Positions 1 through 64,000 of a stretch of DNA of 64,000 bases are shown one piece after another. Source of the DNA: Pseudomonas neuropathica (GTDB lineage Bacteria; Pseudomonadota; Gammaproteobacteria; Pseudomonadales; Pseudomonadaceae); contig NZ_JACOPX010000003.1 of assembly GCF_015461835.1 (NCBI RefSeq), positions 248,001-312,000 on the forward strand. The letters run 5' to 3'. The translations under genes were made by a program, and so were the position numbers. Under the pieces are notes generated by a model. It was not told the DNA's origin and did no database searches. It worked only from the letters and a program-made list of their open reading frames with translations. Each line of letters starts with the position of its first letter. The stretch's first letter is position 1.

Positions 1-621
1 GTAGTTCTCCTCGCGGGTGACCTGGCGCGACAATTCCTCGAGTTGATGAATCGGCCGGGTGATCAGGCGTTTGATCTGCCGGGCAATCACCAGCCACAGC
101 AACACGCTGAAAATCAGGATGCCGAGGCTTGCGGTCAGGGTGCCGGTGTAGAACGCCATCGGCAGCTCGCTGCTGGCTACCAGCAACAGATGGCCCGGCG
201 CAGTGCCGGGGCGGGGCAGGGTGATCAACTGGTTGCTGCGAAACTCGGTCAGTTGCCACGCTTCGATGTGCCGATAGCGTTCTGGCAGGCTGAGTTTGTC
301 GCCGCGCTGGACTTGCGCCAGGCGTTCGCCCTTGCCGTCATACAACGCGGCGGCGCGCAGTGGTGAATAACTATCGAGTTCTTTGAGCAGACGCTCGGCG
401 CTTTGCGGTGATTGCAGCGCTTCGCTGACCAGGCTCGGGTTGGAAATCAGTCGGCCGATGGTCTGCAAGGCCTGTGGTGCCATGCTTTCCTGAGAGATGT
501 AATAGGCGGCACTGATGAATGTCAGGTTGGCGACCAGCAATACAGTGGTCAACAGCACCAGGAGGGCGGCCAGCAGTTTCTGGCCGACCGGCAGGTTTTC
601 GAGACGCTGGCGCAATGGCAT
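1..621 (-). CDS. Membrane sensor protein with periplasmic domain and HAMP, C-terminal part beyond the window
   Basis: This is the N-terminal 207 residues of a signalling protein whose output domain lies outside the left edge. Reading the minus strand from an ATG at 621 gives a transmembrane helix near residues 16-38, an extracytoplasmic domain of about 120 residues with the segment AAALYDGKGERLA (similar to CHASE8-type sensor domains), and a second membrane helix near residues 160-182. A HAMP-like stretch follows, with RLITRPIHQLEELS. The output could be a histidine kinase or a GGDEF domain. In P. aeruginosa a sensor kinase gene lies beside panE, which favours a kinase, but the sequence here cannot decide. 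It lies 45 bp downstream of panE on the same strand. Confidence 0.7.
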   Translation of the reverse strand, partial: MPLRQRLENLPVGQKLLAALLVLLTTVLLVANLTFISAAYYISQESMAPQALQTIGRLISNPSLVSEALQSPQSAERLLKELDSYSPLRAAALYDGKGERLAQVQRGDKLSLPERYRHIEAWQLTEFRSNQLITLPRPGTAPGHLLLVASSELPMAFYTGTLTASLGILIFSVLLWLVIARQIKRLITRPIHQLEELSRQVTREENY

Positions 622-666
622 CAGGTTTATCGCAACAAAGGAACAAGTGGCCAGCGTAGCCGCTGC

Positions 667-2210
<1,544 letters not shown>

Positions 2211-2226
2211 GCTCGGTCAGATGATC

Positions 2227-2314
2227 TGTGGGAGCGAGCTTGCTCGCGAAAGCTGTATGTCGTTCAGCAATGTGTTGACTGACACACCGCCTTCGCGAGC
2301 AAGCTCGCTCCCAC
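2227..2314. repeat. REP-like inverted pair, family A, complete copy
   Basis: Two arms of about 24 bp, starting GTGGGAGCGAGCTTGCTCGC, face each other around a roughly 40-bp centre. This is the REPIN-like layout common between genes of fluorescent pseudomonads. It sits between yajQ and the mscS-type gene and could also act as a weak terminator. Confidence 0.85.
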
Positions 2315-2391
2315 ATTGTTTTGTGTACACCCGGCGGTTTTCTGCCGCTTATTTTTCGCGTGCCGAATGGCCGGAAATCAGGAGATAGAAC

Positions 2392-3234
2392 ATGGATTTG
2401 AATGCTGAGGTGGACAACCTGGTCAAGGCGTCCCAGGCGTGGATTCCGATGATCATGGAATACGGCAGCCGCGTGCTGCTGGCCGTGATTACCCTGGCCA
2501 TCGGCTGGTGGCTGATCAACAAGGTCACGCAAAAGCTCGGTGGCCTGCTGGCCCTGCGTAATGCCGATCTGGCGCTGCAAGGCTTTATCAGCAGCCTGGC
2601 GAACATCATTCTCAAAGTGCTGTTGATTGTCAGCGTCGCTTCGATGATCGGCGTTGAAACTACCTCCTTCGTTGCTGCGATCGGTGCGGCCGGTCTGGCA
2701 ATCGGCTTGGCGTTGCAGGGCAGTCTGGCGAACTTCGCTGGTGGCGTGCTGATTCTGCTGTTCCGTCCGTTCCGTATCGGTGACTGGATCGAAGCGCAAG
2801 GCGTATCGGGTACGGTCGACAGCATCCAGATTTTCCACACCGTGCTGCGTACTGGCGACAACAAAACCATCATCGTGCCAAACGGCAACCTGTCGAACGG
2901 CATCATTACTAACACCAACCGTCAGCCGACTCGCAAAGTCGTATTTGATGTAGGCGTTGATTACGAAGCCGATCTGCAGAAGGCCCGTCAGGTGCTGCTG
3001 GACCTGGCCAAGGATGAGCGTGTGTTGCAGGATCCTGCACCTCAGGCCGTGATTTCGACGTTGGGCGACAGTTCGATCACTGTTTCCCTGCGTGTGTGGG
3101 TTAAAACTGCAGATTACTGGGACGTAATGTTCATGTTTAACGAACAGTCGCGTGATCGTTTAAAGACTGCCGGCATTGATATTCCGTTTCCACAGCGGGT
3201 GATTCGTGTGGTGCAGGAATCGGCAACACAATGA
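2392..3234 (+). CDS. mscS: Small-conductance mechanosensitive channel, MscS family
   Basis: A 280-residue inner-membrane channel that opens on membrane tension to release solutes during hypo-osmotic shock. Three transmembrane helices lie in the first 130 residues. The third carries the Gly/Ala-rich pore segment (AAIGAAGLAIGLALQGSLAN), followed by the MscS beta-domain (FRPFRIGDWIEAQG, then VPNGNLSNGIITN) and the alpha/beta C-terminal domain. The length matches E. coli MscS (286). AGGAG precedes the ATG at good distance. A hairpin with a T run lies downstream, shared with the convergent porin gene. Confidence 0.92.
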   Translation: MDLNAEVDNLVKASQAWIPMIMEYGSRVLLAVITLAIGWWLINKVTQKLGGLLALRNADLALQGFISSLANIILKVLLIVSVASMIGVETTSFVAAIGAAGLAIGLALQGSLANFAGGVLILLFRPFRIGDWIEAQGVSGTVDSIQIFHTVLRTGDNKTIIVPNGNLSNGIITNTNRQPTRKVVFDVGVDYEADLQKARQVLLDLAKDERVLQDPAPQAVISTLGDSSITVSLRVWVKTADYWDVMFMFNEQSRDRLKTAGIDIPFPQRVIRVVQESATQ

Positions 3235-3295
3235 TAGGTTGCTAATTAATTGCCTGACTTATCGGTCAGGCAACTATTGCAAGTGACAGGCAATA

Positions 3296-3327
3296 AAAAA
3301 GGCCCATCGCAAGATGGGCCTTTTTGT
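3296..3327. terminator. Bidirectional rho-independent terminator
   Basis: AAAAAGGCCCATC and GATGGGCCTTTTT form a GC-rich stem with A/T runs on both sides, between the convergent mscS and porin genes. Confidence 0.9.
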
Positions 3328-3353
3328 TGTTACCGCAAACTAAATGTTGGCGA

Positions 3354-4703
3354 TTACAGGATCGACAGTGGGTAGTCGACGATCAAACGGAACTCGTTGA
3401 CATCGCCTTCAGCCTGGTCGGTGTTACCACGGTGCCATGCTTGACGAATACGGAAGGACAGGTCTTTGGCAGGGCCGGCCTGAACAACGTATTTGGCTTC
3501 AAGGTTGGTTTCGTGATGCTTGCCATCTTCGCCATAACCGTAAGCACGGTATGGGCTGTCAGCAGCCATCTTGTCGCCGTCGATGTCCCAGCCCTTCACG
3601 TAACGGGTCATGAAGCTCAGGCCCGGAACGCCGTACTCAGCCATTTTCAGGTCATAACGAACCTGTGCAGATTTTTCGTTCGGACCGTTGAAGTCGGAGT
3701 ACTGGATGGAGTTGGCCAGGAAGATCGAGTCGCCACCGCGGTTGTTGTCACCCACACCGACGTAGTCGAACGGCGTATCACCGTTGACCTTCTGGAAGGC
3801 CAGGGTAACGGTGTGTGCTTTCAGGAACGAGAGCGCAGTTGCCAGGGAGAACGTGGTGTTGCTGATTTCGCCTGCTTTTGCATCCCCGGTGTCGGTGGTG
3901 CGATAGATGTTGAAATCGGTGTTCAGCGAAGTGTCACCACTGATCGGGGTGGTGAGGTTCACGTTGCTGTAGTACTGGTTCCAGATGTCCTTGAACTTCG
4001 AACCATAGAGCGAGACGCTCAGGTTGTCGGTGATGCCGTATTTACCACCGGCGAAGTCCATGGTTTTGCCAGTGACAGGGTTTTCAGTGGTGCTGGAGTA
4101 CTGCGAGTGCAGTTCGCCGCTGCTGTTCATCTCGTCCTGGCTGGAGGCCGAGTAGAAGTGACCTGCTTCCAGGTCCAGATTCTGGATTTCGCTGCTCTGC
4201 AGTTGGAAACCGGTAGCGGTCTGAGGAATCAGACGGGAGCCGCCGACGGCGAAGACTGGAGCGGTGCTTGGCTGGAACTCACCGAATTTCAGCTCGGTCT
4301 TGGAGATACGGGCCTTGATTGCTGCGCCTGCTTTACCGAGGGAGTCGTGGTTATGACCTTGGGAGTCAGTGCTCATGTTGCCCGAGCCGGTGGTGCCGTC
4401 GCCGCCATCAAGCTTGATGCCCAGGTAACCGAATGCATCAACACCAACACCGACGGTGCCTTGGGTGTAGCCGGAGCTGAAGTTGCTCAGGAAACCCTGG
4501 GTCCAGTCTTTCGAATCATTGGAGGTGGTGTTCTTCTTGTCGCGGTTGAAGTAATAGTTGCGCAGCAACACATCAAGCTTCGCGTCTTCAACAAAGCCTT
4601 TCGCTTCAGCCTGGTCACTTACAAACGGTGCGGCCGTAGCCACTTGAGTACTGGCGGCTGCAGCAACTGCCAGTGCGATCATGCTCCACTTCATCACGCG
4701 CAT
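3354..4703 (-). CDS. OprD-family outer membrane porin
   Basis: A 449-residue outer-membrane channel of the OprD/OprE type, which passes small substrates such as amino acids or organic acids. A signal peptide is visible (MKWSMIALAVAAAASTQVATA, cleaved before APFVSDQ). The body has beta-barrel alternation with family hallmarks (KAGAAIKARISKTELKFGEF; GGSRLIPQT), and the C-terminal residues end VDYPLSIL rather than in an aromatic. AGGAG precedes the ATG by 8 bp. Synteny with the HIT-slyX-csp-dps-aspS genes matches the oprD position of P. aeruginosa as I remember it. Sequence style is equally close to OprE-like paralogues, so I give no symbol and no substrate. Confidence 0.88.
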   Translation of the reverse strand: MRVMKWSMIALAVAAAASTQVATAAPFVSDQAEAKGFVEDAKLDVLLRNYYFNRDKKNTTSNDSKDWTQGFLSNFSSGYTQGTVGVGVDAFGYLGIKLDGGDGTTGSGNMSTDSQGHNHDSLGKAGAAIKARISKTELKFGEFQPSTAPVFAVGGSRLIPQTATGFQLQSSEIQNLDLEAGHFYSASSQDEMNSSGELHSQYSSTTENPVTGKTMDFAGGKYGITDNLSVSLYGSKFKDIWNQYYSNVNLTTPISGDTSLNTDFNIYRTTDTGDAKAGEISNTTFSLATALSFLKAHTVTLAFQKVNGDTPFDYVGVGDNNRGGDSIFLANSIQYSDFNGPNEKSAQVRYDLKMAEYGVPGLSFMTRYVKGWDIDGDKMAADSPYRAYGYGEDGKHHETNLEAKYVVQAGPAKDLSFRIRQAWHRGNTDQAEGDVNEFRLIVDYPLSIL

Positions 4704-5593
4704 CGTGATTTGCTCCTTTGGTTTTAGAAGAGTACTGCCGTCCCACCTGTTTTATTATCTGGGCGGCTCTTTCTTTTTGTGTCGGCGCAAACTTATATCA
4801 CGCCGACAATGTTGGCGATACTTGCTAATCCAACCTTTCAGCTTCTTTACGACGGTGTCGCAAATGGCGTGGTGGATGTCGCAAATTCACAGTACCGACG
4901 CAGCCGGACTGACAACTTTCTCGCTGTTTATGGGCCTTTTTGCATCGGTAAAAAAGAGTCCCTGGCAAAACACTTGAATCTCCATCGGGCAACCCTGCCA
5001 CTGTTCTTATGGGGCTTAAGGCATCCACGTCCGGTGGTGCGCTTATAGTCCATATGGGTACGAATGCAACAAGCGTGCACAAACCGCAATTTCGTTGCGG
5101 TTATTTTTCTGAACACCCGCCTGCGCTTGTGAAAACCTTGTGAAAGCTGGGCTTCAAGCCTGATTTTTTCCGTGCTTGACGCCATTCCTCCTATGGTGTT
5201 GCCACACCGAGAAACGCGCGTGACAACCAAAAACGTTACCGGTTCACCCCGCCAGTGAGTATTTGGCGGATGCCCGACGCAGTGAGCGTAGACGCACTGT
5301 GCGGTTTTGGTGCAAAAAAATTTACAGCTGTTCTGAATTCATACAGCTTGAAGGGACATGACGCTGTACGTCTCTGCTGATTCTGGTCATTTTTTTGTGT
5401 TGAACGTCGATGTTGGTTCCGTGCTGGTGCGGCGCGCTCGCAAATGTCACATCTCGGGGCGTTGGCAGAGCGATGGGTTCACCGTCGTCGTGAAGGCTGG
5501 CGCATTCGCAGGTATGCTGCCGTCCTGTCGCTTGGTGCGCTGCCCATCGGGATGGCCGCTAAGCTGAATAATGATCAGCCGGGAGTGCGCGCA
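4704..5593. other. Long non-coding interval between porin and HIT genes
   Basis: About 890 bp with no open frame that has both a ribosome-binding site and a recognisable protein. Base composition is more AT-rich than the neighbours. It must hold the porin promoter and the promoter of the HIT-slyX unit. A 6-bp inverted repeat (CCGCCA/TGGCGG) lies at 5249-5269. I see no clear sigma-54, ANR or Fur site. It could hold a small RNA, but no hairpin plus T-run is visible. Confidence 0.5.
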
Positions 5594-6019
5594 GTGTTTG
5601 CTTTAGATTCACGACTTCAACAGGACACGCTGACGATCGGTGATTTCCCTCTCTGCCGACTGCTGTTGTCCAATGATGCCAATTACCCTTGGTTCATTCT
5701 GGTGCCTCGTCGGGACGATATCAGTGAGTTGTTTCAGTTGGATGTCGCCGATCAACAGCAGTTTTGGCAGGAAACCACCGCGCTGGCTGAGCTGCTCAAG
5801 GATCTGTTCGATGCCGACAAAATGAACGTCGCGACCTTGGGTAACGTTGTCAGTCAGATGCATATGCATGTGATTGTGCGCAAACGTGACGACGCAGCCT
5901 GGCCGGCGCCGGTCTGGGGCAAACACCCGGCCAAGCCTTACAGTACCGAGCAGGTCGCCACCATTCGCGAACGGTTACGTCTGGTCCTGACTGAGCATTT
6001 CACTTTTTTGGAGGGCTGA
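5594..6019 (+). CDS. HIT (histidine triad) family protein
   Basis: A 141-residue protein of the HIT superfamily of nucleotide hydrolases and transferases. The histidine triad is present as QMHMHVIVRK, in the H-x-H form of many Pseudomonas members. It is preceded by LLLSNDANYPWFILVPRR, typical of this subfamily. I chose a GTG start at 5594 because GGGAG lies 8 bp upstream and homologues begin with a segment like VFALDSRLQQDTL. A longer frame back to 5444 encodes no conserved sequence. It ends 3 bp before slyX, so the two are probably co-transcribed. The substrate is unknown. Confidence 0.85.
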   Translation: MFALDSRLQQDTLTIGDFPLCRLLLSNDANYPWFILVPRRDDISELFQLDVADQQQFWQETTALAELLKDLFDADKMNVATLGNVVSQMHMHVIVRKRDDAAWPAPVWGKHPAKPYSTEQVATIRERLRLVLTEHFTFLEG

Positions 6020-6022
6020 GTC

Positions 6023-6229
6023 ATGAGCCTGGAAGATCGCGTTACCGATCTGGAAAGCCGTCTGGCGTTTCAGGATGACACCATTCAGTCGTTGAACGAC
6101 GTGCTGGTGGCGCAGCAGCGCGTGGTCGAGCGCCTGCAATTGCAGATGGCGGCGCTGCTCAAGCGTCAGGAAGAGATGGTCGGCCAGTTCGAGTCCTTCG
6201 AGGATGAGGCGCCACCGCCACATTACTGA
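6023..6229 (+). CDS. slyX: SlyX family protein
   Basis: A 68-residue cytoplasmic coiled-coil protein of unknown function. The start [19 protein letters not shown] is a heptad-patterned helix, and the end PPPHY is the conserved SlyX tail. It follows the HIT gene by 3 bp and is closed by a strong terminator. Confidence 0.93.
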
Positions 6230-6250
6230 GGCAGGCACTTTTCATCAGGC

Positions 6251-6291
6251 GTAAAAAAACCGCGAACAGCACGCTGCTCGCGGTTTTTTTA
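6251..6291 (+). terminator. Rho-independent terminator after slyX
   Basis: AAAAAACCGCGAACAGC and GCTGCTCGCGGTTTTTTT form a stem followed by a T run. It may also serve the convergent cold-shock-domain gene at 6300. Confidence 0.88.
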
Positions 6292-6299
6292 TGCCTGGA

Positions 6300-6902
6300 T
6301 CAGCGTCGCGGCAGCGCGGCGATCACGTCCTCGGCTTGCAGGCCCTTGTCCCGGTTCATTACCGAGAACTCCACGCGCTGGCCTTCGACCAGGACGCGGT
6401 GACCTTCGCCACGGATCGCGCGAAAGTGCACGAAGATATCATCGCCGGAATCGCGGGAGATAAAGCCGAAGCCTTTGGAGGTGTTGAACCACTTGACGGT
6501 ACCGGTATCACGATTGGTCATGTCATAGCTGGTTGGAGCAGCAGCCGGTGAAGAACGATAGAAGCTGACGGCCAGGTGCAGGACCACGGCAACCAGCGCG
6601 ATCACCAGAGTGAACAGCACGGCTGGCTGGCCGGCGATGACGGGCATCGGGGCGATCAGGGTCAAGGTTTGCAGGACGACGGTCAGTACCAGCAGCGCGC
6701 TGACCAGGTTTTGCAGATGCTGACGAGGGCCTTTGTTCCAGAAAGGAATCACTGGAGCAATCACCAGGTTCAGCAGGCCGAAAAAGGCCAGGTAAAGTGC
6801 ATCGGGTTGTTGCAGGTAGGGAACGGCTTCGGATTTCAAGCTGGGTATGAACGACAGCAGCAGTGCCGCTGCGCCCATTAGCAGGTGGACGATTTTCAAC
6901 AT
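6300..6902 (-). CDS. Membrane protein with C-terminal cold-shock domain
   Basis: A 200-residue fusion. Residues 1-125 hold four predicted hydrophobic helices ([35 protein letters not shown]; and two more). Residues 130-200 are a cold-shock domain with both RNA-binding motifs, KGFGFI and DIFVHF. The start is the ATG at 6902. A longer frame upstream has no hydrophobic or conserved content. I remember a cold-shock gene at the same place between slyX and dps in P. aeruginosa. The cold-shock domain presumably binds RNA or single-stranded DNA at the inner face of the cytoplasmic membrane. The membrane part resembles no family I can name. Confidence 0.87.
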
Positions 6903-7213
6903 TTTGATTGGCTCACGTTTATGACGGCTCACAAGGAAGAGCTGAAGGCGCACGGTTCGCTTCGGAACAAAATAAGAGGCGGTGGACACGTTCACGGCAT
7001 CAGCCTATGCGCAACGCCCCGAAAAATGGGGCATGGCGACACACTGCCTATTTAACAGCAAAGCCTGCGGCTACTCAAATCAGCCCGGCCAGCGGCATGC
7101 GTCGGTCGATTTGTCGCAGCACCTGCACCCGATCCGGGCTGCGGGGTGTCGGCAGGCTTGCTAGAGTGGGTCTGCACCTGTTGGATGAATTCAATCGCCG
7201 TTAGGGGGTAAAC
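6903..7213. other. Intergenic region between cold-shock-domain gene and dps
   Basis: A divergent promoter region of about 310 bp. A small hairpin (GCCCCGAAAAATGGGGC, near 7016-7032) is visible. A possible -10 (CTAGAGT, near 7161) precedes dps. No clear OxyR site could be picked out by eye. Confidence 0.4.
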
Positions 7214-7684
7214 ATGGCAATCGATATCGGTATCAGTGAAGAAGATCGCAAATCCATCGTCGAAGGCTTGTCGCGTCTGCTGTCGGACACCTACGTGCTG
7301 TATCTGAAAACCCACAACTTCCACTGGAACGTCACCGGCCCGATGTTTCGTACGCTGCACTTGATGTTCGAAGAGCAATACAACGAACTGGCGCTGGCCG
7401 TGGATTCTATCGCCGAGCGTATTCGCGCATTGGGCTTTCCGGCGCCGGGCGCCTATGCCACGTACGCGCGGCTTTCTTCTATCAAGGAAGAGGTGGGCGT
7501 ACCGAGTGCCGAAGACATGATCAAACAGTTGGTCGATGGTCAGGAAGCCGTGACCCGCACGGCCCGTGGCATCTTCCCGCTGCTCGACAAGGTCAGCGAT
7601 GAACCGACCGCAGACCTGCTGACCCAGCGCATGCAGGTTCACGAAAAAACGGCGTGGATGCTGCGCTCGCTGCTGGAGGCGTAA
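7214..7684 (+). CDS. dps: Dps-like ferritin, DNA protection during starvation
   Basis: A 156-residue protein of the Dps/bacterioferritin-like family. It forms dodecamers that store iron and consume peroxide, protecting DNA. The ferroxidase motif is clear: [14 protein letters not shown], followed by [24 protein letters not shown] (the D-x-x-x-E region). The ribosome-binding site TAGGGGGTAAAC precedes the ATG. It is a single gene facing away from the cold-shock-domain gene. Members of this family are often induced in stationary phase or by peroxide, but I cannot confirm the regulator here. Confidence 0.92.
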
Positions 7685-7868
7685 TCCCCCCGGCGCGCGG
7701 GCCCGCCAGCAGGGCTCGTGCGCTGTCCGCAATCCTACCTGTGTCGTTGGCTTATCCTACGGTGTCGGTCAATAAGTCGTCTGGCTATAACTTTGTGTCT
7801 GCGCTTTTATGAAAGCCACAGGATGTGACTTTTCAAACAAGCAGAGATGGCAAAGGAGTGTCACCGAT

Positions 7869-8207
7869 ATGGCAGAGGGAGACAGGCGAGGCGACAGGAT
7901 TGTCGGCTTGCCCCATGAATTGAAAGTTGATCCGTTCGTCAGCGAGTTCGACATGGCACTGGTTCAGCCATCGTCACGATCCGTGCGTCTGAACGGTTAT
8001 GCGACCTGCCTGCGGCTGGAGCGGGTCTACTGGAACATCCTCGGCAATATGGCCGCAGATAACTGCTGTTCGATCAGCTCGTTGTTGTCCCACGTTGACC
8101 GCGAAGTGCATCTGCGTCACGGCGGGGTGAGAAATTTCAGCGCGCTGGTGCGGGTGGTGTGCGTCATGAACGGCGTCAAGCAGGCGGCAACTGCCGAATC
8201 GCTCTGA
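7869..8207 (+). CDS. Ribbon-helix-helix domain protein
   Basis: A 112-residue protein. The segment SSRSVRLNGYATCLRLERVYWNIL matches the ribbon-helix-helix DNA-binding fold seen in RHH_4-type proteins, where the basic strand RSVRLNG would contact DNA and the following helices dimerise. I placed the start at ATG 7869 because AGGAG lies 10 bp upstream. The frame runs back to 7809 but without a ribosome-binding site. It is a stand-alone gene ended by a 10-bp stem. Targets are unknown, and no toxin gene is next to it, so it is not obviously an antitoxin. Confidence 0.75.
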   Translation: MAEGDRRGDRIVGLPHELKVDPFVSEFDMALVQPSSRSVRLNGYATCLRLERVYWNILGNMAADNCCSISSLLSHVDREVHLRHGGVRNFSALVRVVCVMNGVKQAATAESL

Positions 8208-8232
8208 AACGGCGGTTGCAAACGAGGTCTCG

Positions 8233-8260
8233 GCCTGTGCAGTCTTACGGCTGCACAGGC
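8233..8260 (+). terminator. Perfect 10-bp stem-loop after the ribbon-helix-helix gene
   Basis: GCCTGTGCAG, an 8-nt loop and CTGCACAGGC are followed by TGCATTTAAT. The stem is strong and the T run weak. It lies 25 bp after the stop codon and directly before a TATAAT at 8274, so it may be a terminator or an operator for the fmdB-aspS promoter. Confidence 0.6.
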
Positions 8261-8273
8261 TGCATTTAATCGA

Positions 8274-8279
8274 TATAAT
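8274..8279 (+). promoter_or_regulatory. Putative -10 element for the fmdB-type gene and aspS
   Basis: A perfect TATAAT lies 61 bp before the zinc-ribbon gene. The region where a -35 would lie is occupied by the right arm of the 10-bp stem, so a repressor could act here. Confidence 0.45.
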
Positions 8280-8339
8280 CCCGCTCTTTCGCCGCAAAGC
8301 CCTGCGCGCGGTGGCAATCTGATCGCCGAGACACCCCCC

Positions 8340-8561
8340 ATGCCGATGTACGATTACCAATGTGCTTCCTGTGGTCATCAGTTGGAAGCCATTCAAAAGA
8401 TCAGCGATGCACCGCTGGTCGACTGCCCTGCCTGCCAGGCGCCAGAGCTCAAGAAACAGCTGTCCATGCCAGGCTTTCGCCTCAGCGGCAGCGGTTGGTA
8501 CGAAACCGATTTCAAGACCGGGACCAAGAAGAATCTGGCCGGTGGCGACAAATCTGACTAG
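8340..8561 (+). CDS. FmdB-type zinc ribbon protein
   Basis: A 73-residue protein of the FmdB regulatory-protein family. It starts MPMYDYQCASCGHQLEAIQ and has a second cysteine pair, DCPACQ, giving the four-cysteine zinc ribbon. The rest (FRLSGSGWYETDFKTG) is the conserved FmdB tail. It lies 100 bp upstream of aspS in the same direction, an arrangement common in gammaproteobacteria. Function is unknown. Confidence 0.88.
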   Translation: MPMYDYQCASCGHQLEAIQKISDAPLVDCPACQAPELKKQLSMPGFRLSGSGWYETDFKTGTKKNLAGGDKSD

Positions 8562-8661
8562 GGTTCAACCCCAGGTTGAACGACACGCGTGAGTTTCTGT
8601 ATTGCTTTGAAAGCAACGGGATCTCCACCGAATATCGAATGACGAGAAGCGAACCATTATC

Positions 8662-10437
8662 ATGATGCGCAGCCACTATTGCGGCCAACTGAACGAAAGC
8701 CTGGAAGGCCAGGAAATTACCCTTTGCGGATGGGTTCACCGTCGTCGCGACCACGGCGGGGTGATTTTCCTCGATATCCGTGATCGTGACGGTCTGGCCC
8801 AGGTGGTTTTCGATCCGGATCGCGCCGAGAGCTTCGCCGCCGCCGATCGCGTGCGCAGCGAATACGTCGTAAAGATCACCGGTAAGGTGCGTCTGCGACC
8901 GGCCGGTGCGACCAACGCCAACATGGCGTCGGGCATGATCGAAGTGCTGGGCTACGAGCTGGAAGTGCTGAACGAGTCGGAAACCCCGCCGTTCCCGCTG
9001 AACGAGTTCTCCGACGTGGGCGAAGAAACCCGTCTGCGCTACCGCTTCCTCGACCTGCGTCGCCCGGAAATGGCCGAGAAGCTGCGTCTGCGTTCGCGCA
9101 TGACCACCAGCATCCGTCGCTTCCTCGACGAAAACGGCTTCCTTGACGTTGAAACGCCGATCCTGACCCGTGCCACCCCTGAAGGTGCGCGTGACTATCT
9201 GGTGCCAAGCCGTACCCACGCCGGTTCGTTCTTCGCCCTGCCGCAATCGCCACAGCTGTTCAAGCAACTGCTGATGGTTGCCGGTTTCGACCGTTACTAC
9301 CAGATCGCCAAGTGCTTCCGCGACGAAGACCTGCGTGCTGACCGTCAGCCTGAATTCACCCAGATCGACATCGAAACCAGCTTCCTCGATGAAAAAGAGA
9401 TCATGGGCCTGACCGAACAAATGATCCGCAACCTGTTCAAGGAAGTGCTGGATCTGGAATTCGGCGAATTCCCGCACATGACCTTCGAAGAAGCCATGCG
9501 CCGCTACGGTTCCGACAAGCCAGACCTGCGTATTCCGCTGGAACTGGTTGACGTCGCCGATCAACTGAAAGAAGTTGATTTCAAAGTGTTCAGCGGCCCG
9601 GCCAACGATCCAAAATGCCGTATCGCTGCTCTGCGCGTACCAGGCGGCGCAAGCATGCCACGCAAGCAGATCGACGATTACACCAAGTTCGTCGGCATCT
9701 ACGGTGCCAAGGGCCTGGCATACATCAAGGTCAACGAGCGCGCTGCCGGTGTTGAAGGTCTGCAATCGCCGATCGTGAAAAACATCCCGCTGGAAAACCT
9801 GAACGCCATCCTTGATCGCGTTGGCGCCGTTGACGGCGACATCGTGTTCTTCGGTGCCGACAAGGCCAAGATCGTCAGCGAAGCCTTGGGCGCACTGCGT
9901 ATCAAGCTCGGTCACGACCTCAACCTGCTGACCTGCAAGTGGGCACCGATGTGGGTCGTCGACTTCCCGATGTTTGAAGAAAACGACGACGGCAGCTTCT
10001 CTGCGTTGCACCACCCGTTCACCGCGCCGAAGTGCTCTCCTGAAGAGCTGGAAGCCAACCCGGCTGGCGCTCTGTCCCGCGCCTACGACATGGTGTTGAA
10101 CGGCACCGAGCTGGGTGGCGGTTCGATCCGTATCCACCGCAAGGAAATGCAGCAAGCGGTGTTCCGTCTGCTGGGTATCAATGAAGCAGAACAGGAAGAG
10201 AAATTCGGCTTCCTGCTCGACGCGCTGAAATACGGTGCACCGCCGCACGGTGGTCTGGCCTTCGGTCTGGACCGTCTGGTGATGCTGATGACCGGCGCCC
10301 AGTCGATCCGTGAAGTGATCGCCTTCCCGAAAACCCAGAGTGCTGCCGACGTCATGACGCAAGCGCCGGGTGTGGTGGATGCCAAGGCACTGCGCGAGCT
10401 GCACATTCGTTTGCGCGAAACGCCAAAGGCTGAGTAA
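8662..10437 (+). CDS. aspS: Aspartyl-tRNA synthetase
   Basis: A 591-residue class IIb synthetase that attaches aspartate to tRNA. The N-terminal OB-fold anticodon-binding domain (residues 1-110, [20 protein letters not shown]) is followed by the catalytic domain, with motif 2 ([20 protein letters not shown]), the bacterial GAD insertion (residues 300-420) and motif 3 ([13 protein letters not shown]). The length is that of bacterial AspRS. In Pseudomonas this enzyme is generally non-discriminating and also charges tRNA-Asn, with later amidation. That is family knowledge and is not visible here. Confidence 0.97.
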
Positions 10438-10445
10438 GACGGGCC

Positions 10446-10480
10446 TGAAGGCGCATCTTCGGATGCGCCTTTTTTCTTTC
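10446..10480 (+). terminator. Rho-independent terminator after aspS
   Basis: AAGGCGCATC, TTCG and GATGCGCCTTTTTT form a stem with a TTCG tetraloop and a T run. Confidence 0.9.
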
Positions 10481-10566
10481 TATAAAGAGCAGGTCGAGAT
10501 TTTTTTGTTTGCTGGCCGCTGCATGAGCAGGGCGGGCAACGTTTCAAAGAGAATTCGGAGCGAGTT

Positions 10567-11313
10567 ATGGCAGGTCATTCCAAGTGGGCGAACATCAAGC
10601 ACCGCAAAGAACGTCAGGATGCCAAGAGAGGCAAGATCTTCACCAAGTGGATCCGCGAGCTGACCGTTGCAGCCCGTCAGGGCGGCGGTGATCCGGGTTC
10701 CAACCCGCGTCTGCGTCTGGCCCTGGACAAGGCGCTGAGCGCGAACATGAGCCGTGACATCATCGACCGTGCCGTGGCGCGCGGCGCTGGTGCCACCGAA
10801 GCGGATAACGTTGAAGAGCTGACCTACGAAGGTTACGGCCCGGGCGGTGTGGCGGTGATGGTCGAGTGCATGACCGACAACCGCAACCGTACCGCCGCAG
10901 CTGTGCGCCATGCGTTCAGCAAGTGCGGTGGTAACCTCGGCACCGACGGTTCGGTCGCTTACTTGTTTGAGCGCAAAGGTCAGATCAGCTTCGCACCGGG
11001 CGTTGATGAGGATGCACTGACCGAAGCGGCGCTGGAAGCCGATGCCGATGACGTGGTCAGCCACGAAGATGGTTCGATCGATGTGTTCACCTCGTTCACC
11101 AGTTTCTATGCCGTGCGTAACGCGCTCGAAGCTGCGGGTTTCAAGGGTGATGATGCGGAAATCGTCATGCAGCCAACCACCAGTGCCGAACTGGATCTGG
11201 AAGGCGCGGAGAAGGTACTCAAGCTGATCGACATGCTTGAGGATCTGGATGACGTGCAGAACGTTTATTCCAACGCGGATATTCCGGAAGACGTAGCTGC
11301 TCAGCTCGGTTGA
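10567..11313 (+). CDS. yebC: YebC/PmpR family regulator
   Basis: A 248-residue protein of the YebC/TACO1 family. Members were described as DNA-binding regulators (PmpR in P. aeruginosa, acting on the pqsR quorum-sensing region) and more recently linked to ribosome function at proline-rich sequences. It starts [20 protein letters not shown] and has the conserved segments [19 protein letters not shown] and the acidic third domain. It lies between aspS and ruvC, as in many gammaproteobacteria. A family C REP pair separates it from ruvC. Confidence 0.94.
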
Positions 11314-11357
11314 TGTAAATAGAAAGGTCGCAGTTTTTGCTGGCTCTACACTTCACC

Positions 11358-11432
11358 TGTAGGAGCTGCCGAAGGCTGCGATCTTTGTGTTTTTGAAAGA
11401 TCAAAAGATCGCAGCCTTCGGCAGCTCCTACA
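11358..11432. repeat. REP-like inverted pair, family C
   Basis: Arms beginning TGTAGGAGCTGCCGAAGGCT face each other around a short AT-rich centre with GATC. It lies between yebC and ruvC. Confidence 0.85.
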
Positions 11433-11469
11433 TGTACCCTCAGCTTTCGCATCAATTTCTGCAGGCGTT

Positions 11470-11997
11470 ATGACTTTAATTCTTGGTATCGACCCCGGCT
11501 CGCGCATTACCGGTTACGGGATTGTTCGTGATACCGGACGTGGCGGCTGTATCTATGTGGCCTCGGGCTGCATCCGTACCGGTGCGGGCGAGTTGCATGA
11601 GCGCCTGCAAATCGTCTATCGCGGTGTACGCGAGATCATCCAGACCTACGGACCGGTAACCATGGGCATCGAAAAGGTGTTTATGGCGAAAAACGCCGAC
11701 TCGGCGCTGAAGCTGGGGCAGGCGCGCGGTGCAGCGATCGTCGCCGGTGCGGAAGAGTGCCTGGAGATCGCCGAGTACACGGCCACTCAGGTCAAGCAGG
11801 CTGTAGTCGGCACCGGCGCCGCCAATAAAGAACAAGTGCAGATGATGGTCATGCACATGCTCAAACTGACCAGCAAACCGCAAATCGATGCCTCGGACGC
11901 CCTGGCCATTGCCATTTGTCACGCGCATACGCGCTCCAGTCTGCTGCCGCACGGTCTGGGAACGGCACGCAGTCGTGGCGGGCGCCTGCGTCTCTGA
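11470..11997 (+). CDS. ruvC: Holliday junction endonuclease RuvC
   Basis: A 175-residue nuclease that cuts Holliday junctions symmetrically during recombination repair. The RNase H-like fold is clear: the first acidic residue in [12 protein letters not shown], the second in [10 protein letters not shown], and the last pair in [13 protein letters not shown]. The C-terminus is basic (SRGGRLRL). It starts the ruvC-ruvA-ruvB series; the 114-bp gap before ruvA shows no terminator. Confidence 0.96.
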
Positions 11998-12111
11998 TAG
12001 CATCAGCATCAATTTTCCTGAAAGCGGTTTTTGGCGCCTGGGTCGTCGGCCCGAAATCCGCCTTTCGACAGTCGCCAGCCCACGGCTGGCCAACGCTCAA
12101 GGATCTGAAAC

Positions 12112-12720
12112 GTGATTGGACGCTTGCGCGGCACCCTGGCTGAAAAACAGCCGCCGCACCTGATTCTGGATGTAAACGGCCTCGGGTATGAGCTGGAAGT
12201 GCCCATGACCACGCTTTATCGCCTGCCGTCGGTCGGTGAACCGCTGACCTTGCACACGCATTTGGTCGTACGCGAAGACGCGCAATTACTCTATGGTTTT
12301 GCCGGCAAGCGTGAGCGAGACTTTTTTCGCGAGTTGATCCGTCTCAATGGTGTCGGGCCAAAATTGGCCCTGGCCTTGATGTCGAGTCTGGAAGTCGACG
12401 AGTTGATCCGCTGCGTGCAGTCTCAGGACACCTCGGCGTTGACCAAGGTGCCGGGTGTCGGCAAGAAAACCGCTGAGCGTCTGCTGGTCGAACTCAAGGA
12501 TCGCTTCAAGGCCTGGGAAACGACGCCGGCCATGTTCGCGCTCGTGCCGAACCAGCCGGATGGCCCGGCGCCGGTCAATACCGCTGAGAACGATGCGGTC
12601 AGCGCGCTGATTTCTCTGGGCTATAAACCGCAAGAAGCAAGCAAGGCGATTACCGCTATCAAGGACAAGAACTTGAGCAGTGAAGACCTGATCCGCCGCG
12701 CCCTGAAGGGAATGATTTAA
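12112..12720 (+). CDS. ruvA: Holliday junction branch-migration subunit RuvA
   Basis: A 202-residue DNA-binding subunit that tetramerises on Holliday junctions and loads RuvB. Domain I is an OB fold (residues 1-65). Domain II has two helix-hairpin-helix motifs, [12 protein letters not shown] and [13 protein letters not shown]. Domain III (about residues 150-202) is the RuvB-binding three-helix bundle ([16 protein letters not shown]). The start codon is GTG (12112), consistent with the conserved start MIGRLRG. Its stop codon directly abuts the ruvB start. Confidence 0.96.
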
Positions 12721-13782
12721 GTGATTGAAGCTGATCGTCTGATCACCGCCGCGCACAGCCCGCGCGAGCGCGAAGAAGTCCAGGACCGCGCCATTCGCCC
12801 GGTCAGTCTGGCCGACTACATTGGCCAGCCGACCGTGCGCGAGCAGATGGAACTGTTCATCCAGGCCGCCCGTGGCCGTAGCGAATCCCTCGACCACACG
12901 CTGATCTTCGGCCCGCCGGGTCTGGGCAAGACCACGCTGGCCAACATCATCGCCCAGGAAATGGGCGTATCGATCAAGAGTACTTCAGGGCCGGTGCTTG
13001 AGCGTCCGGGTGATCTGGCGGCGCTGCTGACCAATCTTGAACCGCATGACGTGTTGTTCATCGACGAAATCCATCGTCTGTCGCCGATCGTTGAAGAAGT
13101 GCTGTACCCGGCGATGGAAGATTTCCAGCTCGACATCATGATCGGTGAAGGGCCGGCCGCACGTTCGATCAAGCTCGATCTGCCGCCATTCACGCTGGTC
13201 GGCGCGACGACTCGCGCCGGCATGCTGACCAATCCATTGCGTGATCGCTTCGGTATCGTCCAGCGCCTGGAGTTCTACAGTACGGCTGATCTGGCGACGA
13301 TTGTCAGCCGTTCCGCGGCCATCCTCGGTCTGCCGCTGGATCCGGAAGGCTCGTTCGAAATCGCGCGCCGCGCCCGGGGCACGCCGCGGATCGCCAACCG
13401 TCTCCTGCGCCGTGTGCGCGACTTCGCCGAGGTGCGTGCCAAGGGCCATATCACCAAAGCGGTGGCAGACCTGGCGCTGAACCTGCTGGATGTCGACGAG
13501 CACGGTTTCGATCATCAGGACCGGCGTCTGTTGTTGACCATGATCGAGAAGTTCGATGGCGGCCCCGTTGGTATCGACAGCCTCGCTGCTGCAATCAGCG
13601 AAGAGCGCCACACGATTGAAGATGTGCTGGAGCCGTATCTGATTCAGCAGGGTTACATCATGCGCACACCACGGGGCAGGGTGGTGACGCGCCATGCGTA
13701 CCTGCACTTTGGTTTAAACATCCCGTCACGAATGGGTGAAATGCCCGTGGCAGACGAGTTTCTCGATGCCGTGGACGATTGA
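12721..13782 (+). CDS. ruvB: Holliday junction ATP-dependent helicase RuvB
   Basis: A 353-residue AAA+ motor that drives branch migration with RuvA. Walker A is GPPGLGKTT and Walker B is LFIDEIHRL. Sensor 1 is GATTRAGML, the arginine finger region is PLRDRFG, and the winged-helix C-terminus ends near HAYLHFGL. It starts with GTG with no gap after ruvA, so the two are almost certainly translationally coupled. Confidence 0.97.
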
Positions 13783-13909
13783 TACACATTTTTTGTCGAT
13801 TTATTCAGGGTTTGTACGGTCATAGGACGGTACTTTTGCGGTAAAGCCCTGAAACCATGAAAAACAGTTGCCTGGCCGGATTGGCAACCTGAGGAGTAAG
13901 CACTAGAGT

Positions 13910-14377
13910 ATGCGCGCGCAAAACGGGCTTGAGTCGTTCGCACATCGTTGTCGCGTTTATTACGAGGACACCGATGCGGGCGGCATCGTGTATTACGTTA
14001 ATTACCTCAAGTTTATGGAACGGGCTCGAACCGAGCGGCTCCGCGAACTGGGCTTTGCCCAATCTGCGCTTGCCGGGGAGGACCTGTTGTTCGTCGTGCA
14101 CTCCAGCGAAGCGCGCTATCACGCGCCGGCGCGACTGGACGACGAACTGCTGGTAAGCGCTGAAGTAATCGAATTGAACCGTGCCAGCCTGCGCTTCAAA
14201 CAGCAGGTCAGGCGGGCTACGGATAATGTGCTGCTCTGTGAAGGGCAGTTTCTGGTGGCCTGTGTGCGCACTAACAGTTTGAAACCCCGGGCCCTTCCCG
14301 AAGACTTGCGTGCGGCCTTCGCCGACGCGGTCGGCCCGGGTACACACTCAAAGCAGGAGATAAAGCGTGGAAGCTAA
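13910..14377 (+). CDS. ybgC: Acyl-CoA thioesterase YbgC of the Tol-Pal operon
   Basis: A 155-residue hotdog-fold thioesterase. The catalytic signature is [20 protein letters not shown], with the nucleophile-orienting aspartate, then [12 protein letters not shown]. It is the first gene of the tol-pal cluster. Homologues hydrolyse short acyl-CoA or acyl-ACP and are linked to membrane phospholipid metabolism. The end overlaps tolQ by 11 bp, implying translational coupling. Confidence 0.94.
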
Positions 14378-15062
14378 CGTCGTCGACCATTCCTCCATGT
14401 GGAGCCTGGTCAGCAATGCCAGCATCGTGGTGCAGTTGGTAATGTTGACCCTGGTGGCCGCATCGGTGACCTCATGGATCATGATCTTTCAGCGCAGCAA
14501 TCTGCTGCGTGCCGGTCGACGTGCCCTGGAGAGCTTCGAAGAGCGCTTCTGGTCGGGTATCGATCTGTCCAAGCTGTACCGTCAGGCGGGCAGCAACCCT
14601 GACCCTGATTCGGGTGTGGAGCAGATCTTCCGCGCCGGTTTCAAGGAATTCTCCCGTCTGCGTCAGCAGCCAGGTGTCGATCCTGAAGCGGTCATGGAAG
14701 GCGTGGCCCGTGCCATGCGTGTAGCCATCTCCCGTGAAGAAGAGAAACTGGAGCAGAGCCTGCCGTTCCTCGCCACCGTCGGTTCGGTCAGCCCGTACAT
14801 CGGTCTGTTCGGTACGGTGTGGGGCATCATGAACTCCTTCCGCGGTCTGGCCAGCGCCCAGCAAGCAACCCTGGCCACCGTGGCCCCGGGTATCGCCGAA
14901 GCCCTGATCGCCACCGCGATCGGCCTGTTCGCGGCGATCCCTGCAGTAATCGCCTACAACCGTTTCGCCGCTCGCAGCGAAACCCTGCTGGGCCGCTACT
15001 ACACCTTCGCCGATGAATTCCAGGCGATCCTGCACCGCAAAGTGCACACCAGCGAAGAATAA
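14367..15062 (+). CDS. tolQ: Tol-Pal inner-membrane proton channel subunit TolQ
   Basis: A 231-residue inner-membrane protein of the MotA/TolQ/ExbB family. With TolR it uses the proton gradient to energise TolA, keeping the envelope together at division. There are three transmembrane helices, near residues 16-36, 135-157 and 165-190. The conserved [20 protein letters not shown] and the third-helix segment [18 protein letters not shown] are present. The start is GTG at 14367, inside the end of ybgC. Confidence 0.97.
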
Positions 15063-15076
15063 GCAGGTATTTTCCA

Positions 15077-15538
15077 ATGGCTTTAATCGCTCGAGCTCGC
15101 AAAAAGCGCAAGCCGGTCGCCGAGATGAACGTGGTGCCTTACATCGACGTGATGTTGGTACTGCTGGTCATTTTTATGGTGACCGCGCCGATGCTCAATC
15201 AGGGCGTGAAAGTTGATCTGCCCAAGGTTTCCAGCGAAGCCTTGCCGCAGGACAACAACACACAGGTCCTGACCATTTCGATCAAGGCTGACAAGACCTA
15301 CTACTGGAACCTTGGCAGCGAAGTCGATACCGAGAAGCAACAGGACAGGGCCATGACCCTGCCGCAAATGACCGACGCGGTGACCAAGATCATTCGTGCC
15401 GGCACTGAAGGCGGCAAGCGTACCCAGGTCTTCATCCGCGGTGACAAGACCGTCGACTACGGTTCCGTCATGGGCGCCATGGGCGGGTTGCAGAAAGCCG
15501 GGGTCGGTAATGTTGGTTTGATTACCGAGGCCCCCTGA
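15077..15538 (+). CDS. tolR: Tol-Pal inner-membrane protein TolR
   Basis: A 153-residue ExbD/TolR protein with one transmembrane helix (residues 20-40, YIDVMLVLLVIFMVTAPML) carrying the essential proton-path aspartate, and a periplasmic domain with a peptidoglycan-binding role in the family. It lies 14 bp after tolQ, and its last base overlaps the first of tolA. Confidence 0.96.
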   Translation: MALIARARKKRKPVAEMNVVPYIDVMLVLLVIFMVTAPMLNQGVKVDLPKVSSEALPQDNNTQVLTISIKADKTYYWNLGSEVDTEKQQDRAMTLPQMTDAVTKIIRAGTEGGKRTQVFIRGDKTVDYGSVMGAMGGLQKAGVGNVGLITEAP

Positions 15539-16620
15539 TGCAGCAACAGCGAGAGCCGTCCGCCTCGGAAAGCTACTTCTGGCCTAGTGTTCTGGCAATT
15601 GTCCTGCACGTGCTGGTGTTCGGCATGCTGTTCGTCAGTTTTGCCTTTACACCAGAGCTGCCGCCGGCCAAACCGATTGTCCAGGCGACCCTCTACCAGC
15701 TGAAATCGAAAAGTCAGGCAACCACCCAGACCAATCAGAAGATTGCGGGTGAGGCGAAGAAATCCGCCGCGCGCCAGACCGAAGTCGAGCAGATGGAGCA
15801 GAAGAAGGTCGAGCAGGAAGAGATCAAGGCCGCTGCGGAACAAAAGAAAGAAGAAGCGGCTCAAAAAGCCGAGGAAGCCAAGAAGGCCGACGAGTCGAAG
15901 AAAGCAGACGAGGCGAAAAAGGCTGATGAAGCCAAAAAAGCCGACGAAGCCAAGAAGACCGCCGAAGCCAAGAAGGCTGAAGAGAAAAAATTGGCTGATA
16001 TAGCCAAGAAGAAATCTGAAGAAGAAGCGAAAAAGGCTGCTGAAGAAGAGGCCAAGAAAGCCGCTGCTGAAGAAGCCAAGAAGAAGATCGTCGAAGACGC
16101 GAAGAAGAAAGCCGCCGAAGACGCCAAGAAGAAAGCTGAAGCTGAAGAGGCGAAGAAGAAAATCGCCGACGAAGCGAAGAAGAAAGCTGCTGCCGATGCT
16201 GCGAAGAAGAAAGCGCAGGATGCGGCACGTAAATCGACTGAAGACAAAAAGGCTCAGGCCTTGGCCGACTTGCTTTCCGATACGCCGCAGCGCCAGCAAG
16301 CCTTGGCCGATGAGCAGGGTGACGAAGTCGCGGGCAGTTTCGATGACCTGATTCGTGCGCGAGCGGCAGAAGGTTGGGCCCGTCCACCTTCGGCACGCAA
16401 AGGCATGACAGTTGTACTGCAGATCGGCATGTTGCCGGACGGTACGGTGACTTCGGTCAGCGTGGCCAAGTCCAGTGGCGATGGTCCGTTCGATGCGTCG
16501 GCAGTCGCGGCAGTTAAGAATATTGGACGTTTGACAGAAATGCAGGGAATGAAGCCGAGCGATTTCGCTCCGTATCGTTCATTCAAGATGACATTCACAC
16601 CTGAGGATCTAGCCTTGTGA
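15538..16620 (+). CDS. tolA: Cell envelope spanning protein TolA
   Basis: A 360-residue protein linking the inner-membrane TolQR motor to Pal and TolB. One membrane helix lies at residues 13-36. A long Lys/Ala/Glu-rich helical domain fills about residues 55-240, with near-tandem KKADEA units. A globular C-terminal domain follows (about 260-360, ends [18 protein letters not shown]). The repetitive helix is typical, and its length varies between strains. The tolB start overlaps its stop. Confidence 0.96.
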
Positions 16621-17918
16621 GAAACCTTCTTCGAGGAATGCTGGTCGTGATCTGCTGCATGGCAGGGATCGCGATGGCGGATGAAAAGAACATTCTGGTT
16701 ACCAGCGGCAGCGATCGGGCTACTCCGATCGCCGTTGTACCGTTCGGTATGCAGGGCGGTGCAGTTCTGCCGGACGACATGGCAGAAATCATTGGTAACG
16801 ATTTGCGCAACTCGGGCTACTACTCGCCGATTCCAAAGCAAAACATGATCAGCCAGCCAAGCCAGCCGAGCGAAATCATCTTCCGTGACTGGAAGGCGGT
16901 GGGTGCTCAATACATGATGGTCGGCAGCATTGCGCCAGCCGGCGGTCGCCTGCAGGTGCAGTGGGCACTGTTCAACGTGGCCACCGAACAGAAAGTGGCT
17001 GACGGCAGTGTTTCCGGTACCACCGAGCAACTGCGTGACATGGCACACTTCATCTCCGACCAGTCGTTCCAGAAACTGACCGGTATTGAAGGTGCGTTCT
17101 CGACGCGTCTGCTGTACGTGACGGCTGAGCGTTTCTCCGAGAAGAACACCCGTTACACCCTGCAACGCTCCGACTACGACGGCGCCCGCGCAGTGACTCT
17201 GCTGCAATCGCGTGAGCCAATCCTGTCGCCGCGTTTTGCACCGGATGGCAAGCGCATCGCCTATGTGTCGTTCGAGCAAAAGCGCCCACGCATCTTCATG
17301 CAGAACATCGACACCGGTCGCCGTGAGCAGATCACCAACTTCGAAGGTCTGAACGGCGCGCCAGCCTGGTCGCCCAACGGTGATCGCCTGGCGTTCGTAC
17401 TGTCGAAGGACGGTAACCCGGACATCTACGTGATGAACCTGGCTTCGCGTCAGATCACCCGTGTGACCGCAGGTCCTGGCATCAACACCGAACCGTACTG
17501 GGGCAAGGATGGTTCGACCATCTACTTCACCTCGGACCGCGGCGGCAAGCCTCAGATCTACAAAACCAGCGCCAGTGGCGGTGGTGCCGAGCGGGTGACG
17601 TTTGTAGGTAATTACAACGCCAACCCGAAACTGTCGGCTGATGAAAAGACTTTGGTGATGATCCATCGTCAGGATGGCTTCACCAATTTCAAGGTGGCAG
17701 CTCAGGATCTGCAGCGAGGGAGTGTAAAGATCCTCACTGATAGCACTCTGGACGAGTCACCTACTGTTGCGCCCAACGGCACCATGGTAATCTACGCCAC
17801 CCGCCAACAGGGCCGGGGAGTCTTGATGCTCGTGTCCATTAATGGACGCGTTAGGCTCCCGCTTCCTACCGCTCAAGGCGAAGTCAGAGAACCGTCCTGG
17901 TCCCCTTACCTGAAGTGA
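16617..17918 (+). CDS. tolB: Tol-Pal periplasmic protein TolB
   Basis: A 433-residue periplasmic protein. A signal peptide (residues 1-22, cleaved after AGIAMA) is followed by an N-terminal domain that contacts TolA and a six-bladed beta-propeller with WD40-like/PD40 repeats ([45 protein letters not shown]). The propeller binds Pal. The start is GTG at 16617, overlapping the tolA stop by 4 bp. Confidence 0.96.
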
Positions 17919-17970
17919 GCGGGCGCTACACGTTTTACTTAACACACTGGGGTTCATTAGGAGTTTCACG

Positions 17971-18468
17971 ATGGAAATGCTGAAGTTTGGTAAATTTGCT
18001 GCGCTGGCTCTGGCCATGGCTGTAGCTGTAGGTTGCTCGTCCAAAGGCGGCGACAACGCCGGTGAAGGCGCTGTTGATCCAAACGCTGGTTACGGCGCAA
18101 ACACTGGTGCCGTTGACGGTTCCCTGAGCGAAGAAGCTGCTCTGCGCGCAATCACCACCTTCTACTTCGAATACGACAGCTCGGACCTGAAGCCAGAAGC
18201 CATGCGCGCTCTGGACGTTCACGCCAAAGACCTGAAAGCAAACGGCGCTCGCGTTGTTCTGGAAGGCAACACCGACGAACGTGGTACTCGTGAGTACAAC
18301 ATGGCACTGGGCGAGCGTCGTGCGAAAGCCGTTCAGCGCTACCTGGTACTGCAAGGTGTTTCCCCAGCTCAGCTGGAACTGGTTTCCTACGGCGAAGAGC
18401 GTCCAGTTGCTACCGGCAACGACGAGCAGTCCTGGGCTCAAAACCGTCGCGTCGAACTGCGTAAGTAA
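17971..18468 (+). CDS. pal: Peptidoglycan-associated lipoprotein Pal (OprL)
   Basis: A 165-residue outer-membrane lipoprotein. The signal peptide ends in the lipobox AVGC with Cys22 as the lipidated residue. The OmpA-like domain has the peptidoglycan-binding segment [19 protein letters not shown], the usual TD...LGxRRA pattern. The protein matches what I recall of P. aeruginosa OprL very closely. An AGGAG-like site precedes the ATG. A 52-bp gap separates it from tolB. Confidence 0.98.
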
Positions 18469-18474
18469 TTCGAT

Positions 18475-19308
18475 ATGCGAACGTGCCGTCGTGCTGTAAC
18501 TGTTCTGGCTCTCAGCCTTGCGCCGCTTGCGGCGTGGGCTGCGGTTCCTGTGGTCGATGACAACTCCGGTTATAACAATAGCGGGAGCAGTTATCCGCCT
18601 GCAGGTTACGGTACGAACGGCGCCTATGCCGGGGGAGCGGCTTCGGCCCCTGCCTCGGCACAAGGCATGCTGTTCAACCAATTGCAACAGATGCAGGATC
18701 AGATTTCTCGCCAGCAAGGCGTGATCGAAGAACTGCAGAATCAGGTTGCGCGCATGAAGCAGGAATCCCTGGAGCGATACCAGGATCTTGATCGGCGCAT
18801 AGGATCCGGCGTTGCACCTGCCGCGACTCCTGAGAATTCTTCTGCCGGTGGCGATGCAAGTGCTGCTGCCGGTGCTGCCGCTGGCGCCGGGGCTGCTGCC
18901 CAGGCACCTGCTGCAAGCAGCGAACCGGGTGATCCGGCCAAGGAAAAGCTGTATTACGATGCCGCTTTCGACCTGATCAAAGCCAAGGATTTCGACAAGG
19001 CCAGCCAGGCTTTTGCCGCTTTCCTGCGCAAATACCCGAACAGCCAATACGCGGGCAACGCCCAGTACTGGTTGGGCGAAGTCAATCTGGCCAAAGGCGA
19101 TCTGCAAGGTGCAGGTCAGGCTTTCGCCAAGGTTTCGCAGCTGTATCCCAAGCACGCTAAAGTGCCGGACTCGCTGTACAAGCTGGCTGACGTAGAGCGC
19201 CGCCTCGGTCACACCGACAAGGTCAAAGGCATTCTGCAGCAGGTGGTGGCCCAATATCCGGGTACCTCCGCCGCTCAGTTGGCTCAACGCGATCTGCAAC
19301 GCATGTAA
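18475..19308 (+). CDS. cpoB: Cell division coordinator CpoB (YbgF)
   Basis: A 277-residue periplasmic protein. It has a signal peptide (cleaved near AWA-AVP) and a trimerising coiled coil at about residues 62-100 (LQQMQDQISRQQGVIEELQ). A Ala/Gly/Pro-rich linker leads to a C-terminal TPR domain (about 155-277, YYDAAFDLIKAKDFDKASQA). In E. coli it links TolA function to peptidoglycan synthesis during constriction. It is the last gene of the tol-pal operon and is closed by a terminator. Confidence 0.94.
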   Translation: MRTCRRAVTVLALSLAPLAAWAAVPVVDDNSGYNNSGSSYPPAGYGTNGAYAGGAASAPASAQGMLFNQLQQMQDQISRQQGVIEELQNQVARMKQESLERYQDLDRRIGSGVAPAATPENSSAGGDASAAAGAAAGAGAAAQAPAASSEPGDPAKEKLYYDAAFDLIKAKDFDKASQAFAAFLRKYPNSQYAGNAQYWLGEVNLAKGDLQGAGQAFAKVSQLYPKHAKVPDSLYKLADVERRLGHTDKVKGILQQVVAQYPGTSAAQLAQRDLQRM

Positions 19309-19325
19309 GGTCGTGTTACCCGTTT

Positions 19326-19360
19326 AGAAGAAACCCGCGCTTGTCGCGGGTTTTTTCGTT
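19326..19360 (+). terminator. Rho-independent terminator of the tol-pal operon
   Basis: AACCCGCG, CTTG and TCGCGGGTTTTTT: stem, short loop and T run. Confidence 0.9.
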
Positions 19361-19474
19361 AGAATTCACGCCCTTTTTCTGAAACACGCTTCTTGCGGTC
19401 TACGCGTTGGCGGGATTGCCTGAAGTGCCTGACGGAGGCGGACAGCCTGTTTAGCTGTTACGCCCGTGGCGACT

Positions 19475-20122
19475 ATGCAAGACACATTGAGAATCACCGA
19501 AGTTTTCTACTCGTTGCAGGGGGAAACGCGGACTGCCGGGCTGCCCACGGTTTTTGTGCGCCTGACCGGTTGTCCTTTGCGTTGCCAATACTGCGACAGC
19601 GCCTATGCGTTCAGTGGCGGCACCATCCGCACCCTCGACGACATCCTCGAGCAAGTGGCCGGATTTCGTCCGCGCTACGTCTGTGTCACCGGCGGTGAGC
19701 CGCTGGCGCAGCCGAACGCCATTCCTTTGCTCAAGCAGTTGTGCGACGCCGGTTACGAGGTTTCGCTGGAAACCAGTGGCGCACTCGACATTTCGGCCGT
19801 CGATCCGCGCGTCAGTCGGGTTGTCGATCTGAAAACGCCGGACTCGAAAGAAGCCCATCGCAACCGTTACGAGAATATCGAACTGCTGACCCCCAACGAT
19901 CAGGTGAAGTTTGTCATCTGTTCGCGGGAAGACTATGACTGGGCCGTGTCCAAGCTGATCCAGTACGGTCTTGAACGGCGAGCCGGTGAAGTGCTGTTCT
20001 CCCCAAGTCACCACGACCTGAATGCTCGGGATCTGGCGGACTGGGTGGTGGCTGACAACCTGCCCGTGCGTTTGCAATTGCAGCTGCATAAATACCTTTG
20101 GAATGACGAGCCGGGGCGCTGA
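19475..20122 (+). CDS. queE: 7-carboxy-7-deazaguanine synthase QueE
   Basis: A 215-residue radical SAM enzyme that makes 7-carboxy-7-deazaguanine in the queuosine pathway. The iron-sulfur motif is C-P-L-R-C-Q-Y-C (CX3CX2C), with the substrate-binding start [19 protein letters not shown] and the SAM-binding [10 protein letters not shown] prefer the ATG at 19475; an in-frame GTG lies nine bases upstream and neither has a convincing ribosome-binding site. QueC begins one base after the stop codon. Confidence 0.93.
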
Positions 20123-20123
20123 T

Positions 20124-20816
20124 ATGACAGAACCACTGAACACCACTGAAAAGCGTGCCGTTATCCTGTTGTCCGGCGGCCTCGATTCCGCCACCGTCGT
20201 GGCCATGGCTCGCGCCGAAGGCTACAGCTGCTACACCATGAGTTTCGATTACGGTCAGCGCTCGCACGCTGAATTGCACGCCGCTGCCCGCGTCGCCCGC
20301 GACCTGGGAGTGGTGGAGCACAAGGTGATCGGCCTAAATCTGAATGGCATGGGCGGTTCGGCCCTGACCGACAGCAGCATCGATATTCCGGAGGAGCTGG
20401 GCGAAGGCATTCCGGTGACGTACGTGCCTGCGCGTAACACGGTGTTCCTTTCGCTGGCGTTGGGCTGGGCAGAAGTGCTGGGTGCCCGCGATATCTTCAT
20501 TGGTGTCAACGCCGTGGACTATTCCGGTTACCCGGATTGCCGTCCGGAGTTCATCGAGTCGTTCGAGCGCATGGCCAATCTGGCGACCAAGGCTGGCGTC
20601 GAAGGCAACGGCTTCCGCATTCAGGCGCCACTGCAGAACCTGAGCAAGGCGCAGATCGTCCAGGCGGGCGTGAAGCTCGGCGTTGATTATGGCCTCACCG
20701 TTTCCTGCTATCAGGCCGACGATGAAGGCCGCGCGTGCGGTAAATGCGACAGCTGCCGCCTGCGCGCAGAGGGCTTTGCGGCCGCTGGTGTGGACGACCC
20801 AACAGCTTATTTTTGA
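20124..20816 (+). CDS. queC: 7-cyano-7-deazaguanine synthase QueC
   Basis: A 230-residue ATP-dependent enzyme that turns 7-carboxy-7-deazaguanine into preQ0. The PP-loop ATP motif is [10 protein letters not shown]. The zinc site is the C-terminal set of cysteines [18 protein letters not shown]. The start at ATG 20124 immediately follows queE, and the upstream extension of the frame overlaps queE without conservation. The pair makes consecutive steps of tRNA queuosine synthesis. Confidence 0.96.
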
Positions 20817-20833
20817 TTATTTTCAAAAAGGTG

Positions 20834-20861
20834 TTGAATAGTCCTTAAAAATCAGTATTAT
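20834..20861 (+). promoter_or_regulatory. Promoter of tRNA-Lys
   Basis: TTGAAT, a 16-bp spacer and TATTAT are followed by a GC-rich start (ACGCGCCAC), as in stringently controlled stable-RNA promoters. It sits 18 bp before the mature tRNA. Confidence 0.75.
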
Positions 20862-20878
20862 ACGCGCCACCACACAGC

Positions 20879-20954
20879 GGGTCGTTAGCTCAGTTGGTAG
20901 AGCAGTTGGCTTTTAACCAATTGGTCGTAGGTTCGAATCCCACACGACCCACCA
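20879..20954 (+). tRNA. tRNA-Lys(TTT)
   Basis: A 76-nt cloverleaf with an encoded CCA end. The acceptor stem is GGGTCGT pairing with ACGACCC. The D arm is GCTCAGTTGGTAGAGC, the anticodon loop CTTTTAA with anticodon TTT, and the T arm carries GGTTCGAATCC. It lies after queC, as a tRNA-Lys gene does in P. aeruginosa to my recollection. Confidence 0.97.
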
Positions 20955-20970
20955 TATTTGGCGGTTTAGA

Positions 20971-21015
20971 AAATCCGGAAGGCCCACGAAAGTGAGGATT
21001 TCCGGGTTTTTTTTT
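20971..21015 (+). terminator. Terminator after tRNA-Lys
   Basis: AAATCCGGAA pairs imperfectly with TTTCCGGGTTT and a run of nine T follows, 16 bp after the tRNA. Confidence 0.75.
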
Positions 21016-21225
21016 GCCTGCAATTTCGCTATGCGTTGTTTCACCGCCCGCAGCGCTGACGCAGGTCAGAATCATCTTTTGTATCAACGGGATATTCTGT
21101 AGCCTTGCGCAGCTTCAATGCTGTCCGTGCCTGATAATACTCACTCTCCCGGCGGTACCCTCAAGCGGTCCGGAGCCGGGTGTATACTCGACTTTCGCGC
21201 GAACGCGCCTGCAGGTCTTGCGAAC

Positions 21226-22284
21226 ATGACGCAGATTTCCGAACGCCTTCTGGTTCAAGCCCACCTCGATGCCAAACAGCCCAAACCGCTGACGGCCGAG
21301 GAAGAGGCTTATTACCGTTCCGCCATCGCCGCCGAGCTCAGGGCTCAGGACGCGGTGCTGGTGGCCCACTTTTATTGCGACCCGGTGATTCAGGCTCTGG
21401 CCGAAGAAACCGGCGGTTGCGTCTCCGATTCCCTGGAAATGGCCCGCTTCGGCAATGCTCACCCGGCCAAAACCGTGGTGGTCGCCGGCGTGAAGTTCAT
21501 GGGCGAGACCGCGAAGATTCTCAACCCGGAAAAACGCGTGCTGATGCCGACCCTGGAAGCGACGTGCTCGCTGGACCTGGGTTGCCCGGTCGACGAGTTC
21601 TCGGCGTTCTGCGATCAGCACCCGGAGCGCACGGTGGTGGTCTATGCCAACACCTCCGCAGCCGTTAAGGCTCGAGCTGATTGGGTGGTGACTTCAAGTT
21701 GCGCACTGGAGATCGTCGAAAGCCTGATGGACAACGGCGAGACCATCATCTGGGGGCCGGACAAGCATCTCGGCACCTACATTCAGCGCAAGACCGGCGC
21801 CGACATGCTGCTGTGGGACGGTGCCTGCATCGTTCACGAAGAGTTCAAGTCCAAGCAGCTTGAAGACATGAAAGCGTTGTACCCGGACGCTGCGATTCTG
21901 GTGCACCCGGAGTCGCCCACGTCGGTGATCGAACTGGCGGATGCCGTGGGTTCCACCAGCCAGTTGATCGCTGCCGCGCAATCGCTGCCGAACAAGACCC
22001 TGATCGTTGCGACCGACCGTGGCATCTTCTACAAGATGCAGCAACTGTGTCCGGACAAGGTCTTCATCGAGGCGCCAACCGCCGGTAACGGCGCGGCGTG
22101 CCGCAGTTGCGCACATTGTCCGTGGATGGCCATGAACACCCTTGAGCGCACGCTCAAGAGCTTGAAGGAAGGGACGAACGAGATCTTTGTTGATCCAGCG
22201 TTGATTCCGCAGGCGATCCGGCCGTTGAAGCGCATGCTCGATTTCACCCAGGCAGCGCGGATGAAGCTGGCCGGTAACGCTTAA
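21226..22284 (+). CDS. nadA: Quinolinate synthase NadA
   Basis: A 352-residue [4Fe-4S] enzyme that condenses iminoaspartate with dihydroxyacetone phosphate to quinolinate in NAD synthesis. Cluster cysteines are visible in [16 protein letters not shown] and the [10 protein letters not shown] motif. I chose the ATG at 21226, where homologues start; the frame extends upstream to 21118 without conserved sequence. A TATACT at 21183 could be its -10. Confidence 0.95.
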
Positions 22285-22308
22285 GGTCTTTCAGGCAACA
22301 AATAAACC

Positions 22309-22398
22309 TGTAGGAGTGAGCCTGCTCGCGATAGCGGTGTATCAGTCGACTTAAACATTGACTGACATACCGCTATCGCGAGCAGGCTCACTCCTACA
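22309..22398. repeat. REP-like inverted pair, family B
   Basis: Facing arms of TGTAGGAGTGAGCCTGCTCG extend into GCGATAGCGGT/ACCGCTATCGC around a centre with ATCAGTCGAC. It lies between nadA and the convergent RDD gene. Confidence 0.88.
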
Positions 22399-22418
22399 GT
22401 GGTATCTGGTGTCTGGAA

Positions 22419-22907
22419 TTACTTTGTTTTCTTCGGGATCCGCACCACGCGGGTATCGGAATAGATGTCATGCCACGTGCGCTTCTGCTTGTCATACAGC
22501 GACCATAAGAATCCCAGCCCTACGCACGCCCACGACGCAATCGACACCATAAACCGCAACAGCGCCTGCCACAGACTGATTGCCGTGCCATTGGCGTTCT
22601 GCACGCGAATGCCCCACACCTGCATGCCCAGCGTCTGCCCGCCGTGGGTCCAGAACTTGGCGAAGAACGCGAACAACACCAACAGCAGCACGGTGGAGTA
22701 GAGCGGGTCGCCGTCCATTTTTCCGGCATCAGTCAGCACACGCAGGTGTTCTTCGCCAATGATCGCGGCCTGGATCAGTTTGTAAACGAAACCGGTGACG
22801 ATCAGCAGCGCTGTGCACAACAGAAAGTCATAGAACATCGCCGCCAGACGCCGGCCTAGACCAACGGCAGGAAAATCGCCCTGTGGGGTGAGCAGGTTTT
22901 TCGACAT
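22419..22907 (-). CDS. RDD family membrane protein
   Basis: A 162-residue inner-membrane protein of the RDD family (named for an Arg-Asp-Asp motif). Here the first helix is preceded by GRRLAAMFYDFLLCTALL. There are three or four hydrophobic helices (22-42; 70-90; 120-140). The middle motif HGGQTLGMQVWGIRVQNANG is typical. The start is the ATG at 22907, homologous to the usual beginning of the family. Some RDD proteins have been proposed as ion antiporters; its role here is unknown. Confidence 0.85.
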   Translation of the reverse strand: MSKNLLTPQGDFPAVGLGRRLAAMFYDFLLCTALLIVTGFVYKLIQAAIIGEEHLRVLTDAGKMDGDPLYSTVLLLVLFAFFAKFWTHGGQTLGMQVWGIRVQNANGTAISLWQALLRFMVSIASWACVGLGFLWSLYDKQKRTWHDIYSDTRVVRIPKKTK

Positions 22908-22957
22908 GGCAGCCTCTGGACGCAAAATGAAGCGCCATTTTACGGATTCGCGCGCAC

Positions 22958-22992
22958 AAAAAAGCCCCTGATATCAACATCAGGGGCTTTTT
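22958..22992 (-). terminator. Terminator of the small cold-shock gene
   Basis: On the minus strand: AAAAAGCCCCTGAT, a short loop and ATCAGGGGCTTTTTT. It closes the csp gene and insulates the RDD gene. Confidence 0.88.
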
Positions 22993-23004
22993 CGTAACAG
23001 AAAA

Positions 23005-23217
23005 TCAGGCTTCTGCTTGTACTTCGTCAGCCTGCATGCCTTTCTGGCCCTGCACAGCAACGAAGGTCACTTTCTGGCCTTCTTTCAGGCTCTTGAAGCC
23101 GTTGCCCTGAATGGCGCGGAAATGCACGAACAGATCCGGACCGCTTTCTGGAGTGATAAAACCAAAACCTTTCTCGTCGTTAAACCACTTGACGGTACCG
23201 CTCTGACGTGTGGACAT
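23005..23217 (-). CDS. Cold-shock protein, CspA family
   Basis: A 70-residue single cold-shock domain with both nucleic-acid-binding motifs, KGFGFI and DLFVHF. It resembles CapB/CspD-type proteins of Pseudomonas. AAGGA precedes the ATG by about 10 nt. The long AT-rich stretch upstream (to 23620) may supply a leader that responds to temperature, as in other csp genes, but no cold-box motif was identified by eye. Confidence 0.93.
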
Positions 23218-23620
23218 TTCTTATTTCCTTTGACGCAAAAATTGATGACAGTCTCTTTCTCATGAAAGAGTACTGGGGCTGGTTGCAGGAGAGTAAGAAG
23301 ACGTCGAACGGGATGTAGCTAACTTGTAGGCTACTGCCCAGGTCACGATTCCAAGCTGACCCATGCAAACACAGTGGAGAAACTCTACGCCAACTACGGG
23401 AGAAAAAACAAGCCCTGCGAAGCCCCCGGTTTTACTGAGCTTGAGCAAGTTAATCCTCTCGCTAGTGCGGGCTTAGACGATTAGCCGGTTCAATTGTTTT
23501 CGATCGTTATAAGCAAAGTTCATATTCGAATCAGTTGATAGAAAATGCACTTTTTTGTGGCGATTGCGTTACACATTAGTGCACGCATAACGCAATCGCG
23601 TTACTTATAGAAACAGTCAA
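23218..23620. other. AT-rich interval between csp and gcvT with a perfect inverted repeat
   Basis: About 400 bp without a gene. It must contain the csp promoter and leader and the 3-prime end of the gcvT transcript. The notable feature is a perfect 12-bp inverted repeat, GCGATTGCGTTA at 23560-23571 and TAACGCAATCGC at 23588-23599, spaced by 16 nt. On the minus strand it follows the gcvT stop by 22 bp but is followed by A residues rather than T residues. Confidence 0.6.
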
Positions 23621-24745
23621 TCAGCCGCGATAGTAGCGTTGTGGAACAAATGGCATTTTGCTTACAAGCATTTGCACCTTTTTCCCACGAACAATGGCCC
23701 AAACCGGCGTGTCGAGGGTGACATATGCGCTGTCGAGGTAACCCATCGCCAACGGCCCGCCCAAGGTCGGACCGAAACCACCGCTGCACACGCTGCCGAT
23801 GATTTCGCCGGCTTCGTTGACGATTTCTGCGCCTTCACGCACGGGTGTACGCTCCTGCGGCAGCAAGCCGACGCGTTTGCGCGCCACGCCATTCTGTTGC
23901 TGGCCGAAAATGTTCTGCGCGCCCGGGAAACCGCCGGCCCGCGCGCCATCAGCGCGACGTGGCTTGGAGATCGCCCATAGCAAGCTGGCTTCGATCGGCG
24001 TGGTCTCGGTGTTCATGTCGTGGCCGTAGAGGCACAGACCGGCTTCCAGACGCAGTGAGTCGCGAGCGCCGAGGCCAATGGCCTGGACTTCCGGTTCGGC
24101 GAGCAGGGCGCGCGCGAGTTTTTCCGCATCGGCGGCCGGTACCGAGATTTCGAAACCGTCTTCACCGGTGTAACCCGAACGGCTGACAAAGCAGTCGACG
24201 CCCAGCAGATTGACACGGGCGAACTGCATAAAAGTCATTTTTTCAACGGATGGTGCCAGCCGCGCCAGCACGGTGACCGCCGCCGGACCTTGCAATGCCA
24301 GCAGAGCGCGCTCTTCGAACAGCGCCGTAATGGTGCACTGATCGCCGATGTGTTTTTGCAGGTGGGCCAGGTCCTGATCCTTGCACGCGGCGTTGACCAC
24401 CAGGAACAATTCGTCATTACCGAGGTTTGCCACCATCAGGTCGTCGAGAATGCCGCCGTTGTCGTTGGTGAACATCGCGTAGCGCTGCATGCCCACCGGC
24501 AGGTCGATGATGTCCACCGGCACCAGGCTTTCCAGGGCTTTGGCGGCGTTGGCGCCGGTCAGGCGAATCTGGCCCATGTGCGAGACGTCGAACAGCCCGG
24601 CCTGCTCACGGGTGTGCTGGTGTTCTTTCATCACGCCGAGCGGGTATTGCACCGGCATGTCGTAGCCGGCGAACGGCACCATGCGGGCGCCGAGTTCGAT
24701 GTGCAGAGCGTGCAGCGGGGTTTTCGACAGTTGTTCGGTGGACAT
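23621..24745 (-). CDS. gcvT: Glycine cleavage system aminomethyltransferase (T protein)
   Basis: A 374-residue enzyme that transfers the aminomethyl carbon from lipoyl-H protein to tetrahydrofolate, releasing ammonia. It starts with MSTEQLSKTPLHALHIELGARMVPFAGYDMPVQY (segments LGARMVPFAG and MPVQYPLG are family hallmarks) and has RSGYTGEDGFEI and LRLEAGLCLYGHDM. GGAG precedes the ATG. It is the last gene of the gcvH-gcvP-sdaA-gcvT unit on the minus strand, separated from sdaA by a family D repeat fragment. This corresponds to the second gcv cluster of P. aeruginosa (gcvT2). Confidence 0.95.
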   Translation of the reverse strand: MSTEQLSKTPLHALHIELGARMVPFAGYDMPVQYPLGVMKEHQHTREQAGLFDVSHMGQIRLTGANAAKALESLVPVDIIDLPVGMQRYAMFTNDNGGILDDLMVANLGNDELFLVVNAACKDQDLAHLQKHIGDQCTITALFEERALLALQGPAAVTVLARLAPSVEKMTFMQFARVNLLGVDCFVSRSGYTGEDGFEISVPAADAEKLARALLAEPEVQAIGLGARDSLRLEAGLCLYGHDMNTETTPIEASLLWAISKPRRADGARAGGFPGAQNIFGQQQNGVARKRVGLLPQERTPVREGAEIVNEAGEIIGSVCSGGFGPTLGGPLAMGYLDSAYVTLDTPVWAIVRGKKVQMLVSKMPFVPQRYYRG

Positions 24746-24807
24746 GCGTGGCTCCTTGAAAATTTGAGTTTGGGGGTAAGCGGCAAGATCAAGATCAAGA
24801 TCAAAAG

Positions 24808-24875
24808 CCCCTCACCCCAGCCCTCTCCCGGAGGGAGAGGGAGTTAGTTACGTTTCTCTCCCGGAGGGAGAGGGG
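24808..24875. repeat. Family D repeat fragment (CCCTCACCCC end with hairpin)
   Basis: CCCTCACCCCAGCCCTCTCC is followed by CGGAGGGAGAGGG, then 17 nt and a second CTCTCCCGGAGGGAGAG hairpin. It matches one end of the full-length elements at 31724 and 56097 but lacks their centre and the opposite CCCTCACCC-type end. Confidence 0.7.
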
Positions 24876-24891
24876 GCAGTTACGGGGCTGA

Positions 24892-26268
24892 TCAGCATTC
24901 GATAATGTTGACCGCCAGACCGCCGCGGGCGGTCTCTTTGTATTTGCTTTTCATGTCGGCACCGGTCTGGCGCATGGTGCGGATGACTTTGTCGAGGGAG
25001 ACGAAATGCTGGCCGTCGCCTCGCATGGCCATGCGCACTGCGTTGATGGCTTTCACCGAGCCCATGGCATTGCGCTCGATGCACGGCACTTGCACCAGTC
25101 CGCCAATCGGGTCGCAGGTCAGGCCGAGGTTGTGCTCCATACCGATTTCCGCAGCGTTCTCGACTTGCTGCACGCTGCCACCGAGCACTTCGCACAACGC
25201 ACCGGCCGCCATCGAACAGGCCACGCCGACTTCACCTTGGCAGCCGACTTCAGCGCCGGAGATCGATGCGTTCTCCTTGTAGAGAATGCCGATGGCCGCA
25301 GCGGTCAGCAGAAACCGTACGACGCCGTCGTCATTCGCGCCGGGGATAAAACGCATGTAGTAGTGCAGCACCGCCGGAATGATCCCCGCCGCGCCGTTGG
25401 TGGGCGCGGTGACCACACGTCCGCCATTGGCGTTTTCTTCGTTGACCGCCAAAGCGTAGAGGTTGACCCAGTCGAGCACTGACAACGGATCGCGCAACGC
25501 CGATTCCGGGTTCTTGCACAGTTGCCGATGCAACGCTGCCGCACGGCGTTTGACCTTCAAGCCGCCGGGCAAAATACCTTCGTTACGGCAGCCCGCAGCG
25601 ACGCAGTCCTGCATCACCTGCCAGATTTTCAACAGGCCGGCGCGGGTTTCCGCCTCCGGTCGCCAGGCACTTTCGTTGGTCAGCATCACCTGGCTGATCG
25701 ATAGACCATAGGTGGCGCAATGACTGAGCAGGTCCTTGGCGCTTTTGAACGGGAAGGTCAGCGGCGTGGCGTCTTCGACGATGCGGTCGGCACCGGCCGC
25801 GTCCTCGTCGACCACGAAACCACCGCCAACCGAGTAGTACTCGCGGCTGCGGATCTGAATCCCCGCCGCATCGAAGGCGCGAAAGATCATGCCGTTGGGG
25901 TGATAGGCCAGCGGTTTGCGGATCATCGCCAGGTGTTCTTTCTCGTTGAACGCAATGCTGTGCTCACCGAGCAGGTTCAGCCGGCCGTTGCCGCGAATTT
26001 CTTGCAGGCGCGCGGCGACGGTTTCGGTATCGACGGTATCGGGATGTTCGCCTTCGAGGCCGAGCAGCACGGCTTTGTCGCTGCCGTGACCTTTACCGGT
26101 GGCGCCGAGGGAGCCGTAGAGTTCAACGCGAACGCTGGCGGTGGTGGTCAGCAGATTTTCACGTCGCAGGCCTTCGGCGAACCGCGCAGCAGCACGCATC
26201 GGGCCGACGGTGTGGGAACTGGAGGGGCCGATGCCAATCTTGAACAGGTCGAACACGCTTAACGACAT
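24892..26268 (-). CDS. sdaA: L-serine ammonia-lyase
   Basis: A 458-residue iron-sulfur enzyme that deaminates L-serine to pyruvate and ammonia. The N-terminal domain has [16 protein letters not shown]. The catalytic domain has the [4Fe-4S] cysteines in [17 protein letters not shown] and [10 protein letters not shown]. Within this operon it removes serine formed from glycine. The leader has AACAAGAA (a candidate Hfq/Crc motif, 26284-26291) just before the ribosome-binding site GGAG. It lies between gcvP and gcvT. Confidence 0.95.
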
Positions 26269-26329
26269 GAGTGGTTCTCCGGTTTCTTGTTATAGGAATT
26301 GGCGAAACATCAGGCTTGATGCGTTCCCC

Positions 26330-26415
26330 TGTAGGAGCTGCCGAAGGCTGCGATCTTTTGATCCTGATCTTTCAACAGCAAGATCAAAAGATCGCAGCCT
26401 TCGGCAGCTCCTACA
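26330..26415. repeat. REP-like inverted pair, family C
   Basis: Facing TGTAGGAGCTGCCGAAGGCT arms around a GATC-rich centre, between gcvP and sdaA, inside an operon. Confidence 0.87.
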
Positions 26416-26454
26416 GGTTAAGCGGTGGGGGCGAGTGGTTCGCCTCTTTCTGGT

Positions 26455-29307
26455 TTAAGCGTAGCTTTCGATCGACGGGCAGGCGCACACTAGGTTGCGA
26501 TCACCGAAAACGTTGTCGACACGACCGACCGGCGGCCAGTACTTGCCTTCGATCAAAGAGGCGACCGGGTACACGGCCTGCTCGCGGCTGTACGGGTGAG
26601 TCCACTCGCCAACCAGCTCTGCCGCCGTGTGCGGAGCGTTTTTCAGCGGGTTGTCGTCCTTGTCCAGCGTGCCGTTTTCCACCGCACGGATTTCTTCGCG
26701 GATGCGGATCATGGCGTCGCAGAAGCGATCCAGTTCTTCCTTGGATTCGCTTTCGGTCGGCTCGATCATCAGCGTGCCGGCGACCGGGAACGACATGGTT
26801 GGGGCGTGGAAGCCGAAGTCGATCAGGCGCTTGGCGACGTCATCAACGCTGATGCCGCTGCTGTCTTTCAACGGACGCAGATCGAGGATGCATTCGTGCG
26901 CTACCAGACCGTTGCTGCCGGTATACAGCACTGGATAGTGCTCTTCGAGACGGCGGGAAATGTAGTTGGCATTGAGGATCGCCAGCTGCGAAGCGCGTTT
27001 CAGGCCTGCGCCACCCATCATGCGAATGTACATCCAGGTGATCGGCAAAATGCTCGCGCTGCCGAACGGTGCTGCGCAGACCGCGCCTTCCTTGCGCTCC
27101 ATCTGGCCGTGGCCCGGCAGGAACGGGGTCAGGTGCGACTTGACGCCAATCGGGCCAACGCCAGGGCCGCCACCGCCGTGCGGGATGCAGAAGGTTTTGT
27201 GCAGGTTCAGGTGCGAAACGTCACCGCCGAACTTGCCCGGTGCACAGAGGCCAACCATCGCGTTCATGTTGGCGCCGTCGATGTACACCTGGCCGCCGTT
27301 GTCATGAATGATCCCGCAGATTTCGCGGATGCCTTCTTCGAACACGCCGTGGGTCGACGGGTAAGTGATCATCAGCGCGGCGAGGTGGTCGCGGTGTTCA
27401 ATGGCTTTGGCGCGCAGGTCTTCGATGTCGACGTTGCCACGGGCATCGCAGGCAGTCACGACGACGCGCATGCCAGCCATGTTGGCGGTGGCCGGGTTGG
27501 TGCCGTGGGCGGACGACGGAATCAGGCAGATGTCGCGACGCTCATCGCCACGGCTCTGGTGATAGGCGCGGATCGCCAAGAGGCCTGCGTATTCGCCTTG
27601 CGAACCGGCGTTCGGTTGCAGCGAGATCGCGTCGTAACCGGTGGCGGCGCAGAGCATCGCTTCCAGTTCATCGGTCAGTTGCTGGTAACCGGCACTTTGC
27701 GCGGCCGGGGCGAACGGGTGCAGGGCACCGAATTCAGCCCAGGTCACCGGGATCATTTCGCTGGCAGCGTTGAGTTTCATGGTGCACGAACCCAGCGGGA
27801 TCATGGTGCGATCCAGAGCCAGATCCTTGTCCGCCAGTTTGCGCAGGTAGCGCATCAGCTCGGTTTCCGAGTGATAACGGTTGAACACCGGGTGGCTGAG
27901 GATCGGCGACTGACGTACCAGCGATGCTGGGATGGTGCTCTGCACCGAGGCGGCGAGAGCAGCGAAATCCGGCAGAGTCTTGCCGTCGGCGAACAGGCCC
28001 CACAGGGTTTCGATGTCAGCTTGGGTGGTGGTTTCGTCGACCGACAGACCCAGACGCTGAGCGTCGATCACGCGCAGGTTGATCTGTGCAGCGTGCGCCT
28101 TGTCGTGCAGTGCGGCGGTTTGCGCACCGGTGGCGACGGTCAGGGTGTCGAAGAAACTGGCTTGTTCAACTGTCGCGCCCAACGCGGTCAGGCCCTTGGC
28201 CAGAATCGCGGTCAAGTGATGGATGCGGTTGGCGATCTGGGTCAGGCCTTTCGGGCCGTGGTAGACGGCGTACATGCTGGCGATGTTGGCCAGCAGCACT
28301 TGCGCGGTGCAGATGTTCGAGGTGGCCTTCTCGCGGCGGATGTGTTGCTCGCGGGTTTGCATCGCCAGACGCAGCGCCGGCTTGCCGAAGCGGTCAACCG
28401 AAACGCCGACCAGACGGCCCGGCATGTCGCGTTTGAACGCATCTTTGGTGGAGAAGTAAGCCGCGTGCGGGCCACCGAAGCCCAGCGGCACGCCGAAGCG
28501 TTGTGCCGAACCGATGGCGACGTCCGCGCCGAACTCGCCCGGGGCGGCCAGCAGAGTCAGGGCGAGCAGGTCAGCGGCCACGGCCACCAAGGCGTTGGCG
28601 GCGTGGAAGCGTTCGGTCAGTTCGCGATAGTCGAACACATCACCGTTGCTTGCCGGGTATTGCAGCAGCGCGCCGAAGAACGGCGTCACGTCAGTCAGTT
28701 CACGCTCATCGCCAACAACCACGTCGATGCCCAGCGGCTCGGCGCGAGTGCGCAGCACGTCGAGGGTTTGCGGGTGGCTGTGGATCGAGGCGAAGAACTG
28801 GTGGCTGCCCTTGTTCTTGCTCAGGCGTTTGCAGAAGGTCATGGCTTCGGCAGCGGCGGTGGCCTCGTCGAGCAGCGAGGCGTTGGCAATCGGCAGGCCG
28901 GTGAGGTCGCTGATCATGGTCTGGAAGTTCAGCAGCGCTTCGAGACGACCTTGGGAAATTTCTGGCTGGTACGGAGTGTACGCGGTGTACCAGGCCGGGT
29001 TTTCCAGGAGGTTGCGCAGGATCGGCGACGGCGTGTGGCAGTTGTAGTAGCCCTGGCCGATGTAGGTCTTGAACAGCTGATTCTTGCCGGCGATGGATTT
29101 GATCATCGCCAGGGCATCGGCTTCGCTGAGGCCGTCGTCCATGCCGAGCACGCTGGTGCCCTTGATGCTTTCCGGGATGACGCTGGCGCTCAGGGCTTCA
29201 AGCGAGTCGAAGCCGAGGCTGTTGAGCATGGCTTGCTCGTCACCGGCGCGCGGGCCGATGTGACGGGCGATGAATTCGTTGGCGGTGCCAAGGTTTACTT
29301 GAGTCAT
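26455..29307 (-). CDS. gcvP: Glycine dehydrogenase (decarboxylating), P protein
   Basis: A 950-residue PLP enzyme that decarboxylates glycine and passes the aminomethyl group to the lipoyl arm of GcvH. It is a fused homodimer-like chain: the N-terminal half has [19 protein letters not shown] and the C-terminal half has the PLP-lysine motif [16 protein letters not shown]. The length matches the proteobacterial single-chain type. It follows gcvH by 11 bp. Confidence 0.97.
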
Positions 29308-29318
29308 GTCGGTGTTCC

Positions 29319-29702
29319 TCAGGCTTCGGCTTGGGCTTTGATCAGACGGTCGTACGCGTCCTGATCGAGCAATTTGCCGACAGCGGCGGCGTCGCTAGGC
29401 TGGAAGCGGAAGAACCAGCCTTCGCCCAGCGGATCTTCGTTGACCAGTTCCGGGGCGTCTTCGAGCGCCGGGTTGACTGCCAGTACGTCTCCGTCGAGGG
29501 GCATGTACACGCCGCTGGCGGCTTTCACCGATTCCACGGTGGCGGCTTCAGCGCCTTTTTCGTAAGCCTGCAGCTCAGGCAGTTGCACGAACACCACGTC
29601 GCCCAAGGCGTTCTGCGCGAAAGCGGTGATGCCGACAGTAACGCTGCCGTCAGCTTCGGTGCGCAGCCATTCGTGATCTTCAGTAAAACGCAACTCGCTC
29701 AT
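29319..29702 (-). CDS. gcvH: Glycine cleavage system H protein
   Basis: A 127-residue lipoyl carrier that shuttles the aminomethyl group between the P, T and L proteins. The lipoylation site is [15 protein letters not shown], with the lysine near residue 60. The start has [10 protein letters not shown], the family signature. It is the first gene of the operon, preceded by a sigma-54 type promoter and upstream repeats. GAGGAGTTTCC precedes the ATG. Confidence 0.96.
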
Positions 29703-29786
29703 GGAAACTCCTCAGGGGGCCAGACTCGTCTGGTGGACGCGGTGGAATAGTCGGGCGCGAAGGCCCTTATTTATGAGGGGTTGATT

Positions 29787-29802
29787 AGCAAGAATGTGGC
29801 CA
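29787..29802 (-). promoter_or_regulatory. Sigma-54 promoter of the gcv operon
   Basis: Read on the minus strand: TGGCCAC, 4 nt, TTGCT. The invariant GG and GC are exactly 10 nt apart, as required for -24/-12 elements. Transcription would start near 29776, giving a leader of about 74 nt before gcvH. Confidence 0.82.
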
Positions 29803-29866
29803 ATGTTGATTTGTTGTTATAAATCAATGATTTGTGTTGTTTTCGCGTGTGGTGCGTGCCGACGCG

Positions 29867-29884
29867 TGTAGCGAAATCGCTACA
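29867..29884. promoter_or_regulatory. GcsR-type operator 1
   Basis: TGTAGCG-N4-CGCTACA, a perfect 18-bp palindrome. It lies 65 bp upstream of the sigma-54 promoter. It is one of three related 18-bp repeats between gcsR and gcvH. I recall the P. aeruginosa GcsR site as TGTAACG-N4-CGTTCCG, which this fits. Confidence 0.8.
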
Positions 29885-29947
29885 GCATGGGGCGAGGATA
29901 AAAGCTGAACGGGATCAAAGCCTTGCACAGCGGTGATCGGAGGAGAG

Positions 29948-29965
29948 TGTAGCGATATCGTTCCG
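29948..29965. promoter_or_regulatory. GcsR-type operator 2
   Basis: TGTAGCG-N4-CGTTCCG. The right half is identical to the half-site I recall for GcsR. Confidence 0.78.
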
Positions 29966-29966
29966 C

Positions 29967-29984
29967 TGTAGCGCTTTCAGTACA
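29967..29984. promoter_or_regulatory. GcsR-type operator 3
   Basis: TGTAGCG-N4-CAGTACA, one base pair after operator 2 and in the same orientation. The left half is identical to the other two copies; the right half is less conserved. Confidence 0.72.
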
Positions 29985-30039
29985 GCTGGAGGTCGTTTTT
30001 AAACTGGGAACCCTGATTTTTTGAATTGGAAACCCGGAC

Positions 30040-30123
30040 TGTAGGAGCTGCCGAAGGCTGCGATCCTGTCCCGGGCAATACACATCCAAAGTCAAAAGAT
30101 CGCAGCCTCCGGCAGCTCCTACA
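30040..30123. repeat. REP-like inverted pair, family C
   Basis: Facing arms, one with a single change (CCTCCGGC for CCTTCGGC), between the end of gcsR and the gcv operators. Confidence 0.85.
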
Positions 30124-30139
30124 GGGGATTTGTGGTTTT

Positions 30140-31648
30140 TCAGGGTTTGTTGGGGATGCCGTACTTGCGCAGGCGATGGGCGATGGCCGTGTGCGAAGTT
30201 TGCAGGCGGCTGGCCAGTTGGCGGGTCGAGGGATAGCTGACGTAGAGTTTTTCCAGCAGCGTTTTTTCGAAGGACTCGACCGCTTGTTCGAGGCTGTCGA
30301 CATCGCTGTCTGACTGCCGTGCGACCGAGGTGCCGGCAATATCGAGATCGCCAATATCCACCAGGCTGCTCTCGCAAATCGCCGCCGCGCGGAAGATCAC
30401 ATTCTGCAATTGCCGCACGTTGCCCGGCCAGCGGTTGCCGAGCAGGGCCGGGTAAGTCCCCGGGGCGAGGCGGCAGACCGGGCGCTGGATCTGCGCGCAG
30501 GCCTGCTGCATGAAATAGCGCGCCAGCAGCAAAATATCCTGCCCGCGCTCGCGTAGCGGCGGCACTTCAACGTTGAGCACGTTGAGACGATAGAACAGGT
30601 CTTCACGGAACAAGCCTTCGCTGACCATTTTTTCCAGATCGCGGTGGGTCGCGCTGAGGATGCGCACGTTGACCTTCACTTCGCGATCACCGCCCACGCG
30701 GCGGAAGCTGCCGTCGTTCAAGAAACGCAGCAGCTTGGCCTGCAAGTACGGCGACATCTCGCCGATTTCATCGAGGAATACCGTGCCCTGGTTGGCCAGT
30801 TCCATCAGCCCCGGTTTACCGCCGCGCGCTGCTCCCGTGAAGGCGCCGGGGGCGTAGCCGAACAGTTCGCTTTCGGCGAGGTTCTCCGGTAGGGCCGCGC
30901 AGTTGAGGGCCAGAAACGGTGCACTGTGTCGCGTGCTGATGGCGTGGCAGGCGCGGGCGACCAGTTCTTTACCGGTGCCGGTTTCGCCCTGGATCAGTAG
31001 CGGCGCATCGAGGGCGGCAACCCGTTGCGCACGAGCCTTGAGTGTGCGGATCGCTGGGGACTCGCCGAGCAGCGCATCGAAACCTTCGGCATGGTCGTGG
31101 TGCAGCGCCGAGAGTTGTTCGCCGATGCGGTTTGGTTGATACAGGGTCAGCAGGGCGCCGGCGTCGGTGATCGGCGTGGCGTCGAGCAGCAAAGTCTGGC
31201 CGTTGACGGTGATCTCGCGCAGCGGCAGACGGAAGCCATGTTCGAGCAGGGTGTCGAGCAGGCCGGGGTCGTTGAACAGTTCAGAGACGCTTTCACCCGC
31301 AGGCTCACGACCATAGAGTGCGATCAACGCCGGGTTGGCCAGCAGCACTTTACCGGCGCTGTCGAGGGCGAGCACCGGATCGGTCATCGCCGCGAGCAAG
31401 GCATCGAGCTGCAAGTGCCGACGCTGGCCGGGGAGGATGTCGACCACGGTCACCGCCTCCACGCCGAGCACGCGAAACAAAGCATCTTTCAGCTCTTCGA
31501 GCACTTGCGGGCTCAGGGTCGGCGCATCGATATAGACGTTGGGCGGGATCATCTCCACCGCATCCAGATTGAGATTGCGCCCACCGAGGATAGCCAGGAC
31601 TTCCTGGGTGATGCCGACGCGGTCGATGAAGCTGACGTGGATACGCAT
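30140..31648 (-). CDS. gcsR: TyrR-like sigma-54-dependent activator GcsR
   Basis: A 502-residue enhancer-binding protein. In order it has an ACT domain (residues 1-70, MRIHVSFIDRVGITQEVLA), a PAS domain (about 80-190), a linker, the AAA+ domain with Walker A GETGTGKE and the sigma-54 contact loop GAFTGA intact, and a C-terminal TyrR-type helix-turn-helix (STRQLASRLQTSHTAIAHRL). P. aeruginosa GcsR responds to glycine and activates the gcvH2-gcvP2 operon. Here it sits directly upstream of that operon, with matching operators and promoter. An intact GAFTGA separates it from TyrR proteins that work only with sigma-70. Confidence 0.92.
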   Translation of the reverse strand: MRIHVSFIDRVGITQEVLAILGGRNLNLDAVEMIPPNVYIDAPTLSPQVLEELKDALFRVLGVEAVTVVDILPGQRRHLQLDALLAAMTDPVLALDSAGKVLLANPALIALYGREPAGESVSELFNDPGLLDTLLEHGFRLPLREITVNGQTLLLDATPITDAGALLTLYQPNRIGEQLSALHHDHAEGFDALLGESPAIRTLKARAQRVAALDAPLLIQGETGTGKELVARACHAISTRHSAPFLALNCAALPENLAESELFGYAPGAFTGAARGGKPGLMELANQGTVFLDEIGEMSPYLQAKLLRFLNDGSFRRVGGDREVKVNVRILSATHRDLEKMVSEGLFREDLFYRLNVLNVEVPPLRERGQDILLLARYFMQQACAQIQRPVCRLAPGTYPALLGNRWPGNVRQLQNVIFRAAAICESSLVDIGDLDIAGTSVARQSDSDVDSLEQAVESFEKTLLEKLYVSYPSTRQLASRLQTSHTAIAHRLRKYGIPNKP

Positions 31649-31723
31649 GGGGCGGTTCAGTGATCTGCAGAGCGGAGGGTGGCAAGTATGCCTTGGGCTT
31701 GGAGAGAGGTGAAAGCAAAAGCA

Positions 31724-31899
31724 CCCTCACCCCAGCCCTCTCCCGGAGGGAGAGGGGGCCGATTGTGGAATGCTCACGAGGTACGCCGACCTGAAAATAC
31801 GGCTGTGAATCCATAATCGACTCGGTCTTTCAGGTCGATGTCTGCCATCAGACACTTCGGTCAGTCCCCTCTCCCTTTGGGAGAGGGCTAGGGTGAGGG
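31724..31899. mobile_element. MITE-like element, family D, full-length copy 1
   Basis: 176 bp with near-perfect terminal inverted repeats: CCCTCACCCCAGCCCTCTCC at the left and GGGAGAGGGCTAGGGTGAGG at the right, with AAAAGC outside one end and GCTTTT outside the other. Inside lies a 10-bp hairpin, CGACCTGAAA/TTTCAGGTCG (31787-31796 and 31828-31837), around GAATCCATAATCGACTCG. The same layout and centre recur at 56097-56287. It encodes no protein, so any movement would depend on a transposase elsewhere. Confidence 0.75.
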
Positions 31900-31910
31900 G
31901 CTTTTGCGAG

Positions 31911-32273
31911 TTATTCGAAGTGCTCAAGATTGACCGGGTCGCCGGACTTCATATCAAGTTGCTTGCGGATGTCTTCAAACATCATGTCGTAATGCTTGTG
32001 AACCGAGCCGATCTGGCTGTGCGTCTTGGGAATGCCGTACTTCTCGGCGATTTTCGTCACATTGTTGGCAAAGTTGTAGGCCTCCTCTTTGGGCAGGAAG
32101 AAGGTCTCTTTCATGTCCTTGCCCTGCATGTTGCCATGCAGGGTGAACTGTATCCCTTTGCCTTTTTGCGGATGGCTGAAAACTTCATAGTCGAGGTGCA
32201 CGTTGTAACTGACGTCATCCGGCGTCAACGCATGCCGCTCGATGTGCAGGCGACCGGGTTCGAATTGGGCCAT
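31911..32273 (-). CDS. DUF5064 family protein
   Basis: A 120-residue protein without signal peptide or membrane helix. It starts MAQFEPGRLHIERHALTPDD and matches what I recall of the DUF5064 family found in Pseudomonas. AGGAG lies 6 bp before the ATG. It follows arcC by 62 bp on the same strand and may be the last gene of the arc operon, but a link to arginine metabolism is only positional. Confidence 0.75.
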   Translation of the reverse strand: MAQFEPGRLHIERHALTPDDVSYNVHLDYEVFSHPQKGKGIQFTLHGNMQGKDMKETFFLPKEEAYNFANNVTKIAEKYGIPKTHSQIGSVHKHYDMMFEDIRKQLDMKSGDPVNLEHFE

Positions 32274-32335
32274 GGTTTTCTCCTTTCAAGGCATGGGAGA
32301 AGGGCAGACCCTCGGTCTGCCCCCGGAGTTTCTAA

Positions 32336-33265
32336 TTATCGGTAAGTGATGCCGGGCTTCGCCGTGGTCACTCGAGTACCGGCAGTACCCTGGACAATCG
32401 CTTCGATGTCCGCCAGCGAACCGATCACCGCAACCTTGCCAGTATGGCGCGCAAATTCGCAGGCTGCCTGCACCTTCGGCCCCATCGAGCCGGCAGCGAA
32501 GCCGAGGCGTTCCAGCTCATCCGGGTGCGCTTCGGCAATGGCTTTCTGCGTCGGTTTGCCGTAATCGATGAACGCCGCGTTGACGTCCGTGGCAATCACC
32601 AGCAGATCGGCTTCCAGTTGCTCGGCGAGCAGCGACGAGCACAGGTCCTTGTCGATCACCGCTTCGATACCTTTGAGATTGCGGTTCTCGTCATACATGG
32701 TTGGAATGCCGCCACCACCGGCGCAAATCACGATGCTGCCCTTGTCCAGCAGCCACTTGATCGGGCGGATTTCGAAGATGCGTTTTGGCCGTGGGCTGGC
32801 GACGACTCGGCGGAATTTGTCGCCGTCCGGGGCAATCGCCCAGCCTTTTTCGGCGGCGAGTTTTTCTGCTTCAGCCTTCTCGTAAACCGGGCCGATCGGC
32901 TTGGTCGGGTTCTGGAAGGCCGGATCCTTGGCGTCGACTTCCACCTGGGTGAGCAGGGTGGCGAACGGCACTTCGAAGTCGAGCAGGTTGCCCAGTTCCT
33001 GTTCGATGATGTAGCCGATCATGCCTTCGGTTTCGGCACCGAGCACGTCCAGCGGGTAAGGGGTGACGGAGGTGTAGGCCGCCGCTTGCAGCGACAACAG
33101 GCCGACTTGTGGGCCATTGCCGTGGGCGATGACCAGTTGATTGCCGGGATGGATCTTGGCGATTTGCTCGGTGGCGATGCGGATGTTGGCGCGCTGATTG
33201 TCAGCGGTCATCGGTTCACCACGGCGGAGCAGGGCGTTACCGCCCAGCGCTACGACGATACGCAT
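32336..33265 (-). CDS. arcC: Carbamate kinase
   Basis: A 309-residue enzyme that forms ATP from carbamoyl phosphate, the last step of the arginine deiminase route. Motifs include [16 protein letters not shown] at the start, [11 protein letters not shown] and [12 protein letters not shown]. It is third in order after arcA and arcB. A family C REP pair lies between arcB and arcC. Confidence 0.96.
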
Positions 33266-33294
33266 AATGCAATCCTTTCAGAGTTCGATGACCC

Positions 33295-33380
33295 TGTAGG
33301 AGCTGCCGAAGGCTGCGATCTGTTGATCTTGATCTTGAACAAGCAAAGTCAAAAGATCGCAGCCTTCGGCAGCTCCTACA
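33295..33380. repeat. REP-like inverted pair, family C
   Basis: Facing TGTAGGAGCTGCCGAAGGCT arms between arcB and arcC, within the operon. Confidence 0.87.
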
Positions 33381-33415
33381 GGTTGTTGGTTGATCAGGAG
33401 AACCTGATCAGCCAG

Positions 33416-34426
33416 TTACAGATCAGCCAGGGTCGAGACCAGAATCGCCTTGATCGTGTGCATGCGGTTTTCCGCTTGCTCGAAGGCGATGCAGGCTGGC
33501 GACTCGAACACGTCGTCGGTCACTTCGATGCCGTTTTTCAGGTGCGGATACTGCTCGGCGATCTGTTTGCCGACCTTGGTATCACTGTTGTGGAACGCCG
33601 GCAGGCAGTGCATGAACTTGGTGCGCGGGTTGCCGCTGGCTTTCATCAGTTCAGCGTTGACCTGATACGGCAGCAGTTGCTGGATACGCTCGGCCCAGGC
33701 TTCCACCGGCTCGCCCATCGACACCCAAACGTCGGTGTGGATGAAGTCGACGCCTTTGACCGCCGCTTTCGGGTCTTCAGTCAGGGTGATACGTGCGCCA
33801 CTTTCTTCTGCATATTTGTGGCAACGCTCGACCAGATCATCCAGTGGCCACAGGGCTTTCGGTGCACAGATACGCACGTCCATGCCGAGTTTGGCGCCGA
33901 CCAGCAGCAGCGAGTTGCCCATGTTGTTGCGCGCATCGCCGAGGTAGGCGTAGCTGATTTCGTGGATCGGCTTGTCGGCGTGTTCACGCATGGTCAGCAC
34001 GTCGGCGATCATTTGCGTCGGGTGGTACTCGTCAGTCAGACCGTTGAACACCGGCACACCGGCGAACTTGGCCAGCTCTTCGACGATTTCCTGTTTGAAG
34101 CCACGGTACTCGATGGCGTCGTACATGCGCCCCAGCACACGGGCGGTGTCTTTCATGCTTTCTTTGTGGCCGATCTGCGACGAGTTCGGGTCGATGTAGG
34201 TGACGTTGGCGCCTTGGTCATAGGCCGCCACTTCGAACGCGCAACGGGTACGGGTCGAGGTTTTTTCGAAGATCAGGGCGATGTTGTTGCCCTTCAGGTG
34301 CTGTTGCTCGGTGCCGGTGTATTTCGCGCGTTTGAGGTCGCGGGACAGATCGAGCAGGTAACGCAGCTCACGTGGGGTGTGGTGTTCGAGGCTGAGCAGG
34401 TTACGGTTGTGGATGTTGAACGCCAT
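33416..34426 (-). CDS. arcB: Catabolic ornithine carbamoyltransferase
   Basis: A 336-residue enzyme that splits citrulline with phosphate into ornithine and carbamoyl phosphate. It has the carbamoyl-phosphate motif [12 protein letters not shown], the ornithine-site [10 protein letters not shown] and the domain-joining [12 protein letters not shown]. Length and context mark it as the catabolic form. AAGGAG precedes the ATG. Confidence 0.96.
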
Positions 34427-34454
34427 GATGATTCTCCTTGGATTCGGTAATCGG

Positions 34455-34484
34455 CCCGGCCGCTACGGGGTGTGTGCGGCCGGG
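34455..34484 (-). other. Intercistronic stem-loop between arcA and arcB
   Basis: CCCGGCCGC and GCGGCCGGG form a perfect 9-bp GC stem with a 12-nt loop and no T run, in the 69-bp gap between arcA and arcB. Such a structure could protect or direct processing of the arc mRNA. Confidence 0.65.
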
Positions 34485-34495
34485 GAGATGGTCGT

Positions 34496-35752
34496 TTAGT
34501 AATCGATCGGGTCGCGGATGATCGGGCAGGTCATGCAGTGGCCACCGCCACGGCCTCGGCCCAGTTCACCGGCGCTGATGGTGATGACTTCCACGCCGGC
34601 CTTGCGCAGCAGGGTGTTGGTGTAGGTGTTGCGGTCGTAGCCGATGACCACGCCCGGTTCCACGGCCACCACGTTGTTGCCGTCGTCCCATTGCTCGCGT
34701 TCGGCGGCGAAGCTGTTGCCGCCGGTTTCCACCACGCGCAGCTTCGGCAGATTGAGGGCTTTGGCCACGGTGTCGAGGAAGGTGCCTTCTTCGCGGCGGA
34801 TGTCGATGCCGCCCTGTTTGCTTTCGTCAGGGCGCAGGGTGAAGGCGACGATCTGGTTGACCACTTCCGGGAAAATTGTCACCAGGTCGCGGTCGCAGAA
34901 GCTGAACACGGTGTCCAGGTGCATCGCCGCGCGGGACTTCGGCAGGCCGGCAACGATGACTTTTTCCACGGCTTTGTTTTTGAACAGGTTCAGCGCCAGT
35001 TGGCCGATGGCCTGACGGGACGAACGTTCGCCCATACCGATCAGCACCACGCCGTTGCCGATTGGCATGACGTCGCCGCCCTCGAGGGTGGAGCTGCCGT
35101 GATCCTTGTCCGGGTCGCCGTACCAGATCTCGAAATCGGCATTGGTGAACTGCGGGTGGAATTTGTAGATGGCGGTGGCCAGCAGGGTTTCCTGACGACG
35201 CGCCGGCCAGTACATCGGGTTCAGCGTCACGCCACCGTAGATCCAGCAGGTGGTGTCGCGGGTGAACTGGGTGTTCGGCAGCGGCGGCAGAATGAAGCTC
35301 GAATGGCCGAGGAAGTCGCGGAACATCTGGATGGTCTTGCCGCCGAAACTGTCCGGCAGATCATCGGCCGATACGCCGCCGATGAGGAATTCGGCGATGT
35401 GTCGCGGCTCGAGGCTTTTCAGCCAGGATTTGACTTCGTTGATCAGGCCCAGGCCCACCGAATCGGCGGTGACCTTGCGCTCGAGAATCCAGTCCAGCGC
35501 CTCAGGGATGGCGACGATGTCGGTCAGCAGGTTGTGCATTTCCAGCACGTCGATGCCGCGCTCGCGCATTTTGGTCACGAAGTCGAAGTGGTCGCGCTTG
35601 GCCTGGGCCACCCACAGCACGTCGTCGAACAGCAGTTCATCGCAGTTGTTCGGGGTCAGCCGCTGATGGGCCAGACCTGGGGAGCACACCATGACTTTGC
35701 GCAGTTTGCCGGCTTCGGAATGGACGCCGTACTTAACTTTTTCCGTGGTCAT
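34496..35752 (-). CDS. arcA: Arginine deiminase
   Basis: A 418-residue enzyme that hydrolyses arginine to citrulline and ammonia. The catalytic cysteine lies in the C-terminal [14 protein letters not shown]. The substrate-binding segments [12 protein letters not shown] and [23 protein letters not shown] are present. I chose the ATG at 35752 ([15 protein letters not shown]); the seven residues upstream are not conserved. Spacing to arcD is 33 bp. Confidence 0.97.
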
Positions 35753-35785
35753 TTCAGATCCTCCAGATAACAAAATAATCAGGGG

Positions 35786-37213
35786 TTACAGAGTCAGGAA
35801 GCCGTCGTAGAGACCGTAGGCCGCCACCAGGGCACCCACGACCACTGCGGCGAAAATCAGCTTCTCGACGTTAGTGAAAACCGGTTGTTTGAGTTCCAGC
35901 TTGGCTTTGGCGAACAGGATCGCGCCAGGTGCGTAGAGCAGGGCCGAGAGCAGCAGATACTTGATCCCGCCGGCATACAGCAGCCACACCGCATAGATCA
36001 GCGCGATGCCGCCGATAATCAGGTCCTTGCGCCGCTCAGCCGCGAAGCCTTCGTAGCTTTCGCCGCGCACCGCCAGCAGCAGGGCATAGGCCGCCGACCA
36101 CAGGTACGGCACCAGAATCATCGAAGTGGCGAGGTAGATCAGCGACAGGTAGGTACTGGCCGAGAACAGCGTGATGATCAGGAAAATCTGCACCATCGCG
36201 TTGGTCAGCCACAGGGCGTTGACCGGTACGTGGTTGGCGTTTTCCTTGCGCAGGAACTCGGGCATGGTGTGGTCTTTGGCAGCGGCGAACATGATCTCCG
36301 CACACAGCAGCACCCACGACAGCAGCGCCCCCAGCAGCGAGATGATCAGACCGACGCTGATCAGCACTGCCCCCCAGTGACCGACCACATGCTCAAGCAC
36401 GGCGGCCATCGACGGGTTCTGCAGTTTCGCCAGTTCCGGTTGGGTCATGATGCCCAGCGACAGCACGTTGACCAGCACCAGAAACAGCAGCACGGTGATG
36501 AAACCGATCACGGTGGCCTTACCCACGTCGGAGCGTTTTTCGGCGCGGGCCGAGAAGATGCTCGCGCCCTCGATACCGATGAACACCCACACGGTGACCA
36601 GCATCATGTTGCGCACCTGGTTCATCACGCTGCCCAGATTCGGGTTTTTGATGCCCCAGATGTCGGCGGTGAAGATGTCCAGTTTGAAGGCGAACACCGC
36701 GATCAACACGAACAGCAGCAGCGGTACGACCTTGGCGACCGTGGTCACCAGGTTGATGAACGCCGCTTCCTTGATCCCGCGCAGCACCAGAAAGTGCACG
36801 GCCCACAGCAGCACCGAGGCGCCAATCACCGCAGCAACGGTGTTGCCCTCACCGAAAACCGGAAAGAAATAGCCGAGAGTGCTGAACAGCAGAACGAAGT
36901 AACCGACGTTACCCAGCCAGGCGCTGATCCAGTAACCCCAAGCGGACGAGAAACCCATGTAATCGCCAAATCCGGCCTTGGCGTAGGCGTAGACACCACC
37001 GTCCAGGTCAGGCTTGCGATTGGCGAGGGTTTGAAAGACAAAAGCGAGGGTGAGCATGCCGACAGCAGTGATGGCCCAACCGATAAGTACCGCACCGACG
37101 TCGGCGCTGGCGGCCATGTTTTGAGGCAAGGAGAATATCCCGCCACCGATCATTGAACCGACTACCAATGCAACCAGTGCACCTAGTCGTAGTTTTCCGG
37201 GAGCTTCAGACAT
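35786..37213 (-). CDS. arcD: Arginine/ornithine antiporter ArcD
   Basis: A 475-residue APC-superfamily inner-membrane exchanger that imports arginine and exports ornithine. The first helix carries GSMIGGGIFSLPQNMA, and twelve to thirteen helices can be counted. I chose the ATG at 37213 because GGAG lies 8 bp before it; another ATG lies 6 bp upstream. It leads arcDABC on the minus strand. An ANR/Fnr-like box lies about 63 bp upstream. A close paralogue is divergently transcribed at 37652. Confidence 0.95.
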   Translation of the reverse strand: MSEAPGKLRLGALVALVVGSMIGGGIFSLPQNMAASADVGAVLIGWAITAVGMLTLAFVFQTLANRKPDLDGGVYAYAKAGFGDYMGFSSAWGYWISAWLGNVGYFVLLFSTLGYFFPVFGEGNTVAAVIGASVLLWAVHFLVLRGIKEAAFINLVTTVAKVVPLLLFVLIAVFAFKLDIFTADIWGIKNPNLGSVMNQVRNMMLVTVWVFIGIEGASIFSARAEKRSDVGKATVIGFITVLLFLVLVNVLSLGIMTQPELAKLQNPSMAAVLEHVVGHWGAVLISVGLIISLLGALLSWVLLCAEIMFAAAKDHTMPEFLRKENANHVPVNALWLTNAMVQIFLIITLFSASTYLSLIYLATSMILVPYLWSAAYALLLAVRGESYEGFAAERRKDLIIGGIALIYAVWLLYAGGIKYLLLSALLYAPGAILFAKAKLELKQPVFTNVEKLIFAAVVVGALVAAYGLYDGFLTL

Positions 37214-37275
37214 TTGCATGACTCCATTGCAGGAGAGAAGAGATCACAGCGTAGTTCTGTTGTCTGTTCAAACAG

Positions 37276-37289
37276 CTGACGTAGATCAG
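37276..37289. promoter_or_regulatory. ANR/Fnr-type box upstream of arcD
   Basis: CTGAC-N4-ATCAG on the plus strand (CTGATCTACGTCAG on the minus), against the consensus TTGAT-N4-ATCAA. It is placed so that a start at about 37241 would put it at -41.5, as for oxygen-controlled arc operons. Confidence 0.72.
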
Positions 37290-37569
37290 TGCATGGTCAC
37301 ATTCCATTGTTAATGAATGACTTAGGCTTCGGCTGAAGGCATAAAGATCCTGCCCGCAAGGCCCGTCCTAGAGGCGTTGTGGCTACATCTTTGGGAATGG
37401 CTATTATTACTTTCGAATTATCACGCTAGTTCTTTTTCAGCTTTTGGCAAATTTTCTGCCTCTGTTTTCAGTACAGAATTGAATTATCGGGATCAGCGCA
37501 CAAAACTGTCTTAACGTGCTAGGCGTTAGCGTCATCCGCTATATATAAACAGGCGTTAATTGGCGTTAC
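37290..37569. other. Divergent arcD/arcD-like promoter region, middle part
   Basis: AT-rich DNA between the two ANR-like boxes. It contains TATATATAAA (about 37540-37549) and several repeated GGCGTTA segments (37523, 37552 and 37562). No gene or ribosome-binding site was seen. Confidence 0.45.
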
Positions 37570-37583
37570 CTGATAAACGTCAT
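37570..37583. promoter_or_regulatory. ANR/Fnr-like box upstream of the second antiporter
   Basis: CTGATAAACGTCAT, very like the arcD box read on its own strand (CTGATCTACGTCAG). It lies 68 bp before the ATG at 37652, at the same relative distance as for arcD, with a possible -10 TAATAG at 37603. Confidence 0.6.
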
Positions 37584-37651
37584 CTACCTTTATCCGTTTA
37601 GTTAATAGTTGTTACAAATGCACGCTCACCACACCTCAAAGGGAAACTGAA

Positions 37652-39079
37652 ATGTCGCAACCGACGCAAAAGCTGCGATTAGGCGCGTTGATCGCCCTGG
37701 TGGTGGGTTCGATGATTGGCGGGGGGATTTTCTCGCTGCCGCAGAACATGGCGGCGCGCGCCGATGCCGGGGCGATCCTGATCGGTTGGGGGATTACCGC
37801 GATCGGCATGCTGACTCTGGCGTTCGTCTTTCAGACCCTGGCCAATCGCAAGCCGGAACTGGACTCGGGCGTCTATGCCTACGCCAAGGCCGGGTTTGGC
37901 GACTACATGGGTTTCTCGTCCGCCTGGGGTTACTGGATCAGTGCGTGGCTGGGCAACGTCGGCTATTTCGTGCTGCTGTTCAGTACCCTCGGTTATTTCT
38001 TTCCGGTGTTCGGTCAGGGCAACACGCCAATCGCCATCGGCTGTGCCTCGGTGTTGCTGTGGGCCGTGCATTTTCTGGTGATGCGCGGGATCAAGGAGGC
38101 GGCGCTGATCAATCAACTGACCACGGTGGCCAAAGTCGTGCCGCTGATCATGTTCATCGTCATCGCGGCGGTGGCGTTCAAGGCCGACATTTTTACCCGC
38201 GACATCTGGGGCACCAGCAACCCGAATTTCGGCGGGGTAATGGATCAGGTGCGCAACATGATGCTGGTCACGGTGTTTGTGTTCATCGGCATCGAAGGCG
38301 CCAGTGTGTACTCGGCGCGGGCGGAGAAACGCAGCGACGTCGGCCGCGCCACGGTGATCGGTTTTATCGGCGTGCTGGCGCTGCTGGTGCTGGTCAACGT
38401 GCTGTCGCTAGGAATCATGAGCCAGCCGGAACTGGCGAATTTGCAGAACCCGTCACTGGCGGCGGTGCTTGAGCACATCGTCGGCCCGTGGGGCGCCTTG
38501 TTGATCAGCATTGGCCTGGCGATTTCCCTGCTCGGCGCGTTGTTGTCGTGGGCGCTGCTGTGTGCGGAGATTCTCTTCGCCACGGCGAAGGACAAGACCA
38601 TGCCGGCGTTCCTGAAAAAGGAAAACAAGAATCACGTCCCGGTCAATGCGTTGTGGCTGACCAACGTGATGATCCAGATCTTCCTGTTGATCACGCTGTT
38701 TTCGGCGGGCACTTACACCAGTCTGATTTATCTGGCGTCGTCGATGATTCTGGTGCCGTACTTGTGGTCGGCGGCTTACGCGGTTCTGCTCAGCGGGCGT
38801 GGCGAAACCTACGAACACGCCTCGGCCGAGCGCACCAAGGATCTGCTGATCGGTGGCATTGCCCTCGGTTACGCGGTGTGGTTGTTGTATGCCGGTGGGG
38901 TGAAGTATTTGCTGCTGTCGGCGCTGTTGTATGCGCCAGGGGTGATTTTGTTTGCCAAGGCCAAACATGAGGCGGGTGAGCCACTGTTCACTCATGTCGA
39001 GAAGGGCATTTTTACCTGCGTGGTCATCGGCGCGGGGCTGGCGGCGTACGGGTTGTACAGCGGCGTGCTGTCGTTGTGA
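37652..39079 (+). CDS. Second ArcD-like basic amino acid antiporter
   Basis: A 475-residue APC-family exchanger, closely similar along its whole length to the divergent ArcD (both start KLRLGALxALVVGSMIGGG and share GIFSLPQNMA, SSAWGYWISAWLGNVGYF and SVYSARAEKRSDVG-type segments). This suggests a duplication that has since diverged. The GGGAAACTGAA site precedes the ATG. Substrate is probably arginine/ornithine or a related pair, by inference. Its stop codon overlaps the GTG start of the alkA gene by four bases. Confidence 0.9.
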   Translation: MSQPTQKLRLGALIALVVGSMIGGGIFSLPQNMAARADAGAILIGWGITAIGMLTLAFVFQTLANRKPELDSGVYAYAKAGFGDYMGFSSAWGYWISAWLGNVGYFVLLFSTLGYFFPVFGQGNTPIAIGCASVLLWAVHFLVMRGIKEAALINQLTTVAKVVPLIMFIVIAAVAFKADIFTRDIWGTSNPNFGGVMDQVRNMMLVTVFVFIGIEGASVYSARAEKRSDVGRATVIGFIGVLALLVLVNVLSLGIMSQPELANLQNPSLAAVLEHIVGPWGALLISIGLAISLLGALLSWALLCAEILFATAKDKTMPAFLKKENKNHVPVNALWLTNVMIQIFLLITLFSAGTYTSLIYLASSMILVPYLWSAAYAVLLSGRGETYEHASAERTKDLLIGGIALGYAVWLLYAGGVKYLLLSALLYAPGVILFAKAKHEAGEPLFTHVEKGIFTCVVIGAGLAAYGLYSGVLSL

Positions 39080-39939
39080 GGTTGTCGCTTGAGTATCGGC
39101 CGCCGTATGACTGGGACGCGATGTTGGGGTTTCTGGCGGCACGGGCGGTGGTCGGGATGGAGGTCGTGGTCGACGGTGTGTATTCACGCAGCATCGGTTT
39201 GGACGGGCTTCATGGCACGGTTTCAATTTGGCCTGAGGCAGGGAATGCCTTGGCCGTTGAGCTGGATTTTCCTGATCCGTTGGTGGTGCCCGAGATCGTT
39301 GTCAGGTTGCGGCGGATGTTTGATCTGGATGCGGATCTGGCGCTGATGCAAGGGCATCTGGCCAATGATCCGTTGCTGGCGCGGTTGATCGCCGCGTGCC
39401 CGGGGTTGCGGATTCCCGGGGCGTGGGATGGTTTGGAATTGGCCTTTCGCGCGGTGCTCGGGCAGCAGATTAGCGTGGTTGCGGCGATTCGCCTGGCGGG
39501 GAAACTGGTTGCGCAATATGGCGCGCCGCTGGATTCGGGCGTGCCGGGGCTGACTCACGTGTTTCCCGAGGCGAACGTGTTGGCGGCGGCAGATCTGGCA
39601 ACGCTGGGCATGCCGAAAAGTCGCGGGCGGACGCTGTCAGGTGTGGCGCAGGCGTTGCTCGATGAGCCTGACTTGTTTGAACCGCATCGTGACAGTGGGG
39701 TGGCGCGGTTGTTGGCGTTGCACGGGATTGGCGAGTGGACGGCGCAGTACATTGCGTTGCGGCAGTTGCGTGATCTGGATGGGTTTCCCTATGGCGATGT
39801 CGGGTTGTTGCGGGCATTGGAAGTGTTGGAGGGCGTGCGGCCGACGACGCGGGAGTTGTCTTTGCGGGCAGAAGATTGGCGGCCTTATCGAGGTTATGCG
39901 GCGCAGCTTTTGTGGACATCTTTGAGCCGGGCGGACTGA
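39076..39939 (+). CDS. alkA: DNA-3-methyladenine glycosylase, AlkA type
   Basis: A 287-residue base-excision glycosylase that removes alkylated purines. Residues 1-110 form the AlkA_N domain. The HhH-GPD domain follows, with FRAVLGQQISVVAAIRLAGK, the hairpin LLALHGIGEWTAQYIALR and the catalytic-aspartate region GFPYGDVGLL. The start is GTG within the GTGA overlap with the antiporter gene, so translation is probably coupled. AlkA is more often next to ada, which is not seen here. Confidence 0.92.
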   Translation: MRLSLEYRPPYDWDAMLGFLAARAVVGMEVVVDGVYSRSIGLDGLHGTVSIWPEAGNALAVELDFPDPLVVPEIVVRLRRMFDLDADLALMQGHLANDPLLARLIAACPGLRIPGAWDGLELAFRAVLGQQISVVAAIRLAGKLVAQYGAPLDSGVPGLTHVFPEANVLAAADLATLGMPKSRGRTLSGVAQALLDEPDLFEPHRDSGVARLLALHGIGEWTAQYIALRQLRDLDGFPYGDVGLLRALEVLEGVRPTTRELSLRAEDWRPYRGYAAQLLWTSLSRAD

Positions 39940-39969
39940 TCCGAATGTCGCTTGGTCAATTCAGGCCTC

Positions 39970-40052
39970 ATCGCGAGCAGGCTCACTCCTACAGTTAACC
40001 GCGTTCCATCAGTAGAAATACGGTCAACTGTAGGAGTGAGCCTGCTCGCGAT
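39970..40052. repeat. REP-like pair, family B, everted orientation
   Basis: The arms are turned outward compared with every other family B copy in the window: ATCGCGAGCAGGCTCACTCC comes first and the TGTAGGAGTG arm second. The centre extends the inverted repeat with ACAGTTAACC/GGTCAACTGT. It lies between alkA and the convergent CoA-transferase-like gene. Confidence 0.8.
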
Positions 40053-40065
40053 ATCGGTTTCAGAT

Positions 40066-41412
40066 TCACCACTGTGGCCGGTGCGACCCCAGTTCTGTAG
40101 CCGGCAACACCCACTGGATCGGTGTGCCGCTGATCTTCACCGGCACTTGCAAGCGATGCGCCGGGCCCCACGGGGTCTGCTCTATCGACGTGCTCTGGTC
40201 CTGTTCATCCTCGACGCGCAACGCTTGCGTTGTCCCCGGCCCATGCTCGATCAACAACTTTGCCGTACGCGCCAGCGACAATCGCGCCGAGCCCGAGCGG
40301 CCATTCGCCAACCGCTCAGTCAGCAACCTGAGCGCACTCGCCGCCAGCAAATACCCGGTCGCATGATCCAGCGCCTGCACCGGCAACGGCGTCGGGTTGT
40401 CAGCTTGCTTCCAGCGCTGCCCAGCCTCGGCAATGCCGCTGCTCATCTGCACCAGACTGTCGAAACCTCGACGGTTCTGCCACGGACCGCTCCAGCCGTA
40501 GGCGTTGAGGCCGGCGTCGATCAGGCCCGGCGCGAGCTGGCGACGGCGCTCAACGCCGAAACCAAGATTCTCCAGCGCATCGGCGCGGTAACCGTGCAGC
40601 AGAATGTCAGCGTCTTTCAACAATCCTTCGAACACCGCGCGATCAACCGGATCATGCAGGTTCAGCCGCGCGCAACGTTTGCCGAGGGTCATTTCCGGAA
40701 CGACACCAGGCTCATTCCAGGTCGGGGAATCGATGCGCAACACGTTGGCGCCAAGGCCGGCGAGAAAACGGCTGGCGGTGGGGCCGGCGAGCACGCGTGT
40801 CAGATCCAGCACCTTGATCCCGGCCAACGGTTGCGCCACCGAGCCTTGCCACGCTGGGTTGTTCTCATCCGACGAATCCAGGAAATGCACCAGCGGCTCG
40901 GCATTCACCGCCAGCCCCTGCGGATGCGTCTGCCACTGCACCCAACTGCGCATTTGCGCGGCACAACCCTGGGCCTCGACCACCGCTTGCTCCAGATCCG
41001 TACTCGCCCATTGCGCGACTTTGGCAGCCATCGCAGCACGGTCGGCGCAGGCACCGAGCACGCGTTCAGCGGCGGCGCGGTGATGTGGAGCGTTGGTGTG
41101 CAGGCGGATCCAGCCGTCTTGGGTGGCGTAGTCGCCTGCGATCGGGTCCCACAGTGGCGGCACTTGCCAGCCGAGGGGGCGGATCGAGGTCGAGAACCAG
41201 AACGAGGCCAGACGTCGGTCGACTGCAACGGCTGGCAGGTGACCGGTCTGCTGCCGGAGCAATTCGCTGACGGCCTGACCGGCCGTGGCGATGCTGGCAC
41301 AGGCAAGCTCGGTGACGGCGAACGCCGAGGGCAGGGCGCCTCGGTCGGTGAACGGAATCGGCGTGTGTGGCAAGCCGAGTGCGGCTTGAATGGACGTGAG
41401 TAAATCAGTCAT
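40066..41412 (-). CDS. Family III (CaiB/BaiF) CoA-transferase-like protein
   Basis: A 448-residue cytoplasmic protein. The usual N-terminal signature of the family, LAGIKVLDLTRVLAGPTASR with LAGLGANVLRID, appears only at about residue 196. LHGYRADALENLGFG and ALDHATGYLLA follow; the aspartate of the last is the likely catalytic residue. Residues 80-180 instead look like the canonical C-terminal part (DGWIRLHTNAPHHRAA; QMRSWVQWQTHPQG). The order therefore seems permuted, or the N-terminal half is a degenerate copy. Start at ATG 41412. Substrate unknown. Confidence 0.78.
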   Translation of the reverse strand: MTDLLTSIQAALGLPHTPIPFTDRGALPSAFAVTELACASIATAGQAVSELLRQQTGHLPAVAVDRRLASFWFSTSIRPLGWQVPPLWDPIAGDYATQDGWIRLHTNAPHHRAAAERVLGACADRAAMAAKVAQWASTDLEQAVVEAQGCAAQMRSWVQWQTHPQGLAVNAEPLVHFLDSSDENNPAWQGSVAQPLAGIKVLDLTRVLAGPTASRFLAGLGANVLRIDSPTWNEPGVVPEMTLGKRCARLNLHDPVDRAVFEGLLKDADILLHGYRADALENLGFGVERRRQLAPGLIDAGLNAYGWSGPWQNRRGFDSLVQMSSGIAEAGQRWKQADNPTPLPVQALDHATGYLLAASALRLLTERLANGRSGSARLSLARTAKLLIEHGPGTTQALRVEDEQDQSTSIEQTPWGPAHRLQVPVKISGTPIQWVLPATELGSHRPQW

Positions 41413-41497
41413 CGAAGGCCCTCCGGAGCGAGAGGGCGATGATAGTGCAAAACAATCCCGAGTCAGATGAAAACGCCAGCGGGTGAACACTCACCCC

Positions 41498-41575
41498 TGT
41501 GGGAGCGAGCTTGCTCGCGAAGGGGCCGTTACATTCAACATCATTACTGAATGGCAGACCGCATTCGCGAGCAAG
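41498..41575. repeat. REP-like pair, family A, right arm truncated
   Basis: The left arm TGTGGGAGCGAGCTTGCTCG is complete. The right arm breaks after TTCGCGAGCAAG and runs into the end of the chemoreceptor gene region. Confidence 0.75.
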
Positions 41576-41591
41576 GTTCAACGGTGTGGCG

Positions 41592-43730
41592 TCAGACGCG
41601 AAACTGATCCATCAATTTCATCTGCTGACTCGCCAGGGCATTGAGCTGGCTGCTGATCGCCGCCGACTCGGTGGCTTGCCCGGTCAGGGTTTCGGTCACG
41701 GTGCGAATCGCCGAAACGTTGCGGTTAACCTCTTCGGCCACCGCGCTCTGCTGTTCAGCCGCGCTGGCAATCTGCAGGTTCATGTCGCTGATCACCGTCA
41801 CCGCATCGCTGATCTTGCCCAGTGCATCGACGGCCTGACGAATCTGCCCGGCGTTGTTGTGCGCCTGGGTCTGGCTCGAATGCATGGTCGCGACCACGCC
41901 ACGCGTTCCCGTCTGAATGCGCTCGATCACGATGCGAATTTCTTCCACCGAATCCTGCGTACGTTTGGCCAGGTTGCGCACCTCGTCGGCAACCACGGCA
42001 AAGCCCCGGCCACTCTCACCGGCACGGGCTGCTTCAATCGCCGCGTTGAGGGCGAGCAGGTTGGTCTGTTCGGCGATGCTGCGGATCACTTCCAGCACCG
42101 AGCCGATCTGTTCGCTGTTGACTGCCAGTGCTTCAACCTCGGTCACTGCCTTGCTGACTTCATCGGCCAGTTGATTGATGTCGCGGGTGCTGCGCTCGAT
42201 GATCGACATGCCGTCCTTCGCCGACTGATCGGCACCTTTCGCCGCATTGGCGGCGTTCGATGCGCTGTTGGCGACGTCGTGGGCGGTGGCGCTCATTTCG
42301 TTGGACGCGGTGGCGACCTGGTCGATCTCGCGGAATTGCACCTGCATGCCTTCACTGGTCTGGCGGGCGATCTCCGAAGACTGGTCGGCGGTGCCGCGTG
42401 CTTCGGTGATGCTCTGTTTAATCTGCGCGATGGTCGGTTGCAGCTTGTCGAGGAAGCGGTTGAACCAGTTCACCAGTTCGCCCAGTTCATCTTGTTTGCT
42501 GTAGTTCAGCCGCTGAGTCAGATCGCCTTCGCCGCTGGCGATGTTCTTCAGCATTTCGGCGACGCTGTTGATCGGCCGGGTGACGCCGGACGCGGTCAGC
42601 CAGATCAGCAGCAGGCCAACCAGACCGGCGACTACAGCAACCAGCAGCGCAGTAATCACACCGGTTTCCTGAGCATCGTCGAGCACCGCTTGCAGCTTGA
42701 CCGAGTCGGCCAGCAGCACTTGTTTCGGCAGGTCGATGACCACGCCCCAGGCGCGTGAATTGCCAATCGGATCGACTGGGTAAACGGCGCGAATCAGGTC
42801 GCCCTGTTCAAGAATCTTCGGTGTGCCGGAGGTCAGCAGTTGCAGCACATCCTTGCCATCGGCGCCGAGGGTGTCGCTGATTTTCTTGCCGACCTTGGTC
42901 GCGTCGGAACTGTCGGCACCGAGCACGCCGCTGCCAGAGACAATCAGCATGTGCCCAGCGTTGTTGAACAGGTTGCGCTGGGAATCCACGGCCGCTGCTT
43001 GCAGGGCATCGAGGGCAATGTCGACACCGACCACGCCGATGGCTTTACCGTCGACGATCAACGGCACGGAAATGGTCGTCATGAGCATTTCCTTGCCCCC
43101 GACAGTGTCGGCATACGGGTCGAGCAGGCAGGTACGCTTGTTGTCGCGAGGGCAGGTGTACCAACTGTTATAGGGCGTGCCGCTGACGCTGAGGGTGGTT
43201 TTGGTCAGGTCTTCTTCGACCATGATGGTGTTCAGCGAGGCGCCGCCAGCGCGGCTCCAGTAGGTGGCGAAACGTCCGGCTTCGTTGGACTGGCGAGCGG
43301 CATCGTTGGCGAATTCGCTGTCCTTGCCGTCGAGGCCATTCGGCTCGAAAGCGAGCCAGATGCCGAGCACTTTGTCGTTGCGCTCAAAAGCGGTTTTCAG
43401 GCTCAGGTTCAACTCTTCGCGCAAGGCGCCGGCGTCCAGCGAACGCTTGGCGGCCATGACGCGCATGTCCTTGATCTGATCCGCTACGGCTGTGATCACC
43501 GTCAGGCTTTCGCCGAAGGTCTTCTGCACCCGCACTGCTTGCTCGGCGGCTTTGGCTTGCAGCAGATTCTCGACGCTGGCGGTGAGCAATTTGTTGCTCG
43601 AGTTGCTGACCAGTTCGTCGTTCTGGTTGGTCTGGTAAATGTTCATGCCGACGATCAGCGCAACCACACCGAGCAGGCACAGACCGGAGAGCAGGACGAT
43701 TTTCAGGCGAATGGACAGAGAGTCGAACAT
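41592..43730 (-). CDS. Methyl-accepting chemotaxis protein with a large periplasmic sensor
   Basis: A 712-residue chemoreceptor. The first membrane helix is at about 10-32. The periplasmic dCache-like domain spans about 35-355 (segments [18 protein letters not shown] and [17 protein letters not shown]). The second helix lies at 358-380, then HAMP ([20 protein letters not shown]). The signalling hairpin has [20 protein letters not shown] and [18 protein letters not shown]. It is a single gene. The ligand cannot be told from sequence; the usual amino-acid motif of PctA-type domains was not recognised. Confidence 0.93.
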
Positions 43731-43920
43731 GGGGCGATCTCGCGAATGAATAAACGGGTGGCAGGCGGATATGAACTATCCGGTTCGCCAAATCCATTCA
43801 GCGCCATTCAATGCTCATCGGCGCGGGAGCAGAGGGCATGAGTCGCGTGCCGACGAACGGTCAGCGCTAAACGTTTGCGCAGGGGAAAGTGCTGAAAAGG
43901 GGATTAATTACAGGGATGTT

Positions 43921-44331
43921 TCAGTGTGAAGTCGGGTCAGTGCAGACCCGAATGGATTCCGGGCGCGACCAGATCCACAGATTGCCAAGGGTCATCCCGG
44001 CAATCGCCAGATAGATTGGCCAGCCGTGATCGAGCATCACCAGCATCAACGTTGCGCAAAGCAGCATGCTCACTGTCGCGCTGACTTTGGCCTTGCGCGC
44101 GATGATCTTGCCGTTGCGCCAGTTGCTGAGGATCGGCCCGAACAAGCGATGGTTTTCCAGCCAGGCACTCAGGCGCGGCGAGCTGCGGGTCGCGGCCCAG
44201 GCGGCAAGAAGGATGAACTCGGTGGTCGGCAGGCCAGGCACGACGATGGCGATCAGGCCAATGCCGAGGCTGACGTAGGCCAGCAGGCCGAACAGCACAC
44301 GGGCGAGTTTCGAGGAGGCGGGTTGCGGCAT
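43921..44331 (-). CDS. ybaN: YbaN family (DUF454) membrane protein
   Basis: A 136-residue inner-membrane protein. The signature LGIGLIAIVVPGLPTTEFILLAAW is the DUF454 hallmark. It is followed by WLENHRLFGPILSNWR and two further hydrophobic helices (80-115). Function unknown. It lies 40 bp from a family B REP pair, upstream of the haem locus. Confidence 0.85.
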   Translation of the reverse strand: MPQPASSKLARVLFGLLAYVSLGIGLIAIVVPGLPTTEFILLAAWAATRSSPRLSAWLENHRLFGPILSNWRNGKIIARKAKVSATVSMLLCATLMLVMLDHGWPIYLAIAGMTLGNLWIWSRPESIRVCTDPTSH

Positions 44332-44389
44332 GGGCTCAGCGGTGGCTTCTGAAGCGGAAGGGAGATCTTACAGGCTTACGCAGGACACC

Positions 44390-44479
44390 TGTAGGAGTGA
44401 GCCTGCTCGCGATAGCGGTGTATCAGTCGACATTCATGTTGAATGACAGGACGCCATCGCGAGCAGGCTCACTCCTACA
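44390..44479. repeat. REP-like inverted pair, family B
   Basis: Facing TGTAGGAGTGAGCCTGCTCG arms with a GTATCAGTCGAC centre, between the ybaN-type gene and haem oxygenase. Confidence 0.87.
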
Positions 44480-44496
44480 GGGGTATGTGTGTTGCT

Positions 44497-45093
44497 TCAG
44501 GCCAATTCGGCTTCTGTGGCGTAGGCCTGTTCCAGCAACACGGTGAAGCGGTTGAACGCGTCGATCGCGCCTTGCTCGACTTCGGCTTCTTCTTCGGCAG
44601 TGAACTGCAGCGAGTCGAGGGTGCGCACGAAGCTCTTCCAGCCCTCGGCACGGCCACCTTCAGGCTCGCCGAGATGGCGGGCGCCAAAGGTTTCGCTCAG
44701 CTCCAGCGCCACGGCGCGTTTGATCAGGAACGCCGCGCCGAGCTTCGAGCCTTCGGAAACGAAAATCCAGCCCAGTGCACGAGCCTTGCTTGGGTTTTTT
44801 ACGGCGCCCGCGACCGGCGCCGGCACTTCGGTGTCGAGGTCGGCGAGGTCAGCCTTGGCCGCTTCGGCACGGCAACGGGCCGGCAGATCCGGGACGATGG
44901 CGGTCAGTTCGGCGTCGTTGTAGAGGTCGACCAGCTCTGACTGGAACAGGTACTGCGCGACGACGAAACGGGCGAAGTTGGCGCGGGTCTCGAACGGCGC
45001 GTGGGCCTTCACCAATGCATCGAGTTTGCTGTGCGGTTCATTGGTGATCTGGTTCAAGCGTTGCGAACGCAGGGCTTTTTCCGAAGTGGTCAT
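44497..45093 (-). CDS. hemO: Haem oxygenase, HemO/PigA type
   Basis: A 198-residue cytoplasmic enzyme that opens haem to biliverdin, CO and iron. The predicted iron-ligand histidine is His21 in NEPHSKLDALVKAH. The distal helix region is GWIFVSEGSKLGAAFL, with glycines as in bacterial haem oxygenases. It is downstream of the TonB haem receptor gene but separated by a strong terminator, so it may have its own promoter or rely on readthrough. P. aeruginosa HemO gives beta/delta biliverdin; the regiospecificity here is unknown. Confidence 0.9.
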   Translation of the reverse strand: MTTSEKALRSQRLNQITNEPHSKLDALVKAHAPFETRANFARFVVAQYLFQSELVDLYNDAELTAIVPDLPARCRAEAAKADLADLDTEVPAPVAGAVKNPSKARALGWIFVSEGSKLGAAFLIKRAVALELSETFGARHLGEPEGGRAEGWKSFVRTLDSLQFTAEEEAEVEQGAIDAFNRFTVLLEQAYATEAELA

Positions 45094-45153
45094 GACATGT
45101 CCTTGATAAAAGAGGCGCTTGATAACGAGACGAACAAGACGCTGTGCAAGCGT

Positions 45154-45197
45154 AAAAAAACCTCACGGCGCGGTGCCTGAACACGCGCCGTGAGGTT
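45154..45197 (-). terminator. Terminator after the haem receptor gene
   Basis: On the minus strand: CCTCACGGCGCG, an 11-nt loop, CGCGCCGTGAGG, then TTTTTTT. The stem is 12 bp and perfect. Confidence 0.92.
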
Positions 45198-45204
45198 CGC
45201 CGGA

Positions 45205-47790
45205 TCAGATGTCCCAGATCAGATTGATCGCGAAGTTGCGGCCCGGTTGGGTCAGACGATCGAGGTTGGCCGGTTGCGTTACCGATGCTTCGCCGACGCT
45301 GTCGTAACCACGGACGTCATCCCACAGCCAGTATTTCTTGTCGGTCAGGTTGTAGATGCCGCCGCTGACGGTGACGTCGTCGGTGACTTTGTAGTACCCG
45401 GCCAGATCAAGAATGCCGAAGCCCGGGGTTTTGAACTGGCTGCTGACGCCATCCGGCGACTTGAAGTTGCTGTCGTCGACGCGATCCTTTTTCTTCACCA
45501 CCGTCCAGCTCAGCAGGCCGCCGTAGTTGTCCTGGTCGTAACCCAGACCGAACACGCCGGTCAGCGGGTTGACGCTGTTGATCGGCTCGCCGTTGTCGTT
45601 GTTGCGACCGTAGGCGTAGGCAATCGAGCCTTGGGTATACAGGCCTTGCGGTGCGCCGAACGCATCCAGATTCAGGCGACCTTTGACTTCCGCACCTTTG
45701 ATGGTGGCGTGTTTGATGTTGGCCGACTGGAAGGTCAGCTCGTTGCGGCCCGGGGTCACGGCGTCTTCGTTGATGAAGTCGCGGTACTTGTTATAGAACA
45801 CCGCCACGTCGAACGAGCCGTGTTCGAAGTTGCCGCGCAGGCCGGTTTCGTAGCTTTTGCTTTTTTCCGGTTCGAGGTCCGGGTTCGGCGCCACGCTGTA
45901 GCCGGTGGTAGTGTTTTCGAAGCGGCCGTACAGGGCTTTCGCGGTCGGGGTGCGGAAGCCTTCAGCGTACTGACCGTACCAGGTGTAGTTTTCGGTCAGG
46001 GCGTAGGTCAGGCCGAATTTCGGCGAGACTTTGTGCCAGGTCTTGTTCTCGTCGCTGACCGTGCCTTGGCCGTCAGCCGCCACGGTGTTGAGGAATTCCT
46101 GAGTGATGTGCGGCTTGAGCTGGGTGTAGTCGTAGCGCAGGCCCGGCAGGAAGGTCCAGTTGTTCCAGCTGATCTGATCCTGAGCGAACACGCTGTAGGT
46201 GTTGATGGTCGGGTCCGGGAAGTCGGTGGCTTTGGCCAACACGTCAGCGGTGCTGGTCGCACCGATGGCGGTGCAGCCACGACCGACGGCCAGGCAGGTG
46301 CCGTCGCCGCTGCGCGAGCCAGTGACTTTCTGTTGCTTGAGGGTGGTGCCGTAAGTCAGCACGTGATCGGTGTCGCCGATGGCAAACGCCTTGTCCAGTT
46401 GCGCATCGAAGACCCACTGCTTTTCTTCGTAAATGGTGTCGCGAGTACGCAGCACTTTACGGGTGATCGGGTAGTAGAACTCAGTGGTGCTCTGGTCGGT
46501 TTTGGCGATCTGGTGGTTGAGGCTCCACTTCACGTTATCGACCAGCAGGCTGTCGAGGGCGAACGAGTGCTCAATGCCGAAACGCTCACGGGTGATCGTG
46601 TCGTTGCCGGTGCGCCATTGGTACATGCCGCCGGGCAGTACGCTGTTGGGGATGGTCGGTGCGCCGTTGAAGTACGGGCCGCCGTAAGCACTTTTCTGAT
46701 CGGTGTCACGATCATCCTTGTACTTTTCGTAGGTCAGGCCCAGACGCGAATCTTCGTTGTAGTTCCAGCCGATCTTGGCCAGCACGTTGTAGGCGTTGAC
46801 GTCTTCCGGGTTGGCGGCGGTGCGCTCAAGGCCAGTGCCATTGTTGCTGCCGTAGGAATCGGTTTCGTGACCGTCACGCTGGCTGTAGTGCAGCAAACCG
46901 TCGAACTGGTCGGCGCGGCCGGCGACGGTGGCGGACTTCAGCCAGCTGTCATCGGCCGAGCTGTAACCGGTTTTCAGACGCGCGCCGACGTCTTTGCCCG
47001 GCTTGATGATGTCGTCGGCATCGAGGGTGTAATAGCTGACGGCGCCGCCGATGGCGTTGCTGCCGTACAGCACCGAGGCCGGACCACGGAGGATTTCCAC
47101 GCGTTTGACGATTTCCGGGTCAACGTAATTGCGCTGGGTCTTGGCGTACGGACCGTTGAAAAAACCGTCCGGGACTTCGACGCCATCCACCTGAGTCAGG
47201 ATGCGGTCGCCGTCGATGCCACGGATGTTATAGCCGCTGATGCCGCCGCGGGTGCCGGCGCCGCCGACGGAAACACCCGGTTCGTAGCGGACCAGATCCT
47301 TGATGGTGTTGACGTTGTTGCGGTCCAGATCCTGACGGGTCTGCACGGTCACAGTGGCCGGCACGCTGTTGACCGACTGCTCCTGACGGGTGGCGCTGAT
47401 GGTCACCTGATCCAGATTGAGCGTGCCGCTGGCGTTGCGCTTTTCCAGTACGACGTTGTTGTTGCTGATTTTGCGGAAGCTCAGGTTGGTCCCCACCAAC
47501 AGGCGCTCCAGGGCTTTTTCCGGGGGCAACGAGCCACGCACGCCCGGCGACGATACGCCCTGACCCAGTTCTGCCGGCAAGCCAACCTGCCAACCGGTCA
47601 CGGCGGTGAAGGCATTGAGCGCCGACACCAGCGGCTGCTGGCCGATGGCGAACGAGTAATCGCCCATGTTGCGCGACGGTTGCTCGGTCGCGGCCATCAG
47701 CGGCGCAGCACCGGCCATCAGGATGGCAGCGGTCAGCAGCGACAGCACGCGGGAAGGGGAGGAGGTCTGGCGGGTAAGGCGTGAGGACAT
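45205..47790 (-). CDS. hxuA: TonB-dependent haem/haemoprotein receptor with STN signalling domain
   Basis: An 861-residue outer-membrane transporter. A signal peptide (to about residue 34, cleaved near LMA-ATEQ) is followed by an STN domain (about 40-100; FAIGQQPLVSALNAFTAVTG) that contacts an anti-sigma factor. The plug follows (about 125-240; the TonB box is probably near NLDQVTISATR) with YNIRGIDGDRILTQVDGVEV and VEILRGPASVLYGSNAIGG, then a 22-strand barrel with GLRYDYTQ and NLTDKKYW. The ATG at 47790 has GGAG 8 bp upstream. The neighbours (ECF sigma, FecR and hemO) point to haem, as in HxuIRA of P. aeruginosa; the symbol is by analogy. Confidence 0.9.
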   Translation of the reverse strand: MSSRLTRQTSSPSRVLSLLTAAILMAGAAPLMAATEQPSRNMGDYSFAIGQQPLVSALNAFTAVTGWQVGLPAELGQGVSSPGVRGSLPPEKALERLLVGTNLSFRKISNNNVVLEKRNASGTLNLDQVTISATRQEQSVNSVPATVTVQTRQDLDRNNVNTIKDLVRYEPGVSVGGAGTRGGISGYNIRGIDGDRILTQVDGVEVPDGFFNGPYAKTQRNYVDPEIVKRVEILRGPASVLYGSNAIGGAVSYYTLDADDIIKPGKDVGARLKTGYSSADDSWLKSATVAGRADQFDGLLHYSQRDGHETDSYGSNNGTGLERTAANPEDVNAYNVLAKIGWNYNEDSRLGLTYEKYKDDRDTDQKSAYGGPYFNGAPTIPNSVLPGGMYQWRTGNDTITRERFGIEHSFALDSLLVDNVKWSLNHQIAKTDQSTTEFYYPITRKVLRTRDTIYEEKQWVFDAQLDKAFAIGDTDHVLTYGTTLKQQKVTGSRSGDGTCLAVGRGCTAIGATSTADVLAKATDFPDPTINTYSVFAQDQISWNNWTFLPGLRYDYTQLKPHITQEFLNTVAADGQGTVSDENKTWHKVSPKFGLTYALTENYTWYGQYAEGFRTPTAKALYGRFENTTTGYSVAPNPDLEPEKSKSYETGLRGNFEHGSFDVAVFYNKYRDFINEDAVTPGRNELTFQSANIKHATIKGAEVKGRLNLDAFGAPQGLYTQGSIAYAYGRNNDNGEPINSVNPLTGVFGLGYDQDNYGGLLSWTVVKKKDRVDDSNFKSPDGVSSQFKTPGFGILDLAGYYKVTDDVTVSGGIYNLTDKKYWLWDDVRGYDSVGEASVTQPANLDRLTQPGRNFAINLIWDI

Positions 47791-47895
47791 CGATAGCGCT
47801 CCGTGTCGCACGAATCTTTATAGGGGCTGATTGGCTTCGCGTGTTGCGAATCAATTGCATTGGCTATAACGAGACGTACTGACGTTGGCTATCGA

Positions 47896-47914
47896 GTAAA
47901 AATAATTCTCATTT
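47896..47914 (-). promoter_or_regulatory. Possible Fur-like box before the haem receptor gene
   Basis: AATGAGAATTATTTTTACT on the minus strand resembles half of a Fur box. It overlaps the fecR-type stop codon. It is weaker than the site at 49549. Confidence 0.45.
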
Positions 47915-48878
47915 AGTTCAGGATGACCAGGGCGGGGAATTCTTTCAGTTGCGCCGAGGTGATCTGAGCGAGGGAGCGGACCACGTCGAGCGGCTGGTCG
48001 AGTCGGTAATTGCCGGTTACGGCGACGTCGGCCAACTGCTCGTTGTTGTTGATGATCCAGCCCGGATAGTAGCGGCGCAATTCTGCCAGCACCTGATTCA
48101 GCGGGCAGTTCTCGAACACCAGTCGGCCCTGGACCCAGGCCAGATCCGTGTTGGCGTCGAGTTTGGCCGGGCGGTCGAAACCGTTGGGGCCGATACGAAT
48201 ACTCTCACCCGCCGTCAGACGTACGCGAGCGTCGTTATGCGTCGCCTGCAGATCGACATCGCCGCGCTGCACGTTGACCTGCGCCACGCCATCGAGATAA
48301 CGCACGGCAAATGCGGTATCGCGCACGCTGGCGCGAACCGGACCGGCGTCGATTTCCAAGGGTTGGCTGCGGCCACTGGCAATCTCGAAAAACGCTTCGC
48401 CCTGGTACAGCCGCGCGACACGTTTTTGATCGTTGATGGTGCTGGAGAATGCCGAATTGGTATTGAGCAGGACTTTCGAGCCGTCCTCCAGTTGCAGACG
48501 CTGGCGCTCGCCAACCACCGTGAGGTGATCGGCCTGAAGGCGCATCGGCAAATTGCTGAAACTGAACAAACCGAGGATCAGCACGGCGGCAGTGGCCAGT
48601 GGTTTCCAGTGCGGACGCAGACGCTTGAGAAAAGTGACCTTCGCAGGTTTGGCCGCCAGGCTTTGCGCGCACTGGGCGACTTGCGGGCCATCCCAGATCG
48701 CCTGGGCCTTGGCGAACGCTTCGGCATTCAACGGATCGGCCGCCAGCCAGGCATGAAATTGCCGGGTCTGCTCCTCGTCCGGGCTGCCGAGTACGATGAG
48801 CCAGTCGAGTGCCTGGTCCATTGCGTTGGCAGCGTCCTGCACCGAATCCGGCGAAGGCGAGCGGTGGGTGTCCGTCAC
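47913..48878 (-). CDS. hxuR: FecR-type anti-sigma factor
   Basis: A 321-residue inner-membrane regulator that holds and then activates its ECF sigma factor when the receptor binds ligand. The cytoplasmic N-terminus (about 1-85) has DWLIVLGSPDEEQTRQFHAWLAADPLN. A single membrane helix lies at about 93-112, and the periplasmic FecR domain has VVGERQRLQLEDGSKVLLNTNSAF and GEAFFEI. A C-terminal STN-like region follows. The GTG start at 48878 has GAGGAA 5 bp upstream. The symbol is by analogy with P. aeruginosa HxuR. Confidence 0.88.
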   Translation of the reverse strand: MTDTHRSPSPDSVQDAANAMDQALDWLIVLGSPDEEQTRQFHAWLAADPLNAEAFAKAQAIWDGPQVAQCAQSLAAKPAKVTFLKRLRPHWKPLATAAVLILGLFSFSNLPMRLQADHLTVVGERQRLQLEDGSKVLLNTNSAFSSTINDQKRVARLYQGEAFFEIASGRSQPLEIDAGPVRASVRDTAFAVRYLDGVAQVNVQRGDVDLQATHNDARVRLTAGESIRIGPNGFDRPAKLDANTDLAWVQGRLVFENCPLNQVLAELRRYYPGWIINNNEQLADVAVTGNYRLDQPLDVVRSLAQITSAQLKEFPALVILN

Positions 48879-49003
48879 GGTGTTTCCTCGGCAGTGTCTG
48901 CGCACGGCTGTTTTTTCAAGTGAAGCGTAAAAGTCGGGCAAGGGTAACAAAGCCCGATGATCCGTGCAGTCGATCCTGGCACTTACAGAAAAGGCCTACG
49001 ACC

Positions 49004-49522
49004 TCAGTCGCCATTCAGACGCTCGGCGACGCCGATGCAAATGCTCATGATCAGCTTCAGTTCTTTTTGCACGGTGCTGAGGGAAACATTCAGCTCATCG
49101 GCGATTTCCTGATAACTGTTTCCGTGCAAACGGCTGAGGATGAAAATCTGTTGCTGGCGGGGGCTGAGTTGACTGAGGCTCACGTTCAGGCGCTCCAGCA
49201 TCTGTTCGGCGTGGGCGGCGTCTTCGGCGCTGCTGGCGGGGGCGGCGACGCTGTGCACGACATCCTGCGGCACATCATCGACCATGGTTCGCGAATGGAT
49301 CTTGCGCGCACGCAAGTGATCCAGCGCCAGATTGCGCGCGGTCTGGAAGACAAAAGGTTCGAGGTGATCGATGGCCCGCTCGCTCAACGCCCGCGTCACA
49401 CGCAGGTAGGTCTCCTGCAACAGGTCTTCAGCGGTGCTGTGATTGTTGACCATCCGTTCCAGCGTTCGCAGCAAGGATGTGCGCTGGGTGAGGAAGACGT
49501 GGTTGAAGCGCGATTGACTCAC
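49004..49522 (-). CDS. hxuI: ECF sigma factor, FecI type
   Basis: A 172-residue iron-starvation sigma factor. Sigma-70 region 2 (AEDLLQETYLRVTRAL, then FVFQTARNLALDHLRARK) and region 4 (LSPRQQQIFILSRLHGNSYQEIADELNVSLSTVQKE) are clear. The start is GTG at 49522. A Fur palindrome lies 27-43 bp upstream. With the FecR protein and the STN receptor it forms a cell-surface signalling set. The symbol is by analogy. Confidence 0.9.
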   Translation of the reverse strand: MSQSRFNHVFLTQRTSLLRTLERMVNNHSTAEDLLQETYLRVTRALSERAIDHLEPFVFQTARNLALDHLRARKIHSRTMVDDVPQDVVHSVAAPASSAEDAAHAEQMLERLNVSLSQLSPRQQQIFILSRLHGNSYQEIADELNVSLSTVQKELKLIMSICIGVAERLNGD

Positions 49523-49548
49523 GGGAGGACCTGATCGATTTCAAGCGA

Positions 49549-49565
49549 ATGATAATGCTTATCAT
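49549..49565. promoter_or_regulatory. Fur box of the haem signalling genes
   Basis: ATGATAATGCTTATCAT, an uninterrupted palindrome matching the Fur hexamer pattern (GATAAT/ATTATC type), directly in front of the ECF sigma gene. Confidence 0.83.
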
Positions 49566-49609
49566 CTAGTTGAATGGTCAAGTATTGTTTTGTGATCGAC
49601 GCAGATAAA

Positions 49610-49693
49610 TGTAGGAGCTGCCGAAGGCTGCGATCTTTTGATGTTGATCTTAAAAACCAGATCAAAAGATCGCAGCCTTCGGCAGCTCCTACA
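49610..49693. repeat. REP-like inverted pair, family C
   Basis: Facing TGTAGGAGCTGCCGAAGGCT arms with a GATCTTTTGAT centre, between the haem locus and the end of gap. Confidence 0.87.
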
Positions 49694-49709
49694 GGGGATC
49701 AGGACAACC

Positions 49710-50711
49710 TTACTCGGCGTTACACAGCGCCAGGCAGTTATCCAGCATACGGTTGGAGAAGCCCCACTCGTTGTCATACCACGCCAGCACCTTCAGCAAT
49801 TTGCCGCTGGATTTGGTGTGGTTGGCGTCGAAGATCGACGACAACGGGTTGTGGTTAAAGTCGCTGGACACCAGCGGCAGGGTGTTGAAGCCGAGAATCT
49901 TCGAGTGCTGGCTCGCAGCTTTCATCAGCGCGTTGACTTCCTCGGCGCTGGCTTCTTTTTTCAGCTGCACGGTCAGGTCCACCAGCGACACATTGATCAC
50001 CGGCACCCGCACGGCCATGCCGGTCAATTTGCCCGCCAGCTCCGGCAGCACCAGGCCCACGGCTTCAGCAGCGCCGGTCTTGCTCGGGATCATGTTCTGC
50101 GTGGCCGAGCGCGCGCGGTACGGGTCGGTGTGATAAACGTCGGTGAGGTTCTGATCGTTGGTGTAGGCGTGAATCGTGGTCATCAAACCGCTTTCGATCC
50201 CCAGCTCGCGGTGCAGCACTTGCGCCACTGGCGCCAGGCAGTTGGTGGTGCACGAAGCGTTGGAGATGATCTGGTGCGACTGGCGCAGAATGTCGTGGTT
50301 CACACCATAGACAACCGTGGCGTCGGCGCCTTTGGCCGGGGCTGAAATGATCACTTTGCGCGCGCCGGCAGTAATATGCGCGGCCGCTTTGGCGCGATCG
50401 GTAAAGAGACCGGTGCATTCGAACACCACATCAATCTTTTCCGCCGCCCATGGCAGTTCGGCCGGGTTGCGAATCGCGCTGACCGCAATGCGGTCGCCAT
50501 TGACGGTCAGACTTTCATTGTCATGCTCGACTTGCGCGTCGAACGTGCCGTGAACGGTGTCGTATTTGAGCAGATGAGCATTGATCGAGCTGTCGCCCAG
50601 ATCGTTGATGGCGACGATCTGCAAATCCTGTCGATAGCCTTGGGTATACAGTGCGCGCAGGACATTACGGCCGATGCGGCCAAAACCATTGATTGCGATT
50701 CGAAGAGTCAT
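49710..50711 (-). CDS. gap: Glyceraldehyde-3-phosphate dehydrogenase, type I
   Basis: A 333-residue NAD-dependent enzyme of central metabolism. The Rossmann start is [15 protein letters not shown] and the catalytic cysteine is in [12 protein letters not shown]. The C-terminus has [12 protein letters not shown]. The ATG at 50711 matches homologues; the upstream frame is not conserved. It is divergent from edd. HexR-type operators and an A-rich CA motif lie in its leader. This is the gap-1 gene of the glucose cluster of P. putida and P. aeruginosa. Confidence 0.96.
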
Positions 50712-50729
50712 GGAACAGCGCCGCCGTCG

Positions 50730-50739
50730 TTTTGTTGTT
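50730..50739 (-). promoter_or_regulatory. Candidate Hfq/Crc (CA) motif in the gap leader
   Basis: AACAACAAAA on the minus strand, 18 nt before the gap start, fits AANAANAA. It overlaps the HexR box. Confidence 0.55.
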
Positions 50740-50749
50740 GGAATTACAA
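50735..50749. promoter_or_regulatory. HexR-type operator 1
   Basis: TTGT-N7-ACAA (TTGTTGGAATTACAA), matching the published HexR consensus. It lies 24 bp before gap. Confidence 0.75.
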
Positions 50750-50796
50750 GATTATTCGCATAAAAATAGAAAACAAGCCTTTTTAGTGGCAATATT

Positions 50797-50811
50797 TTGT
50801 TTTATCTACAA
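50797..50811. promoter_or_regulatory. HexR-type operator 2
   Basis: TTGT-N7-ACAA (TTGTTTTATCTACAA), 62 bp from operator 1 in the gap-edd divergent region. Confidence 0.75.
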
Positions 50812-50864
50812 CGAGTGACCTGAATCAACTGGTCCGAATGGTCAAAAAAGCCGTCTGTCATTCC

Positions 50865-50873
50865 AACAACAAC
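50865..50873 (+). promoter_or_regulatory. Candidate Hfq/Crc (CA) motif in the edd leader
   Basis: AACAACAAC fits AANAANAA. It is about 60 nt upstream of the edd start, so it counts only if it lies inside the transcript. Confidence 0.4.
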
Positions 50874-50931
50874 GGCGTTTGATCAGCATAGACAATCAGG
50901 TCGCCACATCCGTTAGCCTGGAGTTCTACAC

Positions 50932-52758
50932 ATGCATCCCCGCGTCCTTGAGGTCACCGAACGGCTTATCGCCCGCAGCCGCGCAACGCGTCAGGCTTAC
51001 CTTGCACTGATTCGCGGCGCCGCCACCGACGGGCCGATGCGCGGCAAGCTGCAATGCGCCAACTTCGCCCACGGCGTGGCCGGTTGCGGCAGCGAAGACA
51101 AGCACAGCCTGCGGATGATGAACTCGGCGAACATCGCCATTGTTTCTTCGTATAACGACATGCTCTCGGCGCACCAGCCGTACGAAGTCTTCCCGGAACA
51201 AATCAAGAATGCCCTGCGCGAAATCGGCTCGGTCGGCCAGTTCGCTGGCGGCACTCCGGCGATGTGCGACGGCGTGACCCAAGGCGAGCCGGGCATGGAA
51301 CTGAGCCTGCCGAGCCGCGAAGTCATTGCCATGTCGACTGCCGTGGCGCTCTCGCACAACATGTTCGACGGCGCGCTGATGCTCGGCATCTGCGACAAGA
51401 TCGTCCCGGGCCTGATGATGGGCTCGCTGCGTTTCGGTCACCTGCCGACGATATTCGTCCCGGGCGGGCCGATGGTCTCGGGGATTTCCAACAAGGAAAA
51501 AGCCGACGTCCGTCAGAAGTACGCCGAAGGCAAAGCCACCCGCGAAGAGCTGCTGGAATCGGAGATGAAGTCCTACCACAGCCCGGGCACGTGCACCTTC
51601 TACGGCACCGCCAACACCAACCAGTTGCTGATGGAAGTCATGGGCCTGCACTTGCCGGGCGCCTCGTTCGTCAACCCGAACACGCCGCTGCGTGATGCGC
51701 TGACCCGCGAAGCCGCGCACCAGGTCACGCGTCTGACCAAACAAAATGGCAACTTCATGCCGATCGGTGAAATCGTCGACGAGAAGTCGCTGGTCAACTC
51801 GATTGTTGCGCTGCACGCCACCGGCGGCTCGACCAACCACACCCTGCACATGCCGGCCATCGCCATGGCGGCAGGTATTCAACTGACCTGGCAGGACATG
51901 GCCGACCTTTCCGAAGTCGTGCCGACCCTGAGCCACGTTTATCCGAACGGCAAAGCCGACATCAACCACTTCCAGGCAGCGGGCGGCATGTCGTTCCTGA
52001 TCCGCGAACTGCTCGGCGCCGGTCTGCTGCACGAAGACGTCAACACCGTGCTTGGCCACGGCTTGAGCAAATACACCAAGGAACCGTTCCTTGATAACGG
52101 TGAACTGGTCTGGCGTGAAGGCCCGGTCGACAGCCTCGACGAAAACATCCTGCGTCCGGTCGCCCGTGCGTTCTCGGCGGAGGGTGGCTTGCGCGTGATG
52201 GAAGGCAACCTCGGTCGCGGTGTGATGAAGGTGTCCGCCGTCGCCCTGGAGAACCAGATCGTCGAAGCGCCAGCGATGGTGTTCCAGGATCAACAAGATC
52301 TGGCCGACGCGTTCAAGGCCGGTCTGCTGGAAAAAGATTTCGTCGCCGTGATGCGCTTCCAGGGGCCGCGTTCCAACGGCATGCCGGAGCTGCACAAAAT
52401 GACGCCGTTCCTCGGCGTGTTGCAGGATCGCGGCTTCAAAGTCGCGCTGGTGACGGACGGCCGGATGTCCGGTGCCTCGGGGAAAATCCCCGCCGCGATT
52501 CACGTCAGCCCCGAAGCTTATGTCGGTGGTGCTTTGGCGCGCGTGCAAGAGGGCGATATCATCCGCGTCGATGGCGTCAAAGGCACTTTGGAACTCAAGG
52601 TCGACGCCGCAGAATTTGCAGCGCGCGAACCCGCCAAAGGCCTGTTGGGCAACAACATCGGCAGCGGTCGCGAACTGTTTGGCTTTATGCGTTTGGCCTT
52701 CAGCTCGGCGGAGCAGGGCGCCAGCGCCTTCACTTCTGCCCTGGAGACGCTTAATTGA
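50932..52758 (+). CDS. edd: Phosphogluconate dehydratase
   Basis: A 608-residue iron-sulfur enzyme of the Entner-Doudoroff path; it turns 6-phosphogluconate into KDPG. It belongs to the IlvD/Edd family. Segments include [20 protein letters not shown], the cluster cysteines in MCDGV and [15 protein letters not shown], and [12 protein letters not shown]. It overlaps glk by 4 bp. It is divergent from gap and faces the same HexR-type operators. Confidence 0.97.
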
Positions 52759-53714
52759 AACTGGCTTTGGTCGGTGACATCGGAGGCACCAACGCGCGGT
52801 TTGCGTTGTGGAAAAACCAGCAACTGGAATCGGTTCAGGTGCTGGCCACGGCCGACCATGCCAGCCTGGAAGAGGCAATCAGCCTCTATCTGAACGGGCT
52901 CGGTCTGGCGCCGGGTTCGATCGGTTCGGTGTGCCTGTCGGTGGCAGGTCCGGTCAGTGGTGATGAATTCAAATTCACCAACAATCACTGGCGCTTGAGT
53001 CGCACAGCGTTCTGCAAAACCTTGCAGGTCAAGCAGTTGTTGCTGGTCAACGACTTCTCGGCGATGGCGCTGGGCATGACCCGTTTGCAGCCCGGCGAAT
53101 TCCGCGTGGTTTGCGAGGGTACGCCGGAGCCGTTGCGCCCGGCGGTGGTGATCGGCCCGGGCACTGGCCTCGGCGTCGGCACCTTGCTCGATCTTGGCGA
53201 GGGCCGTTTCGCGGCGTTGCCGGGCGAGGGTGGGCATGTTGATCTGCCGTTGAGCAGCCCGCGTGAAACCCAGCTGTGGCAGCACATCCACAGCGAAATC
53301 GGCCATGTCAGCGCGGAAACTGCGTTGAGCGGCGGCGGTTTGCCACGGGTTTACCGGGCGATCTGTGCGGTCGATGGGCATGAGCCAACGCTTGATACGC
53401 CGGAAGCGATCACGGCGGCCGGGCTGGCGGGTGATCCGATTGCCCTGGAAGTGCTCGGGCAGTTCTGCTGCTGGCTCGGCCGTGTCGCCGGCAACAACGT
53501 GCTGACCACGGGCGCACGTGGCGGGGTGTATATCGTCGGCGGGGTGATTCCCCGGTTTGCCGATTTCTTCCTCGAAAGCGGTTTTGCCCGCAGCTTTGCT
53601 GACAAAGGCTGCATGAGCGATTACTTCAAAGGCATCCCGGTGTGGCTGGTGACAGCGCCGTATTCCGGGCTTGTCGGTGCTGGCGTGGCCCTGGACCAAT
53701 CAACCCCAACCTGA
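52755..53714 (+). CDS. glk: Glucokinase
   Basis: A 319-residue ATP-dependent kinase for glucose (family PF02685). The phosphate-binding start is [15 protein letters not shown], the substrate region is [12 protein letters not shown] and [12 protein letters not shown], and [11 protein letters not shown] is the second phosphate motif. The start codon is TTG at 52755, overlapping the edd stop (TTGA), so it is coupled to edd. Confidence 0.95.
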
Positions 53715-53727
53715 AATGCAATCAAAC

Positions 53728-53817
53728 TGTAGGAGTGAGCCTGCTCGCGATAGCGATATGTCAGTCAACCAATGTGTTGAATGTAAGACGGCTATCGCGA
53801 GCAGGCTCACTCCTACA
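53728..53817. repeat. REP-like inverted pair, family B
   Basis: Facing TGTAGGAGTGAGCCTGCTCG arms, between glk and gltR, within the glucose cluster. Confidence 0.88.
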
Positions 53818-53872
53818 GTTGTTTTGTGGTGTTTGTAAAATCAGTGCTTAAGGCATAATCCGCCCCAATTCC

Positions 53873-53880
53873 AACAACAA
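53873..53880 (+). promoter_or_regulatory. Candidate Hfq/Crc (CA) motif before gltR
   Basis: AACAACAA merges directly into the AAGGA ribosome-binding site of gltR. Binding of Hfq here would block initiation. Confidence 0.55.
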
Positions 53881-53893
53881 GGATGCCTTCGAA

Positions 53894-54625
53894 GTGAGCT
53901 CAGTCAACAAGTCGATATTGTTGGTCGATGACGACCAGGAAATACGCGAGTTGCTGGAAACCTACCTGACCCGCGCCGGGTTTCAGGTACGGGCCACCGC
54001 CGATGGCGCCAGTTTTCGCCAGGCCCTCAACGAGGCGCCGAGCGATCTGGTGATCCTCGATGTCATGCTGCCCGACGAAGATGGCTTCAGCCTCTGCCGT
54101 TGGGTGCGTCAGCATCCGCGTCAGGCGCAGGTGCCGATCATCATGCTCACCGCCAGTTCTGACGAAGCCGACCGCGTGATCGGTCTGGAACTCGGCGCCG
54201 ACGACTATCTCGGCAAACCCTTCAGCCCCCGCGAACTGCAAGCGCGCATCAAGGCGTTGCTGCGGCGTGCGCAATTCGGTCAGGAGCGCAGTGGCAGCGA
54301 TGTGCTGGCCTTTGACGAGTGGCGGCTGGACATGGTCAGCCATCGCCTGTTTCACACCGACGGCGAGGAGGTGATTCTGTCTGGCGCCGACTTCGCCCTG
54401 CTGAAACTGTTCCTCGATCACCCGCAGGAAATCCTCGACCGCGACACCATCGGCAACGCCACCCGGGGCCGCGACCTGATGCCGCTCGATCGCATCGTCG
54501 ACATGGCCGTCAGCCGTTTGCGCCAACGCCTGCGCGACACGGAAAAACCGCCACGGCTGATTCGTACCGTGCGCGGCAGTGGCTACCAACTGGCAGCCAA
54601 CGTGGTTGCCGGCAATGGTCACTGA
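53894..54625 (+). CDS. gltR: Two-component response regulator GltR, OmpR family
   Basis: A 243-residue regulator. The receiver domain (residues 1-125) has the acidic pair LLVDDDQEIR, the phosphoacceptor aspartate in LVILDVMLPDEDG and the lysine in LGKPFSPREL. The winged-helix domain (about 145-240) ends RTVRGSGYQLAANV. The GTG start has AAGGA 10 nt upstream. The next gene, a kinase, overlaps by 11 bp. In Pseudomonas GltR controls the outer-membrane porin and the glucose ABC transporter genes that follow. Confidence 0.93.
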   Translation: MSSVNKSILLVDDDQEIRELLETYLTRAGFQVRATADGASFRQALNEAPSDLVILDVMLPDEDGFSLCRWVRQHPRQAQVPIIMLTASSDEADRVIGLELGADDYLGKPFSPRELQARIKALLRRAQFGQERSGSDVLAFDEWRLDMVSHRLFHTDGEEVILSGADFALLKLFLDHPQEILDRDTIGNATRGRDLMPLDRIVDMAVSRLRQRLRDTEKPPRLIRTVRGSGYQLAANVVAGNGH

Positions 54626-56084
54626 GTCGCTGCGCAAATTCGCCGGCAAAGTGCCGATGCCGCGTTCGCTGCTCGGGCGGATGTTGCTGCTGACGTTGCT
54701 CGCGGTGCTGTTCGCGCAAACATTGTCGAGCGTGATCTGGGTCTCGCAACTGCGCGCTACGCAGCTCGAAGGCCTGGTCACCAGCGCCCGCAGCCTCGCC
54801 CATTCGATGACCGCCAGCGTCAGTTACTTCCGCTCGTTGCCGGTGGCTTATCGGCCATTGGTGCTCGACCAATTGCGCAGCATGGGCGGCACGCGATTCG
54901 TGGTGACGCTCAACGACAAGCCGTTGGGCATGGATGTGCTGCCGGTGACGCCGCGTAAAGCGGCGGTGATGAAAGCGGTCGACGAAGTGCTGCGTCAGAC
55001 GCTCGGCAATGACACGGATATTTCGGTGACCTTTGTCAGCCCCGAAGATCTGCGGATTTTCAACGCCGGGCTGAAGCTTGATGAGCTGCCGCGCTCTTGG
55101 GCGCATTACGCGTTGACTCTGGAACCGGTGAACCCACCCGTGCTGGTCACGCAGATTCAAATGGCCCCGGGCGAGTGGCTGTACATCGCCTCGCTGTTGC
55201 CGGAGCCGTACACCAGTCTTGAAGAGCAAGGCCTGCCGTCGCAGCAGGTGTGGTTCATCGTCCTCACCAGCGGATTCCTGCTGCTGTTTATCGGCCTGCT
55301 GGTGCATTGGCAGAGCCGGCCGCTCAAGCGTCTGGCGCGGGCGGCGCGGGATTTGTCGCTGGGTGCCGACGTCGAGCCAGTGGCCGAGGGCGGCGGCAGT
55401 GAAGTGGTGGAAGTGGGCCGCGCCTTCAACACCATGCGCGAGCGCATCAGCCGTTACCTGACCGAGCGCAGCCAGTTGTTCAGCGCGATCTCCCATGACC
55501 TGCGCACGCCGATTACCCGTTTGCGCTTGCGCGTCGAATTGCTTGAAGACGAAACGCTGCAAACCAAGTTCGGCCGTGATCTGGATGAGTTGGAACTGCT
55601 GGTCAAAGGCGCGCTGCAATGCGTGAAGGACACCGACATCCACGAGAACATCGAACCGGTGGACTTGAACCATGTGCTCGACTGTCTGGTGGAGCCGTAT
55701 CTGGCGCCGAACGGCAATGGCCGCGTGACGCAGCAGGGCAAGGCGCTGGCGGCTTATCCGGGCAAGCCGCTGGCGTTGAAGCGCTGCATCGGTAACCTGA
55801 TCGACAATGCGTTGAAGTACGGGCAAAACGCGCATTTGCACATCGACGACGATGAGCGCGCGTTTGTTCTGCACGTCGACGATGAAGGGCCGGGTGTTCC
55901 GGAGCAGCGGCTGGAGCAAGTGTTCGAACCGCACTTCCGTCTGGCGGGGCAGCAGCAGGGTTATGGCTTGGGGTTGGGCATCGCGCGCAATATTGCCCAC
56001 AGCCATGGTGGGGAGGTGACGTTGCAGAATCTGCGTGAGGGTGGGTTGCGGGTGACCCTGCAATTGCCGCGTTCGGCGGATTGA
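54615..56084 (+). CDS. gltS: Sensor histidine kinase GltS
   Basis: A 489-residue membrane kinase. There is a membrane helix near 19-43, a periplasmic sensor (about 45-205), a second helix near 211-232 and HAMP. The dimerisation domain has the phosphorylated histidine at about residue 294 (ISHDLRTPITRLRL), and the ATPase domain has NLIDNALKYG and GLGLGIARNIAHSHGG. The ATG at 54615 is inside the end of gltR. It would sense a sugar or sugar acid; the ligand is not known from sequence. Confidence 0.93.
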   Translation: MVTESLRKFAGKVPMPRSLLGRMLLLTLLAVLFAQTLSSVIWVSQLRATQLEGLVTSARSLAHSMTASVSYFRSLPVAYRPLVLDQLRSMGGTRFVVTLNDKPLGMDVLPVTPRKAAVMKAVDEVLRQTLGNDTDISVTFVSPEDLRIFNAGLKLDELPRSWAHYALTLEPVNPPVLVTQIQMAPGEWLYIASLLPEPYTSLEEQGLPSQQVWFIVLTSGFLLLFIGLLVHWQSRPLKRLARAARDLSLGADVEPVAEGGGSEVVEVGRAFNTMRERISRYLTERSQLFSAISHDLRTPITRLRLRVELLEDETLQTKFGRDLDELELLVKGALQCVKDTDIHENIEPVDLNHVLDCLVEPYLAPNGNGRVTQQGKALAAYPGKPLALKRCIGNLIDNALKYGQNAHLHIDDDERAFVLHVDDEGPGVPEQRLEQVFEPHFRLAGQQQGYGLGLGIARNIAHSHGGEVTLQNLREGGLRVTLQLPRSAD

Positions 56085-56096
56085 GTCAAAAGCTTT

Positions 56097-56287
56097 CCCT
56101 CACCCTAGCCCTCTCCCGGGGGGAGAGGGGACTGATCGGGGGATGCTGAAGAGATACGCCGACCTGGAAGTCCGTTAGCGAATCCATAATCGACTCGATG
56201 TATCAGGTCGGCGGATAACTTAGCACCACTCGGTCGGCCCCCTCTCCCTACGGGCGGTCCGACGTTTCGGGAGGGCTGGGGTGAGGG
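56097..56287. mobile_element. MITE-like element, family D, full-length copy 2
   Basis: 191 bp with CCCTCACCCTAGCCCTCTCC at the left and GGGAGGGCTGGGGTGAGGG at the right. Its central part is clearly related to the copy at 31724 (ACGCCGACCTG; GAATCCATAATCGACTCG; CAGGTCGGC), with the hairpin kept as GCCGACCTG/CAGGTCGGC. The right end has a small insertion (CTACGGGCGGTCCGACGTTT). It fills the gap between gltS and the AGE-family gene, with no coding sequence. Confidence 0.75.
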
Positions 56288-56373
56288 TAGCTCTTTGTCA
56301 CCGGTCAGTGACAAACCCCGCCCCCTTCGTTACAAGCCCACCCCGGCCCGTTGTTTAGACTCCCCGCAGTCAT

Positions 56374-56385
56374 AACAACAAAAAA
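56374..56385 (+). promoter_or_regulatory. Candidate Hfq/Crc (CA) motif before the AGE-family gene
   Basis: AACAACAAAAAA runs into the AAGG ribosome-binding site. The leader CATAACAACAA-AAAGG is shared with gtsA. Confidence 0.58.
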
Positions 56386-56393
56386 GGCCACCC

Positions 56394-57653
56394 ATGGATC
56401 TCTTCCAACCCGGCTTCAGCAGTTGGCTGAATGCCCCTGCCCACCAGCAATGGCTCGCCGCTGAAGGCCTGCGTCTGCTGGATTTCGCCAAGGCAGCAAA
56501 ACTGCCGCAAGGCTTCGGCAACCTCGACGAACGCGGCCGTTTGCCAGCGAACGCACAAGCCGAAACCATGAACACCGCGCGCATGACCCACAGCTTCGCC
56601 ATGGCCCACATTCAGGGTTTGCCGGGTTTTGCCGAACTAATCGATCACGGCATTGCCGCCTTGCGCGGGCCGTTGCGTGACGCCCTGCAGGGTGGCTGGT
56701 TTGCGGTCGCCGAACACCGCGATGACAACACCGGCAAGAATGCCTATCTGCATGCCTTTGTCGCACTGGCTGCCAGCTCTGCGGTGGTCGCACAACGTCC
56801 TGGTGCCCAGGCGTTGCTGGATGACGCCATCGACATCATCGACACGTATTTCTGGAGCGAAGAAGAGGGCGCCATGCGCGAATTCTTCAATCGCGACTGG
56901 AGCGAAGAAGAAGCCTATCGCGGCGCCAACAGCAACATGCACGCGACCGAAGCGTTTCTCGCGCTGGCCGATGTCACTGAAGATCCGCGCTGGCTGATTC
57001 GCGCGCAACGCATCGTCGAGCGGGTGATCCACGGTCACGCCGCCGCCAACGGTTACATGGTCATCGAACATTTCGACCGCGACTGGCAGCCGCTGCGTGA
57101 ATACAACCACGACAATCCCGCCGATGGTTTCCGCCCTTATGGCACCACGCCGGGCCACGGTTTCGAATGGGCGCGGCTGCTGCTGCACCTCGAAGCGGCG
57201 CGGGTTCAGGCCGGCATGCTCACGCCCGGTTGGCTCGCCACCGACGCGCAAAAACTGTTCGAGAACAATTGCCGCAACGGTTGGGATGTCGATGGTCTGC
57301 CGGGCATCGTCTACACCCTCGACTGGAACAACAAAGCCGTCGTCCGCCATCGCCTGCACTGGACACACGCCGAGGCCAGCGCCGCTGCCAGTGCTTTGCT
57401 CAAACGCACGGGTGATGCGCAATACGAAACCTGGTACCGGCTGTTCTGGGAATTCTGCGAAGTGAATTTCATCGACCGTAGCAACGGTAGCTGGCACCAC
57501 GAACTCAACCCGCAAAACATCCCGAGCGCTGATATCTGGTCAGGCAAACCCGATCTGTATCACGCCTGGCAAGCCGTGCTGATCCCTCGTCTACCCTTGT
57601 CACCCAGTATGGCGACTGCGCTGGCACAGTTATCCCAGAGCAGTCCTGTGTAA
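56394..57653 (+). CDS. AGE family epimerase/isomerase, probably D-mannose isomerase
   Basis: A 419-residue alpha/alpha-barrel protein of the N-acylglucosamine 2-epimerase family. Markers include RMTHSFAMAHIQGLPGFAELIDHG, NSNMHATEAFLALADVT and GHGFEWARLLLHLEAA, with the histidines expected at the active site. Similar proteins interconvert mannose and fructose. In P. putida a gene of this kind sits at the same place between gltS and gtsA. The neighbours support a role in sugar entry; the substrate is inferred. Confidence 0.85.
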   Translation: MDLFQPGFSSWLNAPAHQQWLAAEGLRLLDFAKAAKLPQGFGNLDERGRLPANAQAETMNTARMTHSFAMAHIQGLPGFAELIDHGIAALRGPLRDALQGGWFAVAEHRDDNTGKNAYLHAFVALAASSAVVAQRPGAQALLDDAIDIIDTYFWSEEEGAMREFFNRDWSEEEAYRGANSNMHATEAFLALADVTEDPRWLIRAQRIVERVIHGHAAANGYMVIEHFDRDWQPLREYNHDNPADGFRPYGTTPGHGFEWARLLLHLEAARVQAGMLTPGWLATDAQKLFENNCRNGWDVDGLPGIVYTLDWNNKAVVRHRLHWTHAEASAAASALLKRTGDAQYETWYRLFWEFCEVNFIDRSNGSWHHELNPQNIPSADIWSGKPDLYHAWQAVLIPRLPLSPSMATALAQLSQSSPV

Positions 57654-57747
57654 CCATGTAGTGACATTCGCGCGTCCCTTCGTTACCTGCGAAGGGAAAC
57701 GTCCTGTTTAAACTCCTGTGCAGCGCAAGCACCAGACTTGCATGCAT

Positions 57748-57758
57748 AACAACAAGAA
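57748..57758 (+). promoter_or_regulatory. Candidate Hfq/Crc (CA) motif before gtsA
   Basis: AACAACAAGAA fits AANAANAA, next to the AAAGG ribosome-binding site and 14 nt before the ATG. Confidence 0.62.
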
Positions 57759-57771
57759 AGGTACATCTCAG

Positions 57772-59073
57772 ATGAATGCGATTTCTCGCCTCGCTACTGT
57801 CATTTCTGTCGCCTCCCTGTTCCCGCTCGCAATTCTGCCTCTCAGTGTTTCTGCTGCCGAATCCAAAGGTTCGGTTGAAGTCGTGCATTGGTGGACGTCC
57901 GGTGGCGAAAAAGCTGCCGTTGATGTGCTCAAGGCCCAAGTCGAAAAAGACGGTTTCACCTGGAAAGACGGCGCTGTCGCCGGTGGTGGCGGTGCAACGG
58001 CCATGACCGTGCTGAAAAGCCGTGCCGTTGCCGGCAACCCGCCGGGCGTTGCCCAGATCAAAGGCCCGGACATTCAGGAGTGGGCATCCACTGGCCTGCT
58101 CGACACCGACGTGTTGAAAGACGTCGCCAAGTCGGAAAAGTGGGACAGCCTGCTCGACAAGAAAGTCTCCGATACCGTGAAGTACGACGGTGATTATGTG
58201 GCCGTGCCGGTGAACATTCACCGTGTGAACTGGCTGTGGATCAACCCGGAAGTGTTCAAGAAAGCCGGGATCACCAAGAACCCGACTACCCTCGAAGAAT
58301 TCTATGCCGCTGGCGACAAGCTCAAGGCTGCGGGCTTCATTCCGCTGGCTCACGGCGGTCAGCCTTGGCAGGACAGCACCGTGTTCGAAGCTGTAGTGCT
58401 TTCGGTCATGGGTGTCGATGGTTACAAGAAAGCCCTGGTTGACCTGGACAACGCCGCGCTGACCGGCCCGGAAATGGTCAAGGCGCTGACCGAGCTGAAG
58501 AAAGTCGCGACCTACATGGACGCCGATGGCAAGGGGCAGGACTGGAACCTGGAAGCGGCCAAGGTCATCAACGGCAAGGCTGGCATGCAGATCATGGGTG
58601 ACTGGGCCAAGTCCGAATGGACCGCCGCCAAGAAAGTCGCCGGCAAGGACTACGAGTGCGTAGCCTTCCCGGGCACCGACAAGGCGTTCACCTACAACAT
58701 CGACTCGCTGGCCGTGTTCAAGCAGAAGGACGCAGGCACTGCGGCCGGTCAGCAGGACATCGCCAAAGTCGTGCTGGGTGAAAACTTCCAGAAAGTCTTC
58801 AGCATCAACAAAGGCTCGATCCCGGTGCGCAACGACATGTTGAACAACATGGACAAGCTCGGTTTCGACTCCTGCGCACAGACTGCAGCCAAAGACTTCC
58901 TGGCGGACGCCAAGTCCGGCGGCCTGCAGCCAAGCATGGCGCACAACATGGCGACCACGCTGGCGGTGCAAGGCGCGTTCTTTGATGTGGTGACCAACTA
59001 CATCAACGACCCGAAAGCCGACCCGGCCGACACCGCCAAGAAACTTGGCGCCGCGATCAAGTCCGCCAAGTAA
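57772..59073 (+). CDS. gtsA: Glucose/mannose ABC transporter, periplasmic binding protein GtsA
   Basis: A 433-residue family 1 solute-binding protein. The signal peptide is cleaved after PLSVSAA (about residue 24). The mature start [20 protein letters not shown] and the segments [15 protein letters not shown] and MGDWAKSEW fit glucose-binding proteins. I chose the ATG at 57772; a frame upstream has no signal sequence. It is the first gene of gtsABCD-oprB. A REP pair separates it from gtsB. Confidence 0.93.
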
Positions 59074-59084
59074 TGCTTGGCCCC

Positions 59085-59174
59085 TGTAGGAGTGAGCCTG
59101 CTCGCGATAGCAGTTGGTCAGGTAACAGATTCATCAACTGACACACCGCAATCGCGAGCAGGCTCACTCCTACA
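59085..59174. repeat. REP-like inverted pair, family B
   Basis: Facing TGTAGGAGTGAGCCTGCTCG arms, extended by CCCC/GGGG, between gtsA and gtsB in the operon. Confidence 0.88.
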
Positions 59175-59223
59175 AGGGGGCGAGTTGCCCATGTAGTCCT
59201 TTTCTCTCGTACTGGATTTCCCC

Positions 59224-60132
59224 ATGAGTTCTGTTGCTGTGTTCAGCAAGGCCTCGCCGTTCGATGCATTGCAACGCTGGCTACCCAAACTGGTGCTGGC
59301 GCCGAGCATGTTCATCGTGCTGGTGGGCTTCTATGGCTACATCCTGTGGACGTTCATTCTGTCGTTCACCACCTCGACCTTCCTGCCCAACTATAAGTGG
59401 GCCGGTCTGGCGCAATACGCACGGTTGTTCGACAACGACCGCTGGTGGGTCGCGAGCAAAAACCTCGCGGTGTTCGGCGGTATGTTCATCGGCATCACCC
59501 TGGTGATTGGCGTGTTGCTGGCGGTGTTCCTCGACCAGCGTATTCGTCGCGAAGGCTTTATCCGCACCATTTACCTGTACCCGATGGCGCTCTCGATGAT
59601 CGTTACCGGTACCGCATGGAAATGGCTGCTCAACCCGGGCATGGGCCTGGACAAATTATTGCGTGACTGGGGCTGGGAAGGCTTCCGTCTCGACTGGCTG
59701 ATCGACCCGGATCGCGTGGTTTACTGCCTGGTGATCGCCGCTGTCTGGCAAGCCTCGGGCTTCATCATGGCGATGTTCCTCGCCGGCCTGCGTGGCGTTG
59801 ACCAATCGATTATCCGCGCTGCACAGATCGACGGCGCGAGCATGCCGACGATCTACTGGAAAGTGGTGCTGCCAAGCCTGCGTCCGGTGTTCTTCAGCGC
59901 GGTGATGATCCTCGCGCACATCGCGATCAAGAGCTTCGACCTGGTCGCGGCGATGACCGCTGGTGGCCCGGGTTATTCCTCCGACCTGCCGGCGATGTTC
60001 ATGTATTCCTTCACCTTCAGTCGCGGCCAGATGGGCATGGGCTCGGCCAGTGCGATTCTGATGCTCGGTGCGATCCTCGCGATCATCGTGCCTTACCTGT
60101 ATTCCGAGCTGAGGACCAAGCGCAATGACTAG
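59224..60132 (+). CDS. gtsB: Glucose ABC transporter permease GtsB
   Basis: A 302-residue inner-membrane permease with six helices. The binding-protein-dependent permease signature (EAA loop) reads RAAQIDGASMPTIYWKVVLPSLRP. It contacts GtsC and the ATPase GtsD. Its end overlaps gtsC by 8 bp. The first helix is at about 27-50. Confidence 0.94.
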   Translation: MSSVAVFSKASPFDALQRWLPKLVLAPSMFIVLVGFYGYILWTFILSFTTSTFLPNYKWAGLAQYARLFDNDRWWVASKNLAVFGGMFIGITLVIGVLLAVFLDQRIRREGFIRTIYLYPMALSMIVTGTAWKWLLNPGMGLDKLLRDWGWEGFRLDWLIDPDRVVYCLVIAAVWQASGFIMAMFLAGLRGVDQSIIRAAQIDGASMPTIYWKVVLPSLRPVFFSAVMILAHIAIKSFDLVAAMTAGGPGYSSDLPAMFMYSFTFSRGQMGMGSASAILMLGAILAIIVPYLYSELRTKRND

Positions 60133-60970
60133 TCTCGCTGCCAAACCTGCGATCAGCCTGAGTCGCATCGCGATCTACGCGGTGCTGATCCTCGCCGTAC
60201 TGCTTTATCTGGTGCCGCTGGTGGTCATGTTGCTGACCAGCTTCAAGACCCCGGAAGACATCAGCACCGGCAACCTGTTGAGCTGGCCGACCGTGGTCAG
60301 CGGCATTGGCTGGGTCAAGGCCTGGGCCACGGTTGACGGTTACTTCTGGAACTCGATCAAGATCACCGTTCCGGCCGTAATCATCTCCACCGCCATCGGT
60401 GCATTGAACGGTTATGTGCTGTCGTTCTGGCGCTTCCGTGGTTCGCAGTTGTTCTTCGGTCTGCTGTTGTTCGGCTGCTTCCTGCCGTTCCAGACCGTGC
60501 TGCTGCCGGCCTCGTTCACCCTCGGCAAGATGGGCCTGGCGAGCACCACCACCGGTCTGGTGTTTATCCACGTGGTTTACGGTCTGGCGTTCACCACGCT
60601 GTTCTTCCGTAACTACTACGTGAGCATTCCGGATGCGCTGGTGAAAGCTGCACGCCTCGACGGCGCGGGTTTCTTCACGATTTTCCGCCGCATCATTCTG
60701 CCGATGTCGACGCCGATCATCATGGTTTGCCTGATCTGGCAGTTCACCCAGATCTGGAACGACTTCCTGTTCGGTGTGGTGTTCTCCAGCGGCGATTCGC
60801 AACCGATCACGGTGGCGCTGAACAACCTGGTAAACACCAGCACCGGCGCCAAGGAATACAACGTTGATATGGCAGCGGCGATGATCGCCGGCCTGCCGAC
60901 CCTGCTGGTCTATGTGGTCGCAGGCAAGTATTTCGTGCGCGGGCTGACAGCCGGCGCAGTCAAGGGGTAA
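60125..60970 (+). CDS. gtsC: Glucose ABC transporter permease GtsC
   Basis: A 281-residue inner-membrane permease of the MalG type. The EAA loop is KAARLDGAGFFTIFRRIILPMSTP. Six helices are predicted and the N-terminus is IAIYAVLILAVLLYLVPLVVM. It overlaps gtsB and ends 2 bp before gtsD. Confidence 0.94.
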   Translation: MTSLAAKPAISLSRIAIYAVLILAVLLYLVPLVVMLLTSFKTPEDISTGNLLSWPTVVSGIGWVKAWATVDGYFWNSIKITVPAVIISTAIGALNGYVLSFWRFRGSQLFFGLLLFGCFLPFQTVLLPASFTLGKMGLASTTTGLVFIHVVYGLAFTTLFFRNYYVSIPDALVKAARLDGAGFFTIFRRIILPMSTPIIMVCLIWQFTQIWNDFLFGVVFSSGDSQPITVALNNLVNTSTGAKEYNVDMAAAMIAGLPTLLVYVVAGKYFVRGLTAGAVKG

Positions 60971-60972
60971 TC

Positions 60973-62133
60973 ATGGCAACGCTCGAACTTCGCAACGTCA
61001 ACAAGACCTACGGTGCCGGCCTGCCGGACACCCTGAAGAACATCGAACTGTCGATCAAGGACGGTGAATTCCTGATCCTCGTCGGCCCGTCGGGCTGCGG
61101 CAAGTCGACCCTGATGAACTGCATCGCCGGTCTGGAAACCATCACCGGCGGCGCGATCATGATCGGCGATCAGGACGTCAGCGGCATGAGCCCGAAGGAT
61201 CGTGACATCGCCATGGTGTTCCAGTCCTACGCGCTGTACCCGACCATGAGCGTGCGCGAGAACATCGAATTCGGTCTGAAGATCCGCAAGATGCCGCAGT
61301 CGGCGATCGACGAAGAAGTCGCGCGCGTCGCCAAGCTGTTGCAGATCGAACACCTGCTGAACCGCAAGCCAGGTCAGCTCTCCGGTGGTCAGCAACAGCG
61401 CGTGGCGATGGGCCGTGCACTGGCGCGTCGGCCGAAGATCTACCTGTTCGATGAACCGCTGTCCAACCTCGACGCCAAGCTGCGCGTCGAGATGCGCACC
61501 GAAATGAAACTGATGCACCAGCGCCTGAAAACCACCACGGTCTACGTGACCCACGACCAGATCGAAGCAATGACTCTGGGCGACAAGGTGGCGGTGATGA
61601 AGGACGGCATCATCCAGCAGTTCGGCACGCCAAAAGAGATCTACAACGATCCGGCCAACCTGTTCGTCGCGAGTTTCATCGGTTCGCCGCCGATGAACTT
61701 CATTCCGCTGCGCCTGCAGCGCAAGGACGGTCGTCTGCTGGCGCTGCTCGACAGCGGTCAGGCGCGCTGCGAGTTACCGATGAGTATGCAGGACGCCGGC
61801 CTTGAAGATCGCGAAGTGATCCTCGGCCTGCGCCCGGAGCAAATCGTGCTGGCGAACGGCGAGGGCAATGGTCTGCCGAGCATTCGTGCCGAAGTGCAGG
61901 TCACCGAGCCGACCGGTCCGGACACCCTGGTGTTCGTCAACCTCAATGACACCAAAGTCTGCTGCCGTCTGGCGCCGGATGTGGCACCGCAGGTGGGCGA
62001 GAACCTGACGCTGCAATTCGATCCGTCGAAAGTGCTGTTGTTTGATGCCAACACCGGTGAGCGCCTCGGCACTGCCGGTCAACCACAGACCGATGCGCGG
62101 TCTGCGAACGTGGCGCAATTCAAAGGCCGCTGA
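60973..62133 (+). CDS. gtsD: Sugar ABC transporter ATPase GtsD (MalK/UgpC type)
   Basis: A 386-residue ATPase of the sugar-importer class. Walker A is GPSGCGKST, the Q-loop is in FQSYALYPTMSV, the signature is LSGGQQQRVAMGRAL, Walker B is LFDEPLSNLDAKLR, and the H-loop is YVTHDQIEAMTLGD. A C-terminal TOBE-like regulatory domain covers about residues 240-386. Proteins of this type often serve several sugar importers. Confidence 0.95.
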   Translation: MATLELRNVNKTYGAGLPDTLKNIELSIKDGEFLILVGPSGCGKSTLMNCIAGLETITGGAIMIGDQDVSGMSPKDRDIAMVFQSYALYPTMSVRENIEFGLKIRKMPQSAIDEEVARVAKLLQIEHLLNRKPGQLSGGQQQRVAMGRALARRPKIYLFDEPLSNLDAKLRVEMRTEMKLMHQRLKTTTVYVTHDQIEAMTLGDKVAVMKDGIIQQFGTPKEIYNDPANLFVASFIGSPPMNFIPLRLQRKDGRLLALLDSGQARCELPMSMQDAGLEDREVILGLRPEQIVLANGEGNGLPSIRAEVQVTEPTGPDTLVFVNLNDTKVCCRLAPDVAPQVGENLTLQFDPSKVLLFDANTGERLGTAGQPQTDARSANVAQFKGR

Positions 62134-62140
62134 AGAACAG

Positions 62141-62230
62141 TGTAGGAGTGAGCCTGCTCGCGATGACGGTGTATCAGTCGACAGAGATGTTGAATGTAAA
62201 ACCGCTATCGCGAGCAGGCTCACTCCTACA
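62141..62230. repeat. REP-like inverted pair, family B
   Basis: Facing TGTAGGAGTGAGCCTGCTCG arms between gtsD and oprB; the left arm continues GATGACGG and the right arm starts CCGCTATCG. Confidence 0.87.
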
Positions 62231-62297
62231 AGGAGCACGCGGTGGATTGCCTGTAATCCATCGCACTTTATGTAAACCGCGTTAGATAAAAACAGTT

Positions 62298-62308
62298 AAT
62301 AACAATAA
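62298..62308 (+). promoter_or_regulatory. Candidate Hfq/Crc (CA) motif before oprB
   Basis: AATAACAATAA fits AANAANAA, 16 nt before the ATG and 5 nt before the GAGG ribosome-binding site. Confidence 0.55.
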
Positions 62309-62324
62309 AGACGAGGATGTAGGG

Positions 62325-63674
62325 ATGAAAAAGAAACACGTCAATGCCCGGTTGATCTGCCAAGTGTCGGCTGCGGCGGCCTTGGTGCTGGCCGGTAACG
62401 CCATGGCGGCGGATGCCTTCAGTTCCGATTCGAAATGGATGACCGGCGACTGGGGTGGCGAGCGTACCAAGCTGATCGAGCAGGGTATCGACATCAAGGC
62501 TGACTACGTTGGGGAAGTCGGTGGCAACCTGCACGGTGGCTACAACGACGACAAGACCGCGCGTTACGCTGACCAGTTCGGTCTGGGCGTGGCACTCGAT
62601 CTGCAAAAGCTGTGGGGCTGGGATAACACTCAGGCGAAGATCCAGCTGACCAACCGTAACGGCTACAACATCTCCAACGACCGCGTTGGCGATCCGCGTG
62701 CCGGCACCTTGAGTTCGTCGCAAGAAGTTTACGGCCGTGGCCACATGGTGCGTCTGACCCAGTTGTGGATTCAGCACCAGTTCTTCGACAACAAACTCGA
62801 CGTCAAGGCCGGTTACTTCGGTGAAGGCGAAGACTTCAACACCTTCCCGTGCGACTTCCAGAACCTCGCGTTCTGCGGTTCCCAAGTGGGTAACTGGGCA
62901 ACCAACATCTGGTACAACTGGCCGGTCAGCCAGGCCGCGATCCGCGTGAAGTACAACATCAACGACGAGCTCTACGCGCAGATCGGTGCGTACAACCAGA
63001 ACCCGTCGCAGCTGGAACACGGCAACGGCTTCAAGCTCAGCGGCAGCGGCACCAAAGGTACTGTGTTGCCGGTTGAGTTGGTCTGGTCGCCGAAGGTCAA
63101 CAGCCTGCCGGGCGAATACCGCGTCGGTTACTACAAGAGCACGGCGGACGCCGACGACGTTCGTGAAGACGTCAACGGTTTCGACGCCGCCACCACTGGC
63201 GACGCGTACAAAACCCACAGCAGCAAAAGCGGCTACTGGTTCGTGGCGCAACAGCAACTCACCAGCCACAACGGTGATGCTTCTCGCGGTCTGAATATCG
63301 CGGCCAACGCCACGTTCCACGACAAAGACACCAACTTCATCGACAACTACCAGTCGGTGATGTTTGTCTACAAAGGCCCGTTCGACGCGCGTCCGAAGGA
63401 TGACGTCGGCATTGGCGCGGCGCGTATCCACGTCAACGACGACGTGAAGAAAAACGCCGAGCTGCTGAATGCTTCCAACGGTGTTTCGGACTACGACAAT
63501 CCGGTGTTCTCGCCGATTCGTGAAACCGAATACAACTACGAGATCAACTACGGCTTCCACGTCACCAACTGGCTGACCGTACGTCCTAACCTGCAGTACA
63601 TCACTCACCCGGGCGGTGTGGATGAAGTGGACAACGCTTTGGTCGCTGGCCTGAAAATTCAGTCTACGTTCTAA
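62325..63674 (+). CDS. oprB: Carbohydrate-selective outer membrane porin OprB
   Basis: A 449-residue porin for glucose and related sugars. The signal peptide is cleaved after NAMA (about residue 28). The mature start has ADAFSSDSKWMTGDWGGERT, the family hallmark (DWGG-R). Barrel segments such as GHMVRLTQLWIQHQFF and the C-terminus ALVAGLKIQSTF, ending in Phe, are as expected. It is the last gene of the gts cluster and is closed by a strong terminator. Confidence 0.96.
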   Translation: MKKKHVNARLICQVSAAAALVLAGNAMAADAFSSDSKWMTGDWGGERTKLIEQGIDIKADYVGEVGGNLHGGYNDDKTARYADQFGLGVALDLQKLWGWDNTQAKIQLTNRNGYNISNDRVGDPRAGTLSSSQEVYGRGHMVRLTQLWIQHQFFDNKLDVKAGYFGEGEDFNTFPCDFQNLAFCGSQVGNWATNIWYNWPVSQAAIRVKYNINDELYAQIGAYNQNPSQLEHGNGFKLSGSGTKGTVLPVELVWSPKVNSLPGEYRVGYYKSTADADDVREDVNGFDAATTGDAYKTHSSKSGYWFVAQQQLTSHNGDASRGLNIAANATFHDKDTNFIDNYQSVMFVYKGPFDARPKDDVGIGAARIHVNDDVKKNAELLNASNGVSDYDNPVFSPIRETEYNYEINYGFHVTNWLTVRPNLQYITHPGGVDEVDNALVAGLKIQSTF

Positions 63675-63712
63675 CGCGTCTGCGATAAGCTCCTCTCTAT
63701 GTGCGCATATTT

Positions 63713-63742
63713 GCGGACAGCCCAGGCTGTCCGCTTTTTTTT
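63713..63742 (+). terminator. Terminator of the gts-oprB cluster
   Basis: GCGGACAGCC, CA and GGCTGTCCGC are followed by eight T: a 10-bp perfect stem with a minimal loop. Confidence 0.92.
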
Positions 63743-63788
63743 GGGGGGTTTGCGCAGCCCATGACAGTTGAATTCGGAACCGTGGCAA

Positions 63789-64000
63789 ATGCATGAGCAT
63801 CCGCTACAACGCTTCTTCAAATCCCTGCGTGAACAACCGGTGTTCGCCTGGGAGCGCTATCAGATGCGCGACGTGTTGGTGATCGATCATCCGCTGTGTC
63901 AGGCGGTGTTCAGTCGTCAGGGTGCGCAGTTGCTGCACTTTCAGCCGCGCGGGCAAAAGCCGTGGTTGTGGTGTGCGGCGAAGTGGCCGCATGTCGGCGC
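63789..64000 (+). CDS. D-hexose-6-phosphate mutarotase, N-terminal part
   Basis: The first 70 residues of a YeaD-like aldose-1-epimerase, cut by the right edge. The frame from the ATG at 63789 reads RFFKSLREQPVFAWERY, then VLVIDHPLCQAVFSRQG and QLLHFQPRGQKPWLWC, the typical start of this family. It follows oprB by 115 bp in the same direction, beyond a terminator. The product would interconvert the anomers of glucose-6-phosphate. Other family members act on galactose, so the exact substrate is not certain. Confidence 0.82.
   Translation, partial: MHEHPLQRFFKSLREQPVFAWERYQMRDVLVIDHPLCQAVFSRQGAQLLHFQPRGQKPWLWCAAKWPHVG

Follow-up and report, generated by a model that had tools for sequence, protein, structure and literature searches.

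Paired ArcD-type antiporters in Pseudomonas neuropathica that differ at a predicted substrate-gate residue and in the conservation of an Anr-like box

The window that we analyzed, a 64,000-nucleotide stretch of the Pseudomonas neuropathica contig NZ_JACOPX010000003.1, contains two genes for ArcD-like amino acid antiporters, designated arcD1 and arcD2 here (Table 1). The two are divergently transcribed across 438 bp. arcD1 is the first gene of a co-directional arcD-arcA-arcB-arcC series, and arcD2 is followed by an alkA-like gene. As described in the initial annotation of this DNA, the second copy lies outside the arcDABC operon and the proteins are paralogues of equal length and close similarity. 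They are identical at 385 of 475 residues (81%) in a gap-free BLASTP alignment. Both score above the cut-off of 591 bits of TIGR03810, the model for the arginine-ornithine antiporter. The matches listed for this genome at E ≤ 0.001 are arcD1 and arcD2 only, with no third ArcD. A longer arcD1 beginning at position 37219 is possible; we consider 37213 the better start because a GGAG motif lies just 2 nt from the alternative. Both genes are under purifying selection, arcD2 slightly less so: the median dN/dS is 0.085 for arcD2 and 0.069 for arcD1, and arcD2 has the higher value in 1073 of the 1476 genome pairs compared.

Table 1. Genes and intergenic elements of the arcD1/arcD2 locus (positions in the window)
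Feature	Position	Strand	Remarks
arcC, carbamate kinase	32336..33265	-	NF009008, 527 bits
arcB, catabolic ornithine carbamoyltransferase	33416..34426	-	NF002470, 665 bits
arcA, arginine deiminase	34496..35752	-	NF002381, 601 bits; TIGR01078, 548 bits
arcD1, operon ArcD	35786..37213	-	1428 bp with stop, 475 aa; ORF and TIGR03810, 734.2 bits; Trp209
Anr-like box of arcD1, CTGATCTACGTCAG	37276-37289	-	62 bp from arcD1 ATG; conserved
Promoter-like element toward arcD1, TTGC-N18-TANNNT (TAGCGT here)	37423..37450	-	about 209 nt upstream
Conserved non-coding stretch before arcD2, TTGGCGTTA..ATAAACGT..TTTAGTTAA	37560..37605	+	column counts, 115 sequences; predicted, probably promoter/operator
Anr-like sequence before arcD2, CTGATAAACGTCAT	37570-37583	+	68 bp from arcD2 ATG; confined to close kin
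arcD2	37652..39079	+	1428 bp with stop, 475 aa; TIGR03810, 736.1 bits; Phe209
alkA-like DNA glycosylase	39076..39939	+	Pfam AlkA_N, 128 bits; start overlaps arcD2 stop

The boxes noted earlier at nearly equal distances before the two genes are indeed present, and both fit CTGAT-N4-GTCA. Before arcD2, the TGAYNNNNRTCA core recurs in 48 of 5750 dinucleotide-preserving shuffles of the 200 nt upstream (0.8%) and is therefore unusual in this window. We compared 115 distinct intergenic sequences from 116 complete pairs (6 of 122 pairs, with incomplete matches, were left out), a set tilted toward close kin in that 80 loci are best matches. Within 200 nt of the arcD1 start the core is found in 111 of the 115, always at 64–70 nt, and L088, one of the 4 sequences that lack it, has a masked stretch there. 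The corresponding figure for arcD2 is 15 of 115, of which 12 are at 73–77 nt; these 12 all belong to the 26 sequences whose ArcD2 is ≥96% identical to that of the window, and the other 14 of these 26 have no core at that distance. Shared Anr control is therefore not a trait of the pair: a conserved box at promoter distance, the mark of an Anr regulon member, is found for arcD1 and not for arcD2. The suggestion that the two genes share a promoter logic, whether kept or evolved anew, is thus not supported, with the arcD2-side box at that distance limited to 12 of 115 sequences, all from close kin. A working Anr site may have been gained lately in the window's own small group.

The alignment of these 115 sequences also shows that the arcD2-side box overlaps a differently conserved motif, ATAAACG. 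The supposed N4 spacer agrees with the window in 91–103 of the 115, compared with 38–70 for the first three outer letters. The conserved elements of the aligned arcD2 promoter are ATAAACG and TTTAGTTAA, and the stretch that contains them is probably a promoter or operator for some factor. Unpaired operon arcD genes carry the core at 64–85 nt in 49 of 51 cases, the exceptions being L234 and L153, the match of the latter beginning at residue 27. A further gene, the leading arcD of L156, which adjoins an arcA 57% alike and has a Trp gate, has no core within 500 nt and is missing from these counts; its inclusion brings single operon arcD genes to 49 of 52. Unpaired arcD2-type genes have the core within 500 nt of the start in 0 of 6. 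In most species read, then, arcD2 lies without the Anr-box arrangement, and we infer that it is expressed without Anr. In a published survey of 28 species, 24 are reported to have genes for arginine fermentation and 20 an Anr box ahead of arcD; the P. putida subgroup and P. mediterranea alone lack the box (PMC6588701).

The promoter-like element directed toward arcD1 is present in 107 of 115 pairs, with the TA of its hexamer in all 115 and the final T in 114. Because this element sits upstream of arcD1, we considered a small RNA or leader. RNAalifold predicted 0 conserved pairs in the arcD1 leader among 51 diverse sequences and likewise 0 in shuffled controls, which leaves this test powerless, and a search of the leader against Rfam gave one chance-level match (E 3).

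ArcD2 residues 8–425 align with the arginine/agmatine antiporter AdiC (E 7.9e-39), and in sequence alignments, on which this mapping is based, residue 209 of ArcD1 and ArcD2 corresponds to Trp202 of AdiC. Trp202 is reported to form the proximal gate, where it sandwiches arginine, and to be kept in AdiC, PotE and CadB (PMC4970712). Among distinct proteins, Trp occupies position 209 in every paired ArcD1 (115 of 115) and every single operon ArcD (50 of 50), and Phe in every paired ArcD2 (119 of 119). Unpaired copies of the ArcD2 clade have Phe (6/6), and other orphan copies have Trp (13/13). The residues aligned to the remaining AdiC contacts I23, S26, G27, A96, C97, N101, I205, W293 and S357 (contact list from PMC5983779) are the same in ArcD1 and ArcD2. 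The subfamilies differ consistently at 23 positions, so it is not improbable (~0.39 by hand arithmetic) that one of ten contact sites would be among them. An AlphaFold2 model of ArcD2 was set aside (mean pLDDT 41.7, 29 sequences). ArcD2 lacks the gate Trp of operon-type ArcD proteins, which is not a formal criterion of TIGR03810, and since both copies receive the label "arginine-ornithine antiporter" from this single curated model, annotation hides the difference. The earlier proposal that the second copy serves a different exchange is plausible, and the Trp-to-Phe change at the AdiC-202 gate offers a candidate reason at the level of a single residue.

Other transporters provide some guidance as to what this change could mean. 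Phe occupies the equivalent gate place in LAT1 and Asc-1, as indicated in parts of PMC5983779 and PMC7048771. It is also present in LysP of P. aeruginosa (Phe215), which according to sections of PMC12764776 carries lysine; Phe therefore does not imply a neutral substrate. Trp-gated AdiC is in turn described, in an excerpt of PMC6199258, as also moving protonated citrulline.

In our sample of the genus Pseudomonas, 72 of 99 genomes have a match at 1e-120; position 209 shows both Trp and Phe types in 59 of these, Trp only in 13 and Phe only in 0. By coordinates, 56 of these 59 genomes have the two types head to head, and a broken Phe-type remnant is found elsewhere in 2 of the 13 Trp-only genomes. 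The family sample gave matches at 1e-150 in 46 of 119 genomes, 41 of which were read in wide loci (the others being G121, G139, G156, G180 and G188). In the loci read from other genera an operon copy is present, at times together with a different orphan copy that has Trp. Matches at 1e-100 were obtained in 4 of 274 genomes of the class sample, the window's own genome counted among them, and 46 of 398 in the phylum sample match the family model at 1e-100, with 23 exceeding the model cut-off. The Phe and Trp types lie apart in G013, G042, G063, G205 and G212. In Pseudomonas vancouverensis, the operon is gone from between a TyrR-like regulator gene and arcD2; arcD2 is intact, and alkA and the following genes are kept. 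A search of this genome for arcA and arcC found neither, and both were matched in two control genomes. That arcD2 has been kept in a genome with no match to arcA or arcC argues against a role for ArcD2 tied to the deiminase pathway. No paper on a second Pseudomonas arcD was found in the literature searched.

To the initial annotation the pair looked like a duplication, and it called for an ArcD phylogeny. A tree of 303 proteins (3 of 306 different proteins were excluded for stops or length) separates paired ArcD1 and paired ArcD2 into distinct clades. In a tree of 96 rows with position 209 masked, the 21 Phe types group together in a single clade (SH-aLRT 98), the ArcD1 of the genus's pairs joins the operon ArcD of other genera (SH-aLRT 100), and ArcD2 falls outside. 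Forcing ArcD2 beside the genus's ArcD1 costs 28.6 log-likelihood units and is not rejected (p-AU 0.116). The two proteins thus stand as paralogues and a simple recent duplication is disfavored, though not formally rejected; ArcD2 looks like an old paralogue of ArcD1, not a fresh duplicate. Recent duplication with gene conversion, also considered, is not favored because either tree keeps paired ArcD1 and ArcD2 in distinct clades, and we saw no sign of gene conversion between arcD1 and arcD2.

A deep clade of ArcD relatives in other Proteobacteria also has Phe at the gate, apparently through a separate Trp-to-Phe change. An 89-row tree with the gate site masked shows 2 interchanges between Trp and Phe, and a test of one shared origin for Phe rejects it (p-AU 0.023). 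After removal of duplicate loci, matches below 380 columns and identical proteins, arcA lies at most 5 kb away in 29 of the 43 rows of the deep Phe clade, and none of the 43 has arcB or arcC nearby. Most loci in these counts span about 4.4 kb, so that absence of arcB refers only to the stretch just past arcA, and one family was sampled more deeply after Phe was seen there, so that Phe rows are not an even draw. Wider loci (≥10 kb; L284, L285, L288-L293, L299, L330 and L331) also have arcA with arcB and arcC absent, and these two genes may act from elsewhere in such genomes. The 21 far Trp rows comprise 10 with arcA and arcB nearby, 11 with none nearby and 0 with arcA alone. The link between Phe and arcA is one clade, not many independent events.

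These arcD-arcD-arcA clusters share with the Pseudomonas pair the Phe gate and the pairing of ArcD-like genes. They are distinguished by their separate clade, their ~46–56% identity to ArcD1 and an adjoining arcA without arcB or arcC; moreover, the four of their proteins that were scanned (from L289 and L330) score 542–552 bits, below the ArcD cut-off of 591 and above that of a wider basic amino acid/polyamine antiporter model. In Sinorhizobium meliloti LMB1 the order is antiporter-antiporter-arcA, as it is in the pSymA copy of strain 1021. One of the two S. meliloti pSymA genes matched here is, we presume, SMa1668. SMa1668 on pSymA is named adiC2 in a published report and described there as required in symbiosis (PMC7268258).

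Several better-known systems bear comparison with the locus. ArcD of P. aeruginosa, encoded in arcDABC and reportedly the subject of work by Verhoogt in 1992, resembles arcD1, by description, in family, operon position and Anr-type operon control; arcD2 differs from it in having Phe at the AdiC-202 site, in lying outside the operon and in lacking a conserved box. Lactococcus lactis likewise has two ArcD paralogues at one arc locus, a likeness by description and not by sequence, but there, unlike here, both are in one cluster with arcT and arcC2. Excerpts of PMC5300872 propose L. lactis ArcD2 as an arginine/alanine exchanger, and those of PMC7818446 report that it performs arginine/citrulline antiport when the membrane potential is set, with citrulline exchanged at about one-fifth the rate of ornithine. 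Citrulline excretion by P. putida is cited in PMC5300872, which ascribes such release to ArcE, not ArcD. AdiC, known from solved structures, belongs to the same superfamily as ArcD2; it differs in having Trp202 and in working with decarboxylation, not deimination.

From these comparisons, ArcD1 is predicted to exchange arginine for ornithine as the transporter of the arcDABC operon, whose Anr-type box is conserved. For ArcD2, we tentatively prefer, at somewhat less than even confidence, a sub-specialized exchanger outside the conserved Anr arrangement, with an altered counter-substrate for which citrulline is the leading candidate. Replacement of Trp by Phe would loosen the cation-pi clamp on the guanidinium side chain, and a looser clamp could allow a neutral or smaller counter-substrate to be handled more readily. 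In this scheme ArcD2 would exchange citrulline against external arginine (or internal ornithine), exporting citrulline when the deiminase outruns the carbamoyltransferase; alternatively, it may import citrulline, on which ArcB and ArcC could act directly. We infer citrulline as the counter-substrate of an altered ArcD2 because the deiminase alone yields citrulline, because Lactococcus ArcD2 can perform arginine/citrulline antiport, if slowly, and because of the cited excretion by P. putida.

It is possible, if somewhat doubtful, that ArcD2 is instead a second arginine/ornithine exchanger with the same substrates and different timing, such as aerobic expression, and that Phe is a tolerated aromatic change. 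The 81% identity, the shared contact residues, the similar TIGR03810 scores above the equivalog cut-off, the retention of an aromatic ring and the differing conservation of the upstream sequences would all accord with such a role; the exceptionless Trp/Phe split in 115, 50 and 119 distinct sequences, the second Trp-to-Phe change elsewhere and the persistence of arcD2 in P. vancouverensis, for which neither arcA nor arcC was matched, argue against it. P. vancouverensis would be better accommodated if ArcD2 were a general exchanger of cationic amino acids (lysine, ornithine, agmatine or putrescine) with no tie to the deiminase pathway, as would LysP with its Phe and the five genomes in which the types lie apart. 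However, membership of the ArcD family is strong, and the Trp type accompanies the Phe type in 59 of 59 genus genomes, nearly always head to head; we consider this role unlikely. Very improbable, in our view, is a duplication with Anr promoter logic kept or re-evolved and both genes on together at low oxygen. The presence of both boxes in the window, the rarity of the arcD2 box in shuffles and the p-AU for recent duplication speak for this history, but the tree puts ArcD2 outside, and the scarcity of the core on the arcD2 side and its absence from unpaired ArcD2-type genes speak against it.

A broader extension of the preferred reading, in which ArcD2 is a sub-specialized exchanger, seems to us rather unlikely: that ArcD proteins with Phe at the AdiC-202 gate form a functional class, one that has emerged at least twice and exchanges arginine for citrulline, or else citrulline for ornithine. 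In Pseudomonas, ArcD2 would on this view be the route of citrulline export or uptake, and the arcD-arcD-arcA clusters of rhizobia and their relatives would form a one-enzyme arginine-to-citrulline module with its own exchangers. The transporter family concerned is widespread. If one residue separates arginine/ornithine from arginine/citrulline exchange, W209F in ArcD1 and F209W in ArcD2 would provide a direct test of specificity. Such a separation, if real, could explain citrulline release by Pseudomonas and could give a role to arginine deiminases that have no ATP-forming steps nearby.

In other Proteobacteria, arcA is adjoined by arcD-like genes, often two, which carry Phe at the position corresponding to the AdiC Trp202 gate; arcB and arcC are absent beside them (loci L284, L285, L288-L293, L299, L330, L331). 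Other genera of the family contain further orphan arcD copies with Trp at this position. Three of these (L196, L200, L208) have an Anr-type core at 67-68 nt, and five (L192, L194, L198, L206, L210) are without one.

Pseudomonas vancouverensis has kept arcD2, the divergent paralogue outside the operon, in its old neighbourhood (L105, 3602-7428), and the arc operon is gone; a genome-wide search returned no match to arcA or arcC. Broken remnants of Phe-type arcD were observed in two genomes that retain the operon (L332, L333). Direct succession of arcD2 by an alkA match, as in the window, recurs in a number of related loci.

Features surrounding the two arcD genes (window positions)
Feature	Position	Strand	Remark
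TyrR-like sigma-54 regulator gene	30140-31648	-	downstream of arcC
DUF5064 gene	31911-32273	-	downstream of arcC
TTGAT-type half sites, overlapping	33323-33342	+	arcB-arcC spacer
Promoter-like element TTGC-N18-TANNNT	37423-37450	-	~209 nt upstream of arcD1
Conserved stretch before arcD2	37560-37605	+	not Anr palindrome
alkA-like gene	39076-39939	+	start inside arcD2 stop

Allowing at most two mismatches, we counted 41 near-Anr sites in the window versus 17 expected. Upstream of arcD1, which heads the operon, the TTGC-N18-TANNNT element is present in 107 of 115 distinct intergenic sequences from head-to-head arcD1/arcD2 loci, and in 18 of 51 operon loci lacking a paired arcD2, at 142-211 nt. 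This sequence element suggests that arcD1 possesses a second promoter, which would produce a long leader.
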